Part shown: one piece after another, positions 1-64,000 of the stretch
Layout: every line of letters starts with the position of its first letter
Numbering within the stretch: position 1 is the first letter of the stretch
NCBI RefSeq assembly: GCF_900188175.1
Contig: NZ_FZOQ01000011.1
Span: 124,001 to 188,000 of the forward strand
Origin: Pontibacter ummariensis
Lineage (GTDB): Bacteria; Bacteroidota; Bacteroidia; Cytophagales; Hymenobacteraceae
Length of the DNA stretch: 64,000 bases
Direction of reading: 5' to 3'
Program-made: the position numbers and the translations under genes
The notes under the pieces: generated by a model
The model's input: only the letters and a program-made list of their open reading frames with translations
Databases searched by the model: none
What the model was told of the DNA's origin: nothing

Positions 1-1614
1 TTTAACGGAGCTGCTCTTTTCAGCAACGTTTCCTTTAATATCAATGAGAATGACCGGATAGCCCTGATGGGTAAAAACGGGGCAGGAAAATCTACCCTGC
101 TCAAAATTATTGCAGGGGTAAACAAGCCTACCCGTGGTAAAATATCGGCTCCGAAAGACGCCGTGGTAGCCTACCTGCCGCAGCACTTGCTCACCGAAGA
201 CAATTGTACAGTATTTGAAGAGGCGTCCAAAGCCTTTGCCAGCATCCTAGAGATGAAGGCGCAGATGGATGACCTGAACAAGCAACTCGAGACCCGCACC
301 GATTACGACTCCGACGACTATTATAAACTGATCGAGCAGGTGTCGGAGCTGGGGGAGAAGTACTATTCCATCGAAGAGATCAACTTTGACGCAGAAGTAG
401 AGAAGACACTGAAAGGGCTGGGCTTCTCGAGGGCCGACTTTACAAGGTCCACCAGCGAGTTTAGCGGGGGCTGGCGCATGCGCATTGAGCTGGCCAAGAT
501 CCTGTTGCAGAAGCCTGACCTGATCCTGCTCGACGAGCCTACCAACCACCTGGACATCGAGTCTATCCAATGGCTGGAGGACTTCCTCGTGAACAACGCC
601 AAGGCGGTGATCGTGATCTCGCACGACAAGACCTTTGTAGACAACATCACCAACCGCACCATTGAGGTGACGATGGGCCGCATCTACGATTACAAAGTAA
701 ACTATACCCAATACTTGCAGCTGCGTAAGGAAAGACGCGAGCAGCAGCAAAAGCAGTTTGAGGACCAGCAGAAGGAGATCGCCGAGATACAGGCTTTTAT
801 CGATCGTTTTAAAGGCACGTATTCCAAGACCCTGCAGGTGCAGTCGCGTGTAAAGATGCTGGAGAAAATGGAGATCATTGAGGTGGACGAAGTGGACACC
901 TCTGCCCTGAACCTGAAGTTTCCGCCTGCGCCTCGTTCCGGCAACTACCCTGTGATTGTGGAGGAACTGACCAAGCGGTACGGCGACCATACTGTGTTTC
1001 AGGACGCTTCGCTTACCATTAACCGGGGCGAGAAGATAGCCTTTGTGGGCAAGAACGGGGAGGGTAAGTCCACATTGGTGAAAGCCATTATGGGGGAACT
1101 GGAGTACGAAGGCAAGCTGCAGCTGGGGCATAACTGTATGATCGGTTACTTTGCCCAGAACCAAGCTTCCTTGCTGGATGAGGACCTGACGGTTTTCCAG
1201 ACCATCGACGAAATTGCGGTGGGGGATGTGCGCACGCGGGTGAAAGACTTGCTTGGGGCCTTTATGTTCAGCGGCGATACCGTAGAGAAAAAGGTAAAAG
1301 TGCTGTCGGGGGGCGAGAAAACCCGCCTGGCCATGATCAAACTGCTGCTACAGCCAGTTAACCTTCTGATCCTGGACGAACCAACCAACCACCTGGACAT
1401 CAAAACCAAGGATATCCTGAAAGATGCTCTTAAGGCCTTCGACGGTACCCTTATCCTGGTGTCGCACGACCGGGACTTCCTGGATGGACTGGCGACAAAG
1501 GTCTTTGAGTTTGGCAACAAGCGCATCAAAGAGCATTTCGAAGACATCAACGGTTTCCTCCGCAACAAGAAAATGGAGAACCTGCGGGAAATCGAAAGAA
1601 ACGTAGCTAAGTAA
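1..1614 (+). CDS. ABC-F family ATP-binding protein (5' end outside window)
   Basis: This is a duplicated soluble ABC ATPase of the ABC-F (Uup/YdiF/EttA) group, whose members act on ribosomes rather than as transporters. The frame is open from base 1, so the true start lies upstream. The first Walker A (GKNGAGKS) is encoded at about 70-93, the first signature reads FSGGW and the first Walker [14 protein letters not shown] charged, Gln-rich linker ([15 protein letters not shown]) joins the halves. The second half has [14 protein letters not shown] and [12 protein letters not shown]. No membrane segment is visible. The visible part is 537 residues, against a usual 540-650, so little is missing. 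Which ABC-F subgroup it belongs to, and whether it affects antibiotic response, cannot be told from this. Confidence 0.93.
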
Positions 1615-1661
1615 GCTACCAGGGCAAGGGTCACCTCAAATTAGTGCTTAACAACACCCTC

Positions 1662-1871
1662 ATGGACGTAAAAGACAGTAACGGCAATATCTTGAACGAT
1701 GGCGATTCAGTGACTTTGACAAAAGACCTCAAAGTAAAGGGTTCCTCTATGACGCTAAAAAGAGGAAAGATGATCAAGAACATCCGCCTCACGAACAGTC
1801 CGGAAGAAATCGACTGCCGGGTGGATGGCAGCAACATTGTGCTGAAAACAAGTTTTTTGAAAAAGGCCTAA
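1662..1871 (+). CDS. PhnA-domain protein (short form)
   Basis: This 69-residue protein matches the C-terminal domain of the PhnA/YjdM family: [29 protein letters not shown], then EIDCRVDG and a FLKKA ending. The family name comes from the phosphonate operon, but the biochemical role is unknown. The N-terminal zinc ribbon of longer PhnA proteins is absent, which is common for short Bacteroidota homologues. I chose ATG 1662. An in-frame GTG at 1644 would add six unconserved residues. The gene lies 47 bp after the ABC-F gene and ends just before a strong terminator, so the two may share a transcript. Confidence 0.8.
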
Positions 1872-1885
1872 AGTCCTTTTATATA

Positions 1886-1934
1886 AAAAAGCAAAAGCCC
1901 CTGCCAGATTGCTTGGCAGGGGCTTTTGCTTTTT
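1886..1934. terminator. Strong bidirectional terminator hairpin
   Basis: A perfect 21-bp inverted repeat (1886-1906 with 1914-1934) has a 7-nt loop. The arms end in A5 on one side and T5 on the other, so it can end transcription both from the PhnA gene (+) and from the convergent DsbA-like gene (-). Confidence 0.9.
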
Positions 1935-2033
1935 AGGAAGCTGTTGCAATTTTTTGAAATCCCTGGCAAAAGCGGACTTACGTCAGGAGGAGCCGATAGG
2001 AAGTTGCCTGAAAGAGTAAAGCAGCTGTCTGTG

Positions 2034-2558
2034 TCACTTTTGTGCTTCTACAGCCGTGCTAAGGGATTCATAGCTGCCATCATAGGTTTCCAGTCTTTCC
2101 CCATTAATAAAGAAGGAAGGCGTACCGTTCACCCCACTCCGAATACCACTTTCAAAGTCTTCTTCGACCTTTGAGGCTACCTCCTCGCTTTCCTTGTCCT
2201 TAGAAAACTTGCCCACATCCAGGTCCAGTGACTCGGCAAACTTGTTCAGGCTGTCCTGGTCGAGTTGCTTCTGGTTTTCGAAGATCATGTCGTGCATTTC
2301 CCAGAACTTACCCTGTTGCCCGGCTGCTTCGGCAGCCTGTGCTGCCGGTTTGGCCATAGCATGCGACTGGCTTAAGGGGAAGTTCCGGTACACGAACCGG
2401 ACCTGGTCTCCCTTTTCTTCCAACAGCTGTTTTACCAGTGGGTGTGCCTGTGCGCAGTGGGGGCATTGGTAGTCTCCGTACTCCACCAGGGTTACCGGCG
2501 CGTTGCTGCTCCCTGTCTGTTGATCGTGCTCGTTTACGGGTGGTGTTAAGTTTGCCAT
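2034..2558 (-). CDS. Cytoplasmic DsbA-like thioredoxin-fold protein
   Basis: The protein has 174 residues with a DsbA/thioredoxin_4 fold. The active site is C32-P-H-C35 in GDYQCPHCAQ, the residues of which match the DsbA consensus. The cis-proline is at about 147 (NGTPSFFING). No signal peptide or lipobox is present, so it probably acts in the cytoplasm as a thiol reductase or isomerase. Its start lies one base after the stop of the upstream peroxiredoxin gene, a tightly coupled pair. An inferred job is to reduce the single-Cys peroxiredoxin beside it. Its substrate is not shown by the sequence. Confidence 0.88.
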   Translation of the reverse strand: MANLTPPVNEHDQQTGSSNAPVTLVEYGDYQCPHCAQAHPLVKQLLEEKGDQVRFVYRNFPLSQSHAMAKPAAQAAEAAGQQGKFWEMHDMIFENQKQLDQDSLNKFAESLDLDVGKFSKDKESEEVASKVEEDFESGIRSGVNGTPSFFINGERLETYDGSYESLSTAVEAQK

Positions 2559-2559
2559 G

Positions 2560-3039
2560 TTATTCTTGCTCGTTTGCTTGCTTGTCTAAATCCTCCAGCG
2601 CCTTCAGGATGCCGTCAGCCCCAGGGTTTTCCCCTATAGGGGAGAGGTAGCTCCACTGGATCGTGCCCTTTTCATCCAACACAAACAGGGCCCGCTGGCT
2701 CCGGCCCTGCTCTTCGTTATAGGCCCCATATAGTTTAGAGACTTTTCCCTTTGGCTCGAAGTCAGCCAGCAGCGGAAATTGTATGTTGCCATTCTCCCGG
2801 TAGGCCTTATGGCTCCACTTACTGTCCACGGATATACCAATAATCTCCGCATCGTACTTTTGAAAGAAACTAAGCATTTCATTGTAGAGGGCGATCTGGT
2901 CGCCGCACACAGGGCTCCAGTCGTTCGGGTAAAACACCAGGACAACCCGCTTGCCTTTCAGGTCGCTGAGTTTAAGTGTTTGGTCAGGAGCGGAATGTAG
3001 CTCAAAGGCGGGGGCAGCTGTACCTTTCTCTAATAGCAT
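2560..3039 (-). CDS. 1-Cys peroxiredoxin (AhpC/TSA superfamily)
   Basis: This 159-residue thiol peroxidase would reduce H2O2 or organic hydroperoxides. The peroxidatic cysteine is C45 in YPNDWSPVCGDQ. The usual Pro-x-x-x-Thr-x-x-Cys is present with Ser in place of Thr. No other cysteine occurs in the protein, so it is a 1-Cys type needing an external thiol. I placed the start at ATG 3039 (MLLEKGTAAPAFEL), where homology to the family begins. The open frame runs on to 3285, but that extension has no family likeness. It is first in a two-gene unit with the DsbA-like gene. Confidence 0.88.
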   Translation of the reverse strand: MLLEKGTAAPAFELHSAPDQTLKLSDLKGKRVVLVFYPNDWSPVCGDQIALYNEMLSFFQKYDAEIIGISVDSKWSHKAYRENGNIQFPLLADFEPKGKVSKLYGAYNEEQGRSQRALFVLDEKGTIQWSYLSPIGENPGADGILKALEDLDKQANEQE

Positions 3040-3467
3040 AGGTGAATGTGATTTAAAACGGAAAGTATCTCCGGTTGTACCGCAAGAACTATGATTTGGT
3101 TTCCCCTTTGCAGACAGCCGTGGATCTTGCCAGGTAGTTACAGCGCTTGCTAGGGAACAAGTTGAAACAGAAAAGCCTTTCCTCTTATGCAGAAAGGCTT
3201 CGGGCACCTGTGTCAGAAGGACTCCCTCTTTGAGGGAGCTGCATTTCACAAACAGCGAATGAAATTCAGACAACCTAACCGCCAATGGGGGCTTTGCCGG
3301 TCTCGTTAGGACGTTACCTTGTTCAGAAAAAGGCTATAAGCTTTAACCCTTTTCTGCAGATGCAGCTCTGGCATATAAGCCCAATTAAGTAAAACAGAAG
3401 CAACTATAGACAACAACTAAAGCGCCAAAGGGGGCCAAGGAAAGTGGGCGGCTTGCGGTGTAACATT
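3040..3467. other. Intergenic stretch with two tandem hairpins
   Basis: No credible gene is seen. Two inverted repeats occur: 3173-3181 with 3192-3200 (9 bp), and 3222-3228 with 3232-3238 (7 bp, TTT loop). Read on the minus strand, the first is followed by TTCTGTTTC and could terminate the lipoprotein transcript coming from 3914. The second resembles other short CTCCC/GAGGG palindromes in the window. Confidence 0.5.
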
Positions 3468-3914
3468 TTATTCGGGTTCTTCATGCCCTTCTGTCACCGT
3501 TTTAGTGCAATCGCCTGTAAGGCAGGGCGTACAACTCTTTCCATCTGACTTAGGCACGCAAGAAGTACTACTACCAGAGCACGCCTTTGACGTACAAGAA
3601 ATTCCGGCTGTCACTAAAGTGTTGTCATCACCTTCCTTGAGCAAGGTGGTAGACACGTATTCATCATTTCTAGCGATCAAGTAATAAGCACCTTCAATCT
3701 CCTTCACCTCAGATGTTTGGAAAGTTATCTTTTGACCTGGGGTTGCAGCAGATAAAGTTCTTTCCAACTTTTCAATAATAGCAACAGAGTCAGCTGCCTC
3801 GAGGTGAAGACTTTCAGTAGCTAAGTTCTCCTTTACATCTGTTAGGCTCTCTTGCACATCATCCGAGCACGATGTGAATAACACTAAAAGGCATATAAGT
3901 TTTATGAGTTTCAT
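3468..3914 (-). CDS. Cys-rich lipoprotein, unknown function
   Basis: This is a predicted lipoprotein of 148 residues. The signal peptide ends in the lipobox LFTSC, with Cys16 as the lipidated residue. The middle is acidic and helical. The C-terminal third holds six further cysteines spaced over about 31 residues (ISC, KAC, TSC, KSC, TPC, GDC), with Ser, Thr and Lys between them. In the periplasm or at the surface these could form disulfides or bind metal. I do not recognise the family. The gene stands alone and is more AT-rich than its neighbours. Confidence 0.7.
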   Translation of the reverse strand: MKLIKLICLLVLFTSCSDDVQESLTDVKENLATESLHLEAADSVAIIEKLERTLSAATPGQKITFQTSEVKEIEGAYYLIARNDEYVSTTLLKEGDDNTLVTAGISCTSKACSGSSTSCVPKSDGKSCTPCLTGDCTKTVTEGHEEPE

Positions 3915-4347
3915 GGGAGTATAATTAGATTTTTAAATTACGTAATACATTAGATAGGAACGCGACATATATGTTATTGTTTTAATAGTCATATAAAATT
4001 AGTGTAAAGTTATATTATAAACTCACTTTATCAATAGGTATGAATGTAGCCTTTTTCATTACAATCCGCCTGTGGAAACCAAAACGTAGGGAAGGCACAG
4101 AGGGCTCTCCCGCCAGCGTACCAAAAGCGGCAACTACGATTCCAGGCAATAGGAGGACATCTATAAGCCACGACCTAAAGGTGTCCGGTTCATGAAAGGC
4201 AGTAGGAAAATGGTCGTACAAGGACAAGCGGGGGTATAAGTAGGATAAATAAATAAAGGCACTTATGTTTTAACTATTTTAATATGTGTGCGTGCTTATG
4301 TAAATGAAAGTCTTATATTTAATCTATACTTTTAACCTGCCTCTCTC
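3915..4347. other. Intergenic, AT-rich, no convincing gene
   Basis: This is the spacer between two divergent lipoprotein genes and presumably holds both promoters. The only open frame (4015-4227, minus) has no family likeness. I could not place a clear TANNTTTG box with a matching -33 element. Confidence 0.5.
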
Positions 4348-4791
4348 ATGAAAAAGCTCTTCCTTTTGCCTATCCTTTTTTTTCTTATTTTATCTTCTTG
4401 TAGAGAAGATGATGAAACAGTGCCGCTCAATGAGCAGATAATAGGAACATGGAGGGAAACCATGACAGAGAGCCGCTTCTATGACGAACAAGAAAAGCAG
4501 CTCCACAAAGAATCACATGCTATTTCAACAGAATACCGTTTCGGAGCCGAAACCTTTTACATGGATTCTGGTGCGAAAGTGCCACAAAATTATAGCATCA
4601 TAGAAGAGGGCGGTAAGCACTATTTAATCGTAGAGAACGGTCCGGTTAAGCGCTATGGTCTAAAAATATCAGGTGATAAAATGATATGGTCCTGGGAGAA
4701 TCGCCCCTCTTCTTATTATCACTACCCGAGTGATGCGTTGAAGCCTGCGCATCGTCAGACTGTCAGCGTTGAGTTCCAAAGAGTAAGATAA
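4348..4791 (+). CDS. Lipocalin-like lipoprotein
   Basis: This predicted lipoprotein has 147 residues, a lipobox LILSSC and lipidated Cys18. The mature part begins with a pattern (EQIIGTWRE) seen in Bacteroidota lipocalin-like domains, followed by alternating beta-strand segments and a C-terminal VEFQR strand. It resembles the lipoprotein at 57185-57649 (IKGEWTS...) in architecture, so the two may be distant paralogues. No ligand is known. A 12-bp hairpin follows the stop codon. Confidence 0.68.
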   Translation: MKKLFLLPILFFLILSSCREDDETVPLNEQIIGTWRETMTESRFYDEQEKQLHKESHAISTEYRFGAETFYMDSGAKVPQNYSIIEEGGKHYLIVENGPVKRYGLKISGDKMIWSWENRPSSYYHYPSDALKPAHRQTVSVEFQRVR

Positions 4792-4822
4792 CCTGCAAGC
4801 CATAATAGCAGTTTATAAATTG

Positions 4823-4861
4823 CACAGAGGAGGCTACTCAGCATGTGTGGCCTCCTCTGTG
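4823..4861. terminator. Hairpin after lipoprotein gene
   Basis: A 12-bp perfect inverted repeat (4823-4834 with 4850-4861) lies 32 bp after the stop codon. There is no clear T tract on the plus strand, so termination is only probable. Confidence 0.5.
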
Positions 4862-5083
4862 TAAGGATAGTAACGTTTAGCAGGGACGCCTGAAGAGCAG
4901 CTTGATGAGCTTAGCTGGAACAGCGATCCCCCTTGGGTACTAAAGTTCCTCCCCTTCCAGAAGGCTGGAGGGGGTGTTTGCGTAATAACTACTTTTGTTT
5001 TAGACAGAACCTATTGCTAGACGGAGTACAATTGAGGGTTAAGTAAAACAGTTGCTGCTGTGGAGCTTTCGCACAGACCTCGG

Positions 5084-6895
5084 TTAAAAGCGTTGTGGCG
5101 CATAGAGGGAGTTAACCAAATCCTGATACTTCTCCAGGATCACCTTCCGCTTCAGCTTGAGGGTAGGGGTTAACTCCCCGCTCTCTACTGTCCACTGCCC
5201 TGGCATCAGGACGAACTTCTTTATCTGCTCTACGTGGTTGAAATGCTGGTTATACTGGTGCACGGCCTCATTGATCAGGTTCCAGGCTTGCTTGTCCTTC
5301 ACCACTTCCTGGTCGCCGGGGTAAGGCTGGCCTTGAGAGGCATACCATTCTTTCAGTGCCCGGAAAGCCGGTACGATCAGTGCTCCCACGTACTTCTGTA
5401 ATTCACCCACCACCATAATCTGCTCTATCCAGTTGCTTTCCACCATGCGGTTCTCGATGGGCTGGGGTGCTACGTACTTGCCGCCGCTGGTCTTGAAAAG
5501 CTCTTTCTTGCGGTCTGTGATCTTGAGAAACTTGTCCTCCACCATAGTACCTATGTCGCCTGTGTGCAGCCAACCGTCTTCGCTGATTACCTCGGCTGTT
5601 AGGTCAGGTCGTTTGTAGTAACCGAGCATGATGTTTGGCCCTTTGCAAAGAATCTCCCCATCGGCGGCAATGCGTACCTGCACATCTTTTAACAGAGGAC
5701 CTACGGTGCCAAACATCCGGTTTCTTTCGCTGTACCGGTTGCCGCTGATGATGGGCGAGGCCTCGGTCAGGCCATAGCCCTCCTGTATCACAATTCGGGC
5801 AGCGGTAAAGACTTTCAGCAGGCGCACCTGGCAGGCAGCAGCACCGGTAATGATCGCCTTCACTTCGCCACCCAGGGCTTCGCGCCACTTGCTGAAGATC
5901 AGCCGGTTTGCCAGCGCCAGTTGCAAGCGGTAGCTGAGGGGTAGCGGTTTGTTGATCTCGTATTGTTCACCCAGGCGTAGCGCCCAGAAAAACAATTTGC
6001 GCTTTGTGCCGCTTAGCTCTTCCCCTTTGGCCACAATGCCTTCGTACACTTTCTCCAGGAGGCGGGGTACGGTGGTGAACAGCGTCGGCTTTACCTCCCG
6101 CAGGGCCTCTCCAATTTTATCCATGTGCTCCACATAGTAAACGGAGACGCCGCAGTAAAAAAAGCAGTAGGTCGCCATGCGCTCAAAAGCGTGGTTAAGC
6201 GGCAGAAAGCTGATCGTCCTTTTTTTGAATACGCCTACTTCCTGAATCACCAATGCGCTACTGAACACATTGCTAAGAACATTACGGTGCGAAAGCATCA
6301 CTCCCTTGGGCGTACCTGTGGTGCCGGAAGTGTAAAGAATGGTCGCCAGGTCTTCTTCCTGCACAGCCGTTTTGTGCTGCTCTACCTGTAATAATGTTTT
6401 TGGGGGCGCCTCTTTCAGTAATTCGGCATAGTGGTGTGCCCCGGCTACTGGCTGAAAAGTATAGACAGCCTGCAGGTCCGGTAGCTCCTCCCAGATACTG
6501 GCTACTTTCTGGTAAAGCCCTTCGTCTCCTACAAAAACGAGTTTCACAGCGGCATCTTGCAGGATAAACCGTAGTTCGTTGTTGTTGATGGTCGGGTACA
6601 CCGGCACCGACACAGCACCTATCTGCTGCAAGGCCAGGTCTACCATCATCCATTCCGGACAGTTGTGGCTCAGGATGGCCACTTTGTCTTTCGCCGCTAT
6701 GGTGCCGTCTCCGCTCGTGATCCCTAACTCCAGCAAAGCGGCGCTGATACGGTTTACCCTGTCGCTTACTTCCTGGGTGCTGTACTTCTTCCAGACTCCG
6801 TTCTCTTTGGCCGCCAGCATGTCTTCCAGCGGGAAGTTCTGTAGCTGATACGTTAAGCAGTCAAACAACCGCTTTGGTTCGTTCTTAGAAACCAT
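5084..6895 (-). CDS. Long-chain acyl-CoA synthetase (AMP-forming)
   Basis: This 603-residue enzyme activates fatty acids: fatty acid + ATP + CoA gives acyl-CoA + AMP + PPi. ANL-superfamily motifs appear in order: ILYTSGTTGTPKGVMLSH (phosphate loop), GYGLTEASP, GWLHTGDIG, and DRKKELFKTSGGKYVAPQPIE. The catalytic C-terminal lysine is probably in PTLKLKRKV. The FadD/FACS long-chain group has about this length. I start at ATG 6895 (MVSKNEPKRL); an in-frame ATG at 6922 would add nine residues without support. It stands alone, with no beta-oxidation genes beside it. Confidence 0.92.
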   Translation of the reverse strand: MVSKNEPKRLFDCLTYQLQNFPLEDMLAAKENGVWKKYSTQEVSDRVNRISAALLELGITSGDGTIAAKDKVAILSHNCPEWMMVDLALQQIGAVSVPVYPTINNNELRFILQDAAVKLVFVGDEGLYQKVASIWEELPDLQAVYTFQPVAGAHHYAELLKEAPPKTLLQVEQHKTAVQEEDLATILYTSGTTGTPKGVMLSHRNVLSNVFSSALVIQEVGVFKKRTISFLPLNHAFERMATYCFFYCGVSVYYVEHMDKIGEALREVKPTLFTTVPRLLEKVYEGIVAKGEELSGTKRKLFFWALRLGEQYEINKPLPLSYRLQLALANRLIFSKWREALGGEVKAIITGAAACQVRLLKVFTAARIVIQEGYGLTEASPIISGNRYSERNRMFGTVGPLLKDVQVRIAADGEILCKGPNIMLGYYKRPDLTAEVISEDGWLHTGDIGTMVEDKFLKITDRKKELFKTSGGKYVAPQPIENRMVESNWIEQIMVVGELQKYVGALIVPAFRALKEWYASQGQPYPGDQEVVKDKQAWNLINEAVHQYNQHFNHVEQIKKFVLMPGQWTVESGELTPTLKLKRKVILEKYQDLVNSLYAPQRF

Positions 6896-7297
6896 GTTCT
6901 TTCTTCTCTCTTCTAGTACCAATACCTCCTGTACATACTCTAAACCTTCAGTTCAGGTGTTAATCTTACTCTCAGGCTGTGTGGAGGTATCTCACGATGT
7001 AAAATTACTGCTTTTAACCGGGTGTACGGCAATTATGGCTAGTGGAAAAGTACTATGAGACACAGCAGGAGGTGAGCCTAAGTAATGTCAGTAATATGGC
7101 AGAGATGGTGCTGCTTACAGGTAAGTAACTGCAGCAAAAGGATGCGAAGCGCTCGCAGGATAGGCAGCTTCTCAGAGATCAAGCCAAGCTAAATCAAAAA
7201 ACGGGCCTTGGTAATTCATTGGGAACGCTATATTATGGAGAGTCTTTATTAAATTACCGACTCATACCATGCACCCATTATTTCTTTCCGCGTTCTG
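6896..7297. other. Intergenic with a possible ORF remnant
   Basis: About 400 bp separate the divergent acyl-CoA ligase and histidine kinase genes. On the plus strand one frame is open from about 7018 to a TAA at 7126, encoding ...VEKYYETQQEVSLSNVSN..., and stays protein-like after the stop (LQQKDAKRSQDRQLL...). This could be a degraded gene, but I recognise no family. Confidence 0.3.
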
Positions 7298-9313
7298 ATG
7301 ATTAAAAAGGCCACTGCCCTCCTCTTTTTTCTGCTTACCTCCCTTTATTGTTTCCCACAGGCTCCTGATGTTTTCCCACAGGCTCCTGATGTGACCGCGC
7401 TCACGAAGAAACTACAGCAGACAACCGATCCTAATGAAAGGGTAGAAGTGTTAAATGATCTGGTTAAAGTAGTTGCCTCCAAGGATCCGCAGGCAGCCAT
7501 CGGGTACGGCAAGCAGGCCCTTGAACTGGCAGAGAGCGGCAAGGATCAAAAGCTTTTGGCAGACGCTTACCACAACCTTGGCGCTGCCTACCAACTTTCA
7601 GGAGATTATAAAGCTGCAGCAGATCATAATTACAGGGCGGTTCAAATCAGGGAAACCATTGGTGATAGTCTGGGCCTTTGTACTTCCTACAATAACATCG
7701 GCAACATTAACAACTATCTGGCTTCTTACGACAAGGCCCTTACCTTTTACCTGAAATCACTGAACATCGCGAAGAAGATCCGTAACAAGGAAGCAATCAG
7801 CCGGGCCCTCAATAACATTGGCTATGCCTATCAGGTACAGGAAAAAGTAGAAAAGGCTATCGACTACTATGAACAGGCGCTCCCGATAAAAGAAGAAATC
7901 GGAGATAAGGTAGGCTACACGGTAAGCCTGATTAACCTGGGTGACCTGTACATGAAAGCCGGCGAGCTGAAGAAAGCAACCGACTACCTGCAGAAGGGGC
8001 TTGCGACAGCACAGGAGACGGACCATCAGCTAAACATGGGATACGCCTACCGGGGGCTGGCCGAGGCTTTTCAGCAATCGGAGAACTTGGCAAAAGCTGC
8101 TGATTATGCTCTCCTCAGCCTCGAGATTTCCGAAAAGCAGCAATCGTATTTTGAGATAAAACAGTCCCTTGACGTGCTAAACGGGATTTACCTGCAGGCG
8201 GGAAACCTGAGCAAAGCACACGAATACCTGACGCTGTCTTCCGCCTATAAGGACAGCATCCATAACGAAAATGCCAGACAACAGATAGAGGACCTACAGG
8301 TGCGGTATGAGTCTGAGAAGAAAGAGAAAGAGAACCTGAAACTCGCCGCTGACCGGGATCTGCAGTTAACCAGGCTAAATAGCCAAACAAGAATTACATA
8401 CCTTATTGGGGCACTACTGCTCACGTTTGCGATACTGACCTTTGTTCTGTTCAGAGGCAAAAGGCAGCTTCGTCGGCTAAGTGCATCACTTGTCCGGAAA
8501 AATGAAGAGATCAGCACGTCCGCCGAAGTGCTCAGGCAACAGGCAGTGCAGTTACAGGAGCAGAAAGAGCAGCTAGAGAAAAGCAACAGTATTAAGGACA
8601 AGCTCTTCTCGATTATAGCGCATGACCTCAGGAGCCCTATGGTAAACCTAAAGGGGCTGCTGCCCCTGTTGCGGAAGGGTGCGGTGCCGGAGGAAAGGAA
8701 AGACATGTTTCTGGACATGATCGAGGAGAACCAGCAGAGCACGCTGTGGCTAATGGACAACCTTTTCCAGTGGGCAAGGGCGCAGATGGACGGGGAGGGA
8801 GCCAGCCCGGTGGCAGTGAACCTCTCACAGCTTGCCGGGGAAAACATCAAGCTGCTGCAAGCACAGGCTGCAGGGAAGGCTATCCGCCTGGAAAGCACCA
8901 TCGGAGAAGACGCTGTTGTTTATGCGGACCTGGAGATGACAAAGCTCGTGCTACGGAACCTGATCTCTAACGCCATTAAGTTTTGTAAGCAAGGCGATAG
9001 CGTTGTGGTAAGCGCTGCAAGAGCGGAAGGCTTTATCGTAACGTCGGTAACAGATACAGGCATAGGTATCCCCGAGAACGTGAGGGGCAGGCTGTTTGAT
9101 GGCAGCAATTTTACCAGCAAGGGTACTGCTAATGAAAAAGGAAGCGGCTTGGGACTGCAGCTGTGCAAGGACTTTGTAGAGCGAAACGGCGGCCTTATCT
9201 GGGTAGATAGCCAGCCAGGCAAGGGGAGCAGCTTTCAGTTTAAGCTGCCTCTTGTGCCTGCTCACCTAAGCAAAACAGAAGAACAGGATACCGGTCTTGT
9301 TGCCTACGCCTAG
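7298..9313 (+). CDS. TPR-containing membrane sensor histidine kinase
   Basis: The protein has 671 residues. A signal peptide is followed by about six TPR repeats (roughly residues 40-320), a short coiled coil, one membrane helix (near 366-388) and a second coiled coil. The kinase core follows: H box with H442 in SIIAHDLRSP, N box LVLRNLISNAIKF, G1 DTGIGIP, and G2 GSGLGLQLCKDF. TPRs would be outside the cytoplasm and sense a protein or peptide signal by inference. No response regulator gene is adjacent, so it is an orphan kinase. A perfect 21-bp tandem duplication lies at the signal-peptide end. A terminator follows. Confidence 0.92.
   Translation: MIKKATALLFFLLTSLYCFPQAPDVFPQAPDVTALTKKLQQTTDPNERVEVLNDLVKVVASKDPQAAIGYGKQALELAESGKDQKLLADAYHNLGAAYQLSGDYKAAADHNYRAVQIRETIGDSLGLCTSYNNIGNINNYLASYDKALTFYLKSLNIAKKIRNKEAISRALNNIGYAYQVQEKVEKAIDYYEQALPIKEEIGDKVGYTVSLINLGDLYMKAGELKKATDYLQKGLATAQETDHQLNMGYAYRGLAEAFQQSENLAKAADYALLSLEISEKQQSYFEIKQSLDVLNGIYLQAGNLSKAHEYLTLSSAYKDSIHNENARQQIEDLQVRYESEKKEKENLKLAADRDLQLTRLNSQTRITYLIGALLLTFAILTFVLFRGKRQLRRLSASLVRKNEEISTSAEVLRQQAVQLQEQKEQLEKSNSIKDKLFSIIAHDLRSPMVNLKGLLPLLRKGAVPEERKDMFLDMIEENQQSTLWLMDNLFQWARAQMDGEGASPVAVNLSQLAGENIKLLQAQAAGKAIRLESTIGEDAVVYADLEMTKLVLRNLISNAIKFCKQGDSVVVSAARAEGFIVTSVTDTGIGIPENVRGRLFDGSNFTSKGTANEKGSGLGLQLCKDFVERNGGLIWVDSQPGKGSSFQFKLPLVPAHLSKTEEQDTGLVAYA
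7351..7392 (+). repeat. Perfect 21-bp tandem duplication in kinase gene
   Basis: Units 7351-7371 and 7372-7392 are identical and in frame, each encoding FPQAPDV near the signal-peptidase region of the TPR kinase. Perfect identity suggests a recent duplication by slippage. Confidence 0.9.
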
Positions 9314-9337
9314 TTCTTGATCTTCTCAGGAAGAAGT

Positions 9338-9386
9338 AAACCACCCGGCTCGCCTATTCCTAAGGAGAACCGGGTGGTTTTGTTTT
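9338..9386. terminator. Bidirectional terminator between convergent genes
   Basis: An 11-bp perfect stem (9338-9348 with 9370-9380) is followed by TGTTTT on the plus strand and by A/T-rich sequence on the other. It sits between the kinase gene (+) and the YeeE/YedE gene (-). Confidence 0.85.
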
Positions 9387-9413
9387 AGACCTAATCCAAT
9401 GTATAAATGGGAT

Positions 9414-9827
9414 CTAATGCGGCAGCTTCTCCCGCACAAGGCCATAGACATAAGTGCCGGCCACGGCACCGGCTATGGCCAGGAGTATGGCCCAATAGCC
9501 GTAGCCCAGGTTTACGAACAAGGGACCGGGACAGGCTCCTGTCAGCGCCCAGCCCAGGCCGAAAACAGTGCCACCCACCAGGTAGCGCGGCACAGACATT
9601 TCTTTGGGCTGGAACACAATGGGGTTGCCCTGGTAATCGCGCAGCTTGTACTTCTTGATGAGGTGTACTGCAATTACCCCCAGTATGACAGCCGAACCGA
9701 TGATGCCGTACATATGGAATGCCTGAAAACGGAACATTTCCTGTATGCGGTACCAGGAGATGGCTTCCGACTTACTCATCACGATGCCGAAGAGAATACC
9801 GGCCAGTATAAATTTAATTCCTTTCAT
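9414..9827 (-). CDS. YeeE/YedE transporter, C-terminal-half subunit
   Basis: This is a 137-residue, four-helix membrane protein matching the C-terminal half of YeeE/YedE (TsuA-like) transporters. Those proteins move thiosulfate or related sulfur compounds across the inner membrane. The conserved motif GLGWALTGACPGP carries the cysteine thought to relay sulfur in this family. The partner half is encoded 17 bp upstream, and the two small proteins probably form one transporter. It is the last gene of a minus-strand sulfur cluster with TauE, a Crp regulator and a CstB-like enzyme. Confidence 0.88.
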   Translation of the reverse strand: MKGIKFILAGILFGIVMSKSEAISWYRIQEMFRFQAFHMYGIIGSAVILGVIAVHLIKKYKLRDYQGNPIVFQPKEMSVPRYLVGGTVFGLGWALTGACPGPLFVNLGYGYWAILLAIAGAVAGTYVYGLVREKLPH

Positions 9828-9844
9828 TTCAGTAATTAACGAAT

Positions 9845-10411
9845 TTAAAACAGCAGCGGTAGCAGGATAAACGTGCTGATCAGCCCGCCGATGAAGAAGC
9901 CGATCACGGCAATAAGCGAAGGCAACTGCAGGTTAGAGAGGCCGCTGATGGCATGGCCCGAGGTGCAGCCCCCGGCATAACGCGAGCCGAAGCCAATCAT
10001 AAAGCCGCCAATCAGCAAGAGCAGGAAGCCCCGCACACTCAAAAGTGCTTCAAAGCTGAAAATTTTCTCCGGCTGCAGGTCATCGGGTGCCGAAAAACCT
10101 AACTCGCGGAGGTCTTCTATGGTTGCCTGTGAAATCTGTACCGGATCGTCTCCGGACATAAACTCCGACGCTATCCAGCCTCCCAACACGGCCCCTACTA
10201 AAAAGAGCAGGTTCCAGGTCTGGGCGCGCCAGTTAAAGTCAAAGAACCTGCTGTGCTTACCCGCCCCGCAGGCCGCGCAGATAACCCGGAGGTTAGTGGA
10301 AAAGCCAAACGACTTACCGAAGAACAGTAACAACACCATGATAAAGGCGATCAGGGGACCTGATACATACCATGGCCAAGGATCTCTTAAAACTTCTATT
10401 ATATTTTCCAC
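9845..10411 (-). CDS. YeeE/YedE transporter, N-terminal-half subunit
   Basis: The protein has 188 residues and about five membrane helices. It carries the family motif [20 protein letters not shown], with a cysteine in the pore region, and an extra [12 protein letters not shown] segment in a loop. It pairs with the C-terminal-half gene 17 bp downstream. Two-gene YeeE/YedE systems are usual in Bacteroidota, so this is not a frameshifted single gene. By family it would import thiosulfate or handle sulfane sulfur. The 91-bp gap from tauE contains no second Crp-type dyad, so it probably depends on the tauE promoter. Confidence 0.88.
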
Positions 10412-10502
10412 GCTTAATTTTCTGTTTGGAGGAGCAGGAGAGGCAAGGCCCGGGCCTCCTGTTAGCTACCTGTTAATTAATATAAGTAAAGGGCCTGTAC
10501 TC

Positions 10503-11300
10503 TTAAAGTATTGTTTCCTGAATTAAAATATAAACGCCCATCGCCAGCACAAACCAGCCAAAGCCCCGTTTCAGTTTCTCCCCTCTAATGCGTGTGGACA
10601 GCGCAGAGCCTATAAAGATACCGAGCACTGAGATGGTTGAGAAGGTTAGCAGAAACACCCAGTTGATGTCGTAGTTGAAGATATCCCCCACAAAACCTAA
10701 CAGCGAGTTGGCTGCAATGATAAAGAGCGAAGTGCCTACGGCCATCTTCATATCCAGACCCGTGAAGAGCACCAGTGCCGGAATGATCAGGAAGCCTCCT
10801 CCGGCGCCTACCAGCCCGGAAACAAAACCCACACCAGCCCCTTGTAACAACACCAGCAGGTAATTGTTTTCTGTAGCCTCACCCGTTGTGGTAGCTGAAT
10901 GGTAGTTGCTCTTGCGGATCATGCTAAAAGAAGCGGCCACCATCAGGATGGCGAACACTACCATCAACAGCATGTCTTTGGTTACCTGCAGGCCAAGCAG
11001 CGTTACGACGTGCTCCGGTATGGCCGGCACGATGTAAAGCCGGGTCAGGAACACGGTCAGCAGCGAAGGAGCCCCAAAGAGAACCGCCGTTTTAAAGTTG
11101 ACGAGGCCCCTGCGGTAAAAGCTGACGCTGCCCACCATGCTGGTTAGCCCCACCACAAAGAGGGAGTAGGCTGTCGAGATCACCGGGCTAAGCCGCATGA
11201 GATACACCAGGATGGGCACCGTCAGTATAGAGCCGCCACTCCCTGTTAGCCCCAGTGAGAGCCCGATGAGCACAGCGGCCAGGTATCCTAAAACTTCCAT
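10503..11300 (-). CDS. TauE/SafE family sulfite/sulfur-anion exporter
   Basis: This 265-residue integral membrane protein has about eight helices and the family start [16 protein letters not shown], repeated as [16 protein letters not shown] in the second half. TauE/SafE proteins export sulfite, sulfoacetate and similar anions. Beside a persulfide dioxygenase, sulfite is the natural product to export (inference). I chose ATG 11300; the open frame reaches 11330 but ten extra residues have no support. A TANNTTTG box and a Crp-type dyad lie 28-71 bp upstream. Confidence 0.9.
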
Positions 11301-11327
11301 ACGAGTTCCTTTAAACTTAAACTGGTG

Positions 11328-11371
11328 CAAAGGTAGGGCGCATATGTAGCGCTGTCAGTGACAAGTATCAC
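11328..11371 (-). promoter_or_regulatory. Promoter with Crp/Fnr-type operator upstream of tauE
   Basis: Read on the minus strand, GTGATACTTGTCAC forms the dyad GTGA-N6-TCAC (11358-11371), followed by the Bacteroidota -7 box TACCTTTG (11335-11328). The dyad centre is 36.5 bp from the 3' end of the box, placing it near -41.5 from the likely transcription start. That is the class II position for Crp/Fnr activators. The same geometry is repeated upstream of the CstB-like gene. Confidence 0.75.
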
Positions 11372-11385
11372 ATGAGTTGATTTGC

Positions 11386-12033
11386 TCACAGTATGTCCAG
11401 GTTTTTGATCTCCAGAAAACTGCGGTGAAGCACCAGGGCTCCTTGTTGCTCCAGTTTTTTGAGCAGGCGGGAGATCACTTCACGGGAGCTGTTCAGGTCA
11501 TCAGCAATCTGCTGATGGGAAAGGCGCACTTCCTGGCCCAGCCTTTCCTGGTGGCGGCGCAGGTAGAATACCAGCCGCTCGTCCATGGCCTTAAACGCGA
11601 TGCTATCCAGCGTCAGTAGCAGTTCCTCAAAGCGCTGCCGGTAAGAGCCGATCACGAAGCTGTGCCAGCTTTTATATTTTGCGAGCCACTGCTCTGTCAG
11701 GTGCTGCGGCACTAGCATCACCTCAGAGTCCTGCACAGCCTTCGCCATGATCTGGCTCTTCTCATTTCGGACAGAGCACATCATGGAAAGGGCACAGGCG
11801 TTCCCGGGCTCCAGGTAGTACATCAAAAACTCATTGCCTTCCTCATCTTCCCGGTAAATTTTCAGCAGGCCGCTGAGCAGCAGGAGGGAGGAGCGCAGGT
11901 ACTGCCCTGTACGGATGACCTGTTCCCCTTCCGAAAAGCTGCGAACGGTACTCTCCTGTAGCAGGTCATCCAGGAGGGGCCCTTCGAGCTGGGGGAACTG
12001 CTTTTTAATATCTTCTTTCGATAAATTATCCAT
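11386..12033 (-). CDS. Crp/Fnr family regulator with two sensor-domain cysteines
   Basis: This 215-residue regulator has an N-terminal cyclic-nucleotide-fold domain (about 20-120), a dimer helix and a C-terminal winged HTH. The recognition region reads LSHQQIADDLNSSREVISRLLKKL. It lacks the Fnr iron-sulfur cysteine cluster. Its only two cysteines are C80 and C86 (ACALSMMC), inside the sensor fold, which could sense persulfides or redox state (inference). It sits between tauE and the CstB-like gene, whose promoters both carry Crp-type dyads, so it is the likely regulator of both. No dyad is seen in front of its own gene. Confidence 0.88.
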   Translation of the reverse strand: MDNLSKEDIKKQFPQLEGPLLDDLLQESTVRSFSEGEQVIRTGQYLRSSLLLLSGLLKIYREDEEGNEFLMYYLEPGNACALSMMCSVRNEKSQIMAKAVQDSEVMLVPQHLTEQWLAKYKSWHSFVIGSYRQRFEELLLTLDSIAFKAMDERLVFYLRRHQERLGQEVRLSHQQIADDLNSSREVISRLLKKLEQQGALVLHRSFLEIKNLDIL

Positions 12034-12375
12034 GAGGCTCCTTAAAGGTCATTCGGCTGTTTCGTTCGTGTGATGGTACTGAAGGTATTGATCATTAAAG
12101 TTACCTTACATTTGGTTAAGCTGTGCAATTAAATGGCCTGTTCAGGCTCTTTTCGCCTCGCCGGCAGGGCCACAATCTTCCTTGGTGGGGTAGGACCTAC
12201 GGAAAGAAGTTTGCCATCCCGCCTTCGGCACCCTCCTTGTAAAAGGAGGAAAGAAGAAAAGAACCAAGACCCTCCTAAGCAAAGGCCCCTTACTTGCTGA
12301 AGGCACCAGCAACAAATAAATGGAACATTCGTGCACCTGGCAAAGGCTTTTTCGCTGTGATGCAGGAAGCTATTC
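12034..12375. other. Intergenic with small CCTCCTT/AAGGAGG hairpin
   Basis: About 340 bp separate the CstB-like gene and the crp-type gene. A 7-bp inverted repeat with a 4-nt loop lies at 12232-12249. Overlapping open frames here have no family likeness. The crp-type gene probably has its own promoter near 12070-12110 (a TAACTTTA-like box on the minus strand). Confidence 0.4.
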
Positions 12376-13731
12376 TTAGCTATGAGCACCGTTTCTAAAC
12401 TCGGTGATTGCTTCGCTTAAGTCGAGTACCTGGGTTTGGGGCAAGGCTGCTTCCAGGATACTGCTTCCGGCGGCGGAGCGGTAGCCTCCTGCGCAGTGCA
12501 CTATTACAGGTTTATCGGCAGGAACTTCCTTTGCCCGTTCCCGCAGTTCCGGGAGTGGGATGTTCAGGGCATGTTCAAATATTTTCTGCGCTTTGGTTTC
12601 AGATGAATTGCGGACGTCCACAATGGTATAGGCTTCCGCGTTTTTGCCTAACTCCTCTACGCCAAACACAGGAGAAGAGGTAGGTGCCTCCCGACCATCG
12701 AACACGAAAGCACCTTTGATCAACTGCTCATAGCCGATCTTGGCTGCTTTCGCAACGACTTCCTGAAGCGCTTCTTCGCTTTCCGCTATCAGGTAGAAAC
12801 GTTCCTCCGGTGCTATGATGCTTCCCAGCCAGGTTTCGAACTTACCGCCGTTTTGGATGTTGATCGCACCTTCGTAGTGCCCTTGCTTGAAGGTTTTCTC
12901 CTTGCGTGCATCTACGATGAGGCTGCCCGCCTCCGGCCTAAAGTTTTTCTCCAGCCACGGCACCTCCTGTATGCTTGTCCGGTAAGCCGGGGCGCCCTTT
13001 TTATTCAAAGCCACATCATAGCCGAAGTACTTCGGTATAAAAGGCTGGTCTTCGGTGATTAGCTGCACAAAATCCGCTTCGCTCATCTGCTGCAAAGCGT
13101 AGTTCCCGGCTTTTTCTGCCCCCATCGTGCTGCTGTTGGCCTCGCTGAGCGATTTCCCACATAAGGTGCCTGCTCCATGCGCCGGGTATACAATTACGTC
13201 ATCCGCGAGCTGCATCAGCTTTTCGCGGGTACTGTGGTACAGCTGTCGCGCCAGCTCCTCCCGCTTTGCGGTAATGCTACCTGCCTTCTCGCGCAGGTCC
13301 GGGCGCCCGACATCGCCTATAAACAGAGTGTCGCCCGTAAATACCGCTTTGTCCTGGCCTTCGTGTTCCAGCACAATGCTGATGCCATCCGGGGAGTGGC
13401 CGGGCGTGTGCAGCGACTTCAGCTTTATATCACCCATTGGCAGTTCGGCCCCTTCGTCAAAGCTGTGATGGGGGTAGTCGGCTCCCACCAAGCTATGGGC
13501 ATAAATCGTGGCACCCGTCTTTTCGTGTATCTCCAGGTGAGAACTTACAAAATCAGCATGCGGGTGCGTTTCAATGACAGCTATGATCCTAGCCTGGTGG
13601 GCTTCGGCAAACTCATAGTAGGGCTGCGGGTCTCGTGCCGGGTCGATCAGGACCACCTCACCCGTACCTTCACTTAAGATAGCGTACCCGTACTGCGCTA
13701 AGCCTTTGTCTTCAAACTGCTGTAATTTCAT
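12376..13731 (-). CDS. CstB-like persulfide dioxygenase-rhodanese fusion
   Basis: The protein has 451 residues in three parts. Residues 1-250 are a metallo-beta-lactamase fold of persulfide dioxygenase type: THPHAD (56-60), HTPGHSPDG (108-116) and TGDTLF with D134 supply the iron ligands. The residue after D60 is Phe rather than the usual His. Residues about 265-350 are a rhodanese-like domain with no catalytic Cys. Residues about 360-451 are an active-type rhodanese with C413 in VHCAGGYRSA. This order and length match Staphylococcus CstB, which oxidises persulfides to sulfite and thiosulfate. TauE and YeeE/YedE transporters downstream fit that role. Confidence 0.88.
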   Translation of the reverse strand: MKLQQFEDKGLAQYGYAILSEGTGEVVLIDPARDPQPYYEFAEAHQARIIAVIETHPHADFVSSHLEIHEKTGATIYAHSLVGADYPHHSFDEGAELPMGDIKLKSLHTPGHSPDGISIVLEHEGQDKAVFTGDTLFIGDVGRPDLREKAGSITAKREELARQLYHSTREKLMQLADDVIVYPAHGAGTLCGKSLSEANSSTMGAEKAGNYALQQMSEADFVQLITEDQPFIPKYFGYDVALNKKGAPAYRTSIQEVPWLEKNFRPEAGSLIVDARKEKTFKQGHYEGAINIQNGGKFETWLGSIIAPEERFYLIAESEEALQEVVAKAAKIGYEQLIKGAFVFDGREAPTSSPVFGVEELGKNAEAYTIVDVRNSSETKAQKIFEHALNIPLPELRERAKEVPADKPVIVHCAGGYRSAAGSSILEAALPQTQVLDLSEAITEFRNGAHS

Positions 13732-13761
13732 TTTTCTAGGTTTATCTCTTTTTTATACGGC

Positions 13762-13777
13762 AAGTCCTGCAGGACTT
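13762..13777. repeat. 16-bp perfect palindrome in 5' UTR of CstB-like gene
   Basis: AAGTCCTGCAGGACTT lies between the predicted transcription start and the start codon of the CstB-like gene. It could be a repressor site or an mRNA hairpin without loop; no function is shown. Confidence 0.5.
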
Positions 13778-13790
13778 ACAAGTCTTTATA

Positions 13791-13834
13791 CAAAAGTACG
13801 GCTTCAGCACGCTGCGTTCAGTGACGTTAGTCAC
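13791..13834 (-). promoter_or_regulatory. Promoter with Crp/Fnr-type operator upstream of CstB-like gene
   Basis: On the minus strand GTGACTAACGTCAC (13834-13821) is a GTGA-N6-TCAC dyad and TACTTTTG (13798-13791) is a perfect TANNTTTG -7 box. Dyad centre to box end is 36.5 bp, identical to the tauE promoter. The start codon is 60 bp downstream of the box. The rest of the 13835-14143 spacer holds no gene; it leads into the divergent M16 operon. Confidence 0.77.
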
Positions 13835-14143
13835 ATAAGCCTGCCTCAGTTATGCCTCCTCCTGTAGCAACTAGCAGTGTCCCCCAGGAAAGTTGACAGT
13901 TGCCCGGCCGCTCGCTCTTTAAAAAGACCCGTACTTTGGGAACAGGGTTAGGTCAACAGCAGGAAATCTTTCCGCTTGGCATAGTGAAAAAAGGGCTGTT
14001 TTACGGGACTACGGGCTCTAAAAGCAGGCAGGCAATGGGTAAAGTTAAATATATAAGTAGCATTGTTATATGATTTGGGAGTGGCGTCGTATAAGGCTAT
14101 ATATTCTAGTTTAATATGTTAAAACATTAAACATCAGTTAAGC

Positions 14144-15607
14144 ATGACGATAAAACGAGCACATTTGTATCTGCTTAGGCACAGTTCCTGGTCTGTGGTG
14201 CTGGGGATGGTACTGGCCTTCACCTCCTGTAGCCCCAGAGCCACCATTCCGGATACAGGCAAGGCAACCGCTGAAGCAGCTCCGGTGAGTGCACCGGTAA
14301 CGACTGAAGAAGAGGCGGAATATGAGGTGCCGGTGGAGTATTATACATTGGATAACGGCCTGAAGGTGGTGTTGTCGCCGGATGAGACAGCCCCCATCGC
14401 CACCGTTGCCGTGTACTACAACATTGGCTTCCGGAATGAACCGAAAGACCGTACAGGTTTTGCGCACCTGTTCGAGCACATGATGTTCCAGGGCTCGGAG
14501 AACCTGGGCAAGATGGAGTTTATAGAACTGGTGCAGAAAAACGGCGGCGTGTTGAACGGCAGCACCCGCTTCGACTTTACCAACTACTTCGAAATTGTGC
14601 CAGCGAATAAGCTCGAAACCGTGCTCTGGGCCGAGGCAGACCGAATGAAAGGACTCAAGATCACGCAAGACAACCTAACTAACCAGCAGGGGGTGGTGAA
14701 AAACGAAGTGAAGGTGAACGTCCTCAACCAGCCTTATGGCGGTTTCCCCTGGCTCGACATGCCGCAGTACGCGAATAAGAACTGGTACAACGCCCATAAC
14801 TTTTATGGCGACCTAGAGGACCTGGATGCCGCTACGCTGGAGGATGTGAAGTCCTTTTTCGAGACCTATTACTCACCGAACAATGCCGCCCTGGTGGTAG
14901 TGGGCGACTTTGAGCCGGAGGAGGCGAAGGAGTGGATACAGGAGTATTTCGAGGATATTCCTTCTTCCCCGGTGCCGCCCAAGCCAGACCTGTCGGAGCC
15001 ACGGCAGGAAAAGGAACAGCGCTTTACGAAAGACGACAAGCTGGCTACCCGCCCGGCGTTGGCTTTTGCCTACCACATGCCGGAGCGGAACACCCCCGAG
15101 TATTATGCCATGGGACTGCTGGATCAGATCCTGCTACAGGGCAACGATAGCCGCCTGTACCAGGCGCTGGTGCAGGACCGTGGTTATACCGGTTCAGTGG
15201 GTGGCGGCATTAACTCGGATCTGGGTAACATGTTCAACTACAACGGCCCCATGCTCTGGATGGGCAGCCTCGTGCACGACAAAAACGTGTCGGCCGACTC
15301 TATTGTGGCGGTATTGGACGAGGAGGTCCAGCGATTGCAGGAAGAGGGGATCGACCAGGAACTCCTAGACCTGGCCCTGGTCAAAATGCGCTCCTCGCTC
15401 TACGACCAGGTAAGTCAGATGTACGGTTTCGGTAAGGCCGACCTGCTGGCAAGCTTCGCCTTGTTTGACGATGATCCGGCCCGCATTAACGCGCTGGAAG
15501 AAGAGTTTAAGAAAGTAACGCCTGAGCTGCTGCAGAAGACCATACGGGAGTACCTGCGGCCTACCAACCGTACCGTTTTAGTTGTAAATCCACAGGCACA
15601 GATCTAA
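14144..15607 (+). CDS. M16 family zinc metallopeptidase, catalytic subunit, lipoprotein
   Basis: The protein has 487 residues. A lipobox-like LAFTSC with Cys29 predicts a lipoprotein in the periplasm or outer membrane. The inverted zinc motif HxxEH is H108-L-F-E111-H112, and the third ligand E188 (KNEVKVN) lies 76 residues after H112, as in M16B peptidases. The family degrades peptides inside a clam-shell chamber formed with a second subunit. That partner gene starts ten bases after this stop and lacks the zinc motif. No substrate is indicated. Confidence 0.92.
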   Translation: MTIKRAHLYLLRHSSWSVVLGMVLAFTSCSPRATIPDTGKATAEAAPVSAPVTTEEEAEYEVPVEYYTLDNGLKVVLSPDETAPIATVAVYYNIGFRNEPKDRTGFAHLFEHMMFQGSENLGKMEFIELVQKNGGVLNGSTRFDFTNYFEIVPANKLETVLWAEADRMKGLKITQDNLTNQQGVVKNEVKVNVLNQPYGGFPWLDMPQYANKNWYNAHNFYGDLEDLDAATLEDVKSFFETYYSPNNAALVVVGDFEPEEAKEWIQEYFEDIPSSPVPPKPDLSEPRQEKEQRFTKDDKLATRPALAFAYHMPERNTPEYYAMGLLDQILLQGNDSRLYQALVQDRGYTGSVGGGINSDLGNMFNYNGPMLWMGSLVHDKNVSADSIVAVLDEEVQRLQEEGIDQELLDLALVKMRSSLYDQVSQMYGFGKADLLASFALFDDDPARINALEEEFKKVTPELLQKTIREYLRPTNRTVLVVNPQAQI

Positions 15608-15617
15608 AAACATGACG

Positions 15618-17021
15618 ATGAATAAGCTATTTTCTATTTCAATGAGTGCGCTGCTAGCCTTTGGTGCGTCAACAGCCGTAGCACAAAAACAGACACCGCC
15701 GCCGGGAGGTGAGCCGAAAGACTTTACTTTACCAGCGAAACAAGAGTTTACCCTGCCGAACGGCCTGGAGGCAACCCTGGTACCCTATGGAGAAGTGCCC
15801 AAGGTAACGGTGAGCATGGTGGTAGAGGCCGCCAACGTGCACGAGGGGCCGGATCAGAATGGTCTGGCAGACATTGTCGGCAGGCTGATGGAGGAGGGAA
15901 CCGCTACCCGTAGTGCCAAGCAAATTGCCCAGGAGGTAGCCCGGATGGGAGGCTACCTGAATGTGGGGGTAGGCCCGAACCAGACGGTGATATCAGGCGA
16001 GGCCCTGACAGAGTACGGACCGGAACTGATTGCCCTGATGGCCGACGTGCTGGAGAATCCGGCTTTCCCGGCATCGGAGCTGGAGCGCGTTAAGAACGAC
16101 TTTAAGCGGCAGATGAACTTGGCACGTGCCCAGCCCGGTACGCAGGCAAGTGAGAAGTTCAGAGCTACCCTGTATCCGAACCATCCTTATGGCCGTGAGT
16201 TGCCGACCGATGAGCAGGTCGATTCTTACTCTTTAGAAGAGGTAAAGGATTTCTACCAAAACCAGTTCGGGGCCCAGCGGACCCATGTGTACGTAGCCGG
16301 TAAGTTTGATGAATCCAAAATGAAGGAGGCCATTACTTCGTCGCTCAGCGACTGGGAAAGAGGGCCGGCCCCTAGGATACCGGTTGCCCAGCCTGTTACG
16401 AAGGGGGAGATGCTCGTGCTGGACCGGCCCGGAGCCCCGCAATCCACCATCGTGTTTGGCTTGCCCGTGGTGCCTGTCTCTGATCCGGACTATATGAAGC
16501 TCCAGGTGGCCAACTCCCTGTTGGGTGGTTCCTTTGGGTCCCGCATTACTCGTAACATACGCGAAGACAAGGGCTACACCTATTCCCCCCGCAGTTATAT
16601 TAACCCCCGTTACAAAGTAGCGGAATGGGCGGAACAGGCCGATGTGACCACCGAGCATACGGGTAACTCCCTGAACGAAATCGTGTATGAGATCAACCGG
16701 CTGAGCAAGGAGGCTCCCGCAGCCGAAGAGCTGGAAGGCATACAGAACTATGAGGCAGGCCTGTTTGTGCTTCGTAACTCCACCCCGGGCGGCATCATCA
16801 GCCAGTTAAATTTTCTGGACTTGCACGACCTGCCCGATAGCTATCTAACGAATCAGGTACAGAACATTTATGCGGTCACCCCTGAGCAGGTACGCTCCAT
16901 TACTGAAAAATACATACGCCCCGAGGACATGACCCTGGTGGTGGTAGGAGACAAGCAGCAGATAGACGCCCAACTGAAGAAGTTTCAGGAAGACCTGAAG
17001 AAAACTACTGCAACGCAGTAA
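15618..17021 (+). CDS. M16 family peptidase, non-catalytic partner subunit
   Basis: The protein has 467 residues with a signal peptide ending near AVAQ. The fold is M16, but the region that should hold HxxEH reads IVGRLMEEGT, so no zinc site exists. It keeps the substrate-binding Arg/Tyr segment (REDKGYTYSPRS) typical of the inactive subunit of bacterial M16B heterodimers. With the upstream gene it most likely forms an active heterodimer. I chose ATG 15618; ATG 15612 is two codons earlier in the same frame and equally possible. Confidence 0.88.
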   Translation: MNKLFSISMSALLAFGASTAVAQKQTPPPGGEPKDFTLPAKQEFTLPNGLEATLVPYGEVPKVTVSMVVEAANVHEGPDQNGLADIVGRLMEEGTATRSAKQIAQEVARMGGYLNVGVGPNQTVISGEALTEYGPELIALMADVLENPAFPASELERVKNDFKRQMNLARAQPGTQASEKFRATLYPNHPYGRELPTDEQVDSYSLEEVKDFYQNQFGAQRTHVYVAGKFDESKMKEAITSSLSDWERGPAPRIPVAQPVTKGEMLVLDRPGAPQSTIVFGLPVVPVSDPDYMKLQVANSLLGGSFGSRITRNIREDKGYTYSPRSYINPRYKVAEWAEQADVTTEHTGNSLNEIVYEINRLSKEAPAAEELEGIQNYEAGLFVLRNSTPGGIISQLNFLDLHDLPDSYLTNQVQNIYAVTPEQVRSITEKYIRPEDMTLVVVGDKQQIDAQLKKFQEDLKKTTATQ

Positions 17022-17073
17022 GAGATGGCATCTGGGCAAATGGTACTGAAGTAGGGTTAAAAACAGGTATGCT

Positions 17074-17190
17074 ATGCAAGAAGCACTGATTGTAGGACTG
17101 GTGATGGCGTTTTCAGGGGTATCTTACCTGGTGTACAGGTTATACCGCCGGAAAAAGCCGCCCAGGAAGTTTCATGATCATTATTGGTAA
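17074..17190 (+). CDS. 38-residue single-pass membrane protein
   Basis: ATG 17074 opens a 38-codon frame. Residues 4-22 (ALIVGLVMAFSGVSYLVYR) form one membrane helix, followed by a basic tail (RRKKPPRK) and an HDHYW ending. The positive tail predicts a cytoplasmic C-terminus. It follows the M16 pair by 52 bp and precedes the terminator, so it is probably the last gene of that transcript. I recognise no family. Helix plus basic tail and position make it a likely real gene. Confidence 0.55.
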   Translation: MQEALIVGLVMAFSGVSYLVYRLYRRKKPPRKFHDHYW

Positions 17191-17199
17191 GCGTTGGCT

Positions 17200-17221
17200 G
17201 CCATGTTTCGCGAAACATGGC
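17200..17221. repeat. 22-bp perfect palindrome containing TGTTTCGCGAAACA
   Basis: Bases 17200-17210 are the exact reverse complement of 17211-17221. There is no loop and no T tract, so a terminator is unlikely. The core TGTTTCGCGAAACA resembles the chromosome-partition site parS (TGTTTCACGTGAAACA) but lacks two central bases. Confidence 0.6.
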
Positions 17222-17253
17222 GCACCTTGCCTTTTATGAACCCGAGCTTTGTG

Positions 17254-17310
17254 AGCAAGACGTGCACAAGCTGTCTGTCTGACAGATGGCCTGTGCACGT
17301 CTTGCTTTTT
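17254..17310 (+). terminator. Strong Rho-independent terminator of the M16 operon
   Basis: A 15-bp perfect outer stem (17254-17268 with 17292-17306) encloses a smaller CTGTC/GACAG stem and is followed by TTTTT on the plus strand. Confidence 0.88.
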
Positions 17311-17533
17311 ACAAGAGGAGCTGACCTGATCAATAAAAGTGTAGCAGTCAACACCAAAAAAGTATTACGCCTGATACAACGCTTTTAGTACTAGCCTTGT
17401 CTTACCTTCAGGATCAAAAAAGGCTATAATAGAATACGCTGCTACGGGCAATACCTAAATGGTGCTGCTAACCACTGTACTCTTTTTTGAGTGGATACGA
17501 ATGCTTTGAAGGATATAGTTCCTGATTCCTTCT

Positions 17534-17737
17534 ATGACTTTAAGTTGTTCCCTGACGAGTTCTTATTTGTACCAGGACGCTGCGGTACGGCTGGATAACA
17601 TCATAAAGGATAGCATCAGCCAGATAAACAGCCAGAAACTACTGCTGTTGATAAACAAACCAGATGACCGAAGGCTATAGGAAATCTTTAACCTGTACGT
17701 GGTAGAGGCTTACAACCACCTGGAGATAGCTGTTTAG
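17534..17737 (+). pseudogene. Decayed ORF of unknown function
   Basis: From ATG 17534 one frame encodes 48 residues (MTLSCSLTSSYLYQDAAVRLDN...), meets TAG at 17678, then stays protein-like for 18 more codons (EIFNLYVVEAYNHLEIAV) to TAG 17735. The helical, charged composition looks like a protein with a nonsense mutation. I recognise no family. Alternatively only the first part is a small gene. Confidence 0.35.
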
Positions 17738-17949
17738 GGCTCAATTTAAAAGTAAGGAGGCGCTTTAACGTTTAACCTAATACCATTCCGCCAATCGTTA
17801 GGTAAGGGCAAGAAGGATAAGCTTTTTTCGCTTGCGCATACGGTTAAGTTGGGAAGCCATTCCGCAAAAGTATCTTAAGCTGCAAAGGAGAGGAATTCCG
17901 TATGCGCAGGAGCCTGTGACGATGGCGCGTTAAAGAAAGCCAGGCTTAT
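17738..17949. other. Intergenic with spaced 10-bp inverted repeat
   Basis: GCGCATACGG (17834-17843) recurs inverted as CCGTATGCGC (17898-17907), 54 bp apart. No gene is seen. The function is unknown. Confidence 0.35.
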
Positions 17950-18609
17950 TTAATTAACGATCTTTATCCCCACGCCGAGCAAACCATGCAAGGCTATGTT
18001 GCTCACTTTGGCCTCCCCGTTTGCGACCGGAACCCCAACATAAGAAGCTGTCACCCGGCCTTCTCCCAGTATAAACCACCTGTCAGCAAAATAATACCGC
18101 TTTGCCATAGCAGCTTCTAGAGTGGGGCCGGAGATGTAGTAGCCGGCGTTAAAGATGCCTTTGTTTTCGGGGTAAAGTTGCTGGCGTATGGTAGATTCGG
18201 GATGCGTGATCACGATGCCACCCCCTACGGACCAGGCAAAGCCTTTGAAGGACCAGGCACAGATCAGCGTAAGCAGGTTAAAGCCTTCTGTAATGGAAAA
18301 GCGTTGTACCTCCGGCGGCAGGTTGTCGAGGATAAGCTTATGGTGGGTAAACTTCAGTTCCCAGCCTTTTTCATCCTGCCAGGTGCTTACCCGCACGTCA
18401 TAGTAAACCGGCGGACTGAACGGCTCTGTACGGTACTTTGCATCTAGTTCAATATTATCAGCATAGTGCTGCTCGATGAGCAGAGGTGTCCGGAAGTTAT
18501 GCACGGTCCCGCCTGCTACAGCTATTTCCCACGTTCTGCCCTGCCCTAATCCCGCAAAAGGTAAAAGCAACAGTAACAGCACCTTCAAAAGAATGTCCCC
18601 TCTTATCAT
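17950..18609 (-). CDS. Exported outer-membrane-like protein, unknown family
   Basis: This is a protein of 219 residues with a signal peptide (LLKVLLLLLLPFAGLGQG). The mature part alternates aromatic and hydrophobic residues in beta-strand style (YYDVRVSTW, WELKFTHHKL, AWSVGGGIVITH) and ends in LLGVGIKIVN. This suggests a small outer-membrane barrel, loosely like lipid A deacylase or acyloxyacyl-type barrels, but no catalytic motif is certain. I start at ATG 18609; an in-frame ATG lies two codons upstream. It lies just downstream of nuoN on the same strand with a 100-bp gap. Confidence 0.62.
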   Translation of the reverse strand: MIRGDILLKVLLLLLLPFAGLGQGRTWEIAVAGGTVHNFRTPLLIEQHYADNIELDAKYRTEPFSPPVYYDVRVSTWQDEKGWELKFTHHKLILDNLPPEVQRFSITEGFNLLTLICAWSFKGFAWSVGGGIVITHPESTIRQQLYPENKGIFNAGYYISGPTLEAAMAKRYYFADRWFILGEGRVTASYVGVPVANGEAKVSNIALHGLLGVGIKIVN

Positions 18610-18709
18610 ACACACCTCCTGCTAACTGCTACCTAAGACAACATAGGATGAACAGCTTGTATAGTGCAGATACTTAGATCAAGGAGAGGAGGTTGTAAAG
18701 GTGGTAGCC

Positions 18710-20170
18710 TTAACGCGCCACGACAGCAGGCATGTTATAGAGCATGTCCTGGATAAGCTGCACGAGTGCAGTCGGGTAAACCCCTACCAATACCAGTAGT
18801 ATGGCCAATACAGCTAAGGTGCCCACACTAGCCACATAAACAGAAGGACGCTGCCTCTGCTGTGGCTCTCTTTCTGTATCCGGCTGCTGATACATTACGG
18901 CAATAATTTTAATGTAATAATATAGGCCAATCACACTGTTTAGCACAAGCATCACCACCAGTAGCCATTGCTGGGTGTTTACGCCTGCCGCCAGCACATA
19001 GAATTTTCCCACAAAGCCAGCTGTGAGGGGAATACCTGCCAGCGAAAGGAGCATAGCGGTAAAGACAGTAGCTGTCCAGGGGCGGCGCCAGAGCAGCCCC
19101 CGGTAATCTTCTAATTGCTCTGCGTCACGCGCCTCCCCAGAAAGCAAGGCCACGGTACCAAAAGCACCCACTGTGGTAATAAAGTAAGCCACCAGGTAGA
19201 ACGTCACGGCCTCCATCCCGATCCGGTTGCCAGCCAGGAAAGCCACCAGCAGGTAGCCCAGGTGGGAAATGGAGGAGTAGGCGAGGATGCGTTTTACATT
19301 TTGCTGCATCAGCGCGAGCAGGTTACCGGCAAACATCGAGGCGATGGCCACGATCGTGAAGATAAGCATGAGCGTAGGATAGCGAAAGCCCTCCACCTCC
19401 ATAAAAAAGCGGATCAACAAACCTAGCACGCCCCCTTTAGATACGGTTGCCACAAAAGCCGTGACAGGGGCCGGTGCCCCTTCGTAGACGTCTGGCGTCC
19501 ACATATGGAAAGGTACCACGCTCAGTTTAAAGCCGATGCCAATGATCATCATGCCGAAGCCCGTGAGTAGCAGGAGCGGTAACTCAGGAAGGGTGGCCAT
19601 GGCGGTGGCAATTCCTGCAAAAGTCATGGTACCCGTACTGAAGTAAACCAAGGCCATCCCGAACAGGAGAAAAGCGGAGGAGAAGGCGGCTAATATCAGG
19701 TATTTGATGCCGGCCTCGTCGGAGCGCTCTCGCACTCTGAGATAGGACACCAGCGCATACAAGGACACGCTTAACACTTCCAGGCCCAGGAACAAGGAGG
19801 CAAAGTGGGTGCTGACCACCAGTACACAGGCACCCAGCGTAGCCAGGGTCAGCAGAATATAATACTCTTCTTTCTGCTCTTTCTGCTGCTCGAAGTAGGC
19901 ATAGGATAGCATGCTGATGAGCAGCGCTGTAGCCAGGATCAATCCTATGTAAAATAGGGCAAAGCCATCAATCACGAGCAAGGGCTCTATGGCATAAGAC
20001 ACCACCCCCCGCAGCTCAAACAGCGACAGAAAAGCAGCTACAAAAGAAACAGCCGTGATGACATAAATAAGCTTATGGTTACGCCACGCGGCGATCACCA
20101 GCATGATCAGGAGGGCTGCGAAGGTCAGGATCAGCAGCGGCATCAGGTGAAGAAAATCATTTTGGCTCAT
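18710..20170 (-). CDS. nuoN: NADH-quinone oxidoreductase subunit N
   Basis: This is a 486-residue antiporter-like membrane subunit of respiratory complex I, with about 14 helices. It has the conserved features of the NuoL/M/N family, including the VVPFHMWTPDVYEGAPAPVTAF loop, split here around VVPFHMWTPD, and a lysine-bearing discontinuous helix (KGGVLGLLIRF). It is the last gene of the 13-gene operon. Its start overlaps the end of nuoM by 14 bp, which points to translational coupling. Confidence 0.95.
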   Translation of the reverse strand: MSQNDFLHLMPLLILTFAALLIMLVIAAWRNHKLIYVITAVSFVAAFLSLFELRGVVSYAIEPLLVIDGFALFYIGLILATALLISMLSYAYFEQQKEQKEEYYILLTLATLGACVLVVSTHFASLFLGLEVLSVSLYALVSYLRVRERSDEAGIKYLILAAFSSAFLLFGMALVYFSTGTMTFAGIATAMATLPELPLLLLTGFGMMIIGIGFKLSVVPFHMWTPDVYEGAPAPVTAFVATVSKGGVLGLLIRFFMEVEGFRYPTLMLIFTIVAIASMFAGNLLALMQQNVKRILAYSSISHLGYLLVAFLAGNRIGMEAVTFYLVAYFITTVGAFGTVALLSGEARDAEQLEDYRGLLWRRPWTATVFTAMLLSLAGIPLTAGFVGKFYVLAAGVNTQQWLLVVMLVLNSVIGLYYYIKIIAVMYQQPDTEREPQQRQRPSVYVASVGTLAVLAILLVLVGVYPTALVQLIQDMLYNMPAVVAR

Positions 20171-21749
20171 GAGTACCTCCTCTTGTTTTGTAGAAATGAA
20201 CGGTATCCCCTAACTGTACCTGCACGGCCGGGGGGGCAATAGGAACAGCGACTAGGCTTTTTTCTTCTAAGCTAGCCGGCTGGTATGCCTGTAGCTGTTG
20301 CTTGATGGAGGGCCTGGCCGTATCCAGTACAGGCTGCGGGTACAGGCCAAGCCAGAGAATCATCAGCACCATAGGGGTGGCAATCAGCATTTCCCGGGAA
20401 GTCAGGTCTGGCAGCGCTTGTTCCATAGGCGCTGGCTCGAAGAAGACTTTTTGCATGATGCGCAGCGAGTAAACAGTCGCCATCACCAGCCCGATGGTGG
20501 CAAAAACCGTAAGCCAGTTGTTGGCCTGCCAGGATCCGACCAGTGTTAAAAACTCCGCTATAAAGTTACCCAGTCCCGGCAAGCCCAGCGAAGCCATCAC
20601 GAAGATCAGCGCGATGACGCCCATCTTTGGCGCCTTGGACCAAAAGCCACCCATCAGTTGAATATCGCGGGTGTGCAGGCGCTCGTATAGGAAGCCTGCG
20701 ATAATGAAAAGGGCTCCTGTGCTAAGACCATGAGCGATCATCTGCATCACTATACCCTGCAAGGCCCATTCGTTGAAGGCAAACACTCCCAGGATAATAA
20801 AGCCCATATGACTCACACTGGTGTAAGCCACCAGCCGCTTCAGATCGGTTTGCGAGAAGGCCAGGATGGCCCCGTAAATAATTCCGATCACACCCAAGAG
20901 CATGGCCCAGGGAGCAAACTCAACGGCAGCCGTCGGGAACAGTGGCAGCACGAAGCGGAGCAGCCCGTAGGCTCCGGTTTTGAGGAGCAGCCCGGCCAGA
21001 ATCACACTGCCCGCCGTGGGGGCCTCCGAGTGGGCATCGGGGAGCCAGGAATGGAAGGGCACCACCGGCAGCTTGACTAAAAAGGCAGCCAGAAAGCCGA
21101 ACATCAGCAAGCGAGCGGCGACAGGTGCCAGGGCGGTATCCAGTAATTCAAAATAATTGAAGGTATAAATACCTGTTTGGCTGCCATGGATAAAGTATAA
21201 ACCCAGGATGGCCAGGAGCATGAGCAGTCCGCTGGCCTGGGTGAAGATGAAGAACTTATAGGCCGCATAGTTGCGATTGGCATGTCCCCATACCCCGATC
21301 AAGAAGTACATCGGGATAAGCATCACTTCCCAGAAGAAGTAAAACAGGAACAGGTCCATGGTTAGGAAAACACCCGTGATACCCGCCAATACCCACAACA
21401 GGTTAAAGTGGAAGAAGCCGGATTTAGTCCTGATCTCCCGCCACGAAATAAGTACAGCCAGAGTCCCCAGAAAAAAAGAGAGCAGGAGCATCAGCAGGCT
21501 CAGCCCATCCAGCGCCAGTATAAAGTTGACGCCCCACTGCGGAATCCAGGGCACCTCCAGCCGGACAAGCCAGGGCGAAGCCCCAAGAGTGGCGGCAGGC
21601 GTACGAAGCCACAGGTAAAGGGCAAGCCCCAGATCAGCCAGTACGGCGAAGAGGGCGATCCAACGGGGCAGAACCGGGTGCCACTTTTTGGAGAGCCAGG
21701 CCAGCAGACCGCCGACCATCAGTATCACGATCAGCCAGACTAAGATCAT
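20157..21749 (-). CDS. nuoM: NADH-quinone oxidoreductase subunit M
   Basis: This 530-residue membrane subunit is a proton-pumping antiporter-like component of complex I. The typical segment LPVVPFHSWLPDAHSEAPTAGS is present around residues 225-250, preceded by the Glu of the FYFFWEVMLIPMYFLIGVW helix. It overlaps nuoL by 4 bp (ATGA-type junction) and nuoN by 14 bp. A conserved Lys (LKTGAYGLLRF) follows the loop. Confidence 0.95.
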   Translation of the reverse strand: MILVWLIVILMVGGLLAWLSKKWHPVLPRWIALFAVLADLGLALYLWLRTPAATLGASPWLVRLEVPWIPQWGVNFILALDGLSLLMLLLSFFLGTLAVLISWREIRTKSGFFHFNLLWVLAGITGVFLTMDLFLFYFFWEVMLIPMYFLIGVWGHANRNYAAYKFFIFTQASGLLMLLAILGLYFIHGSQTGIYTFNYFELLDTALAPVAARLLMFGFLAAFLVKLPVVPFHSWLPDAHSEAPTAGSVILAGLLLKTGAYGLLRFVLPLFPTAAVEFAPWAMLLGVIGIIYGAILAFSQTDLKRLVAYTSVSHMGFIILGVFAFNEWALQGIVMQMIAHGLSTGALFIIAGFLYERLHTRDIQLMGGFWSKAPKMGVIALIFVMASLGLPGLGNFIAEFLTLVGSWQANNWLTVFATIGLVMATVYSLRIMQKVFFEPAPMEQALPDLTSREMLIATPMVLMILWLGLYPQPVLDTARPSIKQQLQAYQPASLEEKSLVAVPIAPPAVQVQLGDTVHFYKTRGGTHEPK

Positions 21750-23632
21750 AGGAGTAAACTTATGGTTAGAATCATGATGGCACCGACCACGATACCCATG
21801 ACATAGTTGCGCAGGATGCCGTTTTGTGTTTGGGAGAACATCACGTGGAAACCCTCTGCCACACGGGCCAGCCCGGTATAAAAGCTGTCGATCACATCAC
21901 GTTTGTTGATGTTGGAAAGGTACACGTAAGGCTGCACAAACAGCGTGTTGTATAGTGCATCGAAGCCCCAGCCAGTGTGCCAGAAGCGATGCAGGGCCAT
22001 GGCGGTGCCGGAGCGCTTGACGCTGCGCAACAAAGAGGGGCTTTTGAGGTAGAAGAGGTAGGCAACAAAGACGCCACCTAGTGAAAACAGCGCCGCAAGG
22101 AGCTGGAACAACCACTCGTTTGCTGCCAGGATCTTTCCAGCGGTAATACCCGGCAACACGGGCGCCAACAGATCCGAAAAAAGCACCACATGCCCGAAGT
22201 TGTGTGGCAGTTCAATGAAACCGCCTACTACGGAAAGGATAGCCAGGATGATCAGGGGAACGGTGATGCGCTTGCCTGGCGGGTGCGACACATGCGTTTT
22301 GCTCTCGCCGTAGAAAGTCATGAACACCATCCGGAAGGTATAAATGGACGTGATAAAAGCCCCTGCCAGTCCGGCCGCGTAAAGCCAGACATTTCCTCCG
22401 GGACCGGCCAGCGTGTACCACAGGATCTGGTCTTTGCTGTAGAAGCCAGCCGTAATAAGGGGCAAGGCCGCCAGCGAAGCTGCCCCGATCAGGAAGGTCC
22501 AGAATACCACCGGCATACTTTTGCGGAGTCCGCCCATTTGGCGCATGTCCTGCTCGTGGTGCAAGGTCAGAATGATGGCCCCGGCACAAAGGAAGAGCAG
22601 TGCCTTAAAGAAAGCGTGGATCATGAAGTGGAAAATACCTGCCGACCAGGCGCCGACACCCAGGGCCAGGAACATATAGCCGATCTGGCTGATGGTAGAG
22701 TAGGCCAGGACACGCTTCAGGTCATACTGTGTGAGAGCAGAGAAGCCGGCCAGGAGCAGCGTAACGGCTCCGACAATTGCCACGGTCAGCTGGGCCACTG
22801 GTGCCAACTCGAAAACGACGTACATGCGGGCAATCAGGTAGACACCGGCTGTGACCATGGTCGCAGCATGTATGAGTGCCGAAACAGGTGTGGGACCCGC
22901 CATGGCATCCGGTAGCCAGGTCTGCAGTGGTAGTTGGCCAGATTTGCCCACCGCCCCGCCGAGTAGCAGCAGTGCTACGATTACGGCCATCTGTGAGCCA
23001 ACAGCCCAGGCTTCAGGAGCCTCCGCCAGTATCGTTTGGATGTTCAGGGTGCCGAACAGCTGGAAGAGCATGAAGAGACCGATCGCCATGGCCGTGTCGC
23101 CTACCCGCGTAATGATGAAGGCTTTACGGGCAGCGTAACCGTTTGCCGGTTCTTTATACCAAAAGCCGATGAGCAGGTAGCTGCACAGGCCCACGCCTTC
23201 CCAGCCTAAGTACAAAAGCAGCAGGTTATCTGCCATCACCAGCACCAGCATAGAGCCCACAAACAGGTTCATGCAGGCAAAAAAGCGGGAGAAATCCGGC
23301 TCGTCGGCCATATAGGCAGTAGCGTACAGGTGAATCAGAAAGCCCACGAAAGTGATCACAAAAATAAAGACCATCGAGAGCGCATCCAGGTGGAAGGCAA
23401 TGGAGGGGTTAAAGTCCGCCACACTAAACCACTGCCACACTTCCTGGTGGTAAAAGGCAGGCCTTGCAGACAGGAACCCGATGCCCAGCAGCAGCGTGAT
23501 AAGCGCTGAAACACCGACACTGCCCACACCTATCACAGCGGCTAGTGTTTTAGAAAGACGGGTTCCGAAGAGGACCAGCAGGGTTGCGCCTAAAAAGGGC
23601 AGGGCGGGTATCAGCCAAAGTAGGTTTTCCAT
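21746..23632 (-). CDS. nuoL: NADH-quinone oxidoreductase subunit L
   Basis: This 628-residue protein is the distal antiporter-like subunit of complex I, with a C-terminal lateral helix region. Motifs include YLGWEGVGLCSYLLIGFWY and LPLQTWLPDAMAGPTPVSALIHAATMV, written here in parts (LPLQTWLPDAM, TPVSALIHAATM). The length fits the family. It sits 5 bp after nuoK and overlaps nuoM by 4 bp. Confidence 0.95.
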   Translation of the reverse strand: MENLLWLIPALPFLGATLLVLFGTRLSKTLAAVIGVGSVGVSALITLLLGIGFLSARPAFYHQEVWQWFSVADFNPSIAFHLDALSMVFIFVITFVGFLIHLYATAYMADEPDFSRFFACMNLFVGSMLVLVMADNLLLLYLGWEGVGLCSYLLIGFWYKEPANGYAARKAFIITRVGDTAMAIGLFMLFQLFGTLNIQTILAEAPEAWAVGSQMAVIVALLLLGGAVGKSGQLPLQTWLPDAMAGPTPVSALIHAATMVTAGVYLIARMYVVFELAPVAQLTVAIVGAVTLLLAGFSALTQYDLKRVLAYSTISQIGYMFLALGVGAWSAGIFHFMIHAFFKALLFLCAGAIILTLHHEQDMRQMGGLRKSMPVVFWTFLIGAASLAALPLITAGFYSKDQILWYTLAGPGGNVWLYAAGLAGAFITSIYTFRMVFMTFYGESKTHVSHPPGKRITVPLIILAILSVVGGFIELPHNFGHVVLFSDLLAPVLPGITAGKILAANEWLFQLLAALFSLGGVFVAYLFYLKSPSLLRSVKRSGTAMALHRFWHTGWGFDALYNTLFVQPYVYLSNINKRDVIDSFYTGLARVAEGFHVMFSQTQNGILRNYVMGIVVGAIMILTISLLL

Positions 23633-23637
23633 AGCGT

Positions 23638-23949
23638 TTATCCTTTCATAAAGTTAGCCGCGTCACTGTCGAGTGTCTTGAGCTGGTGATAAATCTGCAG
23701 TATGAGCGCCAGACCTACAGACACTTCGGCAGCCGCCATGGTGAGTATAAAGATGAACATGATCTGCCCGTCTGGCTGTACCCAGCGCGTGCCAGCCACT
23801 ATAAAGGCCAGCCCAGTGGCATTAAGCATGATCTCCACCGAGATGAGCATGAAAATGATGTTGCGGCGAATGAGCACGCTGATCAGGCCCAGCATAAAAA
23901 GGATGCCTGCCAGCAACAGGGCGGCTTCCATGGATACAGTAGTACTCAT
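23638..23949 (-). CDS. nuoK: NADH-quinone oxidoreductase subunit K
   Basis: This 103-residue, three-helix membrane subunit of complex I has the conserved glutamates in MLISVEIMLNATGL and AAEVSVGLAL, used in proton transfer. It overlaps nuoJ by 4 bp. Confidence 0.95.
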   Translation of the reverse strand: MSTTVSMEAALLLAGILFMLGLISVLIRRNIIFMLISVEIMLNATGLAFIVAGTRWVQPDGQIMFIFILTMAAAEVSVGLALILQIYHQLKTLDSDAANFMKG

Positions 23950-24482
23950 GCGGCGGCACTCCTTTCCTGTAAAAAGCGATGGATGACTTTCTTCTTCTGC
24001 CGGCCCAGGTGATAGGCCCCCACAATACCTGCCGTTAAGAGGATACCACTTAGTTGCACGCCCAGTATGTAGGGCCCGAAGAGCGCCAGGCCAACGAACT
24101 TCGCGTCTACGGCTACCACGGCACCTGCGGCAGGAGTATCAGCGGCCACTACAATGTAGACCAGTTCTGCCAGCAACACCGCCGAAAGTATGGCGGGACC
24201 GACCCAGGTAGCGGGCTGTAACCACTCCTTTTCCCGCTGCACGTCTTCCTGTGTCATGTTCAGCATCATGATCACGAAGATGATGAGCACCACGATGGCC
24301 CCGGCATAAATGATCACTTCCAGCGCTGCCATAAAAGGAGCGCCCAGCGTGAAGAAAACAACGGCCACAGCCAGAAAAGATACCACCAGGTAGAGCAGGG
24401 CGTGAATCATGTTGTAGCGCGTGATCACCATAACCGTGGATAAAATGGCGACTGCCGCGGCGATATAAAATGTTAGTTCCAT
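23946..24482 (-). CDS. nuoJ: NADH-quinone oxidoreductase subunit J
   Basis: This 178-residue membrane subunit of complex I has about five helices and the characteristic EVIIYAGAIVVLIIFVIMMLN segment, where the first half of helix 3 kinks (read EVIIYAGAIVVL). It lies 4 bp after nuoI. The C-terminal extension ending in RFLQERSAAA is hydrophilic. Confidence 0.93.
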   Translation of the reverse strand: MELTFYIAAAVAILSTVMVITRYNMIHALLYLVVSFLAVAVVFFTLGAPFMAALEVIIYAGAIVVLIIFVIMMLNMTQEDVQREKEWLQPATWVGPAILSAVLLAELVYIVVAADTPAAGAVVAVDAKFVGLALFGPYILGVQLSGILLTAGIVGAYHLGRQKKKVIHRFLQERSAAA

Positions 24483-24486
24483 GGCC

Positions 24487-25002
24487 TTAGGGGATTAAGC
24501 TTTTAATGTCTACCGGGGGGGCTTCGTTCTCGGCCTCACCCTTGCCTTTGCCCCCAATGGCCATGCCCGCCACTTTGTAGTAGTTGTAGCCGGGGTACTT
24601 GCCCTCGCTGTTGATGAGCAGGTCCTTTTTCTCATACACCAGGTGCTGGCGGTTGTACTCACCCATCTCAAAATCAGGGATGAGCTGGATGGCGTAGGTA
24701 GGGCAGGCATCCTCGCAATAGCCGCAGAAGATGCAGCGCGAGAAATTGATGCGGAAGAAGTCAGGGTAGCGGCGGCCCGTTTCATCTTCGGTGGCTTGCA
24801 GGGCAATACAGTCCACGGGGCAGGCAGCAGCACAGAGGTTGCAGGCCACGCAGCGCTCGCCGCCATCGGGGTCTCGCGTCAGCACAATGCGGCCCCGCCA
24901 CCGTATGGGAAGAATGGGTTTTTCTTCCGGGTACAGAATCGTCTCCCGCTTATGAAATGCGTGCAGAAACGTGAGCCACATACTGCGCAACAAACTAAAC
25001 AT
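24487..25002 (-). CDS. nuoI: NADH-quinone oxidoreductase subunit I (2x 4Fe-4S)
   Basis: This 171-residue ferredoxin-like subunit carries clusters N6a and N6b. Two cysteine motifs are seen: [16 protein letters not shown] and [16 protein letters not shown]. An amphipathic N-terminal helix ([13 protein letters not shown]) anchors it to the membrane arm. The C-terminal tail ([20 protein letters not shown]) is acidic and probably lineage-specific. It is separated from nuoH by 130 bp containing a hairpin, an unusual gap in this otherwise tight part of the operon. Confidence 0.95.
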
Positions 25003-25032
25003 AGCTGCTCCTTTCGTTTTATGGTTTTAAGA

Positions 25033-25052
25033 CTGTCCCCTTGAGGGGACAG
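25033..25052. repeat. 8-bp hairpin between nuoH and nuoI
   Basis: CTGTCCCC (25033-25040) pairs with GGGGACAG (25045-25052) around a TTGA loop. There is no T tract on the minus strand. It could be an mRNA processing or stability element, or a copy of a dispersed palindromic repeat. Confidence 0.55.
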
Positions 25053-25132
25053 CTACCGCTATTACTTAAATCTTTTGTCATCTTTCGCTGTGCCGGGTCC
25101 AACCACCCCTAACCCCTCAACTCTAAACTTTC

Positions 25133-26098
25133 TCAATTCTCATTCAGCCAAAGTACCACGCCAGCTGTTACTACCAGATTCAGCAGCGTCAGGGGCAGTA
25201 GCACTTTCCATCCGAACTCCATCAGTTGATCATAGCGGGGCCGGGGCATGGAGGCGCGTAATAGAATGAAGATCATCAGGAAGAAGGCTGTTTTCAGGAT
25301 GAACCACACGATAGGAGGCAGGAACTCAGGTCCCAACCAGCCACCGAAGTAGAGCGTCGCGATCATGCAGGAGATAAGGGTGATGCCCATGTACTCGCCG
25401 ATGAAGAACATGCCGAACTTCATGCCGGAGTATTCGGAGTGGAAACCCGCGATCAGCTCACTTTCTGCCTCCGGAATATCAAAAGGCAGGCGGTGCGTTT
25501 CGGCGATACCCGCGATAAAGAAGATCACAAAGCCCACGATCTGCGGTATAATGAACCACAGTCCCCGCTGCGCCTCCACGATATCTACCAAGCTAAAAGA
25601 GCCTGTAAGCAACACCACGCCCATGAGCGCCAACCCCATAAACACTTCGTAAGAGATCATTTGGGCCGCCCCGCGCATGGCACCCAATAAACTGTACTTG
25701 TTATTGGAGGCCCATCCACCCAAAATGATGCTGTAAGCGCCCATCGATGACATCGCCAGGAAGAACAGCAAACCGATGTTCAGGTCGGCCACGATGATGC
25801 CCGGCGCAAACGGAATGACCACAAAACTCATGAGCACGGTGACGACCACAATGGCGGGCGCCAGCACAAACACAGGCTTATCCGCAAAGGGAGGGATCCA
25901 GTCCTGCTTAAAAAACAGCTTTATCGAGTCGGCTGCCACGATGAGCAGCCCCAAGGGACCTGCCCGGTTCGGGCCATAGCGGTCCTGGAACAAGGCCAAC
26001 AGGCGCCGCTCTACCCAGATGAGTGCTGCTGCCACGTTAAGCATGACGAACAGTACGCCACCGATGATCAGAAAGTAGTTTGGGGTTGCTGCTTCCAT
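25133..26098 (-). CDS. nuoH: NADH-quinone oxidoreductase subunit H
   Basis: This 321-residue membrane subunit forms much of the quinone-binding chamber. It has eight helices; conserved segments are [20 protein letters not shown] (residues 28-47) and the Glu-rich loop [20 protein letters not shown] in the fifth loop. Its start overlaps nuoG by 31 bp. Confidence 0.95.
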
Positions 26099-28797
26099 TT
26101 TATGTCTCTGTTAAGTATGGCCCAGGCAGGCAGTTCGGCAAAAGGTACCCCAGGTAAGCCATTTGGCAAACCGGCAGTGCCGCTCGGGATGGTATGGCTT
26201 GTTTTCACTGGTAACTGGTAGGCTTGTCCTTCTATGGAGAAGCTTAATAGATCGCCCTCGTCCAGCTTCATGCGGATGGCATCGGCTGTGTTGATGGCAA
26301 CATAGGGAGCCGGAATACGCCCCATAATGGGAGGGGATTGGTTGCTAAGCTCTTCGGAGCCAAAGATGTGGTGCAGCGGTAGCATGTACAGGTGCCCTCC
26401 TAAAGGAACAAACTTCTGTGGCACGGCCAAAGAGTAAGCAGCTGTGCCGGCAGGTTCTATCAGGCGTACGCCCGGGTCACCGCCCTTCAGGTGCCCGCCT
26501 ACTTCCTGCTGGTATTTGTTGGTAGCCTGCACCGAGTTCCAGCCAGGTGCCCAGAAGAACGGGATCATGGATGAAGGGGGTTGGCCGCGGTAGCCCTCCA
26601 TGGTATAGGAAAGGGGCGAATCAGGGTCGGTTGGGGGTTTCGGTTCGCTGACGTTAAAGCCCGCATGCATAGCGGTGCGCCCGCTGAACCGGTGGGGCGC
26701 CCGTGGGATGCGTTGTCCGGCAACACGGAAATCAGAGGAGGGGGCGTTCTTTTTGACACCCCGCAGCGCTGGAATTTCCTCCGCCATGGATTTCACGAGA
26801 TCATCATAGCCCTGCCAGTTGCTGATCTGCTCGTCGGCCATGATCGTGCCGAGCTCCGCCAGCCAGTGCCAGCTTTCCTGTATCTCCTCCGGGGTAGGGT
26901 ATACCTGGAAGAAACGCTGTGCCCGTCCTTCGTTGTTAACAAGAGTACCGTCCGCTTCAGAAAAAGGGGCTGCTGGTAGTAAAATGTTTGCTTTTTCGGT
27001 AGTAGCATGGTGTAAGTGGTCCAGCACGAGGATTTGCTTACAACTGTCTAAAAATTCAGTTACCGTAGCAGCACTAGCCCGGCGGTACAGGTCATTCTCG
27101 AGTATAATAACGGTATCGGCGTAGCCATTGAGCACAGCCTCGAAAGCTGATTCCAGTTTATGCCCGCCCAACATGGCCAGTCCCATGCTGTTGCACTCCG
27201 GTACAACCAGGCTGATAACTGCAGATTTTTCCCTCGCTGCTAAAGCGTTGGCAATGTTGGCTGCAGCCTTTAAGATCCGCTCGTTACCAGAAGAGGTTCC
27301 GGAGATAACCAGTGGGTTGTGGGCAGCCAGCAGTGCGTTTGCGATCTGCTGTGCCAGGCCCAGTTCTTCTTCTGTTAGCCCATGCACCTCCGGCGAGTCG
27401 GGATGGATGAAGTTAGCTACCGCAAAGCCCAGGCGGGCAATGGCATCCGGTGTGTCGAAGTAGGTTTGGGTGGCTAACTCGTCTAGTTTAGAGGTGGTGT
27501 AATGTGCTATAAAGAGCGGTCCTTTTTCTGTCTGCACGAGCTCCCGCACGGCTGCATCCTGCCAAACAGGTATATTCGCTTTGGAAACCTGCTCCAGCAA
27601 AGGTTGCTGCCGAACAGACTGGCGTACGGCCAACGCAAGCATAGGCGCTGTGTTGGTCAGGTCTTCACCCAGGATAAACACCGAATCTGCTTTTTCTACC
27701 TCTTGGAGTGAAGGGGTACGGGCGGAGCCTTCTTTAAGAATATGTAATGCCATCTCCACCAGGTCATGGTCTACGTCAGACACTCCATGGTGAAAGTTAT
27801 CCTCGCCCACCAGCTTTTTCAGTACATAGTTAGACTCCAGGGAGGCACGGGGCGAACCAATGCCGATCACACGGCCCGCTTTTATGGCGGAGGAAGCAGC
27901 TTTCAAGGCTGTGTATTTGTCGCTTGCCTCCGGTAGCTGGCTGCGCACCAGTGGTTTTCGTACACGGGCGGCGCTGTTTACAAACTCATAGCCAAAGCGG
28001 CCCCGGTCACATAGGAAGTAACCGTTTACCTCGCCATTATACCGGTTGGTAATATTGCGCAAGGTACCATAGCGTTCCCCTGCAATGGTATTGCAGCCCA
28101 CGCTGCAGTGATGGCACACGGATGGCGCCATGGTCAGATCCCACTTGCGGGTATAGTGCTGCTTTAGTGTTTTGTCTGTAAAAACACCCGTCGGGCATAC
28201 TTCTGCCAGGTTGCCGCTAAACTCACTTTCCAGCACTCCGTCTTCAGCACGACCGAAATACAAATGGTTATGGGCAGCAAACACGTCCAGGTCTTTGCCA
28301 CCGGCATAGTCTTTATAGTAGCGCACGCAGCGGTAGCACTGTATGCAGCGGTTCATCTCATGATTTAGAAAGGGACCGAGGTATTGGTTGATGTAGGTAC
28401 GCTTGTCGAAGCGGTAGGCACGGTAGTTATGCCCCGTCATCACCGTCATGTCCTGCAGATGGCAGGAGCCGCCTTCGTCGCAGACCGCGCAGTCGTGGGG
28501 GTGGTTGGTCATGAGCCACCCGATGACGTGTGCCCGGAACTCCCTGGCCTCCATGTCTGCAATGGATACCCGCATGTTGTCGCGCACCTGCTCCATGCAC
28601 GACATAAAGAGCTTGCCCTTGGTGTCATTTTCATCTCTGTACACTTTTACAGCACACTGGCGGCAGGCACCGATGGAACCCATAGCGGGGTGATAGCAAA
28701 AGTAAGGGAGGTCGAGGCCCAGGGAGAGGCAGGCTTCGAGCAGGTTCTTGCCTGCTTTTACTTCATAGGGTTTGTTATCTATATAGATGGTTGCCAT
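26068..28797 (-). CDS. nuoG: NADH-quinone oxidoreductase subunit G
   Basis: This 909-residue peripheral-arm subunit has an N-terminal 2Fe-2S domain (C34, then [10 protein letters not shown]), the His-Cys cluster motif [16 protein letters not shown], the cluster pair [10 protein letters not shown] and CPTGVF, and a molybdopterin-type domain opened by CHHCSVGCN, which keeps the N7-type cysteine cluster. The long C-terminal domain ends with a small barrel ([15 protein letters not shown]). It overlaps both nuoH (31 bp) and nuoF (19 bp). Confidence 0.95.
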
Positions 28798-30074
28798 GCG
28801 ATGCTCCAGGGACAGTGGTGTTCGTGAATGTGCCGTTCAAAATCCTCTCTGAAGTATTTCAGAGCGCTCTGCAGGGGTTCCATGGCACCGGGTGCGAGTG
28901 CACAGAAGGTATTACCGGGGCCTAAAAATTTGGTATGGAAATCAAGGGTCAGCAGGTGTTCCGGTTTGCCTTCGCCTCGGTCAATGGCCAGTAGTATTTT
29001 CTCAACCCAGGGCAGCCCTTCACGGCAAGGGGTACAGAAACCGCAGGACTCCTGCGCAAAAAAGTGCTGCAGGTTGTGTACAAAGCCGACCGGGCAGGTC
29101 TGGTCGTCCAGGATGATCATGGTGCCGGTACCCATGCGGCTGCCTGCTGCCTGTATGGAGCCATAGTCCATGGGCAGGTCCAGGTGCTCTTCCACCAGAA
29201 AGTCTGTAGAGGCACCGCCAGGTAATAACCCCTTGAACAGGTAACCATCCTGCATGCCGCCGGCATAGTCCTCCAGTATCTCACGTATGGTGGTACCCAT
29301 GGGCAGTTCCCAGCAACCAGGCTTTTTCACGCGGCCGCTCACCCCGTAGAGCTTCGTGCCGGCATCTTCTGTCAGGCTCAGTTTCTTGAACCACTCCGCA
29401 CCGTTGTTGATGATGTGCGGCAGGTTACAGAGCGTCTCCACGTTGTTTACAATAGTGGGCTTGCCAAAAAGACCGCTTACCTGTGGGAAAGGCGGTTTAG
29501 CCCTTGGGTTGGCTCGTTTTCCTTCCAGGGCGTTGAGCAGGGCCGTTTCTTCCCCACACATGTAGCGCCCGACACCCGTGTGCAGGTGCATGTCCAGGTC
29601 GAAGCCGGAGCCTAAGATATTCTTGCCTAAATAGCCCGCCTCATAAGCCTCCTGTATCGCCTGTGTTATCTCCTTCGCTGCCAGCTTGTAAGCCCAGCGG
29701 AGAAAGACGTAGGAAATGCTGGCCTGTATGGCATAGGCCGCCACGATCATGCCTTCGATCAGCTGGTGTGGGTTTCCTTCCAGCAGCACGCGGTCTTTGA
29801 AGGTGCCAGGCTCCATCTCGTCGGCATTGGCCACCAGATACTTCGGAGTGGCTGCATCTGGCCCCATGGGCACAAAGCTCCACTTCAGCCCTGTGCTGAA
29901 ACCGGCCCCGCCGCGTCCGCGCAGGTTCGAGTTTTTTACCAGCGTCTGCACCTCGGTCGGTGTCATTTCCTTTAGTACCTTGCGCACAGACTGGTAGCCG
30001 CCCACTTTCTCGTACGCTTTCAAGTCGAGTGGTTTGCGGCCAGGCACAATGTGTTGGGTAAGGGGCTTCTCCAT
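28779..30074 (-). CDS. nuoF: NADH-quinone oxidoreductase subunit F (FMN, NADH site)
   Basis: This 431-residue subunit binds FMN, NADH and cluster N3. Motifs are RGRGGAGFSTGLKWSF (NADH/FMN), CGEETALLNALEGKRA, FGKPTIVNNVET, and the cluster cysteines ESCGFCTPCREG with a later Cys in NTFCALAPGA. The length is normal. It lies 18 bp after nuoE. Confidence 0.95.
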   Translation of the reverse strand: MEKPLTQHIVPGRKPLDLKAYEKVGGYQSVRKVLKEMTPTEVQTLVKNSNLRGRGGAGFSTGLKWSFVPMGPDAATPKYLVANADEMEPGTFKDRVLLEGNPHQLIEGMIVAAYAIQASISYVFLRWAYKLAAKEITQAIQEAYEAGYLGKNILGSGFDLDMHLHTGVGRYMCGEETALLNALEGKRANPRAKPPFPQVSGLFGKPTIVNNVETLCNLPHIINNGAEWFKKLSLTEDAGTKLYGVSGRVKKPGCWELPMGTTIREILEDYAGGMQDGYLFKGLLPGGASTDFLVEEHLDLPMDYGSIQAAGSRMGTGTMIILDDQTCPVGFVHNLQHFFAQESCGFCTPCREGLPWVEKILLAIDRGEGKPEHLLTLDFHTKFLGPGNTFCALAPGAMEPLQSALKYFREDFERHIHEHHCPWSIAWQPSI

Positions 30075-30092
30075 AGGCGCCCACTTTGGGTT

Positions 30093-30557
30093 TTAGGTAT
30101 ACTTGATCAGGATCTCATCCAGTTGTTCCACCGTCAGGTTACGGTACAGGTCGTTGTCAATCATAAGGGTGGGGGCACAATCGCAGGTGCCAAGGCAGCA
30201 GTTTGGCAGCAGGGTAAAACGGCCATCCTCCGTCGTCTGGCCATATGTTATGTTCAGTTTGTTGTATAAATGGTCGCGGATGTCTTCGTAGCCCATCACC
30301 CAGCAGGTAATGCTGTCGCAGACTAAGATCACATGCCGGCCCACTGGTTTCCGGAAGATCAGGTTGTAAAAGGTTGCTACGCTGTCCAGTTCTGCCGGTG
30401 ACATGCCCACGTACTCGGCCACGTCTTTCAGGCTTTCGTCCGAGATCCAACCCTGGCGCTGCTGCACGATTTTCAGGGCCTCGATGCAGGCATTCTGGGG
30501 TGTAGGCACCAAGCTTATTTCGTGGTCAATCTGATGTTTTTCCTGTGCAGTCAGCAT
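30093..30557 (-). CDS. nuoE: NADH-quinone oxidoreductase subunit E (2Fe-2S)
   Basis: This 154-residue thioredoxin-fold subunit holds cluster N1a. The four ligands are the pairs in VCDSITC (C-x4-C) and CLGTC (C-x3-C). It starts at ATG 30557. A 223-bp spacer with a hairpin separates it from nuoCD upstream. Confidence 0.95.
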   Translation of the reverse strand: MLTAQEKHQIDHEISLVPTPQNACIEALKIVQQRQGWISDESLKDVAEYVGMSPAELDSVATFYNLIFRKPVGRHVILVCDSITCWVMGYEDIRDHLYNKLNITYGQTTEDGRFTLLPNCCLGTCDCAPTLMIDNDLYRNLTVEQLDEILIKYT

Positions 30558-30700
30558 GGGCTTAATTGTTTTGTAGCTGATCGATAAGTTTTTTATGTTT
30601 CTGTACCGGTGATAAAATGCAGTAGCACATTACCTCTCAAGCATCTTCATGCTTTTTTTATCTACGCCTTTTCAAGGCTCCCAATTGCCCGGGTTCCTGA

Positions 30701-30729
30701 GCTGGTGCGAGCTACAAGCTCGCACCAGC
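30701..30729. repeat. 13-bp perfect hairpin between nuoCD and nuoE
   Basis: GCTGGTGCGAGCT (30701-30713) pairs with 30717-30729 around an ACA loop, inside the 223-bp spacer. No T tract follows on the minus strand, so partial termination or mRNA processing is possible, but not shown. Confidence 0.6.
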
Positions 30730-30780
30730 GTTTAATCTGTATTAACTCGTAACTTTTAACTCTACACTCTATAACTTTAA

Positions 30781-32529
30781 TCACCGGTCTATATCCGCCA
30801 GCACATAATCCATGGCCCCGAGTATAGACAGCAAATCTGCTACGGTATAGCCCCGGGTGATGTAGGGCAGCATCTGCATGTGCGGGAAAGAGGGGGTGCG
30901 GATGCGCAGACGGTAGGGTGAGGTGTTGCCGTCGCTGGTAACGTAGTAGCCGTTGGCCCCTTTAGTCGCTTCGATGCAACTCATAGCCTCGCCGGCGGGC
31001 ATCACGGGTCCCCAACTCACCCCCAAAAAGTGGGTGATCAAAGTTTCTATGTCGTGCATGGTGTGCTTCTTGATTGGCGGTGTGGTGAGCGGATGGTCCG
31101 CTTTGTAAGGCCCTTCCGGCATGTTTTTCATGCACTGCTCTATGATGTGCAGGCTCTGGCGCATCTCCGCCACGCGTACCACGGCACGGTCGTAGCAGTC
31201 GCCGTTGGCGGCGGTAGGTACTTCGAAATCGAACATTTCGTAGCCAGAATAAGGCTGCTTTTTGCGGAAGTCCCAAGCTAAACCACAGGCGCGAAGGTTC
31301 GGGCCGGTTACACCCCATTCGATCGCCTCCTCTAAAGTAAAGATGCCGATGCCTTTGGTGCGCGCCTTGAACAGGCTGTTCTTCATCACCATGGCATCAT
31401 ACTCTTTCAGTCGTTTTGGGAAGTAGTTGAGGAAATTTTGCACCAGTGTCTCCCAGCCTTTGGGCAGGTCCTGTGCTACGCCCCCGATGCGGAACCAGTT
31501 GGGGTGCATACGCCCGCCCGTCACAGCCTCCACTATGTCGAAGATCTTTTCCCGGTCCGTAAACATGTAGAACACCGGAGATAACTGGCCCACGTCCTGG
31601 GCGAAGGTGCCGTACCATACCAGGTGGCTGGCGATGCGGAAGAGTTCGCATAACATCACCCGAATCACCTTTACACGATCCGGTACTTCGATACCCGCCA
31701 GTTTTTCCACGGCCATTAAATATGCCAGGTTGTTCATGGTGCCGCCCAGGTAGTCCACCCGGTCGGTGTAAGGGAGGTAGGTGTGCCAGGACTGCCGCTC
31801 GGCCATTTTCTCCTGACCACGATGGTGGAAACCAATGTCCGGGATGGCATCCACAATATCCTCACCGTCCAGCTGCAGCACAATGCGTAGGACGCCATGT
31901 GTGCCGGGGTGCTGTGGACCGATGTTCAGGAACATAAAGTCGCTGTCTTCACTTTGCCGTTCCAGGCCCCATTCTTCGGGTTTAAACTGCAGGGCTGCCT
32001 GCTCCAGGTCTACCTTGTCATCGTACAGCGCAAAAGGTCCCATTTCGGTAGCGCGGGCCGGATGCTCCTTCCGCAGCGGGTGACCTACCCAGGTACGAGG
32101 CATCAGGATGCGATACAGGTGGGGATGTCCTTCGAAGCGGATACCGAACATGTCGTACACTTCGCGCTCGTACCAGTTGGCATTGGCCCACAGGTTGCTG
32201 ATGCTCGGCACTACCGGAAACTCATCCCGGTAGCCTACTTTTAAGCGGATAAAACTGTTGCGCTCGAAGGAGAGGAGGTGGTAGATGATGGTGAAGGCAT
32301 GGGGGATGTGGCCATTGTCTCTTCGGCGCGTCCGCTCGTCCACAGCCGTGAGGTCATAGAGCATGCGGAAGGGCTGCGGGATCTCTTTCTTCAGGTAAGT
32401 CAGTACCTCTTTGATCTTGTCATGCGGCATCCATAGGGTGAGAACCTCATCCTTTGTCGTTTGTGGAGTGAAGGTGTCCGCCCCAAACCGCGCCTGTAAC
32501 TGCTCCAATGTGCCGCTTCCGTTTTCCAT
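30781..32529 (-). CDS. nuoCD: NADH-quinone oxidoreductase fused subunits C/D
   Basis: The protein has 582 residues. The first 170 or so are NuoC (30-kDa subunit; [33 protein letters not shown]). The rest is NuoD (49-kDa subunit; [43 protein letters not shown]), which lines the quinone site next to NuoB. C/D fusion is known from E. coli and from many Bacteroidota. Spacers of 223 bp and 247 bp flank the gene. Confidence 0.95.
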
Positions 32530-32776
32530 AGTAGGAATTTGTAAATGCCCGTAAAACGCTACCTCATGCTACTTCTTCTGTAGTTGATGTTTTATGATAA
32601 GTATATGACGTTTGTATGTAATAGTTGATAAAAGTTATCCATATAGTTTCTCTGTTATCCTGAAAGGACCTTGTTTGCCTTTTCAGAAGCTTAACCTTTT
32701 GGGGGTAGGGGCCCTCTACTTCAACCAAGTTTCTTTCAGAGTGACGTTGTGTTTATATCATATCTTCTCAAATTCC

Positions 32777-33415
32777 CTACACCTCATCTGGTGAGCGGAA
32801 TTCGGTCATTTTCGCCCGAACTTCCTGACGTCTCTCTTTCACGTCTATCTTTTCGGGCCGGATCACCCCTTGCTCACCAATGGTCCAACTCAGGGGTCTT
32901 CTTTCTTTGCCTACTGATTCTGCCAATAGCGTCAGCCCTTCCATAAAAGCATCGGGTCGGGGCGGGCAGCCAGGCACATACACATCCACCGGCAAGAATT
33001 TATCTACCCCCTGTACCACGCTGTAGATGTCGAACATGCCGCCGGAGTTGGCGCAGGAGCCCATAGAAATCACCCAGCGTGGTTCCATCATCTGCTCGTG
33101 CAGGCGCTTGATGATGGGGGCCATTTTGATAAAAACCGTACCGGCGATGATCATGACGTCCGCCTCGCGGGGAGTACCTCGAATAACTTCCGCACCGAAG
33201 CGGGCGACGTCGTATTTAGGCGTCATGCTAGTGGCCATCTCCACAAAGCAGCAGGAGAGGCCGAAGTGAAAGGGCCACATGGAATTCTTCCGGCCCCAGG
33301 CGATCAGGTCCTGCAGCGTGGTCAGCATCACGCTCTGCTGCACTGTTTCCTCGTAAGAGCTGGTGCCTTTTACTGCGCTGGCAGGGTCATCGGGTTTACT
33401 TAGCCACCACTTCAT
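32777..33415 (-). CDS. nuoB: NADH-quinone oxidoreductase subunit B (N2 cluster)
   Basis: This 212-residue protein binds cluster N2, the electron donor to quinone. Ligand motifs are LSCCFVEMA (adjacent Cys pair), GSCANSGG and [10 protein letters not shown]. The C-terminal tail (about 30 residues, [18 protein letters not shown]) is longer than minimal homologues. Spacers are 136 bp to nuoA and 247 bp to nuoCD. Confidence 0.95.
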
Positions 33416-33551
33416 ATGGTATCGTGTTTGGTTTCGGGTATCGTGTTGCGTGCCGTCAGGGTGTTACATGCTGTCGCCGTTGGTGTCCTGTGTTATAATG
33501 GTGTCTGAAACTGCTTCTACTCTTACTGATCCCCTGCTTTATACCAGCGAA

Positions 33552-33986
33552 TCAGGCTGTGTCTGGCTTATGGAGCATGCGCTTGTAAGCAGCCAGGATC
33601 TTTTTGCCATCCGGGCCGAAGTCCAGCGCGCCATTGCGCCACTCATAGACCAGTACCACGACCAGCATCACCATAAATACCAACACGCCTAAGTAGCCGT
33701 ACCAGCCTAGCTCTCGGAAGGCAATAGCCCAGGACAGGATAAAAATCGTTTCCACGTCGAAAATAACGAAGAGCATGGCGACCAGGTAGAACTGGGACGA
33801 AAAGCGCATGCGGGCAGTACCTGCACTCAGGATGCCGCCTTCGTAGGGCTCCCCTGTGGCACGGTCGTGGTGGCGCTGCCCTAGTATGTAAGAGAGGCCT
33901 AGGATGATCCCGACCAGGCTCAATACAATAGCGCCGTATACGACCAATGGCCACAAAAGCGTAGCATTGTCGCTTGTAGTGTTCAA
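33552..33986 (-). CDS. nuoA: NADH-quinone oxidoreductase subunit A, TTG start
   Basis: This 144-residue, three-helix membrane subunit begins the operon. The conserved loop reads EPYEGGILSAGTARMRFSSQFYL, with the GGI-type contact, here quoted as EPYEGGI and RFSSQFYLVAMLFVIFD. No ATG is available in frame upstream of the first helix. TTG at 33986 fits: a perfect AAGGAGG (minus strand, 34003-33997) lies 10 nt upstream. No other nuo gene here shows such a strong ribosome site. Confidence 0.9.
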   Translation of the reverse strand: MNTTSDNATLLWPLVVYGAIVLSLVGIILGLSYILGQRHHDRATGEPYEGGILSAGTARMRFSSQFYLVAMLFVIFDVETIFILSWAIAFRELGWYGYLGVLVFMVMLVVVLVYEWRNGALDFGPDGKKILAAYKRMLHKPDTA

Positions 33987-33991
33987 AGCTG

Positions 33992-34009
33992 TTTCGCCTC
34001 CTTGCGAAA
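33992..34009 (-). promoter_or_regulatory. Shine-Dalgarno of nuoA in a hairpin loop
   Basis: On the minus strand TTTCGC-AAGGAG-GCGAAA forms a 6-bp stem that presents the Shine-Dalgarno AAGGAG(G) in its loop, 10 nt before the TTG start of nuoA. Strong Shine-Dalgarno sites are rare in this phylum, and this one decides the start. Confidence 0.65.
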
Positions 34010-34071
34010 GAGTTATACCAAAAAAAGAAGTAGGCTAACCTACACCAAGGGTGACTTATGTGCGGCAGTTG

Positions 34072-34500
34072 TTAGCTGCTAATGTAGTGTTCGAGGTTAT
34101 CGATGATGAACTTTTGTTCTTCGATGATGTATTTCACGATGTCTCCAATGGAAACGAGGCCTACAAGCTGGCCGCCTTCCAGAACAGGCAAGTGTCTGAT
34201 GTACTTGTGCGTCATCAGTTTCATGCAATCTTCCAGCGTATCGTCTGGTGTTACCGTGGCAGGATGCTCGCTCATGATCTCTCTCACGAGCGTTTCTTTG
34301 GAGGCTTTCCCCTTTAAGATGACTTTTCGGGCGTAATCTCGCTCTGTGAAGGTTCCAATGAATCTGTCTTTATCCACTACGGTAAGGGCGCCTATGTTTT
34401 TCTCCACCATAAGCTCCAGGGCATTGTAAACGGTGGTGTCTGGGTCTACAGAAGTAACTGCATGGCCTTTCTGCTGTAAAATATACTTTACTGTCCCCAT
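34072..34500 (-). CDS. Two-CBS-domain protein
   Basis: This 142-residue protein is made of a tandem pair of CBS domains (about 10-60 and 75-130), which together form a Bateman module binding adenosine nucleotides. Motifs: IGALTVVDKDRFIGTFTERD and RHLPVLEGGQLVGLVSIGD, quoted within length limits. There is no attached enzyme domain. It starts 85 bp upstream of nuoA on the same strand and could share regulation, but the spacer is long enough for a nuo promoter. Confidence 0.9.
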   Translation of the reverse strand: MGTVKYILQQKGHAVTSVDPDTTVYNALELMVEKNIGALTVVDKDRFIGTFTERDYARKVILKGKASKETLVREIMSEHPATVTPDDTLEDCMKLMTHKYIRHLPVLEGGQLVGLVSIGDIVKYIIEEQKFIIDNLEHYISS

Positions 34501-35044
34501 AGCTAACTCCTTAAAGGTTAGAGGATAAATTATAAAAGCCTATACGATTGTAAAAAAATAAAAGGTGTGTCGCTGGGTAAAATATTTAGATTATTTGTGA
34601 AATATTTGAATGGAGAAATCCATGGCAATAAAGGCGGTGGGAAAGTTGTGTCGGTTGTTATAACTGTGATCCATAAAAGGTTAAACACCTGTTTACCTGT
34701 TTTATACCCTGCCTTGCCCCAGGTGTTTACTTTCTGCCTTTTACCTCCTTTTATTAGACTTTGACGTACTTTTCTCCAACTTACCGAACATTTATAAAAC
34801 ATAACTTTACTAAGGTGTAGTATAATCATGTTCTGGAAGAAACGTTTCGCCTCACAGCAAAGACGGCCTTTTATTTCTCCTGCTGTTTCGGGTATAGCAG
34901 GTGCAGGATTCCCCGAGCCTTTAAAACAGGTCAGGCGGAACCCTCTTAACTTGTGTGAAAGCCATAGACAGGTGCCTCTGGTACTGTGCTTGCCAGTTAC
35001 TTATAGTGTTTCGTAAAAATGTGCAACTAAAAATTAAAAAAAAG
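34501..35044. other. Intergenic, AT-rich, no convincing gene
   Basis: About 540 bp separate divergent genes. Open frames at 34530-34829 (-) and 34828-35016 (+) have no family likeness. Promoters of the CBS gene and the EthD gene must lie here; no box is clear enough to place. Confidence 0.45.
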
Positions 35045-35383
35045 ATGGTAAGACTTACTGTACTGTATCCCAAAAGCGGAGATACCCGTTTCGACATGGA
35101 CTATTATCTGCAAAAGCATATCCCTTTGGTAAAGGAAAAGTTAACTCCTTTCGGACTAGTCCGGGGCGATTTGGAAGAGGGGCTTGCCGGCCCGGCACCG
35201 GGCACAGCGCCTGCTTACCACCTGATCGGTAGCCTTAGTTTTAACTCTTTGGAGGAGTTGCAGAAGGCCTTAGCGGCCCACGGAGAGGAAATTGCGGCCG
35301 ACATCCCTAACTACACGGACTCCAAGCCCCAAATGCAGATCAGCAAAGTGCTGGAAGTAAAGGAGCCTGCAGCGTCGGCATAG
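35045..35383 (+). CDS. EthD family protein
   Basis: This 112-residue protein has the EthD/dimeric alpha-beta-barrel fold (MVRLTVLYPKSGDTRFDMDY..., YLQKHIPLVKEKL, HLIGSLSFNSLEELQKAL). Family members act as small dimers, some in ether or aromatic degradation; the role here is unknown. ATG 35045 is chosen because homology starts there. The open frame begins at 34955 without support. Confidence 0.85.
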   Translation: MVRLTVLYPKSGDTRFDMDYYLQKHIPLVKEKLTPFGLVRGDLEEGLAGPAPGTAPAYHLIGSLSFNSLEELQKALAAHGEEIAADIPNYTDSKPQMQISKVLEVKEPAASA

Positions 35384-35500
35384 GGTCCTCCGAGTTCTGT
35401 TTCCTGCTGTCAGCTATCTTTTGGAGGAAGATTTGAAATTATCTCCTTAGCTTTAGAGTTAAGTATTGACGACCGTACTTTAGTTTAGGAGTAGATAGAA

Positions 35501-35677
35501 ATGACAGAAAAAGAGTTTGATGATAAACTGGTGGAGGCTCTTGACTCGCTATTAGTAGCCATGGCTGAGAATCCGGAGATAGAGCCCGGCAAGTTCTTTA
35601 GCATGACCTGTGTCCTGGAAAACCTGCGTTTTTTTAGCCCGGTTCTGTACGGAGCCATCCAGAAGGCAAAGAAGTAA
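35501..35677 (+). CDS. 58-residue hypothetical protein
   Basis: ATG 35501 follows a GGAG ribosome site by nine bases. The product (MTEKEFDDKLVEALDSLLVA...) is acidic and helical with a short basic end (AIQKAKK), and contains one Cys. A good terminator follows 26 bp later. Real-gene features are the ribosome site, composition and terminator. I recognise no family. A minus-strand frame overlapping it is a shadow. Confidence 0.6.
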   Translation: MTEKEFDDKLVEALDSLLVAMAENPEIEPGKFFSMTCVLENLRFFSPVLYGAIQKAKK

Positions 35678-35703
35678 GCAGCCGCCAAAGCTGTTTGCTA
35701 TGA

Positions 35704-35735
35704 GGCCTCCTGTTTTTTAAGCAGGAGGCCTTTTT
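35704..35735 (+). terminator. Rho-independent terminator
   Basis: GGCCTCCTG (35704-35712) pairs with CAGGAGGCC (35722-35730), followed by TTTTT. It ends the 58-residue ORF transcript. Confidence 0.88.
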
Positions 35736-35938
35736 GTTTTGAAGCCTTCACCCCGGCTTTACAGCCGATGAGCCGCTGGAATAACTTAGTGCCAACCTGT
35801 AACTACCTCCCCAGTACCAGCCCTACAGAATTGTGTTAGGAGGTACTCTCAACTTATACCGACCCTTTTAAATAAACAACTCAAAACCAGAAAGCACAAA
35901 AGCAGGAAAGGGGAAAGGGAATTTTTATGCAAAATTAC

Positions 35939-35968
35939 ATGTATATACATTAAATGTAAATACATTTG
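35939..35968 (+). promoter_or_regulatory. Tandem ATGTAWATACAT palindromes overlapping a -7 box
   Basis: A perfect 12-bp palindrome ATGTATATACAT (35939-35950) is followed 15 bp on by the near-copy ATGTAAATACAT (35954-35965). The second overlaps a consensus -7 box TACATTTG (35961-35968). A repressor bound here would block the promoter. The start codon of the pirin gene is 163 bp downstream. The rest of 35736-36130 holds no gene. Confidence 0.6.
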
Positions 35969-36130
35969 TATGGTGAGAGCGACAGATGAATGTTTAGAAG
36001 GGGAAAGGATACAAATGCATATAGACTTTTTGGATTTAGCCTTTACTGGGCTGGCGAAAACCCGTAACAGGTAAATAACACTTGTGACGACCCGGTGCAT
36101 CTTAGGCCACTTAAACTTGATACAGAAGCC

Positions 36131-36841
36131 ATGAAATATAAGACCTACAAATCCAGTGAGCGGGGGCTGAAGGAAACCAACTGGTTGAAAAGTAACCTGA
36201 CCTTTAGCTTTTCCAGCTACTATGACCCTACCCGCAGTAGCTTCGGCTTACTAAAGGCGTTTAACGATGACTATGTGGCACCAGAAAACGGTTTTGGCCT
36301 GCATGCCCATGCTAATATGGAGATTATCTCAATCATGCTGGCAGGCTCGATGAACCACATCGATTCGCTAGGCTATAAAGAAGTGGTGCACAAGGACTGG
36401 GTGCAGATCATGAGCGCCGGTGGTGGCCTTCGGCACGAGGAGCATAACGTGGGGGACGAGGAGGTGAACTTCCTGCAGATCTGGATCGAGCCGAAGTTGC
36501 AGAACATCACACCCCGCTACCAGCGCCGGTATTTCCCACAGGAGCAGCGCCTGAACAAGTTGGCTACCATTGTCAGCAACGAAGAGGGGCAGGGGCACTG
36601 CTGGATTAACCAGAACGCAAAGCTATCGCTGGGGTACTTCGAAAGAGGGCAGGAGGTAAAGTACAAGCTTAGCCCTGTAAACAAAGGTGTCTTTGTCTTT
36701 AACATTACGGGAAGCCTGCTGGTAAACGAGGAACCCCTGGAGCACCGGGATGGCATTGGCGTTTGGGGTACAGACCACGTGCATGTCAATTGTTTAACCG
36801 ACAGCCAGTTTGTCCTCGTTGAGGTGCCAATTAATCATTAA
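36131..36841 (+). CDS. Pirin family protein (YhhW-like bicupin)
   Basis: This 236-residue bicupin has the pirin metal site in the N-terminal cupin: HAHANMEIIS gives two His, and HEEHNVGDEEVNFLQIW gives a further His and Glu. Some pirins are quercetinases; others respond to redox state. The start at ATG 36131 matches the family; the frame runs on to 36095 without support. It is the first gene of an operon with an MhqO-like dioxygenase (12-bp gap) and an MhqD-like esterase, a set associated with quinone and electrophile stress. Confidence 0.9.
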   Translation: MKYKTYKSSERGLKETNWLKSNLTFSFSSYYDPTRSSFGLLKAFNDDYVAPENGFGLHAHANMEIISIMLAGSMNHIDSLGYKEVVHKDWVQIMSAGGGLRHEEHNVGDEEVNFLQIWIEPKLQNITPRYQRRYFPQEQRLNKLATIVSNEEGQGHCWINQNAKLSLGYFERGQEVKYKLSPVNKGVFVFNITGSLLVNEEPLEHRDGIGVWGTDHVHVNCLTDSQFVLVEVPINH

Positions 36842-36853
36842 GAAGAAAGAAAC

Positions 36854-37789
36854 ATGGAAGACAGCATATTAGGCCTGCATCATATTACGGCCATTGCCGA
36901 CAAGGCGAAGCGGAATCTGGATTTTTATACGAAGGTACTGGGCCTGCGCCTGCTTAAAAAGACAGTTAACTTTGATGATCCCGGTACTTACCACTTTTAC
37001 TATGGGGACGAAAAAGGCAGCCCGGGCACGATTCTGACCTTCTTCCCATACGAGGGGGCGCGCCGTGGCAGGGCCGGGGCCGGGATGGCCACCCATATCG
37101 GGTACGCGGTGCCGGAGGGTAGTTTCGACTTCTGGATAAAGCGCTTTGAGGAGCATAAGGTGTCTTTTGGCCAGCCAGCCGAGAAGTTTGGTGAGCAGTA
37201 CCTGCCGTTCCAGGACCCGGATGGCTTGCTGTTGGAGCTGGTGGTCCCCAAAAACGGCGATGCCCGCAAGCCCTGGGAAACAAACGAGGTAGCTGCGAAC
37301 GTGGCCACGCGGGGCTTCCACAGTGTAACCTTAACCTTGCGCCAGGCGAAGCCGACGGCAGCGATTCTGACAGAGTTCTTTGACTACAGGCTTCTGGAGC
37401 AGAAGGAAAGCCACTACCGCTATGTGACAGATGCTGTTGAGCATGCGGCCATTATAGACCTGGTCGAAGACCCGAATGCCAGCCGTGGGGATGGTGGTGC
37501 CGGTACCAACCATCACATCGCTTTCCGGGTAAAGGACGATCAGGTGCTGATGGCTTACCGGGAGAAGATAGCGCGCAGAGGGCTGCAGATTACGGAGAAA
37601 ATTGACCGTAATTACTTTTATTCCCTCTACTTCCGTGAACCGGGCGGGGTGCTGTTCGAAATTGCCACCGATAATCCCGGCTTTGGCATTGATGAGCCGT
37701 TTGATCAGCTAGGCCAGAAGCTGTTGTTGCCGCCCCAGTACGAATCGCATAGAGGCCAGATAGAGGCCGTGCTGCCGAAGCTGGACTAG
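36854..37789 (+). CDS. Ring-cleaving dioxygenase, VOC family (MhqO-like)
   Basis: This 311-residue protein has two vicinal-oxygen-chelate modules (about 5-140 and 152-285). The likely metal ligands are His in LGLHHITAIAD, His in NHHIAFRV and Glu in GVLFEIATD. The family includes Bacillus MhqO/MhqA/MhqE, which are induced by hydroquinones and thought to open their rings. It lies between the pirin and MhqD-like genes. Confidence 0.9.
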   Translation: MEDSILGLHHITAIADKAKRNLDFYTKVLGLRLLKKTVNFDDPGTYHFYYGDEKGSPGTILTFFPYEGARRGRAGAGMATHIGYAVPEGSFDFWIKRFEEHKVSFGQPAEKFGEQYLPFQDPDGLLLELVVPKNGDARKPWETNEVAANVATRGFHSVTLTLRQAKPTAAILTEFFDYRLLEQKESHYRYVTDAVEHAAIIDLVEDPNASRGDGGAGTNHHIAFRVKDDQVLMAYREKIARRGLQITEKIDRNYFYSLYFREPGGVLFEIATDNPGFGIDEPFDQLGQKLLLPPQYESHRGQIEAVLPKLD

Positions 37790-37848
37790 GGAAACTTCGT
37801 GTTCTTCGCAGAGGAGGAGATTACCACTTAGCTAAAGAAAAAGAGCTC

Positions 37849-38484
37849 ATGTACACACATAAAAAGAACATTATAACACGGGGAAAGCCGCTGGAGCAAA
37901 CTAAAAAGGCCCTTGTGATGCTACACGGGAGAGGAGCCACAGCCGAGAGTATCCTGTCTTTAGGAGAGCACTTGCAGACAGCGGATTTTACCCTGTTTGC
38001 CCCGCAGGCCACCAACAACAGCTGGTACCCCTACAGTTTTATGGCACCGGCAGAAAAAAACCAGCCGGCTCTGGACACTGCCCTGGAAGTGATTGACGAG
38101 ACAATAAAACACATACAAGGACAGGGGGTAGCGAGCCAAAACATTTACCTGTTGGGCTTTTCGCAGGGAGCCTGTCTTGCCTCTGAGTATGCCACCCGAA
38201 ATGCCCAGCACTTTGGTGGCTTGCTGCTCTTTACGGGTGGCCTGGTCGGGCAGGAGGTGGATACAAGCAAGTACCAGGGCAACTTTGAGGGTACGCCCGT
38301 GTTCATTTCCACAGGAGATCCCGATCCGCACGTGCCGGTAAGTCGGGTAGAGGAAACGGTAAAGATTATGGAAGGGAAAGGCGCGGTGGTAACAAAGAAG
38401 ATCTACAAGGGCAGGCCGCACACGATCCTGCAGGAGGAGCTAACGCTTGCGAATCAGATACTGTCCCGACCAACAGGGGCCTGA
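37849..38484 (+). CDS. Carboxylesterase/phospholipase family hydrolase (MhqD-like)
   Basis: This 211-residue alpha/beta hydrolase has a HGRGA oxyanion region, nucleophile S105 in LLGFSQGA, an acid in STGDPDPHVP and the catalytic His in GRPHTI. Bacillus MhqD, a paralogue of this family, belongs to the quinone-stress regulon with MhqO. The start is 59 bp after the dioxygenase gene. A terminator follows at 38558. Confidence 0.9.
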   Translation: MYTHKKNIITRGKPLEQTKKALVMLHGRGATAESILSLGEHLQTADFTLFAPQATNNSWYPYSFMAPAEKNQPALDTALEVIDETIKHIQGQGVASQNIYLLGFSQGACLASEYATRNAQHFGGLLLFTGGLVGQEVDTSKYQGNFEGTPVFISTGDPDPHVPVSRVEETVKIMEGKGAVVTKKIYKGRPHTILQEELTLANQILSRPTGA

Positions 38485-38557
38485 AAAGGTACGGCAGGGT
38501 GGACAGCCGGGCGCTCCTGGTGCTTTCCTGTCGCACTCTTGTTTCCTTCGCTATAAA

Positions 38558-38606
38558 AGAAAGGCCGGCTAATCCCCAACCAAGTTGAAGAGCAGTCGGC
38601 CTTTCT
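38558..38606. terminator. Hairpin terminator after the pirin-MhqO-MhqD operon
   Basis: AGAAAGGCCG (38558-38567) pairs with CGGCCTTTCT (38597-38606) across a 29-nt loop. The T tract is weak. The remaining 38607-38961 holds no gene. Confidence 0.55.
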
Positions 38607-38961
38607 AGCAGGAATCACAACTTGAGGATCGTTACCTGAGGCACCCAAAATCAATCTACTCCTAGTCATAACCACAGCTATCTCAGAGGCGTTTCTGGCT
38701 TCTCTCCTCTAACAAGTGGTGAGTGCAGGCTTGCTTAACCCCTTAATGCTTACCTGGTACATCCCCTTGTCCGTTTAGTCTAATTTACGCACCTGGCTGC
38801 GCTCGGGTGCTCGGGAACAGTGCGTTTGCGTATTTGTTCAGGCAAATTACCGCTTTATATTGGACCTGCTACGTATAAACAGCTACTGTTGTGTGACCAG
38901 GTACCCAGGCTATTTGTGCTAGTTCTGTCTGAAAGGTATCCTTCAAAGCGGACTGTTTTTT

Positions 38962-40953
38962 TTACGTTTGCGAGTCAGGGAGGGGAAGGTGGATCTGCAC
39001 GAGTGCCCCCTTTCCCGGGGCGGCATCAATGCTTAGGGAGCCACTCAGCAGTTGCACCCAATCCCTGATAAACTTGAGCCCCATGCCTTGGGAGCGGACC
39101 TGTTCGGGACGGAAGCCTATGCCGTTGTCCTCTGCCAACAATATGAGCGAGCCTTTTTGCTCCCGTAGCAACAGGCTTGCCTCGGTGGCCTTGGCGTGCT
39201 TTACGATGTTGTTGGCCAGTTCCTGTGCCATGCGGTAAACCGCCACCTGCACGTGCTTGTCCAGGTGGGGGCGTAGCTTCAGAACATAGGTGTGGAACTG
39301 CAGTTTCGGGCCGTTAAACATAGTGCCTATCTCCTCGAGGGCTACCTGCAGCCCGAAATCCTCCAGTACGGCTGGGGTGAGCTGGTGCGAAAGGCCGCGT
39401 GTCTGGCGGATAGCCTGCTCCAGTATCTGGTCGACCTTGGTGAAGGTAGTGTCTACGCCTTGTTCCGGCTGCCCCTGCTCCGGGTGGCAAAGCTGGTCCA
39501 GGTTTAATTTGGCAGCGTAGAGCAGTTGGCCGATCCCGTTGTGCAAGCCTTCGGCAATGCGTCTTCTCTCTGTTTCCTGGGCCTCCAGGATAGCGATCAC
39601 GAGCTCCTTTTGCTGGGAAAGCCTGAGGTCCAGGTTCTCCTGCTCCAGCCGCTTTAAAGAAGTAATGTCGCGTGCAATAGCCAGCACCCTCTTCACAGTG
39701 CCATCTTCAGCAAACTCCGGCACCAGCCGGGAGTGGTACCGGGCAGTGCCATCTGGCATGGGATAGGAACTATAGTGCTCCAGTGTCTCCCCGGTTGCCA
39801 GTACCCGCTTTACTTTCTCTGGCCAGGTTAGGCCCTGGTTTGCCGGTTGTTCGGCCCCGGAATTTTCCTGCTGGTATAGCAAATAAACGGGCAGGCCGCC
39901 TTTAGGCTTGAATACCTGGTTGTTGAAGACCAGGTTCAGGTCTTTGTCCCACCGGGTAATGATATCAGGCGTGTTGCTGATCAGCGTCCGAAACTGTGTC
40001 TCGCTCTGTCTGAGTTTTTCTTCTGTTTGTCTACGTTCCGTAACGTCCTGGGCAATGGCGATGAACGTAGGCCTGCCCTGGCTGTTTTGGGCTACCTTCC
40101 CGATGCTGTGTATGTAGCGCATCTGACCGTCTGGCCGGTACACGCGGCGTGTGTACTCGTAGGGTTGCTGGTACAGGGCGGCCTCTTCCAATATCTGCCT
40201 GACCACCGGTATATCTTCCGGGTGGGAGGAGGCGTCAATCAGATCCAGGGTGGGAACAAAAGCGCCCGGCTCGTAGCCTAACAGCTTATACATGCCATCC
40301 GAGAAGCGGAAGTTCAAGTCCGGGATGTCCGCCTCATAGCTGCCTATATGTCCGGCCTGCTCTGCCTCCCGCAGCAAGGCCTCGCTGTCGTGCAACTGCT
40401 GCTGCGTTTTGCGTAGCTGCTCCAGCGTTGTTTGCAGTACGTGGTGTTCGGCTTCCAGGTCCTTTACTTTTGCCCTGCTTTGGGCGAGTGCCGTTACATC
40501 GGTCACTTTGTGGATGATATGAATAACTTCCCCTGTCTCGTTTAGCACGGGAGTATTCAGGGCATTCCAGTACTTAACTGCAAAGCCACCCTCCTGCCGG
40601 GGTACATCGTAGTGCTGCAAAGGTAACTGATGCGGTTTCCCTGTCTCCAGTACGCACATCAAAGAGGCATGGAGGTTTTTTACAGCGTTTGCCTCTGGGG
40701 TTGCGGGATTATCCGGAAAAGCGTCAAAGAGGTACTTGCCTAGTATGTCTTCCCGTTTGCTCAAAGTGGCCGCTAAATAGGCATCAGACACCAGCTGTAT
40801 CTCCAGGTCCGGCGACAGGACCAGGTAAGCGCCTGGAAAAGCCGTTGCGATCTGCCGCAGGGATTTTTTATCAAGCTTTGCGTTCGATTGACTTTTAGCC
40901 GTGGCTTCCTCTAAACCTGAACCCGTAGCCATGTCAGGGGCATTTTCTTTCAT
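38962..40953 (-). CDS. Cytoplasmic multi-PAS sensor histidine kinase (HisKA_3 type)
   Basis: The protein has 663 residues and no signal peptide or membrane helix. It has three PAS-type modules (about 35-150, 200-310 with a PAC end, 325-440) joined by coiled coils. A NarL/DegS-type dimerisation domain follows, with H471 in RRIAEGLHNGIGQLL. The ATPase domain has EDNGIGF and GMGLKFIRDW. Such kinases pair with LuxR-type response regulators. None is adjacent, so it is an orphan. The signal is probably cytoplasmic, such as redox, gas or light, but unproven. Confidence 0.9.
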   Translation of the reverse strand: MKENAPDMATGSGLEEATAKSQSNAKLDKKSLRQIATAFPGAYLVLSPDLEIQLVSDAYLAATLSKREDILGKYLFDAFPDNPATPEANAVKNLHASLMCVLETGKPHQLPLQHYDVPRQEGGFAVKYWNALNTPVLNETGEVIHIIHKVTDVTALAQSRAKVKDLEAEHHVLQTTLEQLRKTQQQLHDSEALLREAEQAGHIGSYEADIPDLNFRFSDGMYKLLGYEPGAFVPTLDLIDASSHPEDIPVVRQILEEAALYQQPYEYTRRVYRPDGQMRYIHSIGKVAQNSQGRPTFIAIAQDVTERRQTEEKLRQSETQFRTLISNTPDIITRWDKDLNLVFNNQVFKPKGGLPVYLLYQQENSGAEQPANQGLTWPEKVKRVLATGETLEHYSSYPMPDGTARYHSRLVPEFAEDGTVKRVLAIARDITSLKRLEQENLDLRLSQQKELVIAILEAQETERRRIAEGLHNGIGQLLYAAKLNLDQLCHPEQGQPEQGVDTTFTKVDQILEQAIRQTRGLSHQLTPAVLEDFGLQVALEEIGTMFNGPKLQFHTYVLKLRPHLDKHVQVAVYRMAQELANNIVKHAKATEASLLLREQKGSLILLAEDNGIGFRPEQVRSQGMGLKFIRDWVQLLSGSLSIDAAPGKGALVQIHLPLPDSQT

Positions 40954-41172
40954 AGCGGTCTACTCTTCTAGCTGCTCTCTGGGCAGTCTACTGATAAGAG
41001 CTTCATTTTCCAAGAAATTATACAGAAAATCAGGTAGCCATTGGGCGAGGCATCCTGTCGTGTAAGAGAAGACTCTTTTTGTTCCTATACGGGATAAGTA
41101 AAGCGCTAGCCGAAGCGCAACTACGGAGAATGGGCTGAAGGGGCAAAACGCAAGCAGAAAATGCTCTTTTGC

Positions 41173-41460
41173 TTAAAGGTTTTCCTGCTTTAGCATCCTG
41201 TCGAGCATCATACGGGCATTAATAATGCTTTTCAGGTTGCTGTAGTCGTGGGACTTGTATGCTATTTTGTCCACCCCATAGAAGAACGTATAAAGAGAAT
41301 CAAACAAATCTCCTGCTAAAGGCACAGTTTGCTCCAGAGGACCTTGGTCTTCCTTTATCTTAAGTTGCTGGTTGTGAACAGAAATACAGAAAGAACCGAT
41401 TGCCCCATCCTTTACTAACGCCTCAAACTCCCCCAATGTGTGTGTAATGTTATCTTTCAT
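41173..41460 (-). CDS. 95-residue hypothetical protein
   Basis: This is a small soluble protein starting MKDNITHTLGEFEALV. It mixes beta-like (SFCISVHNQQLKIKED) and helical (DLFDSLYTFFYGVDKI, INARMMLDRMLKQ) segments. I recognise no family. The start codon is 75 bp from a 14-bp perfect inverted repeat, possibly its operator. Confidence 0.55.
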   Translation of the reverse strand: MKDNITHTLGEFEALVKDGAIGSFCISVHNQQLKIKEDQGPLEQTVPLAGDLFDSLYTFFYGVDKIAYKSHDYSNLKSIINARMMLDRMLKQENL

Positions 41461-41534
41461 TTAAGTCTATTTCCGAATGCTCTGTTTCTATCCGGGTGCT
41501 ATTATTTTAACCGTTTCAATCCGCCAAGGATTCA

Positions 41535-41570
41535 CCTATAAATACGGAATTACAGGTCCGTATTTATAGG
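41535..41570. promoter_or_regulatory. 14-bp perfect inverted repeat, candidate operator
   Basis: CCTATAAATACGGA (41535-41548) pairs with its exact complement at 41557-41570 around an 8-nt loop. There is no T tract on either side, and it lies upstream of the gene starting at 41460. A partial copy of the half site (CCCGTATTTA) occurs at 45237-45246. Confidence 0.55.
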
Positions 41571-41682
41571 GGTTTAAGTAAAGCAAATACCACCAAGAGA
41601 CCTGGATGTAAGAGGTCCCAAAGCGCCTGAAGCAGGAATTAACCCGCACTCCGTATCAAGCCTTAACTTTTCCGATTACTAC

Positions 41683-41865
41683 CTATTTGGCGTTATCCTG
41701 CTTATCGCGCATTAGTATATGCTGTAAAAGTGTTTGCCAATCAGCGCTTTTGAGCTGCTCCGTAATGTGCTGAGAGGGGAGGGCAGTATACTGCTGGCAG
41801 ATCAAAGAAAGTAGCTGTTCCGGGTAGGGCAGGCCTTTGCAGCCCTTATCGTGTTCACTGCCCAA
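41683..41865 (-). CDS. Possible small protein or gene remnant, TTG start
   Basis: This open frame of 60 codons (LPYPEQLLSLICQQYTA..., SADWQTLLQHILMRDKQ) begins with TTG. The frame stays open and protein-like another 14 codons upstream, but without ATG. The composition looks like a real helical protein, so it may be the tail of a broken gene. No family is recognised. Confidence 0.33.
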   Translation of the reverse strand: MGSEHDKGCKGLPYPEQLLSLICQQYTALPSQHITEQLKSADWQTLLQHILMRDKQDNAK

Positions 41866-42038
41866 CTGGCGTCTGGTATTTCCCAGGCCTGTTTCCCTTA
41901 TATGTTACCAGTATGTACTGATTACTTAGACCTGTTCAAGGTCTCTGCTAAACCTGCATGCTATACCATCGTTGCTTTTAATACAAGCAACTAGGTCAGC
42001 GTAAAACCTATTGTAAACCAAAAAAACAACCTAAAGCT

Positions 42039-42494
42039 ATGGCAACTTATTTCGACAAATTCTCACAGGAAGCAAACGAGTACATCAAGCACCTGGCCGA
42101 AAATATGGGACACCCCGGGGAGGAGGAGAAGACCCTGATTGTGGTCCGTGCCGTCCTGCATGCCCTGCGCGATCGCATCACCATCAGCGAGTCGTTTCAT
42201 GTGCTTTCGCAGCTCCCGATGATTCTGCGAGGCATATACGTGGACCAGTGGCAGTACCGGGAGGAGCCCCTGAAAATAGAGAACCTAGAGGCCTTCAAGG
42301 AAGTCGTAAAGCAGGAGCAGGCAAAGTATGGCGAAACGGAGTTCGACTGGGGCCAGCATACCGAAGACCTGATCTCCATGGTCCTCACCTCGCTGGGTAC
42401 CCGTTACCTGACCGAAGGGCAGTTGCAGCACATTGCCACCCAAATGCCGAAGGACTTGCAGCCCCTGTTCCCGGTGCAGGCACAGAATCGTTAA
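42039..42494 (+). CDS. DUF2267 domain-containing protein
   Basis: This 151-residue helical protein matches DUF2267: an N-terminal segment (EANEYIKHLAENMG), the conserved AVLHALRDRITISES, LPMILRGIYVDQW, and a repeat-like second half (HTEDLISMVLTSLGTRYLTEGQL). Its function is unknown. It lies 62 bp before the erythromycin-esterase-family gene on the same strand and is probably cotranscribed. Confidence 0.85.
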   Translation: MATYFDKFSQEANEYIKHLAENMGHPGEEEKTLIVVRAVLHALRDRITISESFHVLSQLPMILRGIYVDQWQYREEPLKIENLEAFKEVVKQEQAKYGETEFDWGQHTEDLISMVLTSLGTRYLTEGQLQHIATQMPKDLQPLFPVQAQNR

Positions 42495-42556
42495 GCGTTT
42501 TGTAGCCAAAGGCATGGCAGGTACAAGTTTTTCATCAACCTAAGAGACACAAAACG

Positions 42557-43861
42557 ATGGCAACAGCAGCGACCGATTTATTAACAGACATAAAGAAAGA
42601 TTCTTACCCCCTGCAGAGCACAACAGACCTGGACCCGCTCATGGACAGGATCGGCGATGCGAAGTACGTGCTGCTCGGGGAGGCCTCCCACGGCACGCAC
42701 GAGTACTATACCTGGCGTACCGATATCACCAAAAGGCTAATAAAGGAGAAAGGCTTTTCCTTTGTGGCAGTAGAGGGCGACTGGCCCGATTGTTTTGAGA
42801 TAAACCGCTGGGTAAAAGGATACCCGGAGGCCAGGGGTTCCATCACCGACGTCCTCAACCAGTTTGACCGCTGGCCTACCTGGATGTGGGCGAATTGGGA
42901 GGTTGCGGCGCTGGCGGAGTGGATGCGGGAGCACAACCAGAACCTTGCCCGCAACAGAAAAGTGGGTTTCTACGGGCTGGACGTGTACAGCCTGTGGGAG
43001 TCGATGGAGCTCATCGTAGATTACCTGGAGAAGGAGGACCCGAAAGCGGCCGTGTATGCCCGAAAGGCCATCGACTGTTTTGAGCCTTACGGGGAGGAAG
43101 AGGCCTATGCCTCTGCACTTAGTATGATGAAGCAGGACTGCAAGGACGCAGTGGTAAAACTGCTGCACGAAGTACGGCAGAAGGCCCCTTTTTACGACCA
43201 CGACCCGGAAGCGAGGCTAAACGCGGAAATGAACGCCCTGGTGGCGGCAAACGGCGAGAAGTACTACAGAACCATGGCCTCTTTTGGCGGTAACTCTTGG
43301 AACGTGCGGGACCTGCACATGGTGGAGACGCTAAACTCCTTGATGAATTTCCACGGACCGGAGGCGAAGGTTATCGTTTGGGAGCACAACACCCATGTGG
43401 GGGATGCCAGGGCCACGAGTATGGCAGACAGGGGCATGCTGAACGTGGGCCAGCTGGTACGCGAACAGCACAAGCCGGAGGAAGTGGTGGTAGTAGGCTT
43501 TGGCTCCTATGAAGGCTCCGTGATTGCCGGCAGTGCCTGGGGCGCTCGCATGCAGGAAATGAAAGTGCCGCAGGCTGTCGAAAACAGCGTGGAAGAAATA
43601 CTGCATGCTGCCTCAGCGGAAAACAAAATGCTTGTCTTCGATAACAGCCCTGCCCTGAAGGAGTTCTTCAACCGCTGGATGGGGCACAGAGCCATCGGGG
43701 TAGTGTATGACCCAGGCTGGGAAAGAGGCAACTATGTGCCTACCAAACTTTCCGCCCGTTACGATGCCTTCCTGTACTTTGATCAATCCCGTGCCTTGCA
43801 TCCGCTGCATTTAAAGCCAAACGGCCACTTAGCGCCGGAAACCTTTCCGTTTGGAATCTAA
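42557..43861 (+). CDS. Erythromycin esterase family protein
   Basis: This 434-residue protein matches the EreA/succinoglycan-biosynthesis family. The core motif LLGEASHGTHEYYTWR gives E42, H45 and H48; VAVEGDWPDCFEINRW, MWANWEV and WEHNTHVGDAR follow. Ere enzymes open macrolide lactones, but most environmental family members have unknown substrates, so a resistance role is not implied. A strong terminator follows the gene. Confidence 0.9.
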   Translation: MATAATDLLTDIKKDSYPLQSTTDLDPLMDRIGDAKYVLLGEASHGTHEYYTWRTDITKRLIKEKGFSFVAVEGDWPDCFEINRWVKGYPEARGSITDVLNQFDRWPTWMWANWEVAALAEWMREHNQNLARNRKVGFYGLDVYSLWESMELIVDYLEKEDPKAAVYARKAIDCFEPYGEEEAYASALSMMKQDCKDAVVKLLHEVRQKAPFYDHDPEARLNAEMNALVAANGEKYYRTMASFGGNSWNVRDLHMVETLNSLMNFHGPEAKVIVWEHNTHVGDARATSMADRGMLNVGQLVREQHKPEEVVVVGFGSYEGSVIAGSAWGARMQEMKVPQAVENSVEEILHAASAENKMLVFDNSPALKEFFNRWMGHRAIGVVYDPGWERGNYVPTKLSARYDAFLYFDQSRALHPLHLKPNGHLAPETFPFGI

Positions 43862-43903
43862 ACAGGAACAGAAGCTTACACGGTTGTAAGGGCAAGCATG
43901 TAA

Positions 43904-43948
43904 AGAAAAGGCCTCTTCATCAGACAGTTTGATGAAGAGGCCTTTTCT
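43904..43948. terminator. Strong terminator hairpin
   Basis: A 19-bp perfect stem (43904-43922 with 43930-43948) with a 7-nt loop follows the erythromycin-esterase-family gene by 43 bp. The AAAAGG/CCTTTT ends give a short T run. Confidence 0.85.
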
Positions 43949-44106
43949 ATGCTCTGTTTAAAAGTGATTATATGCCGCTGGTTCCGTTTGTTGGTGCAGG
44001 AGCTTAAACATCTAGCCACTCAATTGTCTCCTTGTGGTGCGAAGCAGGTACAGGCAAAATCTTCGACATTCTGTTGAGTTAGAAGAAACCGGCAGGGCAT
44101 AAAAAG

Positions 44107-44129
44107 AAAGGCAGCTTTACGCTGCCTTT
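44107..44129. terminator. Terminator hairpin after the disordered-protein gene
   Basis: AAAGGCAGC (44107-44115) pairs with GCTGCCTTT (44121-44129). It lies 34 bp beyond the stop of the minus-strand gene at 44163, with T-rich sequence on both sides. Confidence 0.75.
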
Positions 44130-44162
44130 TCTGTTCTTATCCGTACCAATGCGACTAATACC

Positions 44163-44765
44163 TTACCGGAACCGGTCTCTTTTTAACCAGAAGGATCGGC
44201 TTACCCTTTGGTTGCGGTTATAGTCATCGGTTCTGTCGAAATCACGGTTGTAGCCCATGTACTCGTTGTCGTTATCACTGTACCTGTAACGGTTGCCGAA
44301 GTTACCGGTTCTGTTCTGACTGCCGCCGAAGTCGCTTCCACCGCTGTACCTGTCGCGGTCAGAGCCACGGTTCATAGAGCTATTGCCGTAAGGCTGGTTA
44401 CTTCTGCCGTAGTCACCACGCGCTATGTTTTCTTCGCGATAGTTCGTGCCAAAGTTACCGTAATTATAGTCGTCTCTGTCTCTTCCGTGGTCACGGTTAA
44501 AGTCCCCGTTACGGTAAGGGTTTGGGTTAGACCAGGAGCTGCGGTTAGACCCATAAGCAGACCTGCCGCGGTAAGAACCCCCTATTTCGTAGCTACTGTC
44601 TCTGTAGCTGCTTCCCTCGCTTCCGAAGCGCCCGGCTCCCAGGTACTGGTTGTTACTTCCCCTGTTTCTGTTCTCATCACCGTAATTGATGTAGTTGCCT
44701 AAATCACGGTACTGCTCCTCTGAGCGGTTGTCTCTGTAATTGAAATTATCACTTCTGTCTCTCAT
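44163..44765 (-). CDS. Disordered Arg/Asn/Gly/Tyr-rich protein
   Basis: The protein has 200 residues, starting MRDRSDNFNYRD at ATG 44765 (the open frame reaches 44840 without support). Almost the whole length is Arg, Asn, Asp, Gly, Ser and Tyr in irregular short motifs (RGSNN, GSYRGRS, YGNFG, NYREENIARG, NRGSDRDRY). It has no hydrophobic core, signal peptide or Cys, and ends in a basic SFWLKRDRFR tail. Such sequences are disordered and often bind RNA or form condensates; the tail resembles the end motif of some Bacteroidota stress proteins. Function unknown. Confidence 0.65.
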   Translation of the reverse strand: MRDRSDNFNYRDNRSEEQYRDLGNYINYGDENRNRGSNNQYLGAGRFGSEGSSYRDSSYEIGGSYRGRSAYGSNRSSWSNPNPYRNGDFNRDHGRDRDDYNYGNFGTNYREENIARGDYGRSNQPYGNSSMNRGSDRDRYSGGSDFGGSQNRTGNFGNRYRYSDNDNEYMGYNRDFDRTDDYNRNQRVSRSFWLKRDRFR

Positions 44766-45285
44766 AGCTTGGTTTAGTTTTAAATTTAATGTAAATCTTA
44801 TTGTTCTTATACCCCCACAATACAAGATAGTAAAGGACAATACCGTACCTGGCTATCCTGATGACTGCAGGGTAGCTTGTATGTGTTTCTACTAGTTTGT
44901 ACGGGAGGATGTTAGGTTAGATACCGTTTAAGCTGTTTTCGCGCACAAGACGCTGCAGAGGGAAAAGCCTTGGCGTATAGCGAGGCTGGCAGGTAGTTAT
45001 ACAGGCTGATTGCAGCCAAATGGGTCCCGGGATGGGAGGAATAAATTAATAGTAGAAGCGAATGTGCCCTGGTTGCAAAAGATAAGAGGAGGACTATACT
45101 CAGCACCCAAATTAGTATAGTCACTCCTCTGCCTTGCATTTTTGTAGCAGGTGACAGGCGTCTCCTGTCTGCTGCTGCATTGCTTGTTTACATGTACGGG
45201 GCATAGGAGCAACAGACAAGCTTTAGCTACGAATACCCGTATTTACACCCGCCAAATACCAACAAATTACAGATGCCCCGCCTAG
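44766..45285. other. Intergenic, no convincing gene
   Basis: About 520 bp. One minus-strand frame (44912-45139) has a hydrophobic start but no family likeness. CCCGTATTTA at 45237-45246 matches the half site of the inverted repeat at 41535. The region ends in the SnoaL-like gene fragment. Confidence 0.4.
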
Positions 45286-45456
45286 CAGCAATGTGGCGTG
45301 TTTAAAGGTCCTCTTAGGGGAATCGGGCCAACCGGCAAATCATACGAGTTGGTGGCGATGGAGCGGATTGTGGTTCGCGACGGTAAGATGCAGAAACGCT
45401 GGGGCGCCCACGACTTTGCTTCACAGGCGCGGCAGGTGGGTTTGCCGCTGCCATAA
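45286..45456 (+). pseudogene. 3' fragment of a SnoaL-like (ester cyclase) gene
   Basis: The frame encodes ...GPTGKSYELVAMERIVVRDGKMQKRWGAHDFASQARQVGLPLP and stop TAA 45454; cited in pieces, PTGKSYELVAMERIVVRDGK and WGAHDFASQARQVGLPLP are the typical C-terminal end of SnoaL-like ester cyclases. A stop at 45283 closes the frame upstream and there is no start or N-terminal two thirds. It is a remnant of a deleted gene. Confidence 0.7.
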
Positions 45457-45485
45457 CCCGGAGAGGTAGTGGTGCCTTAAAAGCA

Positions 45486-45510
45486 AAATGCCGGGTGCTA
45501 CCCGGCATTT
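45486..45510. terminator. Terminator of the FrnE-type gene
   Basis: An 11-bp perfect stem (45486-45496 with 45500-45510) has a 3-nt loop. On the minus strand it is followed by TTGCTTTT, so it ends the nitroreductase-FrnE transcript. Confidence 0.85.
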
Positions 45511-45541
45511 ATGAATATTTGAAAGGAAGATTTAACGCAGC

Positions 45542-46243
45542 TTAGCAGTTGCCATCAATGCTGCAGCTGTCTCCTTCTGTTTTTATCTCCTGTAGCTTGG
45601 GAGCCACCTGTGCAAAAACGTTCTGGAAAGTCTCAGCAGGCTGAGCACCGCTTACCAGGTACTGGTCGTTAATAATGAAAGCGGGTACGCCGGTAATACC
45701 TGAGGCATGCGCCCATTGTTCCAGTTCACGTACCTCGGCTTTGCCAGCTTCGCTCTCAAAAAAGCCATCCAACTCTTGGGCAGGAATCCCATTGGCAAGG
45801 CCGACAGCCTTTAGCACAGCCGTGTCGTTCATGTTGTTACCCTCGGTAAAGTTGCTGTAGAATAGAGCGTTTACTACCTGTTGCTGTACTCCATGCTGCG
45901 CCGCCAGCCAGATCAGGCGATGTGCATTAAAGGTATTGTTTACGGAGTTCTGCTTGTCGAAATTAAACGTAATGCCTTCCTCGCTGCCGGCATCTGTCAT
46001 GCGCTGGTTCATGGCATCCAGTTGCGAAACGATGGACGGGCCGTACGCATTCTTAAAGTACTCCACCCTGTTAACACCCTCCTGCGGGATACCCGCGTTC
46101 AGCTCGTAAGGCTTAAAGTTTATTTCAACTTCATACTTGTCCTGGGTGGCCGCGATGGCCTTTTTCAGGCGCTGCTCGCCCACATAGCACCAAGGGCAGT
46201 TAACGTCCGAAACGATGTCTATTTTTATCTTTTGTTTGTTCAT
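45542..46243 (-). CDS. FrnE-type DsbA family oxidoreductase
   Basis: This 233-residue cytoplasmic DsbA-like protein has C16-P-W-C19 in SDVNCPWCYVG, helical insert, and cis-Pro segment SGITGVPAFIINDQYLVSGAQ, shown here as GVPAFIIND. A C-terminal tail adds a second cysteine pair (DSCSIDGNC, C227 and C233), as in some FrnE proteins where it aids disulfide exchange. It lies 72 bp downstream of the nitroreductase gene on the same strand. Together with the HxlR regulator it fits a response to electrophiles or disulfide stress. Confidence 0.9.
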   Translation of the reverse strand: MNKQKIKIDIVSDVNCPWCYVGEQRLKKAIAATQDKYEVEINFKPYELNAGIPQEGVNRVEYFKNAYGPSIVSQLDAMNQRMTDAGSEEGITFNFDKQNSVNNTFNAHRLIWLAAQHGVQQQVVNALFYSNFTEGNNMNDTAVLKAVGLANGIPAQELDGFFESEAGKAEVRELEQWAHASGITGVPAFIINDQYLVSGAQPAETFQNVFAQVAPKLQEIKTEGDSCSIDGNC

Positions 46244-46315
46244 ATGCTGTTCTATTCGTTTAAATACGGTTCCTGTTTCTTTAACAGGGCGTTAAGCCCG
46301 ATGGTTTAGCCTTGT

Positions 46316-46945
46316 CTACTGGTACAGGAACAGCTTCTCTTTTTGTCTTCTTACTTTCGGTAATTTAGCCAGCCAATCGTTGTCTGCATCCCGGTAGCCC
46401 AGGGGCAGTAGCGTAACGCTTCGCAGGCCTTTCTCTTTCAGGTTAAGCAGTTCGTCTAAAGCTGCGCTGTTAAAGCCTTCCATCGGCGTCGCATCCACTT
46501 GCTCAGAAGCTGCGGCTACCAGGGCTGTACCAAAGGCGATGTAAGCCTGGCGGGCAGCCCAGTTAAAGTTCTGCTCCTGTGTGTTGTTTTGAGCTATTTG
46601 CAGCAGGGTGTTCTTAAAGTCAGCCAGCTTTTCTTCCGGCATGTTGCGCACCGCTGCCGTGTGCTTTATATACTCCTCGATATGGGCTGGTGTGATATCG
46701 TCCCAGGCGGCAAACACCAACAGGTGCGAGCTTTCCACGATCTGCGGTTGGTTGCTGGCAACCGGCAAGATCTGCTTTCTTAGTTCTTCATCCTCGATCA
46801 CCAGCACGGTGTAAGGCTGCAAACCCATAGAAGACGGCGCAAGGCGTATCGCCTCCAGAATATTGTCTATTTTTTCGGCTGACACTTTCAGGCCATTCAT
46901 TCTCTTAGACGCATAGCGCCATTCCAGTGATTCTAGTATATTCAT
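46316..46945 (-). CDS. NAD(P)H-dependent nitroreductase (NfsB-like)
   Basis: This 209-residue FMN flavoprotein is of the nitroreductase family. Features: N-terminal EWRYASKRMNGLKV, the FMN-binding APSSMGLQPYTVLVI, and C-terminal SVTLLPLGYRDADNDWLAK. It would reduce nitro compounds or quinones with two electrons. It is divergent from the HxlR regulator gene, with a palindromic operator between. In Bacillus the HxlR-type protein HypR controls a nitroreductase in the same way. Confidence 0.9.
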   Translation of the reverse strand: MNILESLEWRYASKRMNGLKVSAEKIDNILEAIRLAPSSMGLQPYTVLVIEDEELRKQILPVASNQPQIVESSHLLVFAAWDDITPAHIEEYIKHTAAVRNMPEEKLADFKNTLLQIAQNNTQEQNFNWAARQAYIAFGTALVAAASEQVDATPMEGFNSAALDELLNLKEKGLRSVTLLPLGYRDADNDWLAKLPKVRRQKEKLFLYQ

Positions 46946-46983
46946 GTACGTACAACGAATTTTGCTTGGTATAGATTCAATAC

Positions 46984-47004
46984 TAAGTTACTTTTAGTAA
47001 CTTA
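46984..47004. promoter_or_regulatory. Palindromic HxlR-type operator
   Basis: TAAGTTACT-TTT-AGTAACTTA is a perfect 9-bp dyad with a 3-bp centre. It lies 39 bp upstream of the nitroreductase start and 90 bp from the HxlR start. The GTAAC half site recurs as a direct pair at 47056-47060 and 47067-47071. HxlR-family sites commonly read TTAC-n-GTAA, so this is the likely binding site. Confidence 0.75.
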
Positions 47005-47093
47005 AAGGTAATGCGTATCTTTAGGGTACACAAGTAGGTGCTCCACCGTACCTAAGTAACCTTGTAGTAACTATTGTTGAGCGTCAGAAGCTT

Positions 47094-47480
47094 ATGGGTA
47101 CAGAAAAAGAAAATAAAAAATTAGCGGATTGCGCCCCCGAAGAGCTATGCCCGGTGCGGGACATCATGGCGCGCTTCGGGGATAAGTGGTCTGTGTACAC
47201 GATCTTGTACCTGGGCCAGCACGGGAAGCTCCGCTTTAATGAGCTAAAAAGCATGATCAGCGGTATCTCGCAGCGCATGCTTACCGTTACCCTCCGGTCG
47301 TTGGAGGAGGACGGGTTAGTAAGCCGGGCTGTGTTCCCAGAGGTACCCCCACGCGTAGAGTATGAGCTCACCGCCTTAGGCAGAAGCCTGTTGCAGCAGC
47401 TGCTACAGCTATCCGATTGGGCCAGCCAGAACCTTGAGCAGGTGCTGGAAGCACGTCAGCGCTACGCTAAAAAAGCATAA
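47094..47480 (+). CDS. HxlR family winged-helix regulator
   Basis: This 128-residue regulator has the core CPVRDIMARFGDKWSVYTIL and LRFNELKSMISGISQRMLT, followed by the wing and a dimer helix. Cysteines C13 and C19 sit at the N-terminus, where HypR and QorR have their redox-sensing Cys. It probably responds to quinones, aldehydes or disulfide stress (inference) and controls the divergent nitroreductase-FrnE operon and itself. Confidence 0.9.
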   Translation: MGTEKENKKLADCAPEELCPVRDIMARFGDKWSVYTILYLGQHGKLRFNELKSMISGISQRMLTVTLRSLEEDGLVSRAVFPEVPPRVEYELTALGRSLLQQLLQLSDWASQNLEQVLEARQRYAKKA

Positions 47481-47571
47481 AGCCAGAGCAAGCCCCGCAT
47501 TGTGCGAGGAAGCTTTGGCTTTATGCTTTTGTTACGTTGTTACGCCCGTCTCCGGGCGCAGACCCAGTCGC

Positions 47572-48939
47572 TTATTCGGCTAGTGCAGCAACGGGTGCCC
47601 TATGGTCTCTGCGCCTGGTTGCAGTACTGCTTACTGGGAACAGGAAGGAGAAGCAGGTGCCTTTCCCCGGCTGCGAGTCAATCGAGAGTTTAACGCCATG
47701 AAACTTAGCCACCGTCTGTACAATGGAAAGGCCCAGGCCATGACTTTCTCCATCGGGAGCTTGCAGGCGCTTAAACCGGTTAAAAATATGGCTGATCTGC
47801 TCTTTCGCTATGCCTACCCCGGTGTCCTGAACGCTTAACTGGTAGCCCTTCTCTAGCTGGCGGCCCTCTATGGTGATGGCCCCTCCCGGCCTGTTGTACT
47901 TAATGGCATTGTTTACCACGTTAAACAGCATGGTAAAGAGGAGGGAGTGGTTCCCCTTTAAAACCGCGTCCTGCGCTAGGTGCAGCTCCAGCGTAAGGCG
48001 CTTCACCTCCAGGCGCTCTTCTACCTCTTCCGCTATTTCCTGTGCCAGGGTTTCCAGGCTGACCTCCTCGTTGCGCAGGTACTGCTCGTTCTCAATGCGT
48101 GAGATCAGCAGCAGTGCCTGTATAATGCTCTTGAGGCGGTGTAGGGTTCTCTGGCTCTCCACCAGCTTTACCAGCATGTCCTCCGGCGTTTGCGGGTCCG
48201 AGAGCAGGTTTTCCAGGCGGGTCTGCAGAATAGACACAGGCGTCAGGAGCTCGTGCGATACATTCCCGATAAATTCCTTCTCTTTTAGGAAGGCTTGTTG
48301 CGTCTGCACCATCATGCTGTTGATCGTGTCGTTCAGGTACACGAAATCACTGGTAGAGGTGCCAAGCGTGTTGGGCTTAAACGTTTCCGGGTGACCGATC
48401 CGCTCCAGCCTCCGGATAATGAGGGTGAGCGGGCGTAGAAGCACTTTCACGAAGGCCAGGTCGATAAAGACGGTGATGAGCACAACGGCCACCAAAAAGT
48501 AGGAGGCGTACTGTTGCATCGTGCCGCTGGTCTCGCGGATGGTATCCAGGCTGCGCCCGATCTCCAGCAGGTAAGTGCCGCCGTCTACGGCAAAGGCCAG
48601 GCTCAGCACGCGGTACTCCAAAATTTCGCCTTCCACCTTGCGGTAGCTGTTTTCGATGCGGTTATCGATCTGAGACGTATCAATGGGTTCTATGGAGATA
48701 AACTCCTCTTTCAGCAGGTTATAACTGCCATACATCGCGCCAGTACTGTTACTCACAAAAGACTCAATCCCCTGCTGCTCGATGATGTCGAAGACCTGCT
48801 CCTTTTTCTCCAGCAAGCGCGTGTCTGTGTTGTGCAGGGCCACGCGGTGCACGAGCAACGGCAGCAAGAAAATCAGCAGCAACAGGATAATGATCTTGGA
48901 GGCAGCGCTGAAAAGCGTAAGCTTAGACTGAAGCTTCAT
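47572..48939 (-). CDS. Two-component sensor histidine kinase
   Basis: This 455-residue kinase has two membrane helices (about 14-35 and 145-167) around a periplasmic sensor of about 110 residues. A HAMP-like linker, the H box H229 in IGNVSHELLTPVS, N box MLFNVVNNAIKYN, G1 DTGVGIA and G2 HGLGLSIVQ follow. The sensor has no recognisable domain. Its start overlaps the upstream response regulator gene by 17 bp, so the pair is cotranslated. It is last in a four-gene operon with two envelope proteins. Confidence 0.92.
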   Translation of the reverse strand: MKLQSKLTLFSAASKIIILLLLIFLLPLLVHRVALHNTDTRLLEKKEQVFDIIEQQGIESFVSNSTGAMYGSYNLLKEEFISIEPIDTSQIDNRIENSYRKVEGEILEYRVLSLAFAVDGGTYLLEIGRSLDTIRETSGTMQQYASYFLVAVVLITVFIDLAFVKVLLRPLTLIIRRLERIGHPETFKPNTLGTSTSDFVYLNDTINSMMVQTQQAFLKEKEFIGNVSHELLTPVSILQTRLENLLSDPQTPEDMLVKLVESQRTLHRLKSIIQALLLISRIENEQYLRNEEVSLETLAQEIAEEVEERLEVKRLTLELHLAQDAVLKGNHSLLFTMLFNVVNNAIKYNRPGGAITIEGRQLEKGYQLSVQDTGVGIAKEQISHIFNRFKRLQAPDGESHGLGLSIVQTVAKFHGVKLSIDSQPGKGTCFSFLFPVSSTATRRRDHRAPVAALAE

Positions 48940-49615
48940 GTGCTACCGTTAATCTGTAACCCACCCCCCGTATCGTTTCCAGCCAGTCTTTCGGAATATA
49001 GGCCCCTAACTTTTTGCGCAGGTTCTTCACGTGCACGTCGATGTAGTTAGAGTCGTAGTCATCTTCCAGTATATTGCCCCAGATGTGCTCTGTGAGCTGT
49101 AGCCGGGTCAGAATTCTGTTCTTGTGCAGCAGCAGATAGTGGAGCAGGTCGAACTCCTTTTTTGTCAGGGCTATTTCTGTATCGTTGAAAGATACCCGCC
49201 GGGTGCTGCTGTCCAGCTCCAGGCCGTAAAGCGTCAAGACAGTGGACTTGACGTTGAACTTACGCCGCATGATAGCCTGCATGCGCACCTGCAGCTCCAG
49301 GAGAGAAAAGGGTTTGGGAAGGTAATCATCCGCCCCAAGGCTCAGGCCTTCGATGCGGTCTTCCACGGCTCCACGGGCTGTTAGAATGATAATGGCCGGC
49401 TGGTGCTCCAGTTCCTTGGCCTCTTTTAACAGGTCCAGGCCATGATAGTCCGGTAAGCCCAGGTCCAGGAGAATAAAGTCATACAGGTTAACGGCTATTT
49501 TTTCGGATGCCTCGGCGCCTGTGTAGGCGATGTCGCAACGGAAGTGTTCTTTCGTTAAAAAGAGCTCCAGTTCTGAGGCCAGGCTTTTTTCATCCTCTAC
49601 GATCAGTACATGCAT
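48923..49615 (-). CDS. OmpR/PhoB family response regulator
   Basis: This 230-residue regulator has a receiver domain (phosphoacceptor D51 in FILLDLGLPDY, Lys in DYLPKPFSL) and a winged-helix DNA-binding domain (about 128-225, with SNYIDVHVKNLRKKLG). It is downstream of the outer-membrane protein gene by 23 bp and overlaps the kinase gene by 17 bp. It may control its own operon, including the two envelope genes. Confidence 0.94.
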   Translation of the reverse strand: MHVLIVEDEKSLASELELFLTKEHFRCDIAYTGAEASEKIAVNLYDFILLDLGLPDYHGLDLLKEAKELEHQPAIIILTARGAVEDRIEGLSLGADDYLPKPFSLLELQVRMQAIMRRKFNVKSTVLTLYGLELDSSTRRVSFNDTEIALTKKEFDLLHYLLLHKNRILTRLQLTEHIWGNILEDDYDSNYIDVHVKNLRKKLGAYIPKDWLETIRGVGYRLTVAHEASV

Positions 49616-49638
49616 GGGTGCTTGCTTTAGTAAAAGAT

Positions 49639-50607
49639 TTAAAACGTGTAGCTTATGTTAAAGGAATAGAAGGACTGTGCTTCGGAGGCATCGCCCTCTG
49701 TTTGGTTCACCGGAATAGCATACCGGTATGCCGGCTCCAACTCAAAATTACCCAAATAAATCACAACCGGGAGCTTCAGTTCATAATTCAGGATGTTAAA
49801 CCTGCTAACTTCCTCCGTGGTAGTGGTTGTGGTGGTGCCCCCGTTGCCGGATCCAGGCTTGCTGTTGTCCTTACCCGATCCTGAGGGGTCGAAAATGCCA
49901 CCGATCGGCGTGCCGCTAAGAGGGCCGCCGCTGCCCGGGGTCCCACTGCCCGGTAGCACGCTGTCTTTGTTTTGGGTGGTAGTGGTGTGGGTTTCGTAAA
50001 AGTGCTGTGTACCCGCTGTTATAGATACCTTCGGATCTATGCCGATCACATGCTTTCCGTCCCAGAGGGGGTTAAGCGGAATAAACCGGGAGTTCTCCAG
50101 CACGGCAAACACGTCGTGGTTTTCACCGAAAATATAACTGGTGGTTAAGCCGGTGTAAAGGATACCCCAGTCCAGGGCTCCCCGGGCTGACAGGGCGTTA
50201 GAGGTAACGGCTTTTACCAGCGGCGTGTTCTCCCCAAAGATAAAGTGGGCGTAACTGATATTAGCCTCCACCAAGTCCCTGATCTTAAAGCTGTATCCTA
50301 CGGACAGGTCTGTCTCATCCACATATCCTGCTGTATCAAACAGCTTGTAGGAGGTGGCGGATGCCCACAAACCAGAGCGGTGCAGGTAGGTTAGCGTGGC
50401 TGCGGCGTAGGGGTAGCGCCTGGCCGTGTTCCGGCCAAAAAATGAAGAGTTATTGGCTACCTCAGCCCCTATGGTCCACCAGTCCTTTTTAGCGGGTGCT
50501 TCCTGGGCTACCGTATCTGCCAGTGCCGTAGCCGTAGCCGGGATGTGGGAGTTAAGCAGCGCGAAGCCCAGCAATAGCATGGGTATAAAGCGTGTCAGGT
50601 GTTTCAT
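49639..50607 (-). CDS. Outer-membrane beta-barrel protein, unknown function
   Basis: This 322-residue protein has a signal peptide (residues 1-28). The mature part has alternating strand-like segments and ends SFNISYTF, with the C-terminal Phe of outer-membrane barrels. A loop in the second half is low complexity (GSGTPGSGGPLSG, KPGSGNGGTTTTTTTEE) and probably exposed. I start at ATG 50607 (MKHLTRFIPMLLLG); the frame reaches 50655. It lies between the Ala-rich protein gene and the response regulator gene. No specific family is recognised. Confidence 0.7.
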   Translation of the reverse strand: MKHLTRFIPMLLLGFALLNSHIPATATALADTVAQEAPAKKDWWTIGAEVANNSSFFGRNTARRYPYAAATLTYLHRSGLWASATSYKLFDTAGYVDETDLSVGYSFKIRDLVEANISYAHFIFGENTPLVKAVTSNALSARGALDWGILYTGLTTSYIFGENHDVFAVLENSRFIPLNPLWDGKHVIGIDPKVSITAGTQHFYETHTTTTQNKDSVLPGSGTPGSGGPLSGTPIGGIFDPSGSGKDNSKPGSGNGGTTTTTTTEEVSRFNILNYELKLPVVIYLGNFELEPAYRYAIPVNQTEGDASEAQSFYSFNISYTF

Positions 50608-50679
50608 ATGGGAATGGTGCAGCAGCCTGGCCCGAAAGCACTGGCTGCTGCACAAGGGTGTTTAAGGTGAGAAAGGATA

Positions 50680-51765
50680 TTAATTGCCGATTTTTACCTT
50701 GGTGTTTATTTTTACGGCACCACCAACCTGCACCGGGCGGTTAGAGCCGCCATTGGGAATGATCTTGGCAGGCTTGCCGGCAGCACTGTTTACAGCGCCC
50801 TTTACAGAAGTGGCAGCACCGGCTCCCGCAGCGTTCACAGCGCCAGCGGCACGGGCGGCGCCGGCTGCTCGCGAAGCACCTCCTCTGCGCACGATGGACT
50901 TCACTTTTGTCGCAGCCTCCACGCTTCCGCCTGTTTCTACTGAGGCCGGTTTTTCCTGGCCCTTGGTAGTGGCCACTTCTTTCACTTTCTTTCCTTGCTC
51001 CTGGCCCTGCGTTTGCGTGTCTTGTGCCACTTGTGCTACAGCAGTCCCCTGTGTTTCCGCGCTGCGGGCCTGCCCGCTAAGCTCAGCCTCGGTCCGCTGT
51101 TTTGCCTGTAGGGCAAGCTCGTTGCCGTGCTCTACGGTGGTGTTAGCGCTGGCCGCTACCGATGCCGCTGCTCGCTGGCTAGCGGCCTGTCCGTTTTCTG
51201 CAGCGCTTTTGCCTGCTGCCTGTACAGTGGCCTCTGCTTTTTGTGCTAGCCCGACCGTTGCCTGGCTGCCCTTGTCAAGTGCCTGTTCGCTTTTTGTGGC
51301 CAGGTCAACTGCTGTTGTTTGTGCTACTGCGGCCACTGCCTGGCCATGGTTTTCAGCTTTTTTGCCTTCCACTGTGGCTGTTGCCTTTAGTTGCTGTGCC
51401 ACTTCAGCCGCTGTTTGGCCATGTGTTTCTTTAGGTGCAGTGCTTTCTTCTTTGTCCTGCACAGGGGCAGTTTCTTCCCGCTCTTCCTGCTTCGGTGCCT
51501 TGGCCTTTGACTTCTCCGCCTTTACTGTCGCTTTTCCGTTTGCACGGCCTTGCGCTTCGGTCGTATGGTCTGTCGGGTTTGTTTCTGACCTGTAGGATGC
51601 AGCAGTGGATGCTGAAGAAGAAGCTTTCACAGAGGATTTATCGTTGTGTTCTGCAGAAGCTTCCGTAGATGTCTTTGCTTTGCCATTTACAGCACCTGAG
51701 TTTGACTGCGCAAACGCAGTAGTGACTGTTAAAAATGCGGCGGCTAAGAAGGTTAGTTTTTTCAT
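50680..51765 (-). CDS. Secreted Ala-rich protein with ~25-residue repeats
   Basis: This 361-residue protein has a signal peptide ending AFAQ. Residues about 115-265 contain some six degenerate repeats of 22-26 residues with an HGQA-x-AVAQ pattern (HGQTAAEVAQQ, HGQAVAAVAQT, KGSQATVGLAQ, NGQAASQRAA, HGNELALQAKQ, QGTAVAQVAQ), all helix-prone and rich in Ala, Gln, Glu and Lys. This resembles late-embryogenesis-abundant (LEA) type proteins. The C-terminal part is basic and Gly/Ala-rich, and ends VKINTKVKIGN. It is the first gene of the two-component operon. No family is certain. Confidence 0.7.
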   Translation of the reverse strand: MKKLTFLAAAFLTVTTAFAQSNSGAVNGKAKTSTEASAEHNDKSSVKASSSASTAASYRSETNPTDHTTEAQGRANGKATVKAEKSKAKAPKQEEREETAPVQDKEESTAPKETHGQTAAEVAQQLKATATVEGKKAENHGQAVAAVAQTTAVDLATKSEQALDKGSQATVGLAQKAEATVQAAGKSAAENGQAASQRAAASVAASANTTVEHGNELALQAKQRTEAELSGQARSAETQGTAVAQVAQDTQTQGQEQGKKVKEVATTKGQEKPASVETGGSVEAATKVKSIVRRGGASRAAGAARAAGAVNAAGAGAATSVKGAVNSAAGKPAKIIPNGGSNRPVQVGGAVKINTKVKIGN

Positions 51766-52325
51766 GTCTCTTTGGGCTTATGAATTAGTTTATGTCCCAA
51801 AACTATATAGTCAAGATGAAGAGAAAATGAAGAAAGGCTTTTCTTGAAAAAAAATTACAGCACATGCCCGGTGTTGTTTTGCCCTGGGGATTGGCTCTAC
51901 GCCAAACAAAGCTCCGGTCATACGCTTCTTCTTCTGCTTGCTCTGTTCTGTAAAGATAGGTATCCGGCATTTACAGGCACTACTTTTTCTTTTACCGATG
52001 TAGCACAGTTGGTTGCCCTGCGCTTGTTGCACCGGTGCAACTTGGTACAGGAATGCGGGAGCTGCGCTCTCCCTTCATGAAACGCAGCTTGTGTCTTTCA
52101 TTCTAAGTATTTATACATAGCTTTGGCACGAAGCATATTTTTCTAAACGAGAAGGGGAACTTCTGCTAAGTTTTGCCTGCTTGCGTAAGTTCCTGGTATA
52201 GGCAGGCTTCCTCTTATATAAAGCGCCGGTGTGCTTAAAAGCAGCAGGGAGTGTCCGGAAGAATACTGTCACATCAGATCCCTGGCAGTTGCAAAGCGCA
52301 ACGCTGAAACATAACGCAAACCTGT
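51766..52325. other. Intergenic with a promoter box and a 16-bp palindrome
   Basis: On the minus strand TAGTTTTG (51805-51798) is a consensus -7 box, 33 bp before the Ala-rich protein gene. GTTGCACC-GGTGCAAC at 52026-52041 is a perfect 16-bp palindrome of unknown role. No gene is convincing in the remaining sequence. Confidence 0.45.
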
Positions 52326-53114
52326 ATGAATGCAGCCAAGAAGAACAACGTAAAGGTTGTCGGAAAAGGACAAAAGCCGATGCTATTCGCCCATGGTTAT
52401 GGTTGCGACCAGAACATGTGGCGTTATATTACCCCAGCCTTTGAAGCGGACTACAAGATCATTCTTTTTGATCACATAGGATTTGGCGGCTCTGACACTA
52501 CGACCTATACCAAAGCGCACTATACCTCATTGCAAGCATATGCGGCAGACGTGTTAGACATATGCCGGGAACTAGAGCTACAGGACCTTGTTTTTGTGGG
52601 GCACTCGGTAAGTGCTATGATAGGCGTACTGGCAGCGAACATGGAGCCGGAGTGGTTTTCAAAATTGATCCTGATCAGTCCTTCCCCAAGCTTTATTAAC
52701 GATGGTGACTATATAGGTGGTTTTTCCAGAGAGGACATAGAAGGTTTGCTTGGTTCCTTAGACAGTGATTACCTGGGCTGGTCCAACACCATAGCTCCGG
52801 TGATCATGGGCAACCCGGCGAGGCCTGAGTTAAGCCAGGAACTCGCTGGCAGCTTTTGCAGGAGCAATGAAGCAATCGCAAAGGACTTTGCCCATGTCAC
52901 CTTTCTTTCCGATAACCGCAAGGATTTATCGCAGGTGAAAACCGAGACCTTGATTTTGCAGTGTATGGATGATGCAATTGCGCCTTTATCCGTAGGAGAA
53001 TTTACGCATCAGAACATAGCCGGGAGCAGACTAGTGGTTTTAGAGGCAACAGGCCATTGCCCCAATCTGAGCGCCCCTGAAGAGACCGTTGCGGCCATGA
53101 AAAGCTTTTTATAA
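52326..53114 (+). CDS. RsbQ-like alpha/beta hydrolase
   Basis: This 262-residue hydrolase of the RsbQ/KAI2/D14 group starts NNVKVVGKGQKPMLFAHGYG. The triad is S94 in VGHSVSAMIG, an Asp in LQCMDDAIAP, and His in ATGHCPNLSAPEE. In Bacillus, RsbQ works with the PAS phosphatase RsbP in energy-stress sensing by turning over an unknown small molecule. No RsbP is adjacent; the next gene, 62 bp on, encodes a SEC14/STAS-like protein. Confidence 0.9.
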   Translation: MNAAKKNNVKVVGKGQKPMLFAHGYGCDQNMWRYITPAFEADYKIILFDHIGFGGSDTTTYTKAHYTSLQAYAADVLDICRELELQDLVFVGHSVSAMIGVLAANMEPEWFSKLILISPSPSFINDGDYIGGFSREDIEGLLGSLDSDYLGWSNTIAPVIMGNPARPELSQELAGSFCRSNEAIAKDFAHVTFLSDNRKDLSQVKTETLILQCMDDAIAPLSVGEFTHQNIAGSRLVVLEATGHCPNLSAPEETVAAMKSFL

Positions 53115-53176
53115 AGCCGCTGTAGGTATTGGGTGGAGGACGTGCTCCTGATAGCTCCCAAAAGGAAGGAGCCATC

Positions 53177-53620
53177 ATGTATGAAAAAGAGGAACGAGAA
53201 GACTTGATTGATTACAAAGAACTTAAAAAGGCAGACGGATACCCCTTCTTTGAAGCGAGCAGAAGGCCCGATAACTCGTTCATAGCTGTTAACTGGATAG
53301 GCACGCAATCATTGGAGACAGTTGTGATGGGAGGCAACCATATTCTTGCCATGCTGCGGGAGAAGCCTTGCCAGGGGCTTCTTAACAGCAACAGGGAACT
53401 GATAGGGCCTTGGGATGCTGCCGTTAGCTGGTTAAGCTATAAATGGGTACCACAGGCCAAAGAACTGGGCCTTCGCTACTATGCGCATGTGCTCTCGCCG
53501 GGTATTTATGGGCAACGGTCCTTCGCGATGTTCCAGGAAAGCTTAAAAAGCCATTTTAGCATGAGGCCGTTCAACGACGAGAAAAGGGCAGAAGAGTGGC
53601 TTCAGATGAAACTTGTTTAG
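53177..53620 (+). CDS. STAS/SEC14-like domain protein
   Basis: The protein has 147 residues, starting MYEKEEREDLIDYKEL at ATG 53177 (frame open from 53129). The order NWIGTQSLETVVMGGNHI, CQGLLNSNRELIGPWDAA, GLRYYAHVLSPGIYGQRS, quoted in pieces, follows the SpoIIAA/STAS-like alpha-beta pattern common in Cytophagales. Function unknown. It is next to the RsbQ-like gene, which suggests a small signalling module, by analogy with RsbQ systems where STAS proteins take part. Confidence 0.62.
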   Translation: MYEKEEREDLIDYKELKKADGYPFFEASRRPDNSFIAVNWIGTQSLETVVMGGNHILAMLREKPCQGLLNSNRELIGPWDAAVSWLSYKWVPQAKELGLRYYAHVLSPGIYGQRSFAMFQESLKSHFSMRPFNDEKRAEEWLQMKLV

Positions 53621-53672
53621 TATTTCTTACAAGAGGAGTCCGATCCTTCTGCATACTGTACGATGCTGTACA

Positions 53673-54506
53673 CTATAAGCTGTAGTGAGCAGCCAGGAGA
53701 TGGAAGAAAGCCTGTTCGTTGTGTAGCCAGGAAAAGTGGCTGCTTTTGTCTATAACATGAAAGGCACCTGTCGGATACCTCTCCCGGACGTATTGCATGC
53801 TATCGCCATAAATATCATCGTCGCCGTAAACAGCCGTGATCTTAAAGTTCGGGACTGCTTGCTGTTGGAGGACAGGGTGTAGGAGCAGGGCCAGGTTGGT
53901 GCGGTTAATCGGTTTGGCATATAAGTGCTCTAACAGCAGGGGCACCTGGTCTGTGACGGCATAACCCTTGTTGCAGTTTAAAGCGAACTGCCTGTAAAAC
54001 CCCTGGTATCCCTCATAGCTCCCCAGCAGCCCTAAGGAAGCGTTCTTGACCAATGCCAGCCACTCCTGCAGGCTGCTTTTTCTTTTGTTGAACTTGACAA
54101 CTTCCAGTACCGTCTCTGCCCACTGCCAGCCTGTACCAGAGGCCGGGCTGGAGAGGAACATGCTCAGCAGTTTTTCCGGGTGGTAGGCGGCGTACAGCTG
54201 GGCGTAGAGACCACCCCAGGAGTGTCCGAATAAATGAAACCGAGGCAAGTTGAAGTGCGTGGCAACAGCGTTTACATCAGATACATAACGCTCCATGGAG
54301 AAACTGCCGGAGGGGCAGGGAGAATTTAAAGTGCCGCGCTGGTGAAAATAGACCACCTGGAATTCTTGTGAGAGGAACTCGGCCACCGGTTCCAGCTTTT
54401 CCGGTACCCCGGGGCCGCCGTGGAGCAGGATCACGCTTTCTTTTCCGCTGTTCGGACATACCGTCGTGTACAAACGGGTGTCTTCGTTTTTAACTAAAAT
54501 CGCCAT
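53673..54506 (-). CDS. Proline-iminopeptidase-like alpha/beta hydrolase
   Basis: This 277-residue hydrolase has the oxyanion motif LLHGGPGVPE, the QRGTLNS segment of proline iminopeptidases, nucleophile S96 in LFGHSWGGLY, and the His in DKSSHFSWLH. ATG 54506 is preferred (MAILVKNEDTRLY), because 25 further residues up to 54581 look unrelated. It is convergent with the SEC14-like gene. The substrate may be a peptide or ester. Confidence 0.87.
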   Translation of the reverse strand: MAILVKNEDTRLYTTVCPNSGKESVILLHGGPGVPEKLEPVAEFLSQEFQVVYFHQRGTLNSPCPSGSFSMERYVSDVNAVATHFNLPRFHLFGHSWGGLYAQLYAAYHPEKLLSMFLSSPASGTGWQWAETVLEVVKFNKRKSSLQEWLALVKNASLGLLGSYEGYQGFYRQFALNCNKGYAVTDQVPLLLEHLYAKPINRTNLALLLHPVLQQQAVPNFKITAVYGDDDIYGDSMQYVRERYPTGAFHVIDKSSHFSWLHNEQAFFHLLAAHYSL

Positions 54507-54623
54507 GGTAGCTTTTACGGGAGTCTGGCCTCGCTGGGGTTGGGTATAATGCTTTATAACTGTAGGCCCCTTTAGACTCACTTATAATACCTGCGCAAGC
54601 ACTTCCTGACGACGGGGATAAAA

Positions 54624-54661
54624 AAGAGCGGAGCCACCTGTTTTGCAGGGGCACCGCTCTT
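54624..54661 (-). terminator. Rho-independent terminator of the MFS gene
   Basis: AAGAGCGG (54624-54631) pairs with CCGCTCTT (54654-54661), with an inner GCC/CCTG stem. On the minus strand TTTTTT follows directly. Confidence 0.85.
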
Positions 54662-54703
54662 GATAGTTGACAGGACCCGGGACGAAGCCCCTGTTGTCTG
54701 GTG

Positions 54704-56014
54704 CTAGGCGACTACCTTCTCCGTTGCGAGGGCCTTGTCGTCTGCCTTTTGCTTTACGGAGCGGTCGATCAGAAGCATCATGACGATGGTTACGATGGAA
54801 GACAGCACGACGAGATAACCTAACAGGTCATAGTGCTCTAAGGTGCCTTCGCTTGTCTGCACCACAATAAGACCTGCAAAAGCAGAGGCCAGCCCGCCGG
54901 ATATCTGCTGCACCGACGATTGTATACTCATGTAAGCACCACGATCGGAAGACTCCGGAATGGCTGTCATAAGGGCAGAAGCGGAGATCATCCGGGCGGT
55001 GATGCCCACAAACATGATCACGTTTACCAGTAGCACGAGCCAGAGGGGGGAGATGCCCATGTTGCAGTGGATCACAACCACCACCATCGTTAGGATAGAG
55101 CCCCAAAAGAAAACCTTATACTTTCCTAAACGGTCACTCAGCTTGCCTATCAAGGGGCCAAAGACCATGGCACTGATACCCGTGGCCATGTACAGCATGG
55201 GCAAGGTTTCCAGGTCTATGCCCAGGTTGTACACTGTAAAGGCGCTCGCAAAGGGCATCAGCATAAAGCCACCCGTGGCCAGCAGGGTAATAGCCGCGAA
55301 GCCTTTCAGGTAATGGGGGTTAGATACAATGCCCGCTAGGTGCCTGAACGCATTTCTATCGGACTGCAGCTGTAAGTGCGCTTTTATAGGCTTCATGTAG
55401 CGTGCGATGGCCAACCCGACGATAACACTTACCCCAACTATCAGCAGGAAAGGGGAGTGCCAGCCCCAGGTATTGGCCAGGTACAGGCTAATCGGTATTC
55501 CCAATACCTGGCTGGTAGCGAAGGCCATTTGCACAAAACCCATCACACGCCCTCTCATTTGCAGGGGGAAGAGGTCGGTGATGATGGCGAAGGAGATGGA
55601 GCCGATCACCCCGCCAAACAAGCCGGTGATCACCCTGGCTGCTAGCAGGAAATGGTAGTCTGGGGCGAGGCCACAGAACAGGGTGCCTAAAATGAAGCCC
55701 GCGTAAAAAAAGAGCAGGAGCTTTTTACGGTCAAACTTATCGGCAAATCCTGCGGCAAGTAAACCGGATGCGCCTGCACTAAAGGCGTAGGCCGACACCA
55801 CCCACCCAAACTGTTGGGTGCTGATCTCTAATTCCTGGATCAGTTGTGCCCCTAGTGGTGACAGCACCATGAAGTCGAGGATGATGGTGAATTGCAGAAT
55901 AGCCAATATGGCCACAATAAATACTTGGTACTTTGTAAAAGGCGCTTGCCCTGCGGATAGAGTATGATTTGGTTCTGCCGCTTGGCGGGCAGCGTTCTTG
56001 TTCGTTTTTTTCAT
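54704..56014 (-). CDS. MFS transporter
   Basis: This 436-residue major facilitator has about 12 helices, starting KYQVFIVAILAILQFTIILD. Typical loop 2-3 motif reads GFADKFDRKKLLLF, and the motif C-like segment is GIPISLYLANTWGW, as in 12-TM drug/metabolite:H+ antiporters (DHA1 group). The substrate is unknown; there is no TetR or MarR regulator beside it. Confidence 0.9.
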   Translation of the reverse strand: MKKTNKNAARQAAEPNHTLSAGQAPFTKYQVFIVAILAILQFTIILDFMVLSPLGAQLIQELEISTQQFGWVVSAYAFSAGASGLLAAGFADKFDRKKLLLFFYAGFILGTLFCGLAPDYHFLLAARVITGLFGGVIGSISFAIITDLFPLQMRGRVMGFVQMAFATSQVLGIPISLYLANTWGWHSPFLLIVGVSVIVGLAIARYMKPIKAHLQLQSDRNAFRHLAGIVSNPHYLKGFAAITLLATGGFMLMPFASAFTVYNLGIDLETLPMLYMATGISAMVFGPLIGKLSDRLGKYKVFFWGSILTMVVVVIHCNMGISPLWLVLLVNVIMFVGITARMISASALMTAIPESSDRGAYMSIQSSVQQISGGLASAFAGLIVVQTSEGTLEHYDLLGYLVVLSSIVTIVMMLLIDRSVKQKADDKALATEKVVA

Positions 56015-56236
56015 AGTGCTTCTGTAGCTACAACTGCTTTTGCGGCCTTAAAGATTCCTGACAGAGAGCTATCTTGTATCATTGTTTCGCTTAGCGGGAG
56101 ACCCGGTGCAAAGACCAGCGGACACTCCAACTTCACCTTCGTGCTCAAGGAGGCAAAAAAATGCGCTTTAAAGTTAGCAATCTGCCTTTACTTCCTGTGC
56201 ATTCAGCGAGAGGGGCTTTACCTGCTTTTACCTGTT

Positions 56237-56518
56237 TTAGAAAAGGATAATAAGTACCCAACCGGCAATCATAATAACCGAACCCACCAGCTTTTTACGG
56301 ATAGCTTGTTCTGCAAAGAAGCGCCGGCCAAGCAGGACGCTTACAATGGTAGAAAGCTGAAAAAGCGAGCGGGCATACCCAACTGGCATATGCGCAAAGG
56401 TATAGTTGGTCGTAAACTGCATAGTGCCGATACAAATGACTTGAAACACGTAGCGGCCAAGGTCTGCAGCGCTAACCCTGCTTACTTCTTTCTTCAGGTT
56501 TAAGCGGTAAAACAGCAT
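56237..56518 (-). pseudogene. Truncated DMT/EamA transporter, C-terminal third only
   Basis: The frame encodes 93 residues with three helices: FQVICIGTMQFTTNYTFA, GYARSLFQLSTIVSVLLG, and LVGSVIMIAGWVLIILF. These match the C-terminal end of EamA/DMT transporters (about 290 residues). The protein-like frame continues a few codons upstream into the 3' end of the next gene (stop 56539), so the N-terminal two thirds were lost by deletion or rearrangement. Confidence 0.6.
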
Positions 56519-56538
56519 CAGCAGAAAAGAGCGAATTC

Positions 56539-57087
56539 TTACACCGTAATTTCGATCAGGCCGAATACAACCTGATCCCCATATTTGGCCTGGGCCTCTG
56601 CTTTGTTCAAAAACTTAACTTTCTTTATTTGCGCAGCCTTGATGCTGCTTAGCTGGCGCTGCCTGGCCGAGTAGGAGGGAAGGAGCTGTTCATTTACTGC
56701 AATGGGTAGTTTATACTGAGTCCCGATTTGCTGTACCTGCGCATGTACCTGCCTGTAAATGTAATTCTCTACCTCAAGGTCGGTGGTGGACTTGACCATC
56801 ACGCACTGCCCATCGCTGAACCCCAGCTCCGCTAACTTCTCCTTGCTCGCTGCCCGCTCGAAATGTGCCAGCTGTTGGCTCGACACAACCTCTTTATAGG
56901 ATGAGATAACGCCGTCCACCACATGAATGCAGTCCTTGTCGTACATATCCACTTTCAGCACTTCACCTGGCCGCCCTTTACTGTCTAAAGTAGGTACTTC
57001 TAAAAGCCTTCCGTTTATCGTTTGAGAATAGCCTGTAGCAACAGCAAACAAGGCGGTCAGGAAAGAGAAAAAGAGCTTGGTTTTCAT
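56539..57087 (-). CDS. Exported protein with TonB-plug-like C-terminus
   Basis: This 182-residue protein has a signal peptide ending TGYSQ. The last 40 residues (SIKAAQIKKVKFLNKAEAQAKYG, then GDQVVFGLIEITV) follow the order of a TonB-receptor plug strand (V-VLKD-A-A-YG--G-VVLI-T). Similar domains end Bacteroidota M56-like antirepressor and carrier proteins. No barrel is attached. The role may be periplasmic binding; I cannot name a partner. Confidence 0.65.
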   Translation of the reverse strand: MKTKLFFSFLTALFAVATGYSQTINGRLLEVPTLDSKGRPGEVLKVDMYDKDCIHVVDGVISSYKEVVSSQQLAHFERAASKEKLAELGFSDGQCVMVKSTTDLEVENYIYRQVHAQVQQIGTQYKLPIAVNEQLLPSYSARQRQLSSIKAAQIKKVKFLNKAEAQAKYGDQVVFGLIEITV

Positions 57088-57184
57088 AGTTTATAATTTA
57101 GTGTGTATGATTCAGTCGCATGTTAGTAGAGGCTCACGCAGTCAAGCAAAAAGGTCTTGCCCTAGGAGCAGCACCAGTGCTTAG

Positions 57185-57649
57185 CTACTTCTTTATGAAC
57201 TCGTTCGTCTGGATAGCTTTACTCGCCACTACCTCGCCAGACTCATCCTGGTACACAGGCACCGTGTTTTGCACCCAGGTCATTTTAGAAGCAGAGATAG
57301 CCATGATCTCATGCGGATTGCTTGTATTGCCATTAAACCTGAATTGGATGTAGCCTTTCTCTTTTTCCTCAAACACCTGGTAGTCGCCTGATAATATTTC
57401 TGAAAGCTGCCCTGAGCTACTAGGGACCAACATCTTTGCGGTTTGTCCATCAAACTTGAAAACCCAACCCTCACCCTCCACTTCCTGATGAACTACCTTT
57501 CCATTCGCATCATAGTAGTTTGTAGTGATGCTCAGGCTGGTCCATTCGCCTTTGATAACTTCATCTGCTGTATCTGGGGTTGCCGTCTCCTTTTCGCAGG
57601 CAGTGATGAACAACAAAATAAGGCAGGAAAGTAGGGAATGCTTTTTCAT
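57185..57649 (-). CDS. Lipocalin-like lipoprotein
   Basis: This 154-residue predicted lipoprotein has the lipobox LFITAC with Cys18 lipidated. The mature part (VIKGEWTSLSITTNYYD..., WVFKFDGQTAKMLVP, YIQFRFNGN, KMTWVQNTVPVY) is a beta-rich lipocalin-like domain. It resembles the lipoprotein at 4348-4791 in start (GTWRE/GEWTS), strand order and a KM-W motif. Function unknown. A 345-bp spacer without clear genes follows upstream (57650-57994). Confidence 0.68.
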   Translation of the reverse strand: MKKHSLLSCLILLFITACEKETATPDTADEVIKGEWTSLSITTNYYDANGKVVHQEVEGEGWVFKFDGQTAKMLVPSSSGQLSEILSGDYQVFEEKEKGYIQFRFNGNTSNPHEIMAISASKMTWVQNTVPVYQDESGEVVASKAIQTNEFIKK

Positions 57650-57994
57650 GATTTTTTTCTGTGACTGCTTAGTTAAGTACGAATGGGCTGGGCTTAGAGG
57701 AAGCGCTGCCTGGGTAAAGGTTCTAAGAGTAAGATAGGAAATACCAGCGCTGTTTCAGCGCTTTCTTTAAACTTCTGTTGCTTTTTGGGTACTTCTCAAC
57801 AACAGAAAATGCTTAGCCTCTAGATTGCCCCTGGGCCCGATACACTCCTTTTCGGTGATGGTTGCTTCCAAGGAAGGATGCGGCCCTGAACCTGCTATAA
57901 CAAGCGGACAAAAAGAGCAGTTGTCTGTATTCTTGTGCACAAGAAAGCTTGTCGCGTCTTTGTAACAGTTCTTGCCAGACGGCGTGAGCGTGTT

Positions 57995-58453
57995 TTAAAC
58001 GTGCAACTCAAGATTCAGAATAGGATATGGTTTTCTCAAGCCGTCTAGTTCTGTACGTCCAACCACCTTAAAGCCAAAATACTTGTAAAAGCCTATGGCT
58101 TGTTCATTTTGCTCGTTTACATCTACCTTGCAGCTTCCTAAGGTGTCTATTGCATATTGTAACAGTGCTCTTCCAACCCCTTTCCCCCTGCAATCAGGAT
58201 GTATGAAAAGCATTTCTATCTTGTTTTCAGAGGTGCCTAAAAACCCTATTATTCTGTTATGTTCATCCCTAAAGCAGAATAACTCCACCGCATATAAGTA
58301 CTCATTTCTGATCAAGGGCCTGTAGAACAGAATATCTTCTTCCTTTAGGATATGGTGCGTTGCCCGGACAGAGGCTTCCCAAACTGCTGTTATTTCATCA
58401 AAATCGGTGGCAGAAGCCCGCCCAAGGTTACTTTCTTCTTTTAGTGTTTTCAT
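57995..58453 (-). CDS. GNAT family N-acetyltransferase
   Basis: This 152-residue acetyltransferase has the acetyl-CoA loop HPDCRGKGVGRALLQYA (R/Q-x-x-G-x-G/A) and a C-terminal NEQNEQAIGFYKYFGF segment. The substrate cannot be inferred. It lies downstream (on the minus strand) of an attC-like element, so it could be the next cassette in the array, although I see no attC-like repeat after its own stop. Confidence 0.88.
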   Translation of the reverse strand: MKTLKEESNLGRASATDFDEITAVWEASVRATHHILKEEDILFYRPLIRNEYLYAVELFCFRDEHNRIIGFLGTSENKIEMLFIHPDCRGKGVGRALLQYAIDTLGSCKVDVNEQNEQAIGFYKYFGFKVVGRTELDGLRKPYPILNLELHV

Positions 58454-58622
58454 TTCATGAAGCCTGTCTGCTAAATCTAACTTGGGAATAGGAATGCCAT
58501 GGAACAGCTGCTAACCATTCGCTTTGCGGTGGCGCTACTACAGTAAAGTTGTCTTTACCGTCGGTCACGCATGCTTTTCAACTACTAAGAAAATCCTGCT
58601 CTTATTTATAGTTTTATCTTGT

Positions 58623-58751
58623 GCCTAACGGTCAAGTATAAGAGCAGTAGCGGATTTCAAAGCGATTACCTGTCCGCCACCACAAAAGTTTATTAAATGC
58701 ACAGACTTTATATACCACTTTACCCGCTATTGCTCTTATACAATGTTACCT
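58623..58751 (-). repeat. attC-like element 1 (129 bp)
   Basis: On the minus strand the element runs from AGGTAAC to GTTAGGC, the latter a perfect GTTRRRY core site. Inner arms 58636-58653 and 58724-58741 are complementary at 17 of 18 positions. It begins at the stop codon of the GNAT gene (58746) and follows it in the sense direction, as attC sites do in gene cassettes. Size is within the known attC range. A plain terminator is unlikely: the spacer is 70 nt and there is no T tract. Confidence 0.6.
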
Positions 58752-59273
58752 GCTGGCTTTTTTATTCATTTTTAATTTCATCATAATATCAGTCTGTTCG
58801 TCTTTTCCCAACTTGAAAATATGCTTGTCGAATGCTACAAATCCATTTTTTTCATAAAATCGGATTGCTCTTGGATTTTGCTCCCAAACGCCCAACCAAA
58901 CATATTCTACGTTTTTTTCTTTCGCCAATTCAATCGCTTTGTCATAAAGAATTTGTCCGACTTTTTTTCCGTGAAATTCTTTCAGCACGTAAATCCGTTC
59001 GATTTCGCATGCGTTTTCATCCTTTATTTCAGTTTGTGATTGCCCGAAATTCACTTTTAAATATCCAATCACTTTGTCGTCATGTTCAGCGAAATAGAAT
59101 TCAGAGTTTTTGTCCGTAAGTTCTGTTTTTAGTTTTTCGGTCGAAAATCCTTCTTCCAAATATTCACGCATATCTTCTTCGCTGTTTTCAGAAGAGAATG
59201 TTTCGGCAAAAGTCAGTTTTCCGATTTCTTTTAGTTCTTCAATGTCTTGAATATTTACTTTTCTAATTTCCAT
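58746..59273 (-). CDS. GNAT family N-acetyltransferase in a cassette-like unit
   Basis: This 175-residue acetyltransferase has the CoA-binding segment EFHGKKVGQILYDKA and the ending segment NPRAIRFYEKNGFVAF. It is clearly more AT-rich than most of the window, with codon use like low-GC Bacteroidota, a sign of transfer. It is flanked by attC-like elements: one overlapping its stop, one 28 bp before its start. Cassette length from core site to core site is about 680 bp. GNAT genes are frequent cargo in integron cassettes. The substrate is unknown. Confidence 0.88.
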   Translation of the reverse strand: MEIRKVNIQDIEELKEIGKLTFAETFSSENSEEDMREYLEEGFSTEKLKTELTDKNSEFYFAEHDDKVIGYLKVNFGQSQTEIKDENACEIERIYVLKEFHGKKVGQILYDKAIELAKEKNVEYVWLGVWEQNPRAIRFYEKNGFVAFDKHIFKLGKDEQTDIMMKLKMNKKASR

Positions 59274-59300
59274 TTATTGTTCGTGTCGTTTTTAGCTTGC

Positions 59301-59367
59301 AGTCAACGTTACTCGTGTAGCAGAATGGCGAAGTGTCAGCAAGCCGTACTGCTATACTTTGTTGTGG
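59301..59367 (-). repeat. attC-like element 2 (67 bp)
   Basis: On the minus strand the ends are CCACAAC and GTTGACT. Inner arms 59315-59329 and 59343-59357 match at 12 of 15 positions around a 13-nt spacer. It overlaps the 3' end of the membrane protein gene (stop 59352) and ends before the GNAT start. The size fits classical short attC sites. Confidence 0.55.
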
Positions 59368-59834
59368 TGTGTTATTCTTCTTTTAACTAAAGCGCCTGCT
59401 GCTAATACCGCAGATGAACTTAACCAAAGCCAGTAACCTGCTTTATAGTTTACGATCTTATTGTAATGACCTGCTTCATTGTCAATAACTTTATCAAACA
59501 TTAAAAATGATAACATCAATGCAAGAGAAAGCATAGTGAATACAAGTGAAGTAGTTTTACTTTCCTTATAAGTCAGCCAGGCGATGAGCAAAGCTGGATT
59601 TGCCAACCAACTGAAGGTTGCGCCAATTGTATAGTCAACTTCACCAATCGTATTGATGTTAAGATACTTGTCCGTTAAGGCTCCAATTTCAAATAGCACT
59701 CCAAGCCCGCCCACAAGGAAAACTGCTAAAGAGTCACCACATTGATTGGTACAATATGACTCCTGAGTCAGAGAAATTATAAACAGTGCGAATGAAGTAT
59801 AAAAGATATAGCTATCTACTTTTTTGTTGTTCAT
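59352..59834 (-). CDS. Small membrane protein in a cassette-like unit
   Basis: This 160-residue protein has four helices (YIFYTSFALFIISL, AVFLVGGLGVLFEIGAL, FSWLANPALLIAWLTY, and LVFTMLSLALMLSFLMF), plus a fifth near the C-terminus and a basic end (KRRITHHNK). I recognise no family. It is AT-rich and lies between attC-like elements 2 and 3 with a core-to-core length of about 560 bp. Confidence 0.7.
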   Translation of the reverse strand: MNNKKVDSYIFYTSFALFIISLTQESYCTNQCGDSLAVFLVGGLGVLFEIGALTDKYLNINTIGEVDYTIGATFSWLANPALLIAWLTYKESKTTSLVFTMLSLALMLSFLMFDKVIDNEAGHYNKIVNYKAGYWLWLSSSAVLAAGALVKRRITHHNKV

Positions 59835-59863
59835 TATCCTTTTACTTCATCTCTTTTAATGCA

Positions 59864-59928
59864 CCACAACGGTACTGGGCTATAGGTTGGCGTAGCTAAC
59901 CTATAGGTGTGGTTATGCAATGTTGTAT
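59864..59928 (-). repeat. attC-like element 3 (65 bp)
   Basis: On the minus strand the ends are ATACAAC and GTTGTGG. Inner arms 59880-59891 and 59895-59906 match at 11 of 12 positions around a 3-nt loop; outer parts are asymmetric. It lies 30 bp before the start of the downstream membrane protein gene and 177 bp after the stop of the gene at 60105. Confidence 0.5.
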
Positions 59929-60104
59929 TTTAATGGCTTTAATCGGCTACTTATTGGCTCATTATGAAATGTGCTAACCATAAAATAAGAAAAACGGCAA
60001 TAAAGACTTTAAGCATTAGTTTCCAACTAATCTTATCCCAAGGCATCAAAGGCATAAGCTCCTTTTTTTAATCAAGTACTATACTTTTCTTTCTTCATGA
60101 GAAG

Positions 60105-60578
60105 TTACGCATGGTGACCTAAAGTTATACCTGCTCTTCCTTCAAACATTTCTTTTACCGCTACTTCCAGTTTTGGCAAGTCGTTCTCGTTTGTTCTGAA
60201 CTTGATTTCGTGAACTGTTTTGCCTTTGTAGAGAATCATCCTGTCATAGCTGACCTGGTAGAGCATATCAGCCTGCCACCAGATTTCTCTTTGGGTTTTA
60301 TACTTATCTTCTCTGATGATTTCCACCTTGTCCAAACGCTTTAAGTCATGCACTTCTTTGAAGAAGAATGGTCTTAGGAAGTAGAACTTAGCTACACCGT
60401 TTTCCAAATGTACCACGCAATCATAGTAGCTAACCCAAACATGCAGTATAAGCCCTGACAGGATTCCTAAGCCAACCGCCAAAAGAGTATTTTCTATAAC
60501 ATACCCAAGCAGCAGAAACAGAACTACTACTTTGAGAATCAGAGAATATGTATTAGCTGGTATACCTGTTTTTACCAT
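60105..60578 (-). CDS. PH-like membrane protein, unknown function
   Basis: This 157-residue protein has two adjacent N-terminal helices (SLILKVVVLFLLLGYV and LAVGLGILSGLILHVWV) followed by a soluble domain of beta strands and an end helix (YYDCVVHLENGVAKFYFL, KVEIIREDKYK, VHEIKFRTNENDLPKLEVAVKEMF), quoted in pieces. This resembles small bacterial PH-domain membrane proteins. It is AT-rich and probably the first cassette-like gene of the array. Upstream, 60613-60630 is a TAGGAGTA-CC-TACTCCTA palindrome. Confidence 0.65.
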   Translation of the reverse strand: MVKTGIPANTYSLILKVVVLFLLLGYVIENTLLAVGLGILSGLILHVWVSYYDCVVHLENGVAKFYFLRPFFFKEVHDLKRLDKVEIIREDKYKTQREIWWQADMLYQVSYDRMILYKGKTVHEIKFRTNENDLPKLEVAVKEMFEGRAGITLGHHA

Positions 60579-60849
60579 TCTATAATTTTAATACTGCATA
60601 ACTACTGGCTAATAGGAGTACCTACTCCTACTATCTGCACTATGTACGGTAGTGGTCTCTTCTGCTCTTGCTCCGTTTTGAGGCTTAAACGGCTGTCTTT
60701 GCTTATTCCCCCCTCATTATATCTTGCTTATTCAATATAAGAAATGTTCTGTAAATACCAGCTTCTTTTACTTTATTTCAGGCACGTCAGACCATAATTT
60801 GGGAGAGGATAGAAGCCTGCAGGCTGAGTGCCTGACGCAGTGGAAAAGC

Positions 60850-60898
60850 AAGAGCCCGGAGGGCGCTGATTTCTGGTAGCGCCCTCCGGGCTCTTTTT
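60850..60898. terminator. Strong bidirectional terminator
   Basis: An 18-bp perfect stem (60850-60867 with 60878-60895) is followed by TTTT. It lies 36 bp beyond the stop of the PEBP gene on the minus strand and separates it from the AT-rich cassette region. Confidence 0.88.
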
Positions 60899-60934
60899 AA
60901 TAGAGACTACTTGTTTACGTAGGGCCGGCTGATC

Positions 60935-61390
60935 TTAGTCTTTTTGATAGGTGCCCATCAGTTCCCCGTAGCCGATCGTTTTTTCCTGCAGCAGTACCTC
61001 CAGGGCTTCTTTTGTGCTGTTGGGGGCCAGGTTTACCTTAGAGTCCAGTACATACACTTTAAAAAAGTACCGGTGCTTTTCGCCAGCAGGAGGGCAGGGG
61101 CCCATGTAGTTGTTCTTGCCAAAGTCGTTTGGTCCCGTTACCCCGTCCGGCTTTGTGTTCTCTTCGATATTAGGGTGTGGGGCCAGGTCCCACACCATCC
61201 AGTGGGTAAAGGTACCGTTCGGAGCATCCGGGTCCTCTAAAATGATCACCATGCTTTCCCCCTGCTCCGGGATGTTATCAATGCGCAGTGGCGGATTAAT
61301 GTTGTCGCCGTCGCAGGTATAGGGTTTGGGAATGGGGGCGTTTTTTACGAAAGCAAAACTTAATACCTCTAGTGTTGTTGTTTGTGCCAT
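60935..61390 (-). CDS. PEBP family protein (YbhB/YbcL)
   Basis: This 151-residue phosphatidylethanolamine-binding-like protein shows the ligand-pocket motifs DPDAPNGTFTHWMVWDL and YMGPCPPAGEKHRYFFKV. It lacks a signal peptide, so it is cytoplasmic. Bacterial PEBP proteins have unclear roles. It is divergent from the SnoaL-like gene at 61563. Confidence 0.93.
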   Translation of the reverse strand: MAQTTTLEVLSFAFVKNAPIPKPYTCDGDNINPPLRIDNIPEQGESMVIILEDPDAPNGTFTHWMVWDLAPHPNIEENTKPDGVTGPNDFGKNNYMGPCPPAGEKHRYFFKVYVLDSKVNLAPNSTKEALEVLLQEKTIGYGELMGTYQKD

Positions 61391-61562
61391 AGCTTGTCTT
61401 TTTACTTTTTATTTTTGAAACGGCATAAGAAGTAAAATGTTGATACCTAATGGTTTGAGCAGGGTGTGCCCCTTAAGCGGCGGTGCGAAAGGCGGCACCT
61501 GTAACGCAGCTCCCCCTTGGGCTATGGTTAGCGGTAACGGGCTTGCGTATGCTAACTTAGCT

Positions 61563-62042
61563 ATGAGTTACAGCAGTACAGACAGCCCGGAGCGTATCCC
61601 GCAAGTGTTCATCGAAGCCTGGAACAACCGGGACCCTGAGAAGCTGGCTTCGCTCTTTGACGAGGATGCCGAGTTTATTAATGTCACTGGCCTCTGGTGG
61701 CATAACCGCGATGCCATACAGAAAGCGCATGCCTATGGCCTGCGCACCATCTTCAGTAACTCCACCCTGCGCTTGTTACGCACCAAAGTGAAGTACCTCT
61801 CAGAAACAGTAGCTGTGGTGCAGGCCCGGATGAAACTGACAGGGCAAACACCAGTAGGAGATGTTAGCAGTCCGGGGCAGCGGAGGAATATCTTCACCTT
61901 CGTCGTACATAAAGCAGGGGAGACGTGGAGCTGTGCCTCCGCCCAGAACACCGATATCGTACCGAATATGGAGACCCACGTGCGCGACGAGAAGGGCCAG
62001 CTGCGGCCAGCGGACTACAGGAAACCGGAGGACACAGCCTAA
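61563..62042 (+). CDS. SgcJ/EcaC-type SnoaL-like protein
   Basis: This 159-residue protein of the NTF2-like fold (SgcJ/EcaC, DUF4440) has IPQVFIEAWNNRDPEKLASL, DAEFINVTGLWWHNRDAI, and the C-terminal TFVVHKAGETWSCASAQNTD. The function is unknown; relatives bind small hydrophobic molecules. I start at ATG 61563 (MSYSSTDSPER); the frame is open from 61437 but the extra 42 residues look like noncoding sequence. The P-type ATPase gene starts 175 bp downstream. Confidence 0.87.
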   Translation: MSYSSTDSPERIPQVFIEAWNNRDPEKLASLFDEDAEFINVTGLWWHNRDAIQKAHAYGLRTIFSNSTLRLLRTKVKYLSETVAVVQARMKLTGQTPVGDVSSPGQRRNIFTFVVHKAGETWSCASAQNTDIVPNMETHVRDEKGQLRPADYRKPEDTA

Positions 62043-62216
62043 GTCTCATACTTTGCCCGATGCTCTCTTTTAGCCACTCCAGCAGGAATTTTCCTGGCTG
62101 GCGATGCTGCGGACTTGCTGTTCAAAACGCCACTGACTAACATCATTTTTAAGTTGTGCGTTGTTTTTTAAGTTGCCCTTTCAAATTTCTTCGGATACAG
62201 ATTTAAGGCATTGAGC

Positions 62217-64000
62217 ATGAACCACGAACACCATCATCACCATTCCACCCAGGAGAAGGCCGGACACAAGGCCGACCGGGTAGAGGACAGCCTAGAGGAG
62301 AAAACGCTGCACGGGCACAATCAGGCCATGCCGCAGCACAAGCCGCATCCCCCCCAGCAGGGGCAAGGCCACGGTGGGCACGGAGGCCATGGGCACGACC
62401 ACCACCGGATGATGATTGAAGACTTTAAGAAGCGCTTCTGGGTGTCGCTGGTGCTATCGGTACCTGTTATCCTACTAAGCCCAATGATCCAGCACATCCT
62501 GGGCTATAGCTTACAGGTTCCCTACAGCATGTACATTGCCTTCGCTTTATCGAGTATCATCTACTTCTACGGCGGCTGGCCTTTTCTGAAAGGATTAGTC
62601 GATGAGGTAAGGAAAGGCGCGCCGGGTATGATGACACTCATTGGCGTAGCCATTACGGTGGCTTATGTCTATAGCACTGCTGTTGCTTTTGGCCTGGAGG
62701 GCATGGACTTTTTCTGGGAGTTGGCCACCCTGATCGTGGTGATGCTGCTGGGGCACTGGATAGAGATGCGCTCGGTTTTAGGTGCTTCCAAGGCTCTGGA
62801 ACTGCTGGTGAGCATGATGCCAGCCGAGGCACAGGTAATCCGGAACGGGCAGACGGTCACGGTGAAAGTGGAGGAACTGCAGCCGGAAGACCTTATCCTG
62901 GTAAAGCCAGGAGAGAAAGTGCCTGCCGACGGGGTGGTAAAGCAGGGCGAGAGCTACCTGAACGAGAGCATGCTGACCGGGGAGAGCAAACCGGTACAGA
63001 AGCAGCAGGGAGACCGGGTGATCGGAGGTTCCATCAACGGAAACGGAGCCCTACAGGTACAGGTGGTCAGCACGGGGAAGGACAGCTACCTGAACAAGGT
63101 GATCAACCTGGTGCAGGAGGCACAGAAAACCAAATCAGAGACACAACGGCTGGCCGATCGAGCGGCTAAATGGCTGACCTACGTAGCCCTGACGGCCGGC
63201 TTCGGGACCCTGCTGGCCTGGCTTTTGGCAGGCGCTGCCCTAGACTTCGCCCTGGAACGTATGGTCACGGTAATGGTAATTTCCTGCCCGCATGCCCTGG
63301 GCCTGGCCATCCCGCTGGTTGTGGCTATCTCCACGGCCGTGTCAGCGAAAAAAGGCCTGCTGATCCGCAACCGCACCGCCTTCGAGAACTCCCGAAAGAT
63401 CACCACCATCATTTTTGACAAGACAGGCACCTTAACGCAAGGCTCCCACGAGGTGGCACAGGTAACAAGTTTTAACCAGGCGCTCGGGCAGCGGGAGCTG
63501 CTCCGTTTGGCCGCTGGCGTGGAGCAGAACTCGGAGCATTATATCTCACAGGGAATCCTGCGCAGGGCAAAAGAGGAGGGGCTTACCGTACCGGCAGCAG
63601 ACAACTTCAATTACCTGCCCGGCAAGGGCCTGGAGGGCAGAGTAGAGGGGCAGGACGTAAAGGTGGTAGGCCCGAACTACATACAAGAGTACCGTGTGCA
63701 GGTGCCGGAGAGCAAAGCTGAGGAGGGTGTGGAGACGGTGGTGTATGTGCTGGTAAACGGAGAGGTGGCCGGTTACATTTCGCTGCGCGACCAAATCCGG
63801 TCCGAGTCCGAAGGGGCCATCCAGGTGCTGAAGGAGAACGGTATTAAGAACCTGCTGCTGACAGGCGACAACGAGCGCGTAGCCAGGAGCGTGAGCGATA
63901 AGCTGCGCATGGACGGCTACCTGGCCAACGTGTTACCGCACCAGAAGCAGGAAAAGATAAAGGAGCTGCAGGCGCAGGGTGAATTTGTGGCCATGACCGG
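62217..64000 (+). CDS. copB: Copper P1B-type ATPase, CPH (CopB-like) type, 3' end outside window
   Basis: The frame is open from ATG 62217 to the last base (594 complete codons). The N-terminal 62 residues are His- and Gly-rich (EHHHHH, GHGGHGGHGHDHH) with no HMA domain. Then: membrane helices, actuator loop T254GES, the metal-site triplet C357-P-H359 in helix 6 instead of CPC, the phosphorylation motif D401KTGTLT, and LLLTGDNERVA. CPH and a His-rich start mark the P1B-3 (CopB) group, which exports Cu(II)/Cu(I) or Ag(I). The missing end should contain the GDGIND hinge and two last helices. Confidence 0.93.
   Translation, partial: MNHEHHHHHSTQEKAGHKADRVEDSLEEKTLHGHNQAMPQHKPHPPQQGQGHGGHGGHGHDHHRMMIEDFKKRFWVSLVLSVPVILLSPMIQHILGYSLQVPYSMYIAFALSSIIYFYGGWPFLKGLVDEVRKGAPGMMTLIGVAITVAYVYSTAVAFGLEGMDFFWELATLIVVMLLGHWIEMRSVLGASKALELLVSMMPAEAQVIRNGQTVTVKVEELQPEDLILVKPGEKVPADGVVKQGESYLNESMLTGESKPVQKQQGDRVIGGSINGNGALQVQVVSTGKDSYLNKVINLVQEAQKTKSETQRLADRAAKWLTYVALTAGFGTLLAWLLAGAALDFALERMVTVMVISCPHALGLAIPLVVAISTAVSAKKGLLIRNRTAFENSRKITTIIFDKTGTLTQGSHEVAQVTSFNQALGQRELLRLAAGVEQNSEHYISQGILRRAKEEGLTVPAADNFNYLPGKGLEGRVEGQDVKVVGPNYIQEYRVQVPESKAEEGVETVVYVLVNGEVAGYISLRDQIRSESEGAIQVLKENGIKNLLLTGDNERVARSVSDKLRMDGYLANVLPHQKQEKIKELQAQGEFVAMT

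Follow-up and report, generated by a model that had tools for sequence, protein, structure and literature searches.

A Crp-family protein appears, judging by comparative sequence analysis, to switch on sulfide and persulfide genes in many Bacteroidota. In Pontibacter ummariensis, this protein, which we call CrpB, is probably (probability ca. 0.7) a dedicated class II activator for genes of sulfide and persulfide oxidation and of sulfur export, with sulfane sulfur as its signal. A CrpB dimer bound to GTGA-N6-TCAC centred at −41.5 would recruit RNA polymerase to a TANNTTTG promoter in front of tauE, persulfide dioxygenase-rhodanese, rhodanese and paired YeeE genes and, in some relatives, sulfide:quinone-reductase-like (SQR-like) genes. 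Activation, rather than repression, is suggested because the class II position is fixed. Sulfane sulfur (persulfide or polysulfide) as the signal is less certain than activation; it would turn DNA binding on by modifying or linking C80 and C86, which lie where relatives have the cAMP pocket.

We give even odds to a wider reading, according to which a large Crp-family branch across Bacteroidota, of which we found no description, replaced its cAMP pocket with a C-x2-S/T-x2-C sulfane-sulfur switch and controls sulfide detoxification by class II activation, its recognition helix having changed once between Glu and Val and nearly every operator with it between GTGAC and GTAAC. If this is true, regulator, operator and promoter geometry are given for Pontibacter-like genera and many Flavobacteriaceae, persulfide-sensing regulators gain a new fold, and nature provides an example of a regulator and its operator changing together, one that comes down to one residue and one base. 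Bacteroidota are abundant in the sea, in soil and in the gut. The open-licence literature, judged mostly by titles and the starts of abstracts, yielded no Crp-family regulator of sulfide/persulfide genes; no described regulator of sulfide/persulfide oxidation in Bacteroidota was found there either.

Dyads and boxes at sulfur-gene promoters

The genes under study lie on the minus strand of the window, the 64,000-nucleotide stretch of DNA that was analyzed. The predicted product of 12376..13731, assigned by Pfam and by structure-database matches, consists of an MBL domain, a middle rhodanese without cysteine and a C-terminal rhodanese with one; it aligns with the solved structures 3tp9 (residues 1-428) and 3r2u (3-428), the latter presumably S. 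aureus CstB, and both of its cysteines (C191 and C413) are aligned. With MBL, pseudo-rhodanese and rhodanese domains and both cysteines in one chain, it is predicted to be a CstB-type persulfide dioxygenase-rhodanese. The crpB gene (11386..12033, 215 codons) is followed by tauE, which encodes a TauE/SafE exporter family protein (10503..11300, ATG start, PF01925), and by genes of two YeeE/YedE-type sulfur transport half-proteins (9845..10411, PF04143, and 9414..9827, PF04143/PF20398). The gene at 9845..10411, for which a weight-matrix scan found no site of its own in the window, is probably read through from tauE; its paralogue in locus L001 has a site of its own.

The sequence-only reading had claimed two GTGAN6TCAC dyads, each followed on the minus strand by a TANNTTTG box in identical geometry, and pattern searches found them all. 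The dyad of the persulfide dioxygenase-rhodanese promoter, GTGACTAACGTCAC (13821..13834, minus strand), whose logo was built from 102 relatives, is separated by 22 bp from the box TACTTTTG (13791..13798, minus strand). The dyad of the tauE promoter, GTGATACTTGTCAC (11358..11371, minus strand), precedes the box TACCTTTG (11328..11335, minus strand) by the same 22 bp, so that the distance from dyad centre to last box base is 36.5 bp in both; protein binding is predicted at both dyads. A third dyad copy (7391-7404) lies within an ORF and has no box. The window thus holds three dyads against 0.63 expected (at least three in 2 of 100 shuffles), and the box alone occurs 32 times against 39.7 expected. 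The box by itself is uninformative; the improbable part is the exact pairing of dyad and box, which is real and far from chance.

When the 5.97-Mb genome was searched for a dyad and box 10-40 bp apart, seven matches were retrieved, against one for the reversed pattern. All seven have the 22 bp gap, and all are inside two sulfur clusters and nowhere else, the second and larger cluster, outside the window, contributing five further perfect sites. With two mismatches allowed, there were 12 matches against one reversed; additional sites in front of a second persulfide dioxygenase (C43:8522) and of a methyltransferase (C43:20931) are likely real. Matches on contigs C28, which seems to lie within a coding end, and C66 and C71, where no fitting gene was seen, were taken as chance.

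Conservation of the dyad upstream of orthologues had been set beforehand as the test on which the proposal could fail, and it was borne out. In 80 loci of relatives, a box with at most one mismatch lies at gap 22 from 198 of 219 dyads, every other gap having 2.8 such boxes on average; among perfect boxes 0-59 bp downstream of dyads, 102/110 are at gap 22. Permuted half-sites or other spacers gave 3-13 dyads in place of the 219, and seven of the 80 loci have no gap-22 site. The genes adjoining the 198 sites encode persulfide dioxygenase-rhodanese (75), TauE (58), rhodanese (33), YeeE (6), TrxR (4), the Crp protein itself (4) and other products (18, of which five are SQR-like, the domain scan having been run on one of these five). 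The dyad conservation supports the earlier proposal that these genes form one regulon.

A phylum-wide scan found the motif in 36 of 395 genomes; outside the P. ummariensis genome there were 45 matches and, for the reversed pattern, 11, which suggests that roughly one match in four could be chance. By reading of ORFs, several downstream genes fall outside sulfur metabolism (gatB-like, peroxiredoxin, DUF2249-like). A Crp protein of the CrpB type (E 1e-20) is encoded in 30 of the other 35 motif genomes, in 10 of them no more than 5 kb from the motif. In Flavobacteriaceae, a scan with GTAAC gave 328 matches (in 139 of 199 genomes) and its reversed control 82 (in 63), a sizeable background.

E. coli CRP activates class II promoters from a site at −41.5. 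With the box at −12 to −5, as in the transcription start site map of Flavobacterium psychrophilum in the passages of PMC9723704 from which our −7 box numbering is taken, the dyad centre would fall at −41.5. The class II position claimed earlier is thus supported by the gap of 22 bp and by the box position in F. psychrophilum, and the sites, at a fixed distance from a core promoter element, are predicted class II sites on starts mapped in another organism. A conserved CTG directly after the dyad resembled a −33 element; this candidate was dropped, as non-dyad promoters of these loci have no clear peak (TTG 3/94, CTG 6/94), and a passage of PMC7366714 reports that no −33 element was found in F. 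johnsoniae.

The same arrangement could be read as that of a repressor blocking the promoter until persulfide releases it, as with the known persulfide regulators CstR and SqrR, which PMC9774590 names repressors. The dyad lies directly upstream of the −7 box, and in loci with the Val-type protein (see below) the crp gene itself is downstream of 6 of 40 gap-22 sites. Yet a repressor does not need one exact distance, and among the matches listed gap 22 accounts for 116/150 and 77/150 in two lists, although 31 gaps were allowed; moreover, a dyad lies within 350 bp upstream of crpB in just 2 of 80 loci, and only the four sites counted above are assigned to it. We therefore regard repression as quite improbable and retain class II activation.

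The protein proposed to read the operator

CrpB belongs to the Crp/Fnr superfamily: PF00027, PF13545 and PF00325 match above their cut-offs, and among the matches listed for its AlphaFold model (pLDDT 89, pTM 0.67) all 50 Foldseek matches are of Crp/Fnr type. It matches Crp families only, and not CsoR/CstR, and scores 46 with the NCBIfam CRP model, whose cut-off is 266. Its best solved relative by profile is 3dv8 (E 3.7e-28), a Crp/Fnr-type protein of Eubacterium rectale that aligns with the CxxSxxC segment and comes from another phylum; we know of no function for it.

CrpB (at least 60% identity) is encoded in 64 of 204 genomes of the family, and the gap-22 motif is present in 62 of these 64 against 8 of the 140 others, although close species among the genomes inflate such counts and the Fisher p takes no account of kinship. 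The two remaining CrpB genomes have boxes with one mismatch. Among the genomes with the motif and no CrpB, G029 and G084 look like chance (the conserved CACTG is missing). Genomes G135, G160, G163 and G174 contain CrpA-type genes, that of G163 with an internal stop codon; G131 and G144 have the motif without an explanation. In G183, which lacks the motif, the CrpA-type match is shortened. The operator is common to CrpB and its CrpA-type paralogues, and either CrpA or CrpB could act at the cluster on C43.

The recognition-helix residues R184-E185-x-x-x-R189 (codons 11467..11484, minus strand) are of the RExxxR type; R184, E185 and R189 are present in 83/83 aligned proteins, and the operator is GTGA. 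In a Flavobacteriaceae clade, residue 185 is valine and sites with GTAA occur at the same gap. The ratio of GTGA to GTAA at gap 22 is 198:6 in 80 E185 loci against 1:40 in 30 V185 loci. Scored locus by locus, 47 pair E with G and 26 V with A, none being discordant; 33 of 106 were not scored, and, in the DNA covered, an unambiguous gap-22 site is missing from 17/64 E185 and 13/39 V185 rows. Since the residue changed only once on the tree, the switch counts as one contrast, not 73. Residue 185 presumably corresponds to E181 of E. coli CRP, which reads the switched base. Laboratory specificity mutants of E181 exist, and the joint Glu/Val and GTGAC/GTAAC change may, at the same even odds as the wider reading, be their natural counterpart. 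Co-occurrence (62/64 against 8/140) and co-variation thus support the earlier proposal that the operator is read by the Crp-family protein.

A global cAMP-type Crp could in principle use the dyads in place of the local protein, their sequence GTGA-N6-TCAC being the core that CRP classically recognizes. We consider this very improbable: only three Crp proteins of the P. ummariensis genome match well, all beside sulfur genes (two others are 19-22% identical, and the search may miss more), dyads with a box are confined to the two sulfur clusters, and the operator letter tracks residue 185 of the neighbouring protein.

Cysteines C80 and C86 and the possible signal

C80 (codon 11794..11796, minus strand) and C86 (11776..11778, minus strand) are, as had been noted before, the only cysteines of CrpB. 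C80 is kept in 83/83 aligned proteins, 32/32 of a wider set and 30/30 of another set, and C86 in 83/83, 30/32 (two lack it) and 30/30. E72 and R82 of E. coli CRP, which we take to be its cAMP contacts, are replaced: the E72 column holds L, M, I or V in 83/83 and the R82 column R in 1/83, as read from an ungapped alignment from G77 to S93 (a HMMER alignment instead gives E72 no partner). Since a cysteine pair is nearly invariant at the relatives' cAMP place, CrpB may sense reactive sulfur; cysteine conservation and regulon content make such a response of C80/C86 plausible, and sulfane-sulfur sensing would fit. The spacing of six residues may be more than an ordinary disulfide can span.

Alternatively, the same activator may control the same regulon in response to another signal, the cysteines holding a metal, haem or an iron-sulfur group, or sensing redox state, nitric oxide or sulfite. 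Two cysteines per chain make metal binding possible; DNR and HcpR, which are linked to nitric oxide, are among the Foldseek matches; and the proteins of loci L099, L133, L137 and L141 keep both cysteines, while the fetched loci contain no sulfur genes of the reference set. Nevertheless, most of the genes downstream handle sulfide or persulfide, and the N-terminal cysteine cluster of FNR is absent from CrpB, so we hold another signal unlikely, if worth serious thought, and prefer sulfane sulfur.

Comparison with known regulators

CrpB shares with E. coli CRP the fold, the RExxxR helix, the operator core and, by prediction, the class II position, and differs from it in lacking E72 and R82, in the cysteine pair found there instead, in the Bacteroidota −7 box and in its narrow regulon. 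In Staphylococcus aureus, a CstB-type persulfide dioxygenase-rhodanese and a TauE-like gene are likewise under common control, by CstR. The sensors SqrR, BigR and SoxR have an ArsR fold, unlike CrpB. All three sense sulfane sulfur or persulfide, as proposed for CrpB, according to passages on SqrR (PMC9774590), BigR (PMC7315123) and SoxR of the ArsR family; SqrR and SoxR are named repressors there. According to PMC9774590, CstR has five other genes of its operon under its control and is a tetrameric repressor of the CsoR type, helical throughout, with C31 and C60, whereas CrpB has a Crp fold and a predicted activator position. The same source describes FisR of Cupriavidus pinatubonensis as an activator responsive to reactive sulfur, which belongs, unlike CrpB, to another family, depends on σ54 and has three conserved cysteines. 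A1S_1182 of Acinetobacter baumannii, a Crp-family protein persulfidated in sulfide-treated cells, is described in part of PMC7315123 as 50% identical to E. coli Crp with a conserved cysteine opposite the ligand pocket, and differs in this from CrpB.

The sequence-only reading had also noted that the window contains no CstR-like gene, and the single PF02583 match of the whole genome (G000:C59:46872) indeed lies outside it, near a Cys-rich, copper-storage-like ORF. Compared with the CstR sequence, the product of this gene presumably has a proline at the position of the first CstR cysteine.

Operators and boxes in the window and its genome

The sulfur gene cluster occupies 9414-13731 of the window, minus strand. 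In order of transcription, it encodes a metallo-beta-lactamase/rhodanese fusion (12376-13731), a Crp-family protein (11386-12033), TauE (10503-11300) and, downstream of tauE, two YeeE-type sulfur-transport halves. Since the fusion protein matches the solved structures 3tp9 (residues 1-428) and 3r2u (residues 3-428), both cysteines included, the name "CstB-like" that the sequence-only reading had given it is fair. The two GTGA-N6-TCAC dyads with boxes reported in that reading were found at 11358-11371 and 13821-13834, in the promoters of tauE and the fusion gene. A third dyad (7391-7404), located within a histidine-kinase-like ORF (7298-9313), has no box and was taken as chance. Among titled records, the best match of the window Crp protein (with its close relatives, CrpB) is from Pontibacter oryzae (80%).

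The whole genome contains 73 dyads vs 50 matches to the reversed pattern; seven dyads vs one reversed match have a TANNTTTG box 10-40 bp downstream, and the gap is exactly 22 bp in all seven. The window accounts for two of these pairs, and the other five belong to a second, larger sulfur cluster (L001, contig C43, 1-20000, with L002, 206-823), where they precede genes for a rhodanese, TauE, a YeeE pair, thioredoxin reductase and a paralogue of the window persulfide dioxygenase. A weight-matrix scan retrieved additional degenerate sites before the second persulfide dioxygenase gene and before a methyltransferase gene of this cluster, which also houses a porin, a universal-stress protein and two Crp genes, a CrpB copy 66% identical to the window protein and a more distant one, CrpA (39%). 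Elsewhere in the genome, a CsoR-family regulator (L199, 2304-2717; contig C59, 46872), seemingly without the CstR-type first cysteine, is encoded near a Cys-rich, copper-storage-like ORF.

Spacing, adjoining genes and co-occurrence in relatives

The best 80 of 282 confirmed loci around Crp relatives contained 219 dyads, compared with 3-13 matches to patterns in which the half-sites were permuted or the spacer differed. Sequence outside ORFs of at least 200 aa makes up 33% of the total and holds 191 of the 219. Perfect boxes at gaps of 0-59 numbered 110, and for 102 dyads the gap was 22 (logo of the 102 sites, T-GTGAC-aaaa-GTCAC-TG...TACCTTTGTA). When one mismatch was allowed, 198 dyads had a box at gap 22, compared with 2.8 on average for each of the remaining gaps; such sites were present in 73 loci and absent from L099, L127, L133, L137, L139, L141 and L143. 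The 198 sites adjoin genes for TauE (58), persulfide dioxygenase-rhodanese (38 and 37), rhodanese (32 and 1), YeeE (6), TrxR (4), Crp (4) and others (18). SQR-like genes account for five of these 18, four of them in Flavobacterium loci and one in L144, and the one scanned, from L129, matched a type III SQR model with an E-value of 1.8e-72, which falls short of the model cut-off; two more are TetR-like by our own reading of the ORFs. In Flavobacterium, the sites at L129 10846 and L131 10912 precede a TetR-like gene adjoining an SQR-like gene. A phylum scan showed identical geometry before TrxR-like/ferredoxin-reductase-like and DUF2892-like genes (L056, L063 and L060), possibly a wider regulon.

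In the 204 family genomes, CrpB (at least 60% identity) was present in 64, the gap-22 motif in 70 and both in 62 (Fisher p 1e-40, kinship ignored); the reversed pattern gave three matches. G002 and G005, which have CrpB and no perfect motif, carry gap-22 boxes with one mismatch. Eight genomes have the motif without CrpB: CrpA-type proteins were found in G135, G160, G163 and G174 and, at E 1e-20, were absent from G131, G144, G029 and G084.

Genome-wide searches made independently of sulfur genes, with 31 gaps allowed, gave gap 22 for 77 of the 150 matches listed in the own family (GTGA form) and for 116 of the 150 listed in Flavobacteriaceae (GTAAC form); of the 199 genomes in the latter scan, 139 had matches (328 in all) and 63 had matches to the reversed pattern (82 in all). 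In a Flavobacterium psychrophilum start-site map (PMC9723704), TAnnTTTG occupies -12 to -5. As the dyad centre is 36.5 bp from the last box base, it would thus be placed at -41.5. Activation by the Crp protein is likely.

Residue 185 and the operator sequence

Residue 185 of the recognition helix aligns with E. coli CRP residue E181. In the E. coli protein, E181 recognises the third GTGA base, a preference that is lost in E181 mutants. Among 30 wider relatives, the 3-kb locus carried a GTGA dyad for 15 of 21 Glu185 proteins vs 0 of 9 Val185 proteins. A search with a Val-type protein matched 153 of 199 Flavobacteriaceae genomes at E 1e-55; the residue was checked in the 30 best loci and is Val in all of them. 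An unguided palindrome count at Val-type loci found GTAAC-N4-GTTAC 43 times (mean of five shuffles, 0). Gap-22 boxes accompanied 40 GTAA and one GTGA dyads at these 30 loci, and 198 GTGA and six GTAA dyads at the 80 Glu loci. Scored per locus, there were 47 Glu/GTGA, 26 Val/GTAA and no crossed cases, with 33 of 106 not scored. All Val proteins fall to the same side of a single branch in the tree (support 93, not starred); the change therefore counts as one switch. This co-variation speaks more strongly than any other evidence for operator reading by the neighbouring Crp protein, and we put the probability of the regulon with the Crp protein as its binding partner, well supported by sequence, at about 0.9.

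A dyad lies within 350 bp upstream of crpB in 2 of 80 loci, a rarity that fits a sensor made at a constant level. Val-type crp genes more often have an upstream site of their own (6 of 40 sites). Unlike for most crpB, the operator directly precedes some CrpA/Val-type genes (L184, L206, L209, L211, L215, L220 and L228), and autoregulation of these is possible.

The cysteine pair and the putative signal

Each of the 83 proteins compared (80 from the relatives' loci, the window protein and two from L001) has both C80 and C86, the only cysteines of the window Crp protein; the search patterns contained neither. The pair is likewise found in 30 of 30 Val-type proteins, and the wider set has C80 in 32 of 32 and C86 in 30 of 32. 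In two relatives, L197 and L198, C80 is kept and residue 86 is Ser or Gly (in the genome search, the L198 gene frame contains a stop codon); such natural variants could show whether a single cysteine is enough. C80 and C86 take the place of the cAMP phosphate-binding cassette, the E72 and R82 equivalents being gone, and the predicted model has a helix at 81-89. Sensing of sulfane sulfur through the pair is plausible. We infer persulfide as the signal from the genes present, the conservation of the cysteines and the way in which unrelated regulators behave (PMC9774590). An Acinetobacter Crp-like protein is persulfidated, with an effect given as unknown (PMC7315123). The same CxxSxxC aligns in 3dv8, a Crp-type protein from another phylum, and the cysteine pair may therefore be older than Bacteroidota.
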